From a virus: a DNA stretch of 30,912 nt. Under the pieces are notes generated by a model that searched no databases, was not told the origin of the DNA, and saw only the letters and a list, made by a program, of their open reading frames with translations. Of the stretch, positions 1-30,912 are shown in pieces. Every line of letters begins with the position of its first letter. The stretch's first letter is position 1. The position numbers and the translations under genes were made by a program. The DNA lies in the IMG/VR virus record IMGVR_UViG_3300025266_000028, positions 1-30,912 of that record. One strand, 5' to 3'.

Positions 1-2
1 AT

Positions 3-404
3 TTATTTCGCAAATCAGACAGTTCAGCTAATAGCCTTGGTGGCACAGTTGGTCGAGTTACGTTGCCAGAGATGCAAGGTGGCGATGTTGTTTTTACAGG
101 CAACCAACGTCCGTTAGACTTAGGCAAGTATGTCCTCGTCAAAGCTATTGAGGTGACCGAAGAGGTAACGTCTACTAAGAAGCGTGGCCCAACAACTACT
201 GCGATAGACGGCGACAAGCAAACAGTAACGCTAACGCACACAGCCGTTGATCTTACCACTGCTGAAAAGGCACAAATAGAAATCAACAGGCTTGAGGCTT
301 TGGAGACACCAACTAAATTAGCTGAAGCGGTGCTTACGGATGCGGGCAAGACTTGGTTACAGGACAATCGTAATCTGATTAAGACTGAACTTGATAAGTT
401 GTAG
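3..404 (+). CDS. Truncated virion-region protein, C-terminal part
   Basis: The reading frame is open to the left edge of the window, so the true start lies outside it; the visible part gives about 133 residues. A TTG at 63 could begin a shorter protein, but the frame continues upstream with ordinary codons, so truncation is the better reading. The visible part has a charged middle (KKRGP) and a helical-looking C-terminus ending in ELDKL. No family is recognised. It sits 8 bases upstream of the 763-residue virion protein and shares its strand, so it is probably part of the same structural operon. Function is unknown. Confidence 0.75.
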   Translation, partial: LFRKSDSSANSLGGTVGRVTLPEMQGGDVVFTGNQRPLDLGKYVLVKAIEVTEEVTSTKKRGPTTTAIDGDKQTVTLTHTAVDLTTAEKAQIEINRLEALETPTKLAEAVLTDAGKTWLQDNRNLIKTELDKL

Positions 405-412
405 GAAGTTAA

Positions 413-2704
413 ATGCCTTTGTCGAAGATACAGTTCCGACCTGGGGTTAATCGTGAGACTACGTCTTACGGCGACGAAAATGGTTGGTTTAACTCAGACT
501 TAATCCGTTTTCGAAAAGGTCGTCCTGAAAAGATGGGCGGTTGGTCTCGTCTAAGTAGCAATACCATAGAAGGAACGGGACGGTCTTTGCATACTTGGGC
601 TGCATTGGACGGCTCTAAGTTCATGGGCCTTGGAACGGAAGCCAAGTTTTACATAGAACAAGGTGGTGGTTATAACGACATTACACCTATCAGGTCTACC
701 GCCACTCTTGGATCTAATCCTTTAAAGACAGGATCTGTTGTTTCTGGTGCTACGGTAATTACCGTAACAGCCATAGCACATGGAGCGGTAACAGGAGATT
801 ATGTTACTTTTAGTGGTGCTACGGCAGTGGACGGTATAACCACGGCCCAATTAAACATTGAGCACAAAGTAACAGTTGTTGATTCTAACAGTTATCAAAT
901 AACAACTACAGGTACGGCCTCTTCTGGAACCACGGCTGGCGGTGGTTCCGCTGTTATTGCAAACTATCAGATCAACACAGGTCTTAATACTGTTGTAACA
1001 GGAACAGGCTTTGGAGCGGGTCTTTGGAGCGGTGTAACAACAGGATATTCTCAGACTACCCTTAACGATAGTGGTGGAATAAACGACAGTGTGACCTCGT
1101 TTACCTTAACAAGTGCGACTAACTTTGAAACAGCAGCGACTACAACAAGTGCAGATTTAACCGTTGCCAGTTCTTCTATTACCGTTGCAAATTCTAGCGG
1201 GTTTCCTGCTAGGGGTACGCTTATTATAGGTACTGAAAAAATACGTTACGGAACGAATGTAAGCAACGTGTTTGGTGATCTAACAAGAGCCGATGACGGA
1301 ACGACAGGGGCTACTTCTTCTAGTGGCGACGCGGTTACCTTTGTTGGACTTATGTTGATAGGCAGTGAGTTAATTCAATACACAGGTAAATCTACTCATT
1401 TAATTAATGCAGGTGTTGTTCGAGGTGCTCGTGGAACTAGTGCCGCTTCTCATAGCGACGGAGCAACTGTTAAAGAAGCAAATGACTTTGTAGGATGGGG
1501 GTCATCTTCTAGCACTGCGGCAAACACAGGATCAAACATCCGCTTGTACAGTCAGGACAACTGGGGCGAAGACTTACTCCTTAATGTTTTTGATGGAACT
1601 CCGTACTATTGGGATAAGACACTGGGCCTTGGTTCACGGGCCACGGACCTTGCCTCTCAACCAAATGCGTCTGGTGCTCCTCTTATAACTCGCAGAATAA
1701 TGGTTTCAGGTGCGGATCGACACGTAGTTTGTTTTGGCAGTAACCCTTTAAATGAGACGGCTCAAGACTTGTTGATGGTTCGCTGGTCTGACCAAGAGAA
1801 CCCAGCGGATTGGACACCCACCGCTACAAACACGGCTGGTTCTCAACGTATCTCGTCTGGATCAGAAATTATATCGGCACAAAAGACCCGTCAGGAAATG
1901 CTTATCTGGACGGATACAGCCCTTCATGCCATGCGGTTTACAGGCCCTCCGTTCACTTTTGGTTTCAGTATGTTAGCAAACAATGTGTCTATCATTGGAC
2001 CAAACGCTGTAACAACAGTTGGCGACAAGGTCTTCTGGATGGACCGTGAGAACTTCTATGTCTACACAGGTCGTGTTCAGGTTATTCCCTGTACTCTTCT
2101 CAGATATGTGTTTGACGACATTAACCTAGATCAAAGCTTTAAATGCTTTGCGGCTTCCAACAAGATGTTTGACGAGGTGTTCTGGTTCTACCCTACGGCG
2201 GATTCTACTGAAATAGACCGCTACGTTAAGTTCAACTTTACGGAGAACACTTGGGATCTAGGAACATTATCGAGAACTGCTTGGGTTGACTATGGGATAC
2301 ACAACAATCCAAGAGCTTCTGGAATTTCTAACTCTACAAACTTTGTTTACATTCATGAGACCGGCGACGATGACGATGGCTCTGCTATGACTTCGTTTAT
2401 TGAATCTGCTGACTTTGACCTTGGGGACGGCGAACAGTTTATGTTTGTAAGTCGTTTAATACCAGACATTGACATCACAAGCACCAGTGCTACCGCCTCG
2501 GTAGATTACGTATTGAAGACCCGCAACTTCCCAGGAGATAGCTTGGCTACTAATTCTACTAATGTAGTAACCTCCAGCACTCAGCAATCTTTTCTTAGAA
2601 GCCGGTCAAGGCAGGCTGCGCTACGCATTGAAAGTTCTACGACCAACATAACGTGGACGCTGGGTGATCTTCGCCTTGATATACGTCCTGACGGGAGCCG
2701 CTAA
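413..2704 (+). CDS. Large beta-rich virion structural protein (tail hub/head-stabiliser candidate)
   Basis: A 763-residue protein opening with a phage-typical sequence (IQFRPGVNRETTSYGDENGW). Residues 100-370 are very rich in Ser, Thr and Gly with short alternating beta-type repeats. The C-terminal half carries repeated aromatic blade-like segments (e.g. DKVFWMDRENFYVYTG), which suggest a beta-propeller. From family knowledge, beta-propeller proteins of this size at this place in podoviruses act as tail hub or head-completion proteins such as P22 gp10; that link is inferred from layout and composition, not from a clear motif. The start has a Shine-Dalgarno-like AGGAAG 5 bases upstream. The stop overlaps the next ATG. 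No membrane segment or catalytic motif was seen. Confidence 0.8.
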   Translation: MPLSKIQFRPGVNRETTSYGDENGWFNSDLIRFRKGRPEKMGGWSRLSSNTIEGTGRSLHTWAALDGSKFMGLGTEAKFYIEQGGGYNDITPIRSTATLGSNPLKTGSVVSGATVITVTAIAHGAVTGDYVTFSGATAVDGITTAQLNIEHKVTVVDSNSYQITTTGTASSGTTAGGGSAVIANYQINTGLNTVVTGTGFGAGLWSGVTTGYSQTTLNDSGGINDSVTSFTLTSATNFETAATTTSADLTVASSSITVANSSGFPARGTLIIGTEKIRYGTNVSNVFGDLTRADDGTTGATSSSGDAVTFVGLMLIGSELIQYTGKSTHLINAGVVRGARGTSAASHSDGATVKEANDFVGWGSSSSTAANTGSNIRLYSQDNWGEDLLLNVFDGTPYYWDKTLGLGSRATDLASQPNASGAPLITRRIMVSGADRHVVCFGSNPLNETAQDLLMVRWSDQENPADWTPTATNTAGSQRISSGSEIISAQKTRQEMLIWTDTALHAMRFTGPPFTFGFSMLANNVSIIGPNAVTTVGDKVFWMDRENFYVYTGRVQVIPCTLLRYVFDDINLDQSFKCFAASNKMFDEVFWFYPTADSTEIDRYVKFNFTENTWDLGTLSRTAWVDYGIHNNPRASGISNSTNFVYIHETGDDDDGSAMTSFIESADFDLGDGEQFMFVSRLIPDIDITSTSATASVDYVLKTRNFPGDSLATNSTNVVTSSTQQSFLRSRSRQAALRIESSTTNITWTLGDLRLDIRPDGSR

Positions 2705-2871
2705 TGTCTAGTTTGCTCGATCACAGTATGCCCATGGCTCCAGATGAGTACGATGTCGATACGTTTGTTCGAATTTTGCGTGATCTTGAGATGGCTCTTA
2801 CAAAAATAGACTTTCCTGCTGTTGTTAGCGGAGAAGATGATACCAATGGTTTGAACTGGTTTATGGACTGA
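2704..2871 (+). CDS. Small acidic protein, unknown function
   Basis: A 55-residue protein starting MSSLLDHSMPMAPDEYDVD and ending NGLNWFMD. Its ATG overlaps the stop of the 763-residue gene by one base (TAATG) and its TGA overlaps the ATG of the next gene, so translational coupling on both sides supports it being real. It has one probable amphipathic helix (residues 18-36) and an acidic C-terminal half. Such small acidic proteins between virion genes are often adaptor or assembly factors, but no family is recognised. Confidence 0.7.
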   Translation: MSSLLDHSMPMAPDEYDVDTFVRILRDLEMALTKIDFPAVVSGEDDTNGLNWFMD

Positions 2872-3209
2872 TGGCTTCTGCTTACAAGAACATAGTAACG
2901 ACGGTAGGTTCTACAGGTGATGTAGTCGTATATACATGCCCAGCGGCTACCGAAGCACTTGTAAAGAACATCAATTTATACAATAGCCATACGGCGTCGA
3001 TAGTGGTATTCTGCAAGATAGCTGATAGCTCCGCTTCGGCAACGGTATTTTTGCAGAAGATCACTTTGGCTACGTTGGCCTCTTCTTCTGCTACCGCAGA
3101 CGTGTCGTTTACAGGTCCTTTTGTTTTAGAGACCGGTGACACGCTAATATTTAACTGCGCTACCGCAGCAAAGATTCAAGTCTTTGCCAATGTTTTGGAG
3201 CTTTCCTGA
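2871..3209 (+). CDS. Small beta-rich virion protein (decoration/fibre-like candidate)
   Basis: A 112-residue protein rich in Ala, Thr, Ser and Val with alternating hydrophobic residues throughout, ending QVFANVLELS. The pattern suggests a single beta-sandwich domain, as in capsid decoration or fibre-attachment proteins; this is inferred from composition alone. It overlaps both neighbours by one base (ATGA-type junctions), which places it in a coupled structural operon between the 763- and 565-residue virion proteins. No signal peptide or enzymatic motif was seen. Confidence 0.75.
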   Translation: MASAYKNIVTTVGSTGDVVVYTCPAATEALVKNINLYNSHTASIVVFCKIADSSASATVFLQKITLATLASSSATADVSFTGPFVLETGDTLIFNCATAAKIQVFANVLELS

Positions 3210-4906
3210 TGCTACAACAAACACACACATTATTAAACAACGGCTTGCAATCTTTTGCAGATGCGTCTCCTGATTACGAATTTGCTCCAGTTGGCATTGG
3301 TTCCATGCACGAACAAGCTAAGAAGCTGGCAGAGTACGGTCGGAACGGTGACATATATGTAGTTCACGCTGCGGAAGGTGAGACGGTCATACCCCTAGAG
3401 GTCCTGAACGCAAACCCAAAGATTAAAGAACTTCTCTTTGGTCAGATGCGCGGCATGGGCCTAGATCCACAAGAATTTGTTGTTGGCAGCGAGCTTAATA
3501 GCATTAACCCAGACACGGGCCTACCTGAATTCTTCTTTAAAAGTGTGTTTAGAGGAGTAAAGAAAGCCGTCAAGTCTGTAGCCAAGCTTGCAAAGAAGGC
3601 TGCTCCTATTGCTATACCAATGGCCGCAGCGGCTTTTGGTATTCCTTTTCTAGGAGCCAGCTTTGGTGCAGGAACTTTTGGAGCCAGCTTTATTGGTGGT
3701 GGCATAGGAAGTCTTGTTGGCGGGGCAAGTCTTAAAGATTCACTTAAAGCCGGTCTTATGAGCGGTGGCATAGCAAGTCTTAGCGCAGGTGCTATGGGCG
3801 CATTTTCTAAAGCTCCGGGCAGCAGCTTCGCGGGCAGCCTTAAAAGCAGCTTTACTGGTCAAACTCCTATTTACAACGTAGTAAATGGCAAACTGGTGCA
3901 GCAAGGAACAAAGTATGCAGCGTCTCCTTTTGCTGAAATGCCCGGTAATTTTATGCAAGAAATTGGCCTAACTTCTAGCGCGGCATCGGATGCTGCAAAA
4001 GCTTCTAGCGCGGCATCGGATGCTCAGTTTGGAAACATTTTTGGCACCGGACCAAATCAGAATATTATGAATACAATTACAGGAGAAGGGGCTCCTTTAG
4101 GAAAAACTGCTACTGATATTCTTGACCCTTACTCTAATTTAAAACCCGGATACGATACAGTAGGGCGCGGTAATTCTTACACAGACATATTTGGTCGGGA
4201 AGCGCAGGGGTTCATACCCGATACAGTTTCTGTCCCAAAGAGTCCTAGCCTATCCAGACGAGCTTCTGATTTATTTTTTGGAGCCGACCCTTCTCAAACT
4301 GAAATACTTGAAACAGCAAGGAAAGTGGCTGATGCCGATCCTCTTCTGTATCCGACGGCCAAAGATGCTATTGCAGAAGCTAAAGAGCGACTTGCTCCTA
4401 CTTTGTTCGGTAGTACAGTTGCTAGAAAAGTTCTTCCGACCGCCGGCCTTGGACTTGCCGCAACCGCTGCTCTGGGTGGGTTTGAAGGAAAGCCTGTTGA
4501 AGAAGTTACTAGGGGTGATTTACCGGGTTTTTATAGTCCAACGGGAGTTGATCTTTTTAATAAGAACCAAAGCGCGTACCTTCTTCCTGACGAGGCTTTA
4601 GACTCTACTTTCTTTACCCCTTTAAGCAGTTCTGCTGTTCCTACCGCATATGCTGCCGACGGCGGTTACATAGAAAAGCCACAGGACATGAACAGAGGCG
4701 GAACCCCACAGTTCCCACGTCGCGAGATGCTTATAGAAGGTCCGGGAACAGAGACTTCTGATGACATTCCAGCCATGCTTTCCGATGGCGAGTTCGTTAT
4801 GAATGCTCAAGCCGTCAGAGGAGCAGACCCTTCTGGCAATGGCAACCGGCAGGCGGGAGCCAAAAGCCTCTACGACATGATGCGTAATTTTGAAATGAGG
4901 GCGTAA
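3209..4906 (+). CDS. Virion protein with glycine-rich hydrophobic core and DGEFVM-type C-terminus
   Basis: A 565-residue protein. Residues 40-110 form an ordered head (GDIYVVHAAEGETVIPLEVL). Residues 115-200 combine a Lys-rich helix with a long Gly/Ala hydrophobic tract resembling glycine zippers, the type used by phage proteins that insert into membranes during ejection. The C-terminus carries GGYIEK (from residue 485) and a block with SDDIPAMLSDGEFVMNAQAV, a recurrent ending in uncultured marine phage virion proteins as I recall them. An internal 30-bp tandem repeat duplicates SSAASDA near residue 255. Likely role: internal or tail-associated virion protein; the exact function is unknown. 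The start overlaps the previous stop. Confidence 0.8.
   Translation: MLQQTHTLLNNGLQSFADASPDYEFAPVGIGSMHEQAKKLAEYGRNGDIYVVHAAEGETVIPLEVLNANPKIKELLFGQMRGMGLDPQEFVVGSELNSINPDTGLPEFFFKSVFRGVKKAVKSVAKLAKKAAPIAIPMAAAAFGIPFLGASFGAGTFGASFIGGGIGSLVGGASLKDSLKAGLMSGGIASLSAGAMGAFSKAPGSSFAGSLKSSFTGQTPIYNVVNGKLVQQGTKYAASPFAEMPGNFMQEIGLTSSAASDAAKASSAASDAQFGNIFGTGPNQNIMNTITGEGAPLGKTATDILDPYSNLKPGYDTVGRGNSYTDIFGREAQGFIPDTVSVPKSPSLSRRASDLFFGADPSQTEILETARKVADADPLLYPTAKDAIAEAKERLAPTLFGSTVARKVLPTAGLGLAATAALGGFEGKPVEEVTRGDLPGFYSPTGVDLFNKNQSAYLLPDEALDSTFFTPLSSSAVPTAYAADGGYIEKPQDMNRGGTPQFPRREMLIEGPGTETSDDIPAMLSDGEFVMNAQAVRGADPSGNGNRQAGAKSLYDMMRNFEMRA
3972..4024 (+). repeat. Two 23-bp direct repeats with 30-bp period inside a virion gene
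   Basis: The 23 bases at 3972-3994 recur exactly at 4002-4024. The spacing is in frame and duplicates the peptide SSAASDA within the 565-residue virion protein. The exactness of the copy suggests a recent slippage duplication. Confidence 0.95.
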
Positions 4907-4908
4907 CA

Positions 4909-5955
4909 ATGGCTGAAACAACTATTACAGAACAAATTGTTCGCGAAGCCCCGGAGATTGAAGCCCTAAAACTGGGCTTAATCCAATCTGCTAAAGGTCT
5001 TGCCGATACCCCAATACAGCTTCCAGAGCAACAGATAGCTGGTTTGAGCGGTTTGCAGCAACGTGCAGCCGCAGGTGCAGAGCGGGCAGGCGGTATCGGA
5101 GGTTACCAACAGTACTTGACTTCCGGTTCTGGATCCCTTGGAACTGGTCTTGGCACGTTGGGCACGGCCCTCGGAACATTAGGACAAGCTCAAACACCTA
5201 TTACTGCCGCGCAACAAGCCATCTCAGGTTCTGGTCAACTATTTGCACCAACCGACTTGTCTGCATATACCAACCCATACCAACAGCAGGTTATCGACAC
5301 TACTATTGCAGAGATGAACCGGCAGGCAGAGATTTCTCGCAACAATTTAGCCGCTCAAGGCGTCGGGGCAGGTGCCTTTGGTGGCAGCAGGTTTGGTATT
5401 GCTGGAACAGAACTTGACCGCAACCTAGCTGATTCACAAGCTCGCGCCCTTGCTCAATTAAATGCCCAGAACTACAACCAAGCCCTTGGCGCGTCGCAGA
5501 CTGCCTTTGAAAACCAGCAGAGTCGTCAACAAGCTCAGTCCCAGCTATATGGCGGAATTGCAGGATTATATGGTAACCTGGGTGGGCAGCAGGCTGGGAT
5601 TGGTGGTCAGCAAGCCGGTATTGGCGGTCAGCAACTTGGCCTTGGTCAGTTGGCGCAAACCACAGGATTGCAGGATCTTTCAACCATGCAGCAATTTGGT
5701 CGGGAGCAACAGGCTCAACAGCAGGCTGAACTAGATGCCTCGCGGGCTAACCAGCAAAAACAATTGTATGAGCCATACAGCCGCGTTGCGTTCTTGTCAG
5801 ATATTTACAAAGGTGCTCCTTCTACTAGCCAATCTCTTGGCTCGCAAGTTTCACCTTCTGCCCCAACCCCCTCTGCTTTTCAGCAAGTTGCTGGAATAGG
5901 AACAGGACTTCTAGGAACCGCCGCCGCTGCTAACCAAATTGGCAAACTATTTTAA
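4909..5955 (+). CDS. Gln/Ala/Gly-rich virion protein (DNA-ejection candidate)
   Basis: A 348-residue low-complexity protein. It starts MAETTITEQIVREAPEIEAL, has a Gly/Leu/Thr tract at about residues 65-95 and a conserved-looking centre with TNPYQQQVIDTTIAEMNRQ followed by NNLAAQGVGAGAFGGSRFG. Three GGQQ(A/L)G(I/L) repeats begin at residue 225, and a Gly/Ala hydrophobic C-terminus follows. The central block is one I associate with hypothetical virion proteins of marine podoviruses. Gln-rich helical composition resembles internal ejection proteins, but this is inference. It follows the 565-residue gene by 2 bases and precedes the EF-hand-like protein, so it belongs to the same operon. Confidence 0.8.
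   Translation: MAETTITEQIVREAPEIEALKLGLIQSAKGLADTPIQLPEQQIAGLSGLQQRAAAGAERAGGIGGYQQYLTSGSGSLGTGLGTLGTALGTLGQAQTPITAAQQAISGSGQLFAPTDLSAYTNPYQQQVIDTTIAEMNRQAEISRNNLAAQGVGAGAFGGSRFGIAGTELDRNLADSQARALAQLNAQNYNQALGASQTAFENQQSRQQAQSQLYGGIAGLYGNLGGQQAGIGGQQAGIGGQQLGLGQLAQTTGLQDLSTMQQFGREQQAQQQAELDASRANQQKQLYEPYSRVAFLSDIYKGAPSTSQSLGSQVSPSAPTPSAFQQVAGIGTGLLGTAAAANQIGKLF
5581..5643 (+). repeat. Three 21-bp in-frame repeats encoding GGQQxGx
   Basis: Three consecutive 21-base units at 5581, 5602 and 5623 encode GGQQAGI, GGQQAGI and GGQQLGL. The DNA copies differ mostly at third positions while the peptide is kept, which suggests selection on the repeat rather than fresh slippage. Confidence 0.9.
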
Positions 5956-5967
5956 CAGGAAAGTATC

Positions 5968-6786
5968 ATGCCCGGAATATACGATAGAACAATGTTTAAC
6001 CAGAATATGAACCCACGGCGCATGGCCGGGGGCGGGTCTACCTTTCCAGATCTTAGCGGCGACGGCAACATAACCCAGCGAGATATATTAATGGGCCGTG
6101 GTGTTAAAATGGCAGAGGGTGGCATCATGTCTGCCATGGACGAAGACATGATGATGGACATGCCTGCAATGTCACCGGAACAAGAGGCAATGATATATCA
6201 GGAAGCACAGAACCTTCCTCCAGAAGTCATACAGACCGCCGGAAGCGAACTACAGGCGGCTACGAGTGAGCTTGCTGCGGAAGAAATAGGCAACGCTGTA
6301 AATGAAGAAGTCTCCCGCAGTATCAATAACATGGATATGGCTGGCGATTTCAAAGACATTATGAATTCAGTCTGGGATGAAAACGAGGGTGTGGAAGCAT
6401 ACCGCGCTCGTTTGGCGCAGGTTGTTGGACCAGAGGACGCGCAAAGAACACCAGATTCCGTTCTGGCCCTTGTGCAACCGACCCTGCAACTTGCCCAGAT
6501 AGACCAAGGCATTGGTGCTTTGATGCAAGAAGAGTTAGCAGAAGTCGGCGGGATGGGCGGTGGTATCACCGAACTAGCAGCCAAGAGCGCAGTTTCGGAC
6601 GGAATGGCCGCAGAAACAGGAGCCTTGGTTAACGCTGTAGGGAACATGGCCCAAGGACCAGCCGGTATGATGCCACCGGGACCATCCGGTATAATGGTAA
6701 CTGGAGAAGATCCTATGGGTATGGACCCAATGATGTTACAAGCTATGATGCAGGATGCAGGCCCCATGGGCCAAGGTATGGCTTAA
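5968..6786 (+). CDS. Met/Gly-rich virion protein with an EF-hand-like calcium loop
   Basis: A 272-residue protein. Residues 28-39 read DLSGDGNITQRD, which fits the calcium-binding loop pattern of EF-hand and dockerin proteins, with acidic or polar ligands at positions 1, 3, 5 and 12 and Gly at position 6. The loop is flanked by Gly-rich turns (MAGGG, MAEGG). The middle is acidic and helical (residues 65-200), and the tail is Met/Pro/Gly-rich, ending PMGQGMA. A single loop may bind one metal for folding rather than signalling. Start ATG 5968 is preceded by CAGGAAAG. Gene order and composition place it among the virion proteins; its function is unknown. Confidence 0.8.
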   Translation: MPGIYDRTMFNQNMNPRRMAGGGSTFPDLSGDGNITQRDILMGRGVKMAEGGIMSAMDEDMMMDMPAMSPEQEAMIYQEAQNLPPEVIQTAGSELQAATSELAAEEIGNAVNEEVSRSINNMDMAGDFKDIMNSVWDENEGVEAYRARLAQVVGPEDAQRTPDSVLALVQPTLQLAQIDQGIGALMQEELAEVGGMGGGITELAAKSAVSDGMAAETGALVNAVGNMAQGPAGMMPPGPSGIMVTGEDPMGMDPMMLQAMMQDAGPMGQGMA

Positions 6787-6798
6787 TAGGAGTTATTC

Positions 6799-9333
6799 AT
6801 GGCTGAAACAGGAAACCCAAGGGTTAACTTATTTAAAACCACTTATGACCAACTAGACCAAGACTCAAACAAAGGCATTGCGGGTTTGGATATGGCTAGG
6901 GTTAATCAAAGACAAAAAGACCTGTCTAAATTCTTGGGTCAAACAGATTATTCTAAACAGCTTACTGAAGCACAGGATATGAGCAAGTTGCAGCTTGCCT
7001 TGGCTTTAGCACAACAAGGTTTTGCAGCAGCCGGAGCGCCACCTAAGAAAGGTGAAAATCCTATTTCTACTTTATCAAGAGAGCTACTAGCACCTGTTGC
7101 AGGGACGGCTGGGGCCGTTGCCACCCAGATGATGCAACAGCGCAGGGCTATAGAGAATGCTAAAAGTCAAGAAGAGCGTCAAACGAAACTTGCTTCATTG
7201 CAGCAGGTAAAAGAAGAAACTGCTGCACGTAAAGATCTTGCCTTTAAATTATTGCCTGCTTCTGTACAAGCTCTTATGAAACAAGGAAATCGTGGTTTTG
7301 TTAGAGTACTAGGTGCAGACGGAAAACCAACAGGGGCAGTACTTCCACTACAGTATAACTTTGACGGCAAAAACTACACGGGTAGGACGGTCGGAGGAAC
7401 GGATCAAACCTCGGTTATTCTGGATGGAAAAACTCCTACGCACATTCTTACAAATGAAAGCGGAGACCTTCTTGGCTCTTCAACACAGGAAAAATCTACG
7501 TATAAAGATAACTTAGTAGTCGTTAACAAAGATACAAATAAACCTTTGGTTGACGACCAAGGAAACCGCATACAGGTTACACGTTCAAATAATGTATTAT
7601 TTAAGATTGGAGGCGGTGCCGTACCGTTCCCACAACCAAAGAATACAAAATTAGTTCCGGTTAGCCAGGTTGATAAGTCTGATGCGGGTTCAACAGAGAC
7701 GGACTCTCAGAGAGCAACTGAGAATAACGTAAACTTTATATACTCCTTAATGCCTAGAGTTCAACAAAATCAAATAGACGGTCCTTTTACCCCTTACTCT
7801 CGAAAAGGTGCCTTATACTTTGACCAAGGTGCTTTTGTCGACGGGAAGTTTGCGTTTAGGTTTATTCCTTCCGGAACTAAACCAGAAGAAGCCTTACAAA
7901 AATCTAGGGAAATTAAAGACGAGGCACTTCAAAAACTTATTTTAAACAAGGTAAGAACTATAGCCTCGGTTTCCTTAAAACAAAATTTTGGAGATCAAAG
8001 TGATAGAGTTAAAAGTGATCTAGCAGAAATCGCTATCAAAGAAATTTTATCTATACCACCAGAAGTTCTCTTTGGTGCTAAAGAAAGACCAAGCATAGGC
8101 TACATTCCAAACGCTCTTGCTTTTAATCCTGTGGTGCAGGCAGAAGCAACTAAAGAAGCTTTTCAAGAATTAAAAACAAACCCCGATGCAAATGCTTATG
8201 AAACGTTTGAAACTGTAGTTGAACCTACGAGTAAAGAAGCTTTTAACAAACAAGCCGGGCGTTTAAAAACCGCTATTTCTTTATTTCCGCAAGTCTTTGG
8301 AGACCCTCAGAAACCTTTGGCAGAATCGTATGACGAGGGTTTGGTTCAACGAAGACAAGACATAGAAAAAGTTCTTCCTACTGTGAAATTACTTTTAAAC
8401 ACTTCTCCAGAAGACCGCAGGCAGATCATTATTGAGGCTGTTATTAAACAGGAAGAGAATAGAAACAAACTTCAAAATAGTTCTACCTCAAACGAAGCAA
8501 GAGAATTGTTTAGTACACGACTTGAATTTAGACAAGCTCTTGTCGACTTTCAAAACGCGGCGGCAGAAACTGGAGTGGAAGGTTTTTTCACAGGTACTCT
8601 TGCCGGAGGAGCAGCAAGACTTGGCTTTTCTGACTTTATTGAGGAAGAAGGAGCAGAAGCTTGGAACCGGTTAACCGTAGCCTCCGACCGGTTTCAAGAG
8701 GGGCAATCCCGACGAGTGGGAAAAGAGTTTGGCGATGACCGCATTAGTAATTATGATGCACAAGCGTACAAGAAATTAGTTGCTGATATCAGTAAAGGAA
8801 AACAATTCAATAGAGTTTTAATTAAAGATGGTTTGAATCGTGTTAATAAAGAACTAACCGGACTTATGTCTATTGGTGGAAAAGTTGGGTGGACCGAGCG
8901 TGAGTTAAAGCAAGCAGCAGAAGCTGGAGTAGATTTTTCTCAACTTAAAACCTTGGAAAATTGGCACGGATACGGTTATTACGGGAAAAACCGGTATTCT
9001 AGCACTCGGCAACAGTCCCCGTCTCTTTCTTCAGAACAAATTAAAGTTATCAAAACAAGCGGTCAGTTAAAAGATACTATGTATGGAGGCAAGTACACCG
9101 TTCCTGTAGTAAACTATTCTACAGGTGTTCTTCCTACCTTCCAACGAAGCGGAGCAACAACTTCTATTGGAGCAACAATTCCGGCTACTAAAACAAAAAG
9201 GATGGACCCTCTTGAATTTGAGACGTATGTAGAAAACTTAGCAACAAGCTCAGGCAGTTCTAATAATGAAATGCGTTCTAGAATTGTTAATGGTATATTA
9301 AGTTATAATATTTGGAGAGAAAACCTTAAATAG
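6799..9333 (+). CDS. Large internal virion protein (844 residues)
   Basis: An 844-residue soluble-looking protein with a helical N-terminus (residues 1-150, including QMMQQRRAIENAKSQEERQ), a beta-richer segment at about 170-300, and a long charged helical C-terminal region. No lysozyme or transglycosylase motif was recognised. In podoviruses, two very large proteins after the tail-tube and hub genes are usually internal core or ejection proteins; that order is matched here, since the 1568-residue gene follows 9 bases later. Start ATG 6799 has TAGGAG at 6787-6792. The role in virion core or DNA delivery is inferred from size and place. Confidence 0.75.
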   Translation: MAETGNPRVNLFKTTYDQLDQDSNKGIAGLDMARVNQRQKDLSKFLGQTDYSKQLTEAQDMSKLQLALALAQQGFAAAGAPPKKGENPISTLSRELLAPVAGTAGAVATQMMQQRRAIENAKSQEERQTKLASLQQVKEETAARKDLAFKLLPASVQALMKQGNRGFVRVLGADGKPTGAVLPLQYNFDGKNYTGRTVGGTDQTSVILDGKTPTHILTNESGDLLGSSTQEKSTYKDNLVVVNKDTNKPLVDDQGNRIQVTRSNNVLFKIGGGAVPFPQPKNTKLVPVSQVDKSDAGSTETDSQRATENNVNFIYSLMPRVQQNQIDGPFTPYSRKGALYFDQGAFVDGKFAFRFIPSGTKPEEALQKSREIKDEALQKLILNKVRTIASVSLKQNFGDQSDRVKSDLAEIAIKEILSIPPEVLFGAKERPSIGYIPNALAFNPVVQAEATKEAFQELKTNPDANAYETFETVVEPTSKEAFNKQAGRLKTAISLFPQVFGDPQKPLAESYDEGLVQRRQDIEKVLPTVKLLLNTSPEDRRQIIIEAVIKQEENRNKLQNSSTSNEARELFSTRLEFRQALVDFQNAAAETGVEGFFTGTLAGGAARLGFSDFIEEEGAEAWNRLTVASDRFQEGQSRRVGKEFGDDRISNYDAQAYKKLVADISKGKQFNRVLIKDGLNRVNKELTGLMSIGGKVGWTERELKQAAEAGVDFSQLKTLENWHGYGYYGKNRYSSTRQQSPSLSSEQIKVIKTSGQLKDTMYGGKYTVPVVNYSTGVLPTFQRSGATTSIGATIPATKTKRMDPLEFETYVENLATSSGSSNNEMRSRIVNGILSYNIWRENLK

Positions 9334-9342
9334 GTTCTGCAC

Positions 9343-12300
9343 ATGCCAATAAAAACGCCACACACAGATATTACAGCCGACCACACAGGTTTTGATTCCT
9401 CAACCGGTTTGCATTCTTACGTTTTTACAAACGCACAAAACGGCGCTCAAGAAACCACAACAAGCGCATACGGTCCTGAAGACACCACTTCTCCAAAGGG
9501 AGACAGGAAACCTGGGCTTAAAAGTTTAATGGGTTCTGATCTTGCCTCTTCAAGAGGTCAGGGATTAGCGTCAACGTTTGCCCCTCTTTTTGAAAAACTA
9601 AGGTACAAAGATCAACGAGGTTTTTTTAAACGAGTTGTAGCTCCTAATATACGAAGACTTCCAGCTTTTGCGGTAGGGGGGGTAGGTGATGTAGTTGGTT
9701 TGCTTTCTTACGTCCCTGGCCCAGAAGAATTAGTAGCCATGGGTTACGAAGCTGCTACAGGAGACGACCCTCTTGAGAAAATTGGCCTGACTAGTTTAGA
9801 AGATCGAAGCAAGCTGGATAAAAAAACAAGAAAAGCAGTAGAAGAGACTTACGGATCAGAAGCAACTAGCAGAAGTTTTCAAAAGTACATTAGATCCGCG
9901 GACCGTTATGCAAAAGACAACTGGGGATTTGAACCTTTTGAGTCTACTATTGGCACGGACATGACCCCAGAGGCTAGAGGCACCTTTGAAAAATTAATAA
10001 GCACGGGCTTAGAGTTTGGTGCAGGTGGTGCTGCTGCTGTAAAAGGAATTGTCACATCACCTAAACTTTTACAGGACGGAGCTCAGTGGATTTTTGCTAA
10101 GTTTGCCAAAGAATCTGTTAAAGAATTGGGAGAAGATGCACTTAAACCTGAAAACGTTAGAACCTTAATAGACAAGGCTTCTGATGCGTACAGTTTCAGA
10201 ACAAAAGCAGGACGAAGAAACCTTAGAGGAGAGGTAGGCTTTGGACTTGTTGCGGGGGCTGCAACAGAATCAGCCATGGCTGGATTAGAAAATTTAGATC
10301 CAAACGCGGCAGATTGGGTTAAAGCAACAACTGCTATAGGCGCTGGTTTATTAGCGCCTATGGCAGGGAAAAGTTTGTACACGGGTCTTCTACAGGGGCC
10401 TGTTGTTGCTTTGTCTAAAAGAATTGTAGAACCTCTTTTTAAACCTTCGACCACTGCTGCTCGTTACACTCAAAAAGAGGGCATGGGAAAATCTGCTGGA
10501 GACCGCGAAAACGTAGCCAGTGTAGCAAGACTTCTTTTAGAATCTATTGCAAATGGACGACACGTAGACCAAGCGTCTGGGTTAGCTTTTACAACACCAG
10601 AACTCGCTCGAACTGAATCAAACATATTGCGGGCAAATTTAGAATTTAAACGAGAACGTTTAGATGTAGAAACCGACTTGGATGTTCGAAAAAAGTTGCA
10701 GAGAGAGATTGAAGCAGATGAATCAAACATTGGTGCTTTAAACCAGTTTGCAAATTTTCAAGAAAGAATTCTTATTGCAGCAGGTAAAGATACAAATCCA
10801 GCAATTGCCACTAAGTTTTTTCAAAACGAAGCTAAACGCTTAGTTAAAAGAAGAGAACAATTTTTTAATTATATTGAAAACAACTTTAAGAAATCTATCG
10901 ACGACTTAGATTTTGGAGGAAAACCAGAGGGTACACTACAAGAGCTTCGTTTAGATTACGAAAATGCAAAAAAAGGTGCTATCCCAGAATTTGAAAATAC
11001 CCGTAGAAAACTGGTTATGGAGGGAGACCCGAAAGGTGTTGAAGCTTCTGAGCTTGCGTGGTTAGATCCGCAAACGTCAAATAAGGTAAATGTCAGAAGA
11101 ACAGATTTAACAAGTAAGATGGACGAAGCTTTTGAGAATGCTCAGAAAGCTGCGGAAGATCGAGTTAAGTTTTGGGAAGAGGGTGTTCAATCTTATTTAG
11201 CTGACAAGGGTCTATCAACATTGCCAGATTCGGAAAAAGCTCTTGTAGGAGATCTTATCCGAGGAACATACAACGATGCCTACCGAGAGTTTAGAGCTTT
11301 TGAAAAAGCAGCTTATCGTCGAATAGGTGGTTTGAACGATAAAGTTACCGACAATATCGTCTTTCCAGAAGGAGCCGTCGACCCTATCAATGGTTCTGAT
11401 ATTTCTGGTTTAGCAATAGATGGGTGGGCTACAAGTCGGTTAGAGAACTTGTCTAGATCAGAACGGTTTAACCTTAAAGAAGTACCTGCGGAATTAGCTC
11501 AACTAGCCGGATCTAGGTCTGTATTAGCTGAATTAAATCGTAGTCGTTCGCAAGCAACCGCAGAAGGACGTGCACTTGCAACGCAGTCCCGCATACCTGA
11601 CTTAGAGCGGACACGAGATGATGCGATTGCCCGCAGGAAAGAAGCAGAAGACAACTTAGATAAACAGCTAGAAAAAGAAAACTTGGAACCTCCTGTTGAG
11701 AGTGCTTCTCTTAGAACAGCCCGTGCTGAAGTAGCTAAATTAGAAGCAGAATTAAAACAAATTCCAACGGGTACAACAATAGAGGACCCAACAGTTGTTC
11801 GGCGGATGAATGCGGCTAATCAAAAACTAGCCGGGGCTCGTGCAAAAGTAGAATCTTTATTGGAAACCCTTCCTTCCGGAGGACCTGCAAAATCTTCTGA
11901 CGCAGTACGAACCCTGGGCAAAGAAGTGGATAGTTTTTCTAAAGAAGTTCAGGAAGCTCAGTCTCAAATAGATAAGCTTACGAGGGACTTTTTAGGGGCT
12001 ACTGACGACGTTGTTATTGAACCTACGGGACGTTTGACATCTAGAGACGCGGACGGAGAACTTGTTTCCGGTGGCGTTAGTGCTAATGACGTAAAGGAAA
12101 CAATCTCGGATGTTGCAGAATCTGCAAGAAGAGAGGTAGCTACTAACGGAAAAACTCCGAAATATAGGAATTTATTGCAGTTAAGAGAAACTCTGGAACA
12201 ACTCTTGTCTCCTGAAACGTTTTCTACGTTAGATCCCTCCGCGTTGGCTTTTGGAAGAGAAGCTTCCCGTATTAAAAACCGAGTAGATGATGCTCAAGGT

Positions 12301-14049
12301 GATGTACTTGCAAAAACTAAAGGGTCCGCAGTTAAGATTCCTGTGGAAGAAGTTGCAGCAAAAGTTCTTCCAGAATCTGTTTCTCCCTTAACTCGTGCTG
12401 CAAATTTAAGGTTGCTTAATGAAGCAACTACGGAACTTCCTAGTTTTGTTACCATAAACAGAAGTGACGACGGAAAAATTATAACGGATCCGGAAGGCAT
12501 ACCTGTTGCAGCCATTGACGAAGCCGCCCTTCTTGGTGAGAAATCATTGTTTGACAATCCGGATTCTCCGTTTCAATTAGTTCAGATAGGGGAAGCGGGA
12601 ACACCTTTTGAGATAAGAATAAAACCAGACGCTCCCGTAAGCCCCAGGTCTTTGACGGTTGCAGAAAGTATACTTCTTGAAAGGTTAGCCTTACGTTTTC
12701 CAGATGGTGTTGATTCTAAAAGAATTCAAACTTTTAAGAACAAAAATAAAGAGGCCTTACAATTTCTTGAAAAGAACGGAAGCGTTGAGATTCCAAAAAT
12801 GCTGGAAGATGCGGATGGCCTTGCGGCTCAATTAGATGCGTTAAATACTCTTCGTAAGGACAAGACAAGACAACAATTAAGCGAGTTAATAAACAACGGA
12901 CAGTTAAACCTTGATGGTTTAACTATTGATGATTACCTCGGATACATTGGCAGTCGCCGCCGTCTTTTTTCAGAAGAAAATGCTCTATCTGAGGTTATAA
13001 AAGCAGACGCTGGATACGCTACAGAAGGTCTTTTTGACCGAGTTTTATCTTCTGGAAACAAATCTCCAACTTCGTCTCTTAATGAATTTCTGTCGGTTGT
13101 AAAAGGAAACAGGCCCGCTGAAAAAGGTTTGCAAGCTTCCATAATAGGCGAACTTTTTAGGCGCTCCAGTACATCAAATGAAGCTTTGGTACGGCAAACG
13201 GGAGATCTAGCTGCTTCGGCTTTTGACCCTGCTGAGTTTAGAAACTTAATGTCTAACCCTCGTGTTAGATCCTTACTTCAAGGAGCCTTTCCGGATAATC
13301 CTCAACTGTTAGATGGTTTAGATTCTGTTGCTAAAGTGGCTTTTGAGACTTCTGTCTTTACTAAAGGCGGTTCTAACATGTCCGGCTCGATAGATCCAAA
13401 CAGCGCGGTTAGCACAGAAGCTTGGAGTAACCTTGGAAGAATCCTTGGGTTGCAAGTTGCAGATCGAATTGGTTTTATAAATTCCCTTGTTGCCGCAGGT
13501 GCGGGTGGCAGAGCGTTTAGAGATGTGGGTAAACAGGTGACCGGCAACAAAATTAAAGACATTCTAATAAATGCCGCACTTGATCCCAAACTAGCCGTAA
13601 ACTTAGCAAAGGAAACTGCTGATTTAGCAGAACCTCTTTCCACAACTATAGCAAAAAGTTTGATTAACGCGGTTAATGTTCCTGGAACAGTAGCCCGTAG
13701 GCCCGGTGCCGCTACTCAGATCTTCCAGCGTGGAGAACAAGAACTTGATGAAGAAGAACGCATCGGGCCACAGTCCTCCTTGCAACGTCCTCTTAATGCC
13801 TTGGTTGCAGGTACTCCACAACAAGTTGCTTCTGCTATGCCTCCGCCACGGGCTCCTAATGCAAATTCCATTCTTGGTCAGGTCAATCCTGTTGGACCAC
13901 CGCCCATGGCTCAAGCTCCACAGGCAAATGTTACGCCGCAACAAATGGCGGACCTTGGACTTGACTTGTTCGCTGCCAAGAATGGGGGTTTCGTAGAGAA
14001 GTCTGGTATTATGTCTGTGAAACCCAAGGCAAGGCAGTTAGTCGGATAA
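9343..14049 (+). CDS. Giant internal virion/ejection protein (1568 residues)
   Basis: The largest gene in the window. Gly/Ala hydrophobic segments lie near residues 100-145 (AFAVGGVGDVVGLLSYVPGP), 220-240 and 295-345. Long coiled coils rich in Glu, Lys, Arg and Ala follow at about 410-500 and 730-860, and a Pro/Gln-rich tail (from about 1490) ends with GGFVEKSGIMS. Size, hydrophobic zippers and coiled coils fit podoviral internal proteins that form an ejection channel, but no catalytic domain was recognised. Its last 12 bases overlap the stop region of the oppositely oriented helicase gene. It is the final gene of the plus-strand virion block, and no clear terminator follows it. Confidence 0.8.
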   Translation: MPIKTPHTDITADHTGFDSSTGLHSYVFTNAQNGAQETTTSAYGPEDTTSPKGDRKPGLKSLMGSDLASSRGQGLASTFAPLFEKLRYKDQRGFFKRVVAPNIRRLPAFAVGGVGDVVGLLSYVPGPEELVAMGYEAATGDDPLEKIGLTSLEDRSKLDKKTRKAVEETYGSEATSRSFQKYIRSADRYAKDNWGFEPFESTIGTDMTPEARGTFEKLISTGLEFGAGGAAAVKGIVTSPKLLQDGAQWIFAKFAKESVKELGEDALKPENVRTLIDKASDAYSFRTKAGRRNLRGEVGFGLVAGAATESAMAGLENLDPNAADWVKATTAIGAGLLAPMAGKSLYTGLLQGPVVALSKRIVEPLFKPSTTAARYTQKEGMGKSAGDRENVASVARLLLESIANGRHVDQASGLAFTTPELARTESNILRANLEFKRERLDVETDLDVRKKLQREIEADESNIGALNQFANFQERILIAAGKDTNPAIATKFFQNEAKRLVKRREQFFNYIENNFKKSIDDLDFGGKPEGTLQELRLDYENAKKGAIPEFENTRRKLVMEGDPKGVEASELAWLDPQTSNKVNVRRTDLTSKMDEAFENAQKAAEDRVKFWEEGVQSYLADKGLSTLPDSEKALVGDLIRGTYNDAYREFRAFEKAAYRRIGGLNDKVTDNIVFPEGAVDPINGSDISGLAIDGWATSRLENLSRSERFNLKEVPAELAQLAGSRSVLAELNRSRSQATAEGRALATQSRIPDLERTRDDAIARRKEAEDNLDKQLEKENLEPPVESASLRTARAEVAKLEAELKQIPTGTTIEDPTVVRRMNAANQKLAGARAKVESLLETLPSGGPAKSSDAVRTLGKEVDSFSKEVQEAQSQIDKLTRDFLGATDDVVIEPTGRLTSRDADGELVSGGVSANDVKETISDVAESARREVATNGKTPKYRNLLQLRETLEQLLSPETFSTLDPSALAFGREASRIKNRVDDAQGDVLAKTKGSAVKIPVEEVAAKVLPESVSPLTRAANLRLLNEATTELPSFVTINRSDDGKIITDPEGIPVAAIDEAALLGEKSLFDNPDSPFQLVQIGEAGTPFEIRIKPDAPVSPRSLTVAESILLERLALRFPDGVDSKRIQTFKNKNKEALQFLEKNGSVEIPKMLEDADGLAAQLDALNTLRKDKTRQQLSELINNGQLNLDGLTIDDYLGYIGSRRRLFSEENALSEVIKADAGYATEGLFDRVLSSGNKSPTSSLNEFLSVVKGNRPAEKGLQASIIGELFRRSSTSNEALVRQTGDLAASAFDPAEFRNLMSNPRVRSLLQGAFPDNPQLLDGLDSVAKVAFETSVFTKGGSNMSGSIDPNSAVSTEAWSNLGRILGLQVADRIGFINSLVAAGAGGRAFRDVGKQVTGNKIKDILINAALDPKLAVNLAKETADLAEPLSTTIAKSLINAVNVPGTVARRPGAATQIFQRGEQELDEEERIGPQSSLQRPLNALVAGTPQQVASAMPPPRAPNANSILGQVNPVGPPPMAQAPQANVTPQQMADLGLDLFAAKNGGFVEKSGIMSVKPKARQLVG

Positions 14050-15480
14050 CCAGTCCCTAGCATCTTCGCCTAGTATCGTGTCAGCTATCTTGATCTTGTT
14101 CCGCAAGGCGGTGACAATCTTCTCGTCAATAGTTTTGGGTGAGATAAGATCAATGTAGGTGACCTTGTTTTCCTGTCCAATCCGGTGTGCGCGGTCCTCT
14201 GACTGAAGGCGAAGCTCCAGATCATAGCTGTTGCTGTAATAGACTACAGTATTTGCCGCTGTAAGAGTAAGACCGTAACCTCCTGTTTTAGGGTGCCCCA
14301 CAATGAAACGTAACTCAGATTGACGATCTTGGAAAGTTTCCACGATCTGTTGTCTATCCGAGTCAGGTGTTTCACCGTGGAGCGTTGCAACCGCTCCGAC
14401 GCCAAAGCGGTCGCGCAGGGCCTCGGCAATCGAACGGATATCCTGTGTCCAGGTTGCCCATATGATCGCCTTACCCTGTATCTCTTCACAAATGCTCATA
14501 AGTTCCAGTTGTCTGTTCGACTTCAAAGGGTGAACTACACCGTCGTCGTCCGTCAGACTACCAAGGCATATCTGTTGCAAACGCATGATCTGTGTCAATA
14601 CGTTTTGCGTCGTGGACAAGTCACCACTGTCCAGCCGTGCCAATGCTAAATTCTTCATTTGAACGTAGGCGTCGCGCTGTTCTGTGGTTAACTCAACCTC
14701 GCGTTTCATGTACACCTTGTCAGGCAAATCCAGACAATCTTCCTTGCGAACTCTAAAAGAGTGCCCGTTCAGAGCTTCGGTCAACTCGTCCAGACGTTGG
14801 AATCCGACGATGTTGTTGAAAGAATGTGCTCCCATTGTCCGCCGCTGTACAACAGCGTAGCGTCCTTGAAAAGCATAGTAGCTCTTGAAGCCAAGTATCT
14901 TGGGGCTTAGAAAATCCATCTGGCTGTACAAGTCCATTGGTGACTTAGTGACAGGGGATCCTGTAAGAATCCGCCGCATTACCGCACCACGGCCCACGTC
15001 ACAAATAGACTTAGTTCGTTTTGCCTGACGGTTCTTAATAGTTGTAGACTCGTCCACCGCCATAAAGACCTTGAATTTCTTTACAAAAAACTCTGCGACA
15101 TCTACGCCCTTCTTGGTGCTGAATGCCTCTATGTTCATAAGTAAGAACTTTAATTTGTCGTTCTCCTTATATAAGTCTACAAGTTCTTTACGTTTTGCCT
15201 TTGTCAGGTTTGGTTTCCACAAGACCGTGTCTGTCTGTATACGTTCAGGGAGGTGCGTCTCTATCTCACCTATCCAGTTAGCTATGACACCCTTGGGCGC
15301 GACAATAATAGCAAGATCTACTTTCTTCTTCTCGAACGAATGTGCTATTGTGTCTATACAAACTTTCGTTTTACCGGTGCCCATATCCATCAAAAGCGCG
15401 TAGTTCTCCTGCTCTGCGCTGCCTTCAAAGGCTTCCCGCTGGTGTTCATAAGGCGTGGTTTTAAAAACAAATTTATTCAT
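14038..15480 (-). CDS. SNF2-like superfamily 2 DNA helicase/translocase
   Basis: A 480-residue ATPase with a complete two-lobe SF2 core. Motif I is GTGKT (residues 34-38), Ia is VAPKGVIANW (60-69), II is DES at 143-145 (the usual box is DEAH/DEGH), III is LTGSPV (172-177), and V/VI is GGYGLTLTAAN (400-410) through SEDRAHRIGQ (427-436), the arginine-finger signature of SNF2 proteins. It is about the length of a bare phage core with no extra DNA-binding domain. Such enzymes translocate on duplex DNA and may remodel protein-DNA complexes or replication forks. It is the only minus-strand gene: it diverges from the replication operon and converges on the virion block. Its promoter is proposed at 15513-15541. 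Confidence 0.92.
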   Translation of the reverse strand: MNKFVFKTTPYEHQREAFEGSAEQENYALLMDMGTGKTKVCIDTIAHSFEKKKVDLAIIVAPKGVIANWIGEIETHLPERIQTDTVLWKPNLTKAKRKELVDLYKENDKLKFLLMNIEAFSTKKGVDVAEFFVKKFKVFMAVDESTTIKNRQAKRTKSICDVGRGAVMRRILTGSPVTKSPMDLYSQMDFLSPKILGFKSYYAFQGRYAVVQRRTMGAHSFNNIVGFQRLDELTEALNGHSFRVRKEDCLDLPDKVYMKREVELTTEQRDAYVQMKNLALARLDSGDLSTTQNVLTQIMRLQQICLGSLTDDDGVVHPLKSNRQLELMSICEEIQGKAIIWATWTQDIRSIAEALRDRFGVGAVATLHGETPDSDRQQIVETFQDRQSELRFIVGHPKTGGYGLTLTAANTVVYYSNSYDLELRLQSEDRAHRIGQENKVTYIDLISPKTIDEKIVTALRNKIKIADTILGEDARDWLSD

Positions 15481-15512
15481 AAAGATTTCTCTTGTATTGA
15501 CCTACAAATACC

Positions 15513-15541
15513 CATATAAAGGTTTTTGACGGTTCAGTCAA
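15513..15541 (-). promoter_or_regulatory. Sigma70-like promoter for the SNF2 helicase
   Basis: On the minus strand, TTGACT (15541-15536) is followed after 17 bases by TATATG (15518-15513), 33 bases before the helicase ATG. Its -35 box lies 4 bases from the plus-strand -35 box, so the two promoters share an operator-sized window. Confidence 0.5.
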
Positions 15542-15554
15542 CCGCCGATGCAAT
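15526..15554 (+). promoter_or_regulatory. Sigma70-like promoter for the replication operon
   Basis: TTGACG (15526-15531), a 17-base spacer and TGCAAT (15549-15554) lie 19 bases before the ATG at 15573. The -10 box is weak (4 of 6). Together with the opposite promoter, the -35 elements form the inverted repeat TTGAC-N6-GTCAA (15526-15541), which could also be a repressor site. Confidence 0.45.
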
Positions 15555-15572
15555 TAAACAGGAGCAATTAAA

Positions 15573-16148
15573 ATGAACGATTTACTAGCAGAAATGGCCT
15601 CCGATTCTGAGGCTACCCCCGACAAGATAGATCAGTTACAAGACGGCAAGCTCGACATAGTGTCGCGTTTGGCAAACGAAGCTGCGGCATTAGAGCATAA
15701 ACTTGCCGCTGCCGAGAAGCTTATGAAGGAGACAAAGTCTGCTCTACATAAGATAACGGACGAGCAGCTACCCGAAGCCTTAGAAGTCATGGGCCTTCAG
15801 AAATTTACTTTAGTGGACGGCTCTGAGATTGCCGTCAAACCAATTTACGCCGCAAGCATTCCAAAAGATCGTAAAGACGAAGCCTTTCAATGGCTTCGGG
15901 ACCACGACTTTGGTGACCTTGTAAAGAACAATGTCACAGTTACATTTGGTCGTGGAGAAGATGAGACGGCTAAAGAGTTTGTAGGATTTTGCGGCGAACA
16001 AGGATTCGTTCCTAGCCAACTGGAGAAGGTCGAGCCTATGACCTTGAAGGCTTGGTTACGGGAACGGGTAGAAGCGGGGGACCCCGTCCCGCTTGATTTA
16101 TTCGGGGCTTTCATCTCACAACGAGCAACTATCAAAAGGAGCAAATAG
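15573..16148 (+). CDS. First gene of replication operon, conserved phage protein of unknown function
   Basis: A 191-residue protein. Residues 30-70 form a probable coiled coil (AAALEHKLAAAEKLMKETK), followed by a compact mixed domain (ALEVMGLQKFTLVDGSEIAVKP) and a C-terminus with PMTLKAWLRERVEAGDPVPL. I recall similar proteins in many tailed phages directly upstream of the SSB-like gene, but their function is unassigned. The context suggests a replication accessory or DNA-binding role (inference). Start ATG 15573 has CAGGAG 5-10 bases further upstream. The gap to the next gene is 3 bases, so the two are probably co-translated. Confidence 0.8.
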   Translation: MNDLLAEMASDSEATPDKIDQLQDGKLDIVSRLANEAAALEHKLAAAEKLMKETKSALHKITDEQLPEALEVMGLQKFTLVDGSEIAVKPIYAASIPKDRKDEAFQWLRDHDFGDLVKNNVTVTFGRGEDETAKEFVGFCGEQGFVPSQLEKVEPMTLKAWLRERVEAGDPVPLDLFGAFISQRATIKRSK

Positions 16149-16151
16149 ACA

Positions 16152-16931
16152 ATGGCAAAAGCAGTAGCTAAAAAACAATCCGCCGAAGTAATGGTTATGA
16201 ACGAAAACATGTTCGCTGAAGACGCCGGAATGGGTGTAAGCGACTTGGGTTCTGAAGATCTTGCGATACCGTTTATAAAGGTACTTCAAAAGATGTCCGA
16301 CGAACTGGATGACCTAGATAACGCTAAGGCTGGTGATATCTACAATACGGTTACAAAAGACATCGTTAAAGGTAAAGACGGTATCCGTTTAATTAACTGC
16401 GCGTACAACTTGCAGTACATTGAGTGGGAACCTCGTGGTACTGGTACAGGAGCACCTCACGCTATTTACGGCGCGGGGGACGAGATACCGGAGACCGAAC
16501 GAGGAGACGACAACAAGGACTATGTCGCCGGAGGTAGCGGTCGCTATCTCGAACGCACCGCCCAGCATTATGTTCTAGTTGTTGACGAAGACGGCGTTAC
16601 TCAGCAGGCACTACTGCCTATGAAGTCCACACAGTTTAAAAAGTCTAAACAGTGGAACAGCGCAATGCGGTCTTTAAAGATGAAAGACGGTAAAGGAAAT
16701 CTGTTTACTCCACCGCGTTTCTCACACATTTGGAAGCTGGAAACAGTTTCTGAGGAGAACAAGAACGGTTCTTGGCACGGATGGCAGATTAGTAAGGACG
16801 GCGTTGTCGAAGACGTAAACGTCTACCAAGAAGCCAAGTTGTTTGCCGAGTCCATCCAATCGGGTCAGGTGAATGTTAAACATGTCAGAGAAGAAGACAA
16901 AGATTCTTCTGACGAAGACGTTCCTTTTTAG
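16152..16931 (+). CDS. SSB-like protein with SSB-type acidic tip
   Basis: A 259-residue protein, probably single-stranded DNA binding. The main evidence is its C-terminus, an acidic run ending SSDEDVPF, which closely matches the protein-docking tip of bacterial SSB (E. coli ends DFDDDIPF). The body has many aromatic and basic residues on beta-type stretches (YNLQYIEWEPRGTGTGAP, KSTQFKKSKQWN, SWHGWQISKDG). No classical OB-fold signature was identified by eye, so the SSB call rests on tip and context. It lies between the 191-residue protein and the primase, and is separated from the primase by a strong GC hairpin that could set different expression levels. Confidence 0.65.
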   Translation: MAKAVAKKQSAEVMVMNENMFAEDAGMGVSDLGSEDLAIPFIKVLQKMSDELDDLDNAKAGDIYNTVTKDIVKGKDGIRLINCAYNLQYIEWEPRGTGTGAPHAIYGAGDEIPETERGDDNKDYVAGGSGRYLERTAQHYVLVVDEDGVTQQALLPMKSTQFKKSKQWNSAMRSLKMKDGKGNLFTPPRFSHIWKLETVSEENKNGSWHGWQISKDGVVEDVNVYQEAKLFAESIQSGQVNVKHVREEDKDSSDEDVPF

Positions 16932-16938
16932 GTCTGGT

Positions 16939-16962
16939 GGGGGAGGGCAACCTCCCCCTTTT
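16939..16962 (+). terminator. Hairpin with short T-run between SSB-like and primase genes (attenuator candidate)
   Basis: GGGGGAGG (16939-16946), loop GCAA, CCTCCCCC (16951-16958), then TTTT (16959-16962). The 8-bp GC-rich stem with a stable GNRA loop is followed by only four Ts, so partial termination or 3'-end protection of the SSB-like mRNA is more likely than a full stop. The primase ATG is at 16967. Confidence 0.75.
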
Positions 16963-16966
16963 CTAA

Positions 16967-18508
16967 ATGAAAAAAGAGATAGAAAAATTTGCGCGGATAT
17001 TTCGCGGTCTGAACCGAGCCTACGGGTCCTTGGACCTGACTACAAAGGACGCTCGTGGTAAGCAGAAGGGCAAGTATAAGTTTGTTCACGAACCACGGAC
17101 CATTGCCACATACGAGGCTCATCTAAAAGGAACCACTAGTATAGGTGTTGTTCCGATTAACGAAGACAACCTTTGCTGGTGGGGTGCCATTGATGTTGAC
17201 CAGTATCCGTTGGATCATTCTGCCATATTGAATAAACTACGCGAAGTTGAGATACCTCTCGTCGTCTGCCGAAGTAAATCGGGAGGAGCCCACCTATACC
17301 TGTTCCTTACAGAATTAGTCGAGGCTGAGAAGATACAAGTGAAGCTAAAAGAGATTGCGGCAGAGATCGGTTTCGGTGGCTGTGAAATATTTCCAAAGCA
17401 GATTAAACTTGTTCTCGAACGAGGAGACAACGGTAACTTCCTCAACCTCCCTTATTTTGACCACGAAGGTGGCCTCCGCTACGCCTTTAACAAGGACGGC
17501 AGTGCCGCAACACTAAAAGAATTTTTAGCTCTGGCAGAGAGTTCTGCAATAACAGAGCAGGCTCTTGATGATCTGATGTCCAAGACTGTGCCGGAAGTTG
17601 ATGACAAACTTAAAGATGGCCCACCTTGCTTGCAGGCTTTACTGCGGCAGGGCTTTCCAGAGGGCACTAGGAACAACGGACTATTTAACTTGGGCGTGTA
17701 TTTAAGGAAGGCTTTCCCCGATGAGTGGGAGACAAAGATACTTGAATACAACCAGAGCATCATGGAACCCGCACTTGATCTTAAAGAGGTCAACATTGTC
17801 GCGGACCAGATAAAAAAGAAGGACTATCAGTACAAGTGCTCGGATCAGCCTGTGTGCAATTTTTGCAACAAAGACCTCTGCCGTAGCCGGAAGCATGGCG
17901 TGGGGGGTGGGGCAAACACACCGACAGTAGCCAACTTGCGTAAGTATGACAGCGAACCGCCTTTGTGGTTTCTTGATGTCAACGGGTCGCCTGTCGAACT
18001 AGACACCGAGGGACTTCAGAAACAACCCCGCTTTCAAATACTTTGCATGGAGCAGATAAACTTCATGCCCCGCACCATTACTAGACAAGCTTGGGAAGCT
18101 CAGATGAACATGCTCCTGTCCCAGATGTTGGACACAGAGGGTGCTGTCATAACAACGTCCGAAGACACAAGCCTTCGCGGTCAGTTCTACGACATGCTTG
18201 AAGAGTTCTCTACTCATATGCAGTCTGCAATGGATAGAGAAGAAATACTTTTACGCCGCCCTTGGACCGATGAAGAAGAGGGACGAACATACTTTAGGCT
18301 TAAGGACTTTGAAGCTTTTCTTAAACGCAACAAGTTCTTTGAATACCGCTCGAACAAAATAGCGCAACGTCTTCGAGACATAGATGGAAAGTCCGAGCAG
18401 TTTCGGATTAAGGGCCGCACAGTGCGCTGTTGGTCAATTCCATCCTTTGCAAAGATAGAGGAAGAATTTGAGTCTCGCTTTGACGATGAGGAGGATATTC
18501 CGTTTTGA
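16967..18508 (+). CDS. TOTE-type archaeo-eukaryotic primase
   Basis: A 513-residue primase of the archaeo-eukaryotic (AEP) superfamily, TOTE-conflict subfamily as seen in phages. Catalytic acidic pair D76 and D78 lie in WWGAIDVDQY; the nucleotide-binding SGGAHLY motif has H109; a basic/aromatic motif follows at GDNGNFLNLPYF. A zinc-knuckle-like cluster C291, C297, C300, C305 comes next, then a probable winged-helix domain (about 435-490). No Walker A motif exists, so no helicase is fused. The C-terminus ends FDDEEDIPF, mimicking the SSB docking tip. No good Shine-Dalgarno lies near the ATG; the only purine run is inside the upstream hairpin, suggesting low expression. It would make primers for PolA. 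Confidence 0.88.
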   Translation: MKKEIEKFARIFRGLNRAYGSLDLTTKDARGKQKGKYKFVHEPRTIATYEAHLKGTTSIGVVPINEDNLCWWGAIDVDQYPLDHSAILNKLREVEIPLVVCRSKSGGAHLYLFLTELVEAEKIQVKLKEIAAEIGFGGCEIFPKQIKLVLERGDNGNFLNLPYFDHEGGLRYAFNKDGSAATLKEFLALAESSAITEQALDDLMSKTVPEVDDKLKDGPPCLQALLRQGFPEGTRNNGLFNLGVYLRKAFPDEWETKILEYNQSIMEPALDLKEVNIVADQIKKKDYQYKCSDQPVCNFCNKDLCRSRKHGVGGGANTPTVANLRKYDSEPPLWFLDVNGSPVELDTEGLQKQPRFQILCMEQINFMPRTITRQAWEAQMNMLLSQMLDTEGAVITTSEDTSLRGQFYDMLEEFSTHMQSAMDREEILLRRPWTDEEEGRTYFRLKDFEAFLKRNKFFEYRSNKIAQRLRDIDGKSEQFRIKGRTVRCWSIPSFAKIEEEFESRFDDEEDIPF

Positions 18509-18729
18509 GAGATGAACCTATCAACTGGAGCCAGCTTCTTCGCGACTTGCGGGTAGAGAAAGGTCTGACGCAAAGAGAGCTTGCCTACCAGTCTAAAATG
18601 CCCCAGCGGACAATTGCAGAGTATGAGAACGTCGAAGCCTCTCGACAGTTGTCCATATACAGGATTGAACAGATACTAGATTCTCTTGGTTATGAGATAG
18701 ATGTGTTTCTGAAGAAGAACAATGTTTAG
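18505..18729 (+). CDS. XRE/Cro-type HTH regulator
   Basis: A 74-residue protein with one Cro/C1-type helix-turn-helix: LLRDLRVEKGLTQRELAYQS forms helices 1-2, and KMPQRTIAEYENVEAS the recognition helix and turn. The start is TTG at 18505, overlapping the primase TGA; no in-frame ATG exists near the N-terminus. GAGGAGG (18488-18494) lies 10 bases upstream, inside the codons for the primase acidic tip. Its ATG-proximal end overlaps the helicase gene by 8 bases. It could repress the divergent promoter at 15.5 kb or act with the replication proteins; the target is unknown. Confidence 0.85.
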   Translation: MRDEPINWSQLLRDLRVEKGLTQRELAYQSKMPQRTIAEYENVEASRQLSIYRIEQILDSLGYEIDVFLKKNNV

Positions 18730-20245
18730 ATACTTTGGACCCCCAGGAACCGGAAAAACAACTACACTGTTAAATCAGGTGGATGCTCTTCTATCGGGCG
18801 GCATGTCCCCAAACGACATAGGCTACTTTGCTTTTACACGAAAAGCGGCCCACGAAGCACGGGACAGGGCGGTAGAACGTTTTAACCTAGACCCAGAGAA
18901 GGACTTCTCGTACTTCCGTACACTTCACAGTTTAGCCTTTCAAAGTCTTGGCATGTCTAGTGCCGACGTTCTTGGCGACAAGGGTCTTAAGAGTTTTAGT
19001 AAAGAGACGGGCGTTGATTTGTCGTCTAATGGAATGCAGCACATTGCCGATGACGGTTTTACGCTTCTTAAATCTAACAACCCCATCATGCAGGGGTTTG
19101 ACCTAGCTAGAAATACGTTACTTGGCGTTCGGCATGCCTACAATGTCATGGAACTAGATATTCCGTTTTATGAATTTGAGCACTTATATAACGAGTATGA
19201 ACGATTTAAAGTGTTGAATGGTCTTAAAGACTTTACCGACATGATGGTCGAACTAGCTGAAAAACCAAGCAGTCTCCCCGTCCTTAATACAATATTCTTG
19301 GACGAGGCACAGGACCTGACGCCATTGCAGTGGAAAGTGGCTCATGGTTTAGGAGAACGCTGCCAGAGGATGTTCGTAGCGGGGGACGATGATCAAGGTA
19401 TATACCGCTGGGCTGGTGCCGACATAAATCACTTTGTCTCTTTGGCAGGAGGATCAGAGGTTCTATCTCAATCCTACAGGATACCTCGAAGCGTTTACCG
19501 CATAGCCGATTCCGTGGTCAAAAGAATACAATTTAGGCAGAAGAAAACATGGTCTCCAAGACCTTCGGAAGGAAGTGTCCAACGAACATACGATGCAAAC
19601 ACGGTTTCGTTTGGCAACGAAGAATGGCTGGTTCTCGCGCAGGCTAATTACATGCTAGATGATCTAGCAAACCAACTTACTTCCAGCGGTCAGTACTTTG
19701 AGCGCAAAGGGTCACCGTCGTTAGCGAAGAACGTGCGAAGTGCCATTAGCTCATGGAACCACATGCAAGAAAGCCCCGGTCATGAAATATCACTGAAGGA
19801 AGCGGTCAACCTTTATGACCACATATCAAGTGGGTCGGGTAGTTTAAAACGCGGTGCTAAGAAAATGTTGGGCGGAGCGGATGAGAAAGACCTTTTTACG
19901 ATGGCTGTCTTACGGGATTACTTTGGGTTAGAAACACCAGACACAACCTGGGACGTTGCTTTAAACCGGATTGGTGACGAAGACAGGGCCTATGCCACTG
20001 CCCTGCTCAATCGCGGCGTCAATATATTTGAGAAGCCCAAGATCAAACTGTCCACGATCCACGGTGCAAAAGGTGGTGAAGCTGACAACGTTTTACTGTT
20101 CACGGACCTGTCCAGTAAAGCATTGAAAGAAATGGAGAAAAATCCCGACGACGCTCACCGAGTTTTATACGTTGGGATAACACGAACAAAGAAGAACCTT
20201 GTTCTAAAGATGCCAGAAGATTCACAAAGGGGTTGGGCCATATGA
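18722..20245 (+). CDS. UvrD/Rep-like superfamily 1 helicase
   Basis: A 507-residue SF1A-type 3'-5' DNA helicase with all core motifs. Motif I is GPPGTGKT (6-13), Ia FAFTRKAA, II DEAQD (194-198), III GDDDQGIYRW (221-230), IV QSYR, V STIHGAKGGEAD (444-455) and VI YVGITRTKKN (483-492). It is shorter than bacterial UvrD (about 720 residues), with reduced 1B/2B insertions, which is common in phages. It probably unwinds ahead of PolA or processes forks, because no DnaB-type helicase is present in the window. Its ATG overlaps the HTH gene by 8 bases and its stop overlaps the next ATG, so it is fully coupled within the operon. Confidence 0.93.
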   Translation: MFRYFGPPGTGKTTTLLNQVDALLSGGMSPNDIGYFAFTRKAAHEARDRAVERFNLDPEKDFSYFRTLHSLAFQSLGMSSADVLGDKGLKSFSKETGVDLSSNGMQHIADDGFTLLKSNNPIMQGFDLARNTLLGVRHAYNVMELDIPFYEFEHLYNEYERFKVLNGLKDFTDMMVELAEKPSSLPVLNTIFLDEAQDLTPLQWKVAHGLGERCQRMFVAGDDDQGIYRWAGADINHFVSLAGGSEVLSQSYRIPRSVYRIADSVVKRIQFRQKKTWSPRPSEGSVQRTYDANTVSFGNEEWLVLAQANYMLDDLANQLTSSGQYFERKGSPSLAKNVRSAISSWNHMQESPGHEISLKEAVNLYDHISSGSGSLKRGAKKMLGGADEKDLFTMAVLRDYFGLETPDTTWDVALNRIGDEDRAYATALLNRGVNIFEKPKIKLSTIHGAKGGEADNVLLFTDLSSKALKEMEKNPDDAHRVLYVGITRTKKNLVLKMPEDSQRGWAI

Positions 20246-20580
20246 GAGTAATAATCGAAAGTCCGTACAAAGCAGTTCACTTTAACGGACAATCTCTGTT
20301 CGACAACATTGAATATGCAAAGGACTGTTTGTCAAATTCCTTGTCGAGAGGAGAGTCACCGTTTGTATCACACTTACTTTACACGCAAGTACTGGACGAT
20401 GACGTACCGGATGAACGCCAGCTTGGTATGAATTCCGCCTTAGAGTGGTACGAAGTTGCTGACTTATGCGCGGTGTATATAGACCTTGGAATATCTGAAG
20501 GTATGGCAAGCGGGATTAAACACGCTAAATCACTTGGACTAATCGTAGAAGAAAGGACAATACACAATGGCCGCATCTAA
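20242..20580 (+). CDS. DUF7768-like protein (deoxyribosyltransferase-like fold)
   Basis: A 112-residue protein from the ATG at 20242 (ATGA overlap with the helicase stop); a TTG nine bases upstream is less likely. It opens MRVIIESPYK, continues with NIEYAKDCL, PFVSHLLYTQVLDDD and ends with ADLCAVYIDLGISEGMASGI. This is the pattern of the DUF7768/nucleoside 2-deoxyribosyltransferase-like group, in which such segments line a nucleotide pocket. The enzymatic activity is not demonstrated for this family as I know it. Its neighbour is DUF6378-like, and such pairs beside polymerase genes suggest a nucleotide-pool or modified-base role (inference). Confidence 0.75.
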   Translation: MRVIIESPYKAVHFNGQSLFDNIEYAKDCLSNSLSRGESPFVSHLLYTQVLDDDVPDERQLGMNSALEWYEVADLCAVYIDLGISEGMASGIKHAKSLGLIVEERTIHNGRI

Positions 20581-20914
20581 GGAGGTATTGGAAACAGCTT
20601 TGGATCTAGTTGGGGGTGACCGTGCCGTTGACTACGGTTCAATGTGGGAGAACCACCATAACATTGCCCAGTTGTGGAACGGATATTTGCACGATAAGAA
20701 CGGCGACTTGTCCGCCGAAGATGCCGCCAACATGATGGAGCTAATGAAAATAGCACGGCGTAAGTCGGGGGCTCTAAAGAAAGACAACTACATTGATGGC
20801 GCGGGATATGCGGCGGTAGCTTTCGAATGTGCCGAGAAAGAACGCGACAACCAGCTTTCGCTTAAACTTCTGGCAGAAAAGTATAGTAAGAAGAACAATG
20901 AAAAAGAATCTTAA
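20567..20914 (+). CDS. DUF6378-like phage protein (possible nucleotide-metabolism helper)
   Basis: A 115-residue all-helical protein with a DUF6378-like pattern: DRAVDYGSMWENHHNIAQLW, AANMMELMKIARRKSG and DNYIDGAGYAAVAFE. The spaced Glu, Asp, His and Lys residues resemble all-alpha NTP pyrophosphohydrolase folds (MazG-like), but the classic MazG acidic motif is not clearly complete, so catalysis is uncertain. It overlaps the upstream DUF7768-like gene by 14 bases and the PolA start by 17 bases, so it is translationally coupled to the replication enzymes. Confidence 0.75.
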   Translation: MAASKEVLETALDLVGGDRAVDYGSMWENHHNIAQLWNGYLHDKNGDLSAEDAANMMELMKIARRKSGALKKDNYIDGAGYAAVAFECAEKERDNQLSLKLLAEKYSKKNNEKES

Positions 20915-22826
20915 AAAACCAACGTGGGGCGTCAAGACTGAATGGGTTCCTATTGAGCAGTTACCTCCGACACCGAAAGGTATCACGGAAATTGCAATAG
21001 ACTTGGAGACCAAAGACCCACGGCTCAAGTCCCATGGCCCAGGGTGGGCTACCGGACATGGAGATGTAGTCGGGTTTGCTGTTGCATACGAAGGTTTTAA
21101 CGCCTATCTGCCCATTGCCCACGAAGGTGGTGGCAACCTTGATCGGGGCATTGTAATGCGCTGGTTCCAGAAGGAGATAGCGGACCATCCTTCCGATAAG
21201 ATTTTCTACAATGCCGCGTATGATGTGGGCTGGATGAAACGCCTTGGCATTGAGCTCAAAGGAAAAATGATCGACGCAATGCTGGCCGCACCTTTGTTAA
21301 ACGAGAACAGGTTTAGTTATTCACTCAACGCAGTGTCCTACGACTACATGGGACTAATGAAGTCAGAAGCCGCTTTACGAGAAGCCGCACAAGAGTTTGG
21401 CGTTGATCCAAAGGGAGAACTTTACAAACTACCTGCCTGTTTTGTTGGAGAGTATGCCGAGGCCGATGCCCAGCTTACCCTTGATCTTTGGCAGGTTTTT
21501 AAAATGGAGCTAACCAAACAGGACTTGTGGCAGGTCTTTGACATGGAGACTTCTATACTGCCGCTTTGTATAGAAATGACTTGGAAGGGTGTTCGAGTAG
21601 ACCTCGACTCTGCCGAGAGACTTAAACAAGACCTTCTTAAGATTGTAAAAGGAATACAGTCGGACGTTAAGAAGGAGACAGGTTTTGCTGTAGAGTTGTG
21701 GGCGGCGGCAAGCATTGCCAAAGTCTTTGACCATTTGAAGATACCGTATGGTCGAACCAAGACAGGCTTGCCCAGTTTTACCAAGAACTTCTTAGCCCAG
21801 CATGAACACCCTATTGCCCAGAAGATTGCAGAAGCAAGAGAGTACGACAAGATGGGCAACACCTTCCTGTCCAGTATATTCCGGTATGCCGAGAAGGACC
21901 GCATCCACGGTCACATTAATCAGTTACGCTCCGAAGGCGGCGGAACCGTGTCCGGTCGTATCTCTATGTCAAACCCGAACCTCCAACAGATACCAGCGCG
22001 GAACCCAGAAATGGCCCGCAAAATACGGGGGCTGTTCTTGCCAGAAGAAGGGGAGAAGTGGGCGTCAATGGATTTTGACCAGCAAGAGCCGCGCATCCTT
22101 GTTCACTTTGCAAGCCTAACGAACAAAGGACTGACGGGATCCGATGACTTTGTAAAGGCATACAGAGAAGATCCCAAGACAGACTTTCACCAGATGGTAG
22201 CCGACATTGCTAATATTCCTCGCAAACAAGCCAAGACCATAAACCTGGGTATCATGTATGGCATGGGACAGACAAAGCTTGCAGAGCAGTTGGATGTGTC
22301 AACGGACCAAGCTAAACGGCTCATGCGTCAATACCACGACGATGTTCCCTTTGTTAAAGAACTCATGGACGCCGTACAGCGCAGAGTGTCGCACCGAGAC
22401 AAGGGCGGGTTTGTCAGATCATTGCTAGGCCGCAAGTGTAGGTTTGATCTGTGGGAACCCAACCTGTTTGTTTCTGCACGGGCCTTGCCAAAGGAAGAAG
22501 CTCACATTGAATATGGCGACAACATCAAACGTGCATATACATATAAGGCATTGAACAGGTTAATCCAGTCGAGCGCGGCAGATCAAACAAAGGCAGCAAT
22601 GGCCGCTGTTTACGAACAAAGAAACAAGATACCGCTCGTACAGATACACGATGAACTGGCTTTTTCCGTAACGGAAGTGGAGGAGGCCCGTGACCTCTGC
22701 AAGATAATGGAATCTGCTTACAAACTAGAAGTACCAAGCCCTAGCGACATCTCGCTAGGTGATAACTGGGGGAACTTGACTAACGTGGACAAATCCGATA
22801 GTGTCCCAGAAGTAAAGGATGATTAA
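20898..22826 (+). CDS. polA: Family A DNA polymerase with 3'-5' exonuclease
   Basis: A 642-residue replicative PolA without the 5'-3' exonuclease domain. Proofreading motifs: ExoI DLET (D35, E37), ExoII NAAYD (N105, D109), ExoIII Y186 and D190. Polymerase motifs: A with D392 in MDFDQQEPR, B with R442, K446, Y454 in RKQAKTINLGIMYG, and C with HDE (584-586). The residue equivalent to E. coli Phe762 is Leu450. ATG 20898 was chosen because upstream codons in this frame encode a non-conserved basic leader lying inside the DUF6378-like gene. Together with the primase and SSB-like protein it forms the phage replisome. Confidence 0.95.
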   Translation: MKKNLKKPTWGVKTEWVPIEQLPPTPKGITEIAIDLETKDPRLKSHGPGWATGHGDVVGFAVAYEGFNAYLPIAHEGGGNLDRGIVMRWFQKEIADHPSDKIFYNAAYDVGWMKRLGIELKGKMIDAMLAAPLLNENRFSYSLNAVSYDYMGLMKSEAALREAAQEFGVDPKGELYKLPACFVGEYAEADAQLTLDLWQVFKMELTKQDLWQVFDMETSILPLCIEMTWKGVRVDLDSAERLKQDLLKIVKGIQSDVKKETGFAVELWAAASIAKVFDHLKIPYGRTKTGLPSFTKNFLAQHEHPIAQKIAEAREYDKMGNTFLSSIFRYAEKDRIHGHINQLRSEGGGTVSGRISMSNPNLQQIPARNPEMARKIRGLFLPEEGEKWASMDFDQQEPRILVHFASLTNKGLTGSDDFVKAYREDPKTDFHQMVADIANIPRKQAKTINLGIMYGMGQTKLAEQLDVSTDQAKRLMRQYHDDVPFVKELMDAVQRRVSHRDKGGFVRSLLGRKCRFDLWEPNLFVSARALPKEEAHIEYGDNIKRAYTYKALNRLIQSSAADQTKAAMAAVYEQRNKIPLVQIHDELAFSVTEVEEARDLCKIMESAYKLEVPSPSDISLGDNWGNLTNVDKSDSVPEVKDD

Positions 22827-22829
22827 GTT

Positions 22830-23018
22830 ATGAACCCAGAAAAATGGAAATCAGTTGTAGTACCGATTGAGAGCTACCATGTCTTGAAAGACATGGCTGC
22901 GAAAGAACGTCGAACGATTTCCGGTCAATTCACATTGATACTGGAACAAGTAACTGGCAAGAGCATTACAGTAAGTAAGGCTCCTGATCCAAGTACTAAG
23001 AAGAAAGGATCGACATGA
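22830..23018 (+). CDS. Ribbon-helix-helix small DNA-binding protein
   Basis: A 62-residue protein. KSVVVPIESYHVLKDMAAKE gives a short beta strand and first helix, and RTISGQFTLILEQVTG the second helix, the arrangement of Arc/MetJ ribbon-helix-helix repressors. The basic tail (KKKGST) would help DNA binding. It starts 3 bases after the PolA stop and its own stop overlaps the next ATG. A role in autoregulating the replication operon is inferred. Confidence 0.75.
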   Translation: MNPEKWKSVVVPIESYHVLKDMAAKERRTISGQFTLILEQVTGKSITVSKAPDPSTKKKGST

Positions 23019-23077
23019 CCGCAGTATTAGCAACAGCCGCTTTTTATGCCGTAGTCTTAATCGTATCGGCTATGTAG
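23015..23077 (+). CDS. 20-residue single-helix membrane microprotein
   Basis: MTAVLATAAFYAVVLIVSAM is almost entirely hydrophobic and long enough for one membrane helix. Its ATG overlaps the upstream TGA (ATGA), GAAAGGA lies 7 bases upstream, and the next gene starts 4 bases after its stop, so position supports translation. Function is unknown; candidates are a membrane anchor or a small toxin- or holin-like peptide. Confidence 0.5.
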   Translation: MTAVLATAAFYAVVLIVSAM

Positions 23078-23081
23078 TCCG

Positions 23082-23612
23082 ATGGGTAAGCGGTCCTCTG
23101 GAAATTTTGAAAGACAAAAGAGGGACTTTTACCCCACTCCGCTTAGTGCAGTAAAACCTCTTCTCCCCCATTTATTAGAGAAAACCGTCTTTGACGAGCC
23201 CTGTGCAGGAAACGGTGCTTTAGTTGACCACTTGGAAGCCGCCGGACACCGATGCCTACGGGCCACGGACATCGAACCACAACGCGATGACGTTGGAACA
23301 TGTGATGTCTTTGACATTGAATCTTGTTACGGGGATTGTTTCATAACCAACCCACCTTGGAATAGAAAGATACTGCACCCCTTAATTTTACATCTTTGCG
23401 AGAAGGCACCATTGTGGTTACTGTTTGACGCGGACTGGATGCACACCCGACAAGCTGCTCCATATCTTCCGTACTGTCAAAAGATTGTAAGTGTTGGGCG
23501 GGTAAAGTGGATGGGACCGGACAGTCCACATACAGGAAAAGATAATGCGGCTTGGTATTTATTTTATAACAAAACCTCAGATGGTTTCGTAGACTTCTTT
23601 GGGAGACGATGA
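23082..23612 (+). CDS. Adenine-specific DNA methyltransferase (SAM-dependent)
   Basis: A 176-residue phage-type N6-adenine methyltransferase. FYPTP (16-20) is the usual N-terminal signature of this group. DEPCAGNGALV (38-48) is the SAM-binding motif I, and ATDIEP (61-66) places D63 at the ribose-binding position. NPPW (90-93) is the catalytic motif IV. It is short for a methyltransferase with its own target-recognition domain, so specificity may be relaxed. Methylating phage DNA to evade restriction is the usual role, and target choice is unknown. Last gene of the operon, followed by a strong terminator. Confidence 0.88.
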   Translation: MGKRSSGNFERQKRDFYPTPLSAVKPLLPHLLEKTVFDEPCAGNGALVDHLEAAGHRCLRATDIEPQRDDVGTCDVFDIESCYGDCFITNPPWNRKILHPLILHLCEKAPLWLLFDADWMHTRQAAPYLPYCQKIVSVGRVKWMGPDSPHTGKDNAAWYLFYNKTSDGFVDFFGRR

Positions 23613-23676
23613 TAAATTTGAAGAACTTATTCTTCTCCCTGTGTTTGTGGTTTGTTGACTCCTTCCACAAGCACTT

Positions 23677-23712
23677 CGGTGGTGGTTTTTACATAGGCCA
23701 CCACCGTTTTTT
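23677..23712 (+). terminator. Strong intrinsic terminator ending the replication operon
   Basis: A perfect 9-bp stem CGGTGGTGG (23677-23685) / CCACCACCG (23698-23706) with a 12-base loop is followed by six Ts (23707-23712). It lies 65 bases after the methyltransferase stop. Confidence 0.92.
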
Positions 23713-23737
23713 ATTCTGTGAGATATAAGAGTTCCGC

Positions 23738-23956
23738 ATGGCAAACGATGAACAAGAAGAGTCGAGGGACGGGATAGAGCTTCTTTGTTCTATCTGTAAA
23801 TCCCCCGTTGATCTGGAAAACGAGGGCGGCGTCTCTGGAAACTTTGGCATCTGCCCAGTGGCCTTTTGCGTTTGGTGTTACGCTTCTATTATAGACATGG
23901 TTTCTCAGACTTGTTCGCGCTGCCAAGAAGATGACGAAGAAATATACATGAACTAA
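23738..23956 (+). CDS. Small zinc-ribbon/RING-like protein
   Basis: A 72-residue protein with four paired cysteines: LLCSICK near the N-terminus, GICPVAFCVWC in the middle and TCSRCQ near the C-terminus. The spacing suggests two interleaved zinc sites. Both ends are acidic (DEQEESRD, EDDEE), so nucleic-acid binding is less likely than protein binding. It begins right after the terminator and is first of a two-gene unit. Specific function is unknown; small zinc proteins in early phage regions often bind host transcription or degradation factors. Confidence 0.75.
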   Translation: MANDEQEESRDGIELLCSICKSPVDLENEGGVSGNFGICPVAFCVWCYASIIDMVSQTCSRCQEDDEEIYMN

Positions 23957-23970
23957 AAAGGAGAAGACTA

Positions 23971-24192
23971 ATGGAATTAGCCGTAGCTTTTATGATGTCG
24001 ATAGGCGGTTTGTTTATAGCCGACAACCAAGAATTCTTTAAAACGGTTGACGAACAGATACAGCAAGGGGCCGAGTGGCACTATGTAGGTAAGTCACCAC
24101 TGGACCCGGATGCAGTGTCCATTGCAGCGCAGATGTGCGATGGCAAATGTGACGAGCCGTACATCATGTGGAAGCTAAAATTTCCAGAGTAA
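23971..24192 (+). CDS. Small protein with hydrophobic N-terminus, unknown
   Basis: A 73-residue protein. Residues 1-18 (MELAVAFMMSIGGLFIAD) are hydrophobic without a positive n-region, so this is a weak membrane or signal candidate. The rest is polar with two cysteines in QMCDGKCDE. A strong AAAAGGAGAA ribosome site precedes the ATG, and a terminator begins 4 bases after the stop. No family is recognised. Confidence 0.65.
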   Translation: MELAVAFMMSIGGLFIADNQEFFKTVDEQIQQGAEWHYVGKSPLDPDAVSIAAQMCDGKCDEPYIMWKLKFPE

Positions 24193-24195
24193 CTT

Positions 24196-24221
24196 AAAAA
24201 GGGGTTGACACCCTTTTTTTT
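24196..24221 (+). terminator. Intrinsic terminator with a -35-like TTGACA in its loop
   Basis: AAAAAGGG (24196-24203) pairs with CCCTTTTT (24211-24218), followed by more Ts to 24221. The 7-base loop GTTGACA contains TTGACA (24205-24210), a perfect -35 box with a -10-like TATGGT (24227-24232) 16 bases downstream. Confidence 0.82.
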
Positions 24222-24239
24222 ATGCCTATGGTTATGGGA
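24205..24239 (+). promoter_or_regulatory. Promoter candidate overlapping a terminator, with TATGGGA motif
   Basis: TTGACA sits in the terminator loop, TATGGT follows after 16 bases, and a TATGGGA element (24233-24239) like those in other promoters of this block comes next. It would drive the genes from 24266. The fit to the other TATGGGA promoters is imperfect because no TTG lies 7 bases before TATGGGA. Confidence 0.4.
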
Positions 24240-24265
24240 CAAGTTACATACATATAGGAGTCGGA

Positions 24266-24442
24266 ATGATGAACCAGTCAGAACTATTCTCACTAATGCA
24301 AATCTCGACACTTACTGTCGTCGAGCAACGCATAGCACATTGTGAGGACGCACGGGACAAGGCCCACGATCCAGACATCAAGATCCTCTGGGAAGCCTAT
24401 GCCTTGCAACTTCGTAACCAGCGCATAAAGGAGTCAAATTGA
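24266..24442 (+). CDS. Small helical protein, unknown
   Basis: A 58-residue protein starting MMNQSELFSLMQISTLTVV and ending RNQRIKESN, mostly helical and charged. AGGAGTC lies 5 bases before the first ATG (a second ATG follows directly). Its last codons carry the GGAGTCAA ribosome site of the next gene, and its TGA shares a base with that gene's ATG. No family recognised. Confidence 0.65.
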   Translation: MMNQSELFSLMQISTLTVVEQRIAHCEDARDKAHDPDIKILWEAYALQLRNQRIKESN

Positions 24443-24666
24443 TGTATATTGAGAAATTAAATATTAAGGTTTTTACTGATTATCAGATCAAAGGCAAAAA
24501 ACCACAGTCGGATCTTATTGCGGAGTTTACATCTGATAGAATGGGGACAAGTGACAATAAAATGGAGACATTACTAGACGGAATTATGGGGCTTTATGAG
24601 TTTGATCCTGTCAGGCTAGTTGTATCTTTTGAAACTGAAAACAATTAAGGAGTCAAATTGATGTAT
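24428..24666 (+). repeat. Exact 20-bp direct repeat spanning two ribosome sites and starts
   Basis: AAGGAGTCAAATTGATGTAT occurs at 24428-24447 and again at 24647-24666. Each copy covers the ribosome site, a TTG and the ATG plus first codon of a small gene. The identity beyond the core Shine-Dalgarno suggests duplication or shared regulation. Confidence 0.95.
24442..24648 (+). CDS. Small protein, unknown
   Basis: A 68-residue protein starting MYIEKLNIKVFTDYQIKG. ATG 24442 is preferred over the TTG just before it because it overlaps the upstream stop (TGATG) and has AGGAGTCAA at ideal distance. Predicted beta strands at both ends (KLNIKVFTD, PVRLVVSFET) flank a helix, so a small alpha/beta fold is likely. 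No family recognised. Confidence 0.7.
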   Translation: MYIEKLNIKVFTDYQIKGKKPQSDLIAEFTSDRMGTSDNKMETLLDGIMGLYEFDPVRLVVSFETENN

Positions 24667-24810
24667 TACGTGATGTTAACTCACAAAGCGTCAGGGGAAG
24701 TATCATGTCAGGGTGGGTTTAGCCATACTGACTTTGCCTACGCAAAGCACGATAGACTTTGGAAAACATTTCTCTACTGGGATGTAGAAGTTATTAAGGT
24801 AGGAAGCTGA
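24661..24810 (+). CDS. Small protein, unknown
   Basis: A 49-residue protein (MYYVMLTHKASGEVSCQGGF at the start, ending YWDVEVIKVGS). It has a strong AAGGAGTCAA site and follows the previous stop by 12 bases. The beta-rich ends and central aromatic helix suggest a compact single domain. No family recognised. Confidence 0.65.
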   Translation: MYYVMLTHKASGEVSCQGGFSHTDFAYAKHDRLWKTFLYWDVEVIKVGS

Positions 24811-24849
24811 TGACGGATGTAATTTTATAAACTCAAAAAGGAGAAAGCT

Positions 24850-25146
24850 ATGTTTATTGGAGCAATGTACGAACTACAGGAAGACAGAAAAAAAGAAAGC
24901 CTGCTGGGCTATCGAACTATCGAAATCTTCGAGCGTGTTTTATATCACACGAGAACTATTACAAAGACAGACGATTCAGAAGAGGAAGGAGAAGTATATC
25001 GCAGACAAGTCACGCACACAACGTATGAGTACCTTCTTTACTGTGCGGTGGACCACAAAGATACGTGTGAGATAATGGAGAATGACCTTTCCGAAGAAGT
25101 TATGTCTGGAATATATAAGTATCGGAATAGGAGAGACGGCGGATGA
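24850..25146 (+). CDS. Acidic small protein, unknown
   Basis: A 98-residue protein starting MFIGAMYELQEDRKKESLLG. It has a charged centre (TKTDDSEEEGEVYRRQ) between two hydrophobic/aromatic stretches, and YEYLLYCAVDHKDTCEIMEN follows. AAAAAGGAGAAAGCT precedes the ATG. Its TGA overlaps the ATG of the membrane microprotein gene, so the two are coupled. No family recognised. Confidence 0.65.
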   Translation: MFIGAMYELQEDRKKESLLGYRTIEIFERVLYHTRTITKTDDSEEEGEVYRRQVTHTTYEYLLYCAVDHKDTCEIMENDLSEEVMSGIYKYRNRRDGG

Positions 25147-25232
25147 ACGATCAACTGGCAGAGTTCCTGGGTGTGCTAATACTCTTAGGTACGTTCTTAA
25201 TCGTAACGTGCTATATAATCCTAGGAATCTAA
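25143..25232 (+). CDS. 29-residue single-pass membrane microprotein
   Basis: MNDQLAEFLGVLILLGTFLI followed by VTCYIILGI: a short polar head then about 22 hydrophobic residues, a clear transmembrane helix. The ATG overlaps the upstream TGA, and GGAGAGACGG lies before it. It is the second such peptide in the window. Function is unknown; a membrane-targeted early protein is plausible. Confidence 0.55.
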   Translation: MNDQLAEFLGVLILLGTFLIVTCYIILGI

Positions 25233-25297
25233 CAGTCGAGCGAGTAACAAACGCGGTCAGGCCAATAACGACTAAAAACAAGACGTTGGCGGGTTAA

Positions 25298-25328
25298 GCG
25301 GGGCGGACCTTCACAAGAAACGCCCCGC
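25298..25328 (+). terminator. GC-rich hairpin after the microprotein gene
   Basis: GCGGGGCG (25298-25305) and CGCCCCGC (25321-25328) form a perfect 8-bp stem with a 15-base loop. No T-run follows, so it may be a processing or pause structure or a weak terminator. Bases 25233-25297 hold nothing recognisable. Confidence 0.6.
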
Positions 25329-25364
25329 ACCAAATCTATGACTTAGGTTGTGGATAACTTTTGC

Positions 25365-25393
25365 TTGACGGTATGGGATAAGTCTGCTATAGT
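25365..25393 (+). promoter_or_regulatory. Sigma70-like promoter with TATGGGA element
   Basis: TTGACG (25365-25370), a 17-base spacer containing TATGGGA (25372-25378), then TATAGT (25388-25393). It lies 77 bases before the ATG at 25470 and is the best match of a promoter family also seen at 28084 and 30116. Confidence 0.75.
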
Positions 25394-25469
25394 CTTTTAA
25401 AGATAAAGAAGACGCTCTTTTACATTGTGAATAGGAAGTCGTGTTTGCCGTAGCAAATAGGAGTCAGCT

Positions 25470-25739
25470 ATGACAAATAGAAAACACGTTACAAAAATAT
25501 GGTTTGAATTAGAAAGCCATAGGACCAACCGAGCCACCATAACACCGGAAGAAGGAAAGGCCCTAGAGGATGACTACAACGCTTTCTTCCAGCGCATTGG
25601 GTATCCATATGATAAAGTATGGTGGAACGCAGAAGACGCCATGTGGCACATCGTCACAGGAGTAGACGGAAGTTTCTACACTACAAACATGGATAGCCCC
25701 GGTATCTGGCTAAACATCAACGCCTTACCACTAACTTAA
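25470..25739 (+). CDS. Small protein, unknown
   Basis: An 89-residue protein (MTNRKHVTKIWFELESHRTN at the start). It is rich in Trp (five) and aromatic residues, e.g. YDKVWWNAEDAMWHIVTG. TAGGAGTCAGCT precedes the ATG and the TATGGGA promoter lies upstream, so it probably forms its own transcript. A long non-coding region follows. No family recognised. Confidence 0.7.
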   Translation: MTNRKHVTKIWFELESHRTNRATITPEEGKALEDDYNAFFQRIGYPYDKVWWNAEDAMWHIVTGVDGSFYTTNMDSPGIWLNINALPLT

Positions 25740-26216
25740 CAGGCTTCACGGCTTCCTTAACAACTAATCACTGAACTGGTGTGGTGATACCAGCGGGTGG
25801 GTGAGAGGCCCACAACCCATGCAACAGGCACCATGGACCACGGTCCTTCTAAGCTGCTTACAAAGGTAGTGTCCCGCCGTCCCACTATAGTAGTAAATTT
25901 ACAAATTAGAAAAAAATAAAGTCCCGAGTTTTTAGCCGGGATTGGTGGGACAGATGGGACGGTCTACTAACTATATCTTCTATAAGGGTTTTTTGCCTGT
26001 GAGAGTGTCCCACCTCTGGAGTCACGGAATCTGGCTCATGGGACGGAGTCTCCGTTAAAGTCAGTGCATTTCGTGGGTTTTGCTGTTATTTTACCTAAGA
26101 TTAACTGATTAGGTGTAATCCCATATCACTTTACAGCCGTTTGTTAAAGTAAGACGGTGGGACAGTGGCGGGACAGCATTGATATTAAACAATAAAAGCC
26201 CTTTGGAGGCCCTAAA
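25740..26216 (+). other. 477-bp non-coding region with GGGAC array, candidate packaging or replication site
   Basis: No credible gene. It holds nine GGGAC/GTCCC motifs in both orientations at 25871, 25879, 25921, 25946, 25955, 26007, 26039, 26158 and 26169 (a tenth is at 26252 inside the next gene). There are small inverted repeats, such as TCCCG/CGGGA (25922-25941) and the perfect ACGGAG-T-CTCCGT (26043-26055). It lies directly before the terminase small subunit gene, where many phages keep their pac or cos recognition site. Bases 25780-25860 have several short GC stems that could form a structured RNA. Function is inferred. Confidence 0.6.
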
Positions 26217-26250
26217 ATGCCTAATGCTAATGCAAAGTATCCCGCCACTG
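26163..26250 (+). repeat. 10-bp inverted repeat flanking the terminase small subunit start
   Basis: CAGTGGCGGG (26163-26172) is the exact reverse complement of CCCGCCACTG (26241-26250). The arms lie on either side of the ribosome site and ATG (26217). In mRNA they could pair and enclose the start; in DNA they could be protein-binding half-sites. Confidence 0.7.
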
Positions 26251-26828
26251 ATGGGACGGGTAAAAAAGTCCAAACGAGAGGACCAAACCGTAAGCTGACA
26301 CGACGGCAAGAGAAGTTTGTAAAAGAGTTAGTTAGTAACGATGGGCTTATTACCATGCGGGAAGCCGCAATCCGTGCTGGTTACCCTGAGAAGAGCGCTC
26401 ATAGTCGCGCTTACGAGCTAACCAGCCAGAACATTTGCCCGCACGTTGTAACAGAGATTAAACGATACCGCGAAGAACTCGATGAGATGTACGCGGTTGG
26501 TTACAAAAAACACGTTCGAGATTTACAAAAAATTAGAGACGTTGCTTTGGAGAACGGGGCCTATTCGGCAGCCGTGCAGGCTGAGTATCGTCGGGGGCAG
26601 GCTCAAGGTGACATATATGTAAGTAAGTCAGAAATCAGAACGGGTTCTATCGATCAGATGAGCCGTGAGGATGTGGAGAAGGAACTTGACAGAATTAGAG
26701 GATCTTTTGAACCAATCATCGACATCACACCAGAAGAAGTCGAAGAAGAAGTCGAAGAAGCCATTGAGGGAATCAAGCCTGTGGCAAGAAATAAAAAACG
26801 GAATAAAACTAAGCGGAAGAAAAATTGA
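26217..26828 (+). CDS. terS: Terminase small subunit
   Basis: A 203-residue protein of the Terminase_2 type. The N-terminal DNA-binding part has LTRRQEKFVKELV (about 27-39) then MREAAIRAGYPEKSAHSRAYEL, the typical helix-turn-helix of small terminases. A helical oligomerisation region follows (YREELDEMYAVGYKKH and after). The C-terminus has acidic repeats EEVEEEVEEAIEG and a very basic KKRNKTKRKKN tail. It recognises the phage packaging site and loads the large subunit, which is not in this window. GGAGG precedes the ATG. The 3' end overlaps the nuclease gene in another frame. Confidence 0.88.
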   Translation: MPNANAKYPATDGTGKKVQTRGPNRKLTRRQEKFVKELVSNDGLITMREAAIRAGYPEKSAHSRAYELTSQNICPHVVTEIKRYREELDEMYAVGYKKHVRDLQKIRDVALENGAYSAAVQAEYRRGQAQGDIYVSKSEIRTGSIDQMSREDVEKELDRIRGSFEPIIDITPEEVEEEVEEAIEGIKPVARNKKRNKTKRKKN

Positions 26829-27162
26829 AACTACCCGCCTCGAAAGTTGGTCAGTCCCCGGAGTCCCCGATGTCTTGTTATGTTCAGAGTGTGGCGTCTT
26901 TAGCTTTATGGAACTTAAAGTCACAAAGGGACGCTCTAATAAACTCAATCTATCCCCCCACCAGTGCTCTTGGCTTAGTCGGCATTCCGGCGGGCCTTGT
27001 TTTATTGTTGTGCGCGACATTAGCTTGGCTATTAGTATTTATTCTGGCTCCGATGCTGTTGACCTTCGTATGGATGGTCTTACAGCCGTACCGCCTTTGG
27101 CTGTTTTTGAAAAGCCGTATAACTGGTCGGAATTTTTTAAGTTGACAAGCCCTGCGGGGTAG
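26671..27162 (+). CDS. PD-(D/E)xK (VRR-NUC-like) nuclease
   Basis: A nuclease-fold protein, 163 residues from the ATG at 26671. Core motif: VPGVPDVLLC with D67, then FMELKV with E81 and K83, then LSPHQ with Q98, the order seen in VRR-NUC and phage Holliday-junction resolvase-like enzymes. The start is uncertain: a GTG at 26665 is also in frame, and no in-frame start closer to the domain exists, so the gene overlaps the terminase gene by about 160 bases in the +1 frame. It likely cleans branched DNA for packaging or helps cleavage; neighbouring the small terminase fits this. Confidence 0.8.
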   Translation: MWRRNLTELEDLLNQSSTSHQKKSKKKSKKPLRESSLWQEIKNGIKLSGRKIETTRLESWSVPGVPDVLLCSECGVFSFMELKVTKGRSNKLNLSPHQCSWLSRHSGGPCFIVVRDISLAISIYSGSDAVDLRMDGLTAVPPLAVFEKPYNWSEFFKLTSPAG

Positions 27163-27201
27163 TCGTATAGGATTAGTCCTACTTAACAAAGGGAGTCAAA
27201 A

Positions 27202-27429
27202 ATGACTGAATTTAAAGTTAAAGAGTATTACTTAAATTGTAAGCCGCCAGTAGAGCGTGAGTCAGTAATTAAAGCTGAAAGCGCCGTTGATGCAATTCGC
27301 AAGATTGAGCATTGGAAATATGCGGCAGATTTTACACATCGAGTTGCAGATTCTACGTTCCAAGCCCACACTCAGGATGGTAACGGTATGAGCGGTTGTG
27401 AGGCTGAAAGTCTAAAGGAGTCTGTTTAA
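27202..27429 (+). CDS. Small protein, unknown
   Basis: A 75-residue protein starting MTEFKVKEYYLNCKPPVERE, with an alpha/beta pattern (strand, helix AVDAIRKIEHWKYAADF, strand). GGGAGTCAAAA precedes the ATG. Its last codons provide the AGGAGTC site of the next gene, and its stop overlaps that ATG. No family recognised. Confidence 0.7.
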   Translation: MTEFKVKEYYLNCKPPVERESVIKAESAVDAIRKIEHWKYAADFTHRVADSTFQAHTQDGNGMSGCEAESLKESV

Positions 27430-27500
27430 TGGATTGGTTTTCAGATTGGTTGCAGTCCGCGATTGAAAAACTAGCTTTCTGGTTGGAGGAAAAGGAATGA
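27429..27500 (+). CDS. 23-residue amphipathic microprotein
   Basis: MDWFSDWLQSAIEKLAFWLE with EKE at the end: four Trp and regular polar/nonpolar spacing suggest one amphipathic helix. It overlaps both neighbours by TAATG and ATGA junctions and has AGGAGTC upstream, so translation is plausible. Function is unknown. Confidence 0.5.
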   Translation: MDWFSDWLQSAIEKLAFWLEEKE

Positions 27501-27634
27501 TTTGTCCTAAGTGTCACGGAAATGGTTACTGGATAGAACAACCCAAGGTGTTGCGACAGGTTAGGCAATGCGAAACGTGCAACAGTCAAGGTGAAATAAA
27601 GGAGTCAAGGAATGAGAAAACTAACCAAGGTTGA
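27497..27634 (+). CDS. DnaJ-type zinc-finger small protein
   Basis: A 45-residue protein with CPKCHGNGYW and QCETCNSQGEI, the CxxCxGxG / CxxCxxxG pattern of DnaJ central zinc fingers. It overlaps the 23-residue gene by 4 bases and the next gene by 23 bases. Its 3' codons contain the next gene's GGAGTCAA site. Such mini zinc fingers are common in phage early regions; a chaperone-binding or protein-binding role is possible. Confidence 0.65.
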   Translation: MICPKCHGNGYWIEQPKVLRQVRQCETCNSQGEIKESRNEKTNQG

Positions 27635-28028
27635 ACAAGCCACCGCCAACAGTTTAGATGGCGCGGCATTGTTTCATGTGACAGGAACCATTTTGAATAA
27701 AAGCATACAAGACTGCAATGCGTCCTTGCGTGATCTATTAAAGCGCGAGAATGTTTTGGACTACGACACTTTAACGGCGGGCGACAAGGTAACGCTGGAA
27801 GGCGTTTACAGTGATGGGACCGAAACAACTATTTCAGCCTACAAAGCAAGGACACGCGGCGACAAACGAATCTGGTTTAATGGGTTAAAGAATTACGCGG
27901 ATGCTGGCGATGTTATGGCCTTGGTTATCCGTGGCGGTAAACTGGTGATTCAAAACGTAACGAAAGGAATCGCCGTTGCAGTTTTCTTTATTCCCGCCAT
28001 AGGGGAAGTTTTAAAAACTACTATATAG
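27612..28028 (+). CDS. Hypothetical protein
   Basis: A 138-residue protein starting MRKLTKVEQATANSLDGAAL. A beta-strand pattern in the middle (DKVTLEGVYSDGTETTISAY) precedes a hydrophobic C-terminal segment (GIAVAVFFIPAIGEVLKTTI), which may be a membrane or packing helix. AAGGAGTCAAGG precedes the ATG. It ends a transcription unit, with a terminator beginning 25 bases after the stop. No family recognised. Confidence 0.7.
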   Translation: MRKLTKVEQATANSLDGAALFHVTGTILNKSIQDCNASLRDLLKRENVLDYDTLTAGDKVTLEGVYSDGTETTISAYKARTRGDKRIWFNGLKNYADAGDVMALVIRGGKLVIQNVTKGIAVAVFFIPAIGEVLKTTI

Positions 28029-28053
28029 TGAGTTGACTCCTCACACTAAACTA

Positions 28054-28081
28054 GGCCCGCCACTGAGCGGGCCATTTTTTT
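28054..28081 (+). terminator. Intrinsic terminator
   Basis: GGCCCGC (28054-28060) and GCGGGCC (28067-28073) form a perfect 7-bp stem with a 6-base loop, then an A and seven Ts (28075-28081). A TATGGGA-type promoter begins 3 bases after it. Confidence 0.9.
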
Positions 28082-28083
28082 GC

Positions 28084-28110
28084 TTGACTGTATGGGAATG
28101 ATCCTAGTAA
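28084..28110 (+). promoter_or_regulatory. TATGGGA-family promoter
   Basis: TTGACT (28084-28089) with TATGGGA (28091-28097) at the same offset as the 25365 promoter. The -10 is weaker (TAGTAA, 28105-28110, spacing 15). It precedes the gene at 28147. Confidence 0.55.
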
Positions 28111-28146
28111 CTTGCGACTCATTAAACCAATAAAGGAGTCAAACAA

Positions 28147-28386
28147 ATGAGCTTTAAACCAATGTTTAGATTTAACCGGGGCGGCGCTCATGTCGCTGTA
28201 GGCGAAGTGAAGGGCAATGCACAAGCGTTTGCTACTTATGAAGAGGCCGAGCAGTCCGCGTTAAACCGCTTCGCCGTTTGGACGATGCCTTCTGGCTGGT
28301 TTGTTCAGGAATCCGATGAGCCAGTCAATTACCGTTGGGATGCTTTGGACGGTGATGTGTCCTTGAACAGGGAGTCAACGACATGA
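28147..28386 (+). CDS. Small protein, unknown
   Basis: A 79-residue protein starting MSFKPMFRFNRGGAHVAVGE with predicted strands and one helix (YEEAEQSALNRFAVWTMPSG). TAAAGGAGTCAAACAA precedes the ATG and the stop overlaps the next gene's start. It is probably coupled to the DUF7227-like gene. No family recognised. Confidence 0.7.
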   Translation: MSFKPMFRFNRGGAHVAVGEVKGNAQAFATYEEAEQSALNRFAVWTMPSGWFVQESDEPVNYRWDALDGDVSLNRESTT

Positions 28387-29165
28387 TCAAAGACATTGAA
28401 GTTTTGCGCCGAGCCTTAAAACGTTCTGAGTATACAGGCGTTATATTATACGAAGGCCCGTCCAAAATTGATGGCAAGCCAATTGTCGCTATTGCCTGTC
28501 GTATTACTGAAGCTAGTGGGAACGCCAAGACGGGTGCAATGGTACAAACGTTTATAATGCGCCAAGACATAGCGCCACATGAGGCCTTAAAAACGGGTGA
28601 CGATTCCAGCGTTTGCGGCGATTGTAAATTAAGGCCGATTCACAAAGGCGCGACTCGTTGTTACGTTCGAGTTTATCAAGCACCCTTATCCGTTTGGAAC
28701 GCATATAATCGCGGACGTTATGCCGCGCCGAACGTTGACTTTGACGCGGCGCTAGTGCCTGAGCTATTCGCGGGCCTATCCTTTCGTATAGGATCATATG
28801 GAGACCCTGCCTCTATTCCTGCCAACGTATGGAAAAAAACAACGCGCAAGGTAAAGAATCGCACGGGCTATACTCATCAATGGAATAAGAAAATAGGCGC
28901 TGGTTTAAAAAATTTATGCATGGCAAGCGCGGACAATCCAGCGGACGTTGCAAGCGCAAGCGCCAAGGGATGGCGGACATTCCGAGTCCGTAAACATGAC
29001 GCGCCGACTCTTAAAACAGAGTCCATATGTCCGGCAAGTAAAGAGGGTGGACAAAGAACGCAATGCGATTCGTGCGGATTATGCCAAGGCTCAACAATTG
29101 CGGCCCGCAGTATTGTAATTGCGGATCATGGGTTAATGGACTCCCGCCGCCGTGCTACTGCTTAA
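28383..29165 (+). CDS. DUF7227-like phage protein
   Basis: A 260-residue protein with strongly phage-conserved blocks: VPELFAGLSFRIGSYGDPAS, TGYTHQW, LCMASADNPADVASASAKGW and ICPASKEGGQRTQCDSCGLC. Early cysteines (CGDCKLRP, about residues 78-85, and CYVRVY) plus the CDSCGLC block suggest a metal-binding site. I place it with the DUF7227 family, whose biochemical role is unknown to me. GGGAGTCAACGAC precedes the ATG, and it overlaps the previous gene by 4 bases. Confidence 0.8.
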   Translation: MIKDIEVLRRALKRSEYTGVILYEGPSKIDGKPIVAIACRITEASGNAKTGAMVQTFIMRQDIAPHEALKTGDDSSVCGDCKLRPIHKGATRCYVRVYQAPLSVWNAYNRGRYAAPNVDFDAALVPELFAGLSFRIGSYGDPASIPANVWKKTTRKVKNRTGYTHQWNKKIGAGLKNLCMASADNPADVASASAKGWRTFRVRKHDAPTLKTESICPASKEGGQRTQCDSCGLCQGSTIAARSIVIADHGLMDSRRRATA

Positions 29166-29173
29166 TTTTATAT

Positions 29174-29201
29174 TTGACATATCAGAATTATCTCTTATTG
29201 T
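29174..29201 (+). promoter_or_regulatory. Sigma70-like promoter for the DUF932-like gene
   Basis: TTGACA (29174-29179), 16-base spacer, TATTGT (29196-29201), 54 bases before the ATG. It lacks the TATGGGA element of the other right-block promoters. Confidence 0.5.
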
Positions 29202-29254
29202 CTTACATAGCATTTAACAACGGGTTGAATGCATAAACAAATAGGAGTCAAACA

Positions 29255-30055
29255 ATGTCACATTTAATGTACGATTCAAGCACCGATATAAAAGTTGAAC
29301 GCGATTACTTGGCAAACTTGCAAACACCTGAGCCAATGGGTTCCCGCCATGCGCCCTATCCCTTTCATTCTTTTGCAACTGATACTGTTAATGCAATCGA
29401 GCAGGCAGGTTTCACGATTGAGCAAGAAGACTATGCAATTACTAAGGACGAAAACCGCTTGTTCGGATTGCTTAATATCTCCCGCCCAGTGGCACCCGTT
29501 TCCCAATCGTTTGGAATGCCGACTCTTCATCAATCAAAATGGAATCTGTTAGTTGGGTTGCGCGGCGCTCATGATCAATCTGTAAGTCGCGGACTTGCAA
29601 TTGGCTCTCAGGTGATGGTGTGTTCTAATTTGTGCTTTCATGGCAATCTTGGAAATTGGCAATCTAAGCAAACTACCAATATTTCTCATAGGATTCCTGA
29701 TATGGTAGCGGATGCCGTTAGTGGACTCGGAAATGCGGGCAAAAAACTAACAATTGATTTTGATGATTTTAACCGCCACCAAATAGATAGAGATACGGGT
29801 GACGATATTCTGCTGGATGTTTTCCGGTCCGGTGGATTCTCTGCGAGCCAGTTAGGCCGTGCCATAGAAGACTGGGACAATTGTTCTATAGAAGAGCATA
29901 CCGCCAATGGCAGAAATCTATGGTGGCTCTTCAATAGCGCAACTCATGCCCTTAAGCCAACGGGCGCGAATAGCAATCACAGTGACCTCCAGCATCGTTC
30001 TACAATCGTGTATAATAAACTGCTGACGGGGGGCCAGCGATTGCTTGCCGCCTAG
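29255..30055 (+). CDS. DUF932 phage/plasmid-type protein
   Basis: A 266-residue protein of the DUF932 group: PTLHQSKWNLLVGLRGAHDQ followed by VSRGLAIGSQVMVCSNLCFH, then a helical C-terminal half (DDILLDVFRSGGFSASQLGR). DUF932 proteins are widespread on phages and plasmids; a DNA-related role is often assumed, but no function is established to my knowledge. ATAGGAGTCAAACA precedes the ATG. It is transcribed alone between a promoter at 29174 and a strong terminator. Confidence 0.85.
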   Translation: MSHLMYDSSTDIKVERDYLANLQTPEPMGSRHAPYPFHSFATDTVNAIEQAGFTIEQEDYAITKDENRLFGLLNISRPVAPVSQSFGMPTLHQSKWNLLVGLRGAHDQSVSRGLAIGSQVMVCSNLCFHGNLGNWQSKQTTNISHRIPDMVADAVSGLGNAGKKLTIDFDDFNRHQIDRDTGDDILLDVFRSGGFSASQLGRAIEDWDNCSIEEHTANGRNLWWLFNSATHALKPTGANSNHSDLQHRSTIVYNKLLTGGQRLLAA

Positions 30056-30075
30056 TCGCTCGCCTAGCCTAATTT

Positions 30076-30110
30076 AAAACCCGCCTTGAGAAATCTTGGC
30101 GGGTTTTTTA
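30076..30110 (+). terminator. Intrinsic terminator
   Basis: AAAACCCGCC (30076-30085) pairs with GGCGGGTTTT (30098-30107), loop of 12 bases, Ts continuing to 30109. It begins 20 bases after the DUF932-like stop. Confidence 0.93.
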
Positions 30111-30115
30111 TTGTC

Positions 30116-30143
30116 TTGTATATATGGGACTAATCTATATAGT
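30116..30143 (+). promoter_or_regulatory. TATGGGA-family promoter
   Basis: TTGTAT (30116-30121), TATGGGA (30123-30129) at the same offset as at 25365 and 28084, then TATAGT (30138-30143) after a 16-base spacer. It drives the last two genes. Confidence 0.65.
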
Positions 30144-30175
30144 AGTTTCATCTTAAATATAAAGGAGTCAACGTT

Positions 30176-30367
30176 ATGCAGAAAGTTAAAATTGAGGACG
30201 TTAGAAAAGGCGAATTTGTCAGACGCAAGCCAGACGCTAAAACGACATTCATTAAGGATTCTTATTGCCGATTCGATAAGCGTTACATGCTAATGGATGA
30301 TCAAGACATCAGCCGTTTTGTTGGCATCAAAAAAGGCACACCCGTCTTCATCGGTTTCACATATTAG
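30176..30367 (+). CDS. Small conserved phage protein, unknown
   Basis: A 63-residue protein (MQKVKIEDVRKGEFVRRKPD at the start, ending PVFIGFTY). The beta-rich, basic pattern KGEF(V/I)xRKPDAK is one I have seen in many small phage proteins, with no assigned function. AAAGGAGTCAACGTT precedes the ATG. It is the first gene of the last transcript. Confidence 0.75.
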   Translation: MQKVKIEDVRKGEFVRRKPDAKTTFIKDSYCRFDKRYMLMDDQDISRFVGIKKGTPVFIGFTY

Positions 30368-30378
30368 GAGTCAAAGTA

Positions 30379-30672
30379 ATGAATAACGAACGTGCCAAGC
30401 TTTGGCCCCAAGTCACAGACTTTGAGTTGATTGTTAAAATTGTAGAACGCGCCGCTGAGATATATGCCCGCAATGGTTTGCGCTATGATCGCATGGTTGC
30501 GAACATGGATATCAACGATGTTCACAGTAAAACGCCACTACGACTCGCTGCATGGCTGGTGGCCGATGAAGGAAACTTCGCGCACGATGTCGCGGGCATC
30601 CATAACAATCTAGACCGCGTGAACGGCGTTCTAGAAAATTGTTTTGTGCCTCGTTTTGCCGCCACACGATAA
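30379..30672 (+). CDS. Small phage protein (possibly DUF6874-like)
   Basis: A 97-residue helical protein: TDFELIVKIVERAAEIYARN, then DRMVANMDINDVHSKTPLRL and a C-terminal FAHDVAGIHNNLDRVNG. It resembles the DUF6874 group of phage proteins by memory, without certainty. TTAGGAGTCAAAGTA precedes the ATG. It is followed by a terminator. Confidence 0.7.
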   Translation: MNNERAKLWPQVTDFELIVKIVERAAEIYARNGLRYDRMVANMDINDVHSKTPLRLAAWLVADEGNFAHDVAGIHNNLDRVNGVLENCFVPRFAATR

Positions 30673-30688
30673 ACTCTAGTACGTTTTA

Positions 30689-30726
30689 AAAAGCCCGCCT
30701 TGGGAGACTGGGGCGGGCTTTTCTTT
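30689..30726 (+). terminator. Intrinsic terminator
   Basis: AAAAGCCCGCC (30689-30699) pairs with GGCGGGCTTTT (30712-30722), loop of 12 bases, followed by CTTT. It closes the last transcription unit. Confidence 0.92.
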
Positions 30727-30814
30727 GTCCGGTAGTCAGCGTGAATCCGTAGCCAGTTAAGCAAGCGCCGAGGCGCCCGCCGAAAGCACCAGCTAGCGTA
30801 TAGCATGGCCCATG

Positions 30815-30912
30815 GTCCTTGGTCCCGTGTCCAGGCGGATGAGATCCCCCAGGACGTGAAAACGTTCTTAGTTCCTGGGGGATCTCATCCGCCTGGACAC
30901 GGGACCAAGGAC
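30815..30912. repeat. 98-bp near-perfect palindrome at the sequence end
   Basis: Two perfectly complementary 40-base arms (30815-30854 and 30873-30912) flank an 18-base centre that is itself half-palindromic around AACGTT (30861-30866). The second arm ends exactly at the last base. There is no T-run, so it is not an ordinary terminator. Possible readings are a covalently closed or foldback genome end, a protein-binding palindrome, or an assembly/amplification foldback. Bases 30727-30814 hold no gene, only a small palindrome GCGCCGAGGCGC. Confidence 0.9.

Follow-up and report, generated by a model that had tools for sequence, protein, structure and literature searches.

Why do two neighboring phage genes encode proteins that end in the same kind of acidic tip? 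The question is raised by a 30.9-kb virus record from a marine phage, the whole of which was analyzed here and is referred to as the window. Side by side on its plus strand lie a gene for a 259-amino-acid protein (16152..16931) with the C-terminal tip SSDEDVPF (codons at 16905..16928) and a gene for a 513-amino-acid primase (16967..18508) with the tail FDDEEDIPF, the last eight codons of which (DDEEDIPF) occupy 18482..18505. Both open reading frames and both tails were confirmed. An earlier note had read the pair as an SSB-like protein and a primase, had suggested that the primase borrows the SSB interaction network or competes for the same partner, and had regarded such recruitment as not commonly noted for archaeo-eukaryotic primases.

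Identities of the two tip-bearing proteins

The designation SSB-like in the earlier note had to be replaced, because profile searching identified the 16152 protein as a Pam3 gp34-like protein (Pam3_Gp34, PF23977; E = 4.8e-64, 216.8 bits against a cutoff of 27) and not as a recognized SSB. It also matched phrog_2402 (E = 7.4e-67), a family whose annotation is "function unknown." The gp34 family defined by PF23977 and phrog_2402 has relatives in ~500 phage records, many of them from Pseudomonas aeruginosa phages. In one relative, MW202510, the annotation misses the gp34 gene at 13704-14597 and two antisense coding sequences are drawn there instead. Searches for the canonical SSB domain (PF00436) gave no hit in the gp34-like protein, in the whole window, or in the 16 related records searched. 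Against the PDB, the gp34-like protein gave zero sequence matches and no structural match at an E value of ≤0.001; the weaker fold listings contained SsbA, Rim1, the Klebsiella pneumoniae SSB, and RPA amid unrelated proteins, and the viral fold library returned mostly unnamed proteins together with one named SSB. With the sequence searches empty and the links to SSB/OB folds weak, we rejected the idea that gp34 is a proven SSB, and because of the weakness of those fold links, SSB-like is best taken as a plausible, unproven label. We treat gp34 as a putative single-stranded-DNA (ssDNA)-associated replication protein. Its AlphaFold model is mostly beta, with a pLDDT of 85, and residues 249 to 258 fall below 50.

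The downstream protein is an AEP primase of the Prim-Pol type. It matches the AEP-TOTE family PF22548 (E = 1.8e-13, with a score above the family cutoff), the primase family phrog_21866 (E = 9.3e-103), and the CAPP Prim-Pol structures 7nqd (E = 2.3e-13, profile search) and 7nqe (E = 5e-11, fold search). It has the Prim-Pol fold with the catalytic D-x-D and S-x-H region, and residues D76, D78, K104, S105, and H109 were invariant across 66 aligned sequences. A PriCT_1 C-terminal domain scored 15.0 bits, beneath the cutoff of 21.1. The catalytic domain is thus held in common with the CAPP (7nqd/7nqe) and TOTE AEPs, but unlike them the phage primase sits in a replication operon and carries a C-terminal docking tip. 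In the predicted structure, the tail of the primase (residues 501 to 513) has pLDDT values of ~51 to 56, and the tails of both gp34 and the primase are predicted to be poorly ordered.

The two genes belong to a replication segment whose other products include candidate receptors for the tips. Upstream are an SNF2-like SF2 helicase (phrog_62, from profile matches; 14038..15480, minus strand) and the partner gene of gp34, which encodes a gp33-like DUF7307 protein (PF23984, E = 1.9e-30; 15573..16148, plus strand); relatives of the latter are annotated "DNA ends protecting" or "host-nuclease inhibitor." Downstream of the primase are a small helix-turn-helix ORF (18505-18729), the TTG start of which overlaps the primase stop codon (18505-18508), a UvrD/Rep-like helicase (phrog_1967, from profile matches; 18722..20245, plus strand), ORFs with DUF7768 and DUF6378, and an A-family DNA polymerase (PF00476, E = 1.3e-64; 20829..22826, plus strand). 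The two helicases, the gp33-like protein, and, by analogy with T7, the polymerase are all candidate receptors.

Protein-level selection maintains both tips

Among the 39 nonoverlapping ORFs picked in the window, only gp34 and the primase end in PF. When five relatives were added, 6 of 425 picked ORFs were PF-ended, and five of the six were gp34 or primase. The remaining one is a 62-amino-acid ORF of DSL-LC04 (15264-15449) that ends AEFEPAPF; this ORF aside, no third tip-bearing replication protein was found in the window and the five relatives.

We then considered a close group of 80 related viral contigs, fetched with the primase and spanning primase identities of 76 to 100%. All closed copies of both proteins in these contigs still end in PF, which in most cases follows acidic residues. 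Among distinct DNA tails, PF was invariant in 43/43 for gp34 and 45/45 for the primase, while positions −8 and −9 varied; the invariant Pro was encoded by four different codons and the invariant Phe by both of its codons. Since the Pro and Phe codons vary, selection acts on the tip as protein, and the tips of gp34 and the primase are conserved by protein-level selection. For the same reason, the overlap of the primase stop codon with the TTG that opens the following ORF fails to explain the tip, and a DNA-level constraint of this kind was rejected. A chance origin of the paired tips was rejected on the strength of the rarity of PF-ended ORFs and the invariance of PF in the close group. A clamp-binding motif includes a glutamine, which is absent from the tips, and this candidate was dropped.

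The two tips usually change together between lineages

To see what becomes of the tips at greater distances, we surveyed 390 loci. The LC04, 023Pt, HTVC027P, Kokobel2, and Barton lineages have lost the acidic tail ending in I/V/L-P-F that the close group carries. The window group has acidic-[ILVTM]-PF on almost every copy of both proteins. The LC04 group retains PF in 54/63 gp34 and 72/73 primase distinct tails in a nonacidic form, positions −8 to −3 of the primase tip averaging 0.5 acidic and 2.1 basic residues. The Pro-Phe pair is gone from both proteins in the HTVC027P group, where 34/34 gp34 tails and 44/45 primase tails end in IV (for example, QDIV on gp34 and ENIV on the primase). A lone terminal F is found on most copies of both proteins in the MW202510 group (for example, HNAF with GEIF); exceptions exist, and three gp34 copies end in RR. 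In the window, LC04, HTVC027P, and MW202510 themselves, the matching pair consists of gp34 and the primase, the only other look-alike being the 62-amino-acid LC04 ORF.

Elsewhere the correspondence takes other forms. All 40 of the gp34 tails of the 023Pt group end in PY, mostly as STPY, and the primase usually has PY six residues from its end, followed by a terminal F (TPYQxENF, as in TPYQIENF), so that the two match only loosely, through an internal near-match on the primase. Providencia phage Kokobel2 has HSEF on gp34 and KAEF on the primase, and Acinetobacter phage Barton has SDEY and KSEF. The two genes are nonadjacent in these phages, lying 3 to 4 kb apart, and because the pairing persists over this distance, recent gene adjacency or copying was rejected as its sole cause. 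Two lineages carry the tip on gp34 only: Nanhaivirus R5C and Pan1 have EEIPF or EVPF on gp34 and GEA on the primase, and HTVC023P has SVPF and KFRT. The R5C primase, used as a scan query, matched R5C itself and nothing else. In further phages, Pbunavirus KPP22 among them, a terminal F likewise closes the gp34 homolog (AEQF, AKGF, AEEF, ADNF, AEGF, and KPVF), with no tip-bearing partner found or sought.

The correspondence was examined by re-pairing gp34 and primase partners at random, with scores uncorrected for phylogeny. For 29 pairs below 60% primase identity, this shuffle, without phylogenetic correction, gave P = 0.0096 when the last two residues were scored and P = 0.019 when three were scored; the corresponding values for the MW202510 group alone were 0.018 and 0.042, again uncorrected for phylogeny. 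Scoring the last residue by itself gave no significant result (P = 0.19 for pairs under the 60% primase identity cut). Thus, the tips of gp34 and the primase usually change together in a lineage-matched fashion, with modest shuffle P values.

A proposed single receptor pocket for both tips

Comparison of the tails shows lineage-matched change on both proteins, and change in the same direction on two proteins suggests one shared, probably phage-made socket. We consider it somewhat probable that gp34 and the AEP primase share a co-drifting docking tip for one receptor pocket, most likely phage encoded. The tip would be a disordered tail whose last residue is hydrophobic and in most cases aromatic, and the tips of gp34 and the primase would bind the pocket in turn. 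As the pocket drifted between phage lineages, both tips would usually be retuned together. In this way the primase and the putative ssDNA-associated gp34 could take over from one another at the fork, on the principle of the T7 gp2.5 and gp4 tails, and priming would be coupled to ssDNA coated with gp34. We infer that the pocket is the same for both tips, that it is of phage origin, and that it has this hand-over role; a single drifting pocket able to take either tip is the most economical interpretation, and its drift makes a phage origin probable. More tentatively, the tips may constitute a private, lineage-specific docking code, rewritten together and independent of the canonical SSB tip, that serves as an interchangeable plug for one replisome hub.

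The distribution of genes narrows the choice of receptor. The genes for gp33, gp34, and the SNF2-like helicase occur in 10/10 genomes compared, including that of Pbunavirus KPP22, which is without the AEP primase and PolA and in which gp34 still ends AEEF. Because these three proteins are found in every genome compared that keeps the gp34 tail, gp33, the SNF2-like helicase, and the groove of gp34 itself are the leading receptor candidates.

The last of these candidates amounts to a special case of the shared-pocket explanation, in which the primase tip would be a copy of the gp34 tail that fits into the groove where gp34 binds DNA, thereby recruiting the primase to gp34-coated ssDNA. The acidic tail of a T7-type SSB occupies a neighbor's groove and modulates DNA binding (PMC5686142), and human PrimPol, likewise an AEP primase, is recruited through C-terminal acidic/hydrophobic motifs that bind RPA70N, residues D519 and F522 being essential (PMC5457501). 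Retention of the terminal F by KPP22 gp34, without the primase and PolA, is as expected if the pocket is on gp34 itself. However, the links of gp34 to OB/SSB folds are weak and its ssDNA binding is putative, and Nanhaivirus and HTVC023P have gp34 without a tip on the primase. We regard this specific form as possible but rather doubtful.

It is unlikely, in our estimation, that the resemblance reflects convergence on acidic, hydrophobic-ended tails, with each tip serving a separate partner or masking a nucleic-acid site of its own protein. Acidic tails are common among ssDNA-binding proteins (PMC5686142), and the match is missing in two lineages and loose in one; against this, the two tips change jointly in type, beyond acidity, with a shuffle P value of ~0.01.

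A more T7-like arrangement would give the pocket to the module's A-family DNA polymerase. This polymerase is present in 9/9 AEP-bearing genomes compared, and in T7 the tails of gp4 bind basic patches on gp5 (PMC12593628, PMC8472574), while the tail of gp2.5 has been implicated in interactions with both gp5 and gp4 (PMC5686142). Yet KPP22, from which the polymerase is absent, retains a terminal-F tail on gp34, and the primase tip of LC04 is basic rather than acidic, making the polymerase an improbable site for the pocket.

Docking on the host SSB network is not supported in general

Equally improbable is the proposal with which the earlier note began, namely, that both proteins mimic the tip of host SSB and dock on its partners (PriA, RecO, DnaG, chi, and others). 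Both tails of the window group fit the acidic-x-PF consensus of the bacterial SSB C terminus (DDDIPF) closely, and PF00436 was not found in the window or the 16 relatives searched; both results favor such mimicry. In contrast to bacterial SSB, however, neither phage protein has the PF00436 domain, and relatives part from the bacterial tip while their own two tips still match, LC04 pairs having lost its acidity and HTVC027P pairs the entire IPF, both members ending in IV. Moreover, two phages place the canonical tip on a separate small phage SSB (phrog_18154) encoded directly downstream of PolA: that of Kokobel2 (2551-2907) ends DFDDDIPF and that of Barton (30725-31048) ends LDDDLPF. In these phages, therefore, the SSB-type tip is one signal and the gp34/primase tip another. 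This separation, taken with the loss of acidity in LC04 and of IPF in HTVC027P, counts against docking on partners of the host SSB in general, although such docking may still apply within the window group; as a general explanation, the host SSB network is not supported by the tails compared here. What stands of the original proposal is that the paired tips are conserved and suggest a shared partner.

Relation to T7 and PrimPol

At the T7 replisome, acidic C-terminal tails are used by the primase-helicase gp4 as well as by the SSB gp2.5 (PMC8472574, PMC12593628, PMC5686142), and processivity falls when the gp4 tail is lost (PMC8472574, PMC12593628). T7 therefore provides a precedent in kind: a single phage has such tails on both its primase and its ssDNA protein, and the system includes an A-family polymerase. 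The phage studied here likewise has matching tails, one on a primase and one on a putative ssDNA protein, and its module also contains an A-family polymerase. Unlike T7, it has an AEP primase to which no helicase is fused, and its first protein is gp34-like, not gp2.5; neither gp2.5 nor gp4 homology appeared among the matches listed in PDB sequence and fold searches. A further difference is that the tip can be nonacidic and that, from one lineage to another, it usually changes on the two proteins together. PrimPol, for its part, binds the SSB protein itself, and sharing of the motif by that SSB is not described in the available portion of PMC5457501. T7-style tail sharing is thus known; what is unusual here is the coordinated rewriting of the tips.

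Having a tip in common with the primase connects the gp34 family, to which no function has been assigned, with replication and offers a direct way toward its partner. The drift of the matched tips amounts to a natural experiment: the hub should be a phage protein that recognizes the two tips of its own lineage but not the tips of a different one. If the shared-pocket reading is true, the T7 principle of tail sharing would extend to AEP primases, and if the docking code is true, every phage lineage would carry an interchangeable plug of its own that fits one replisome hub.
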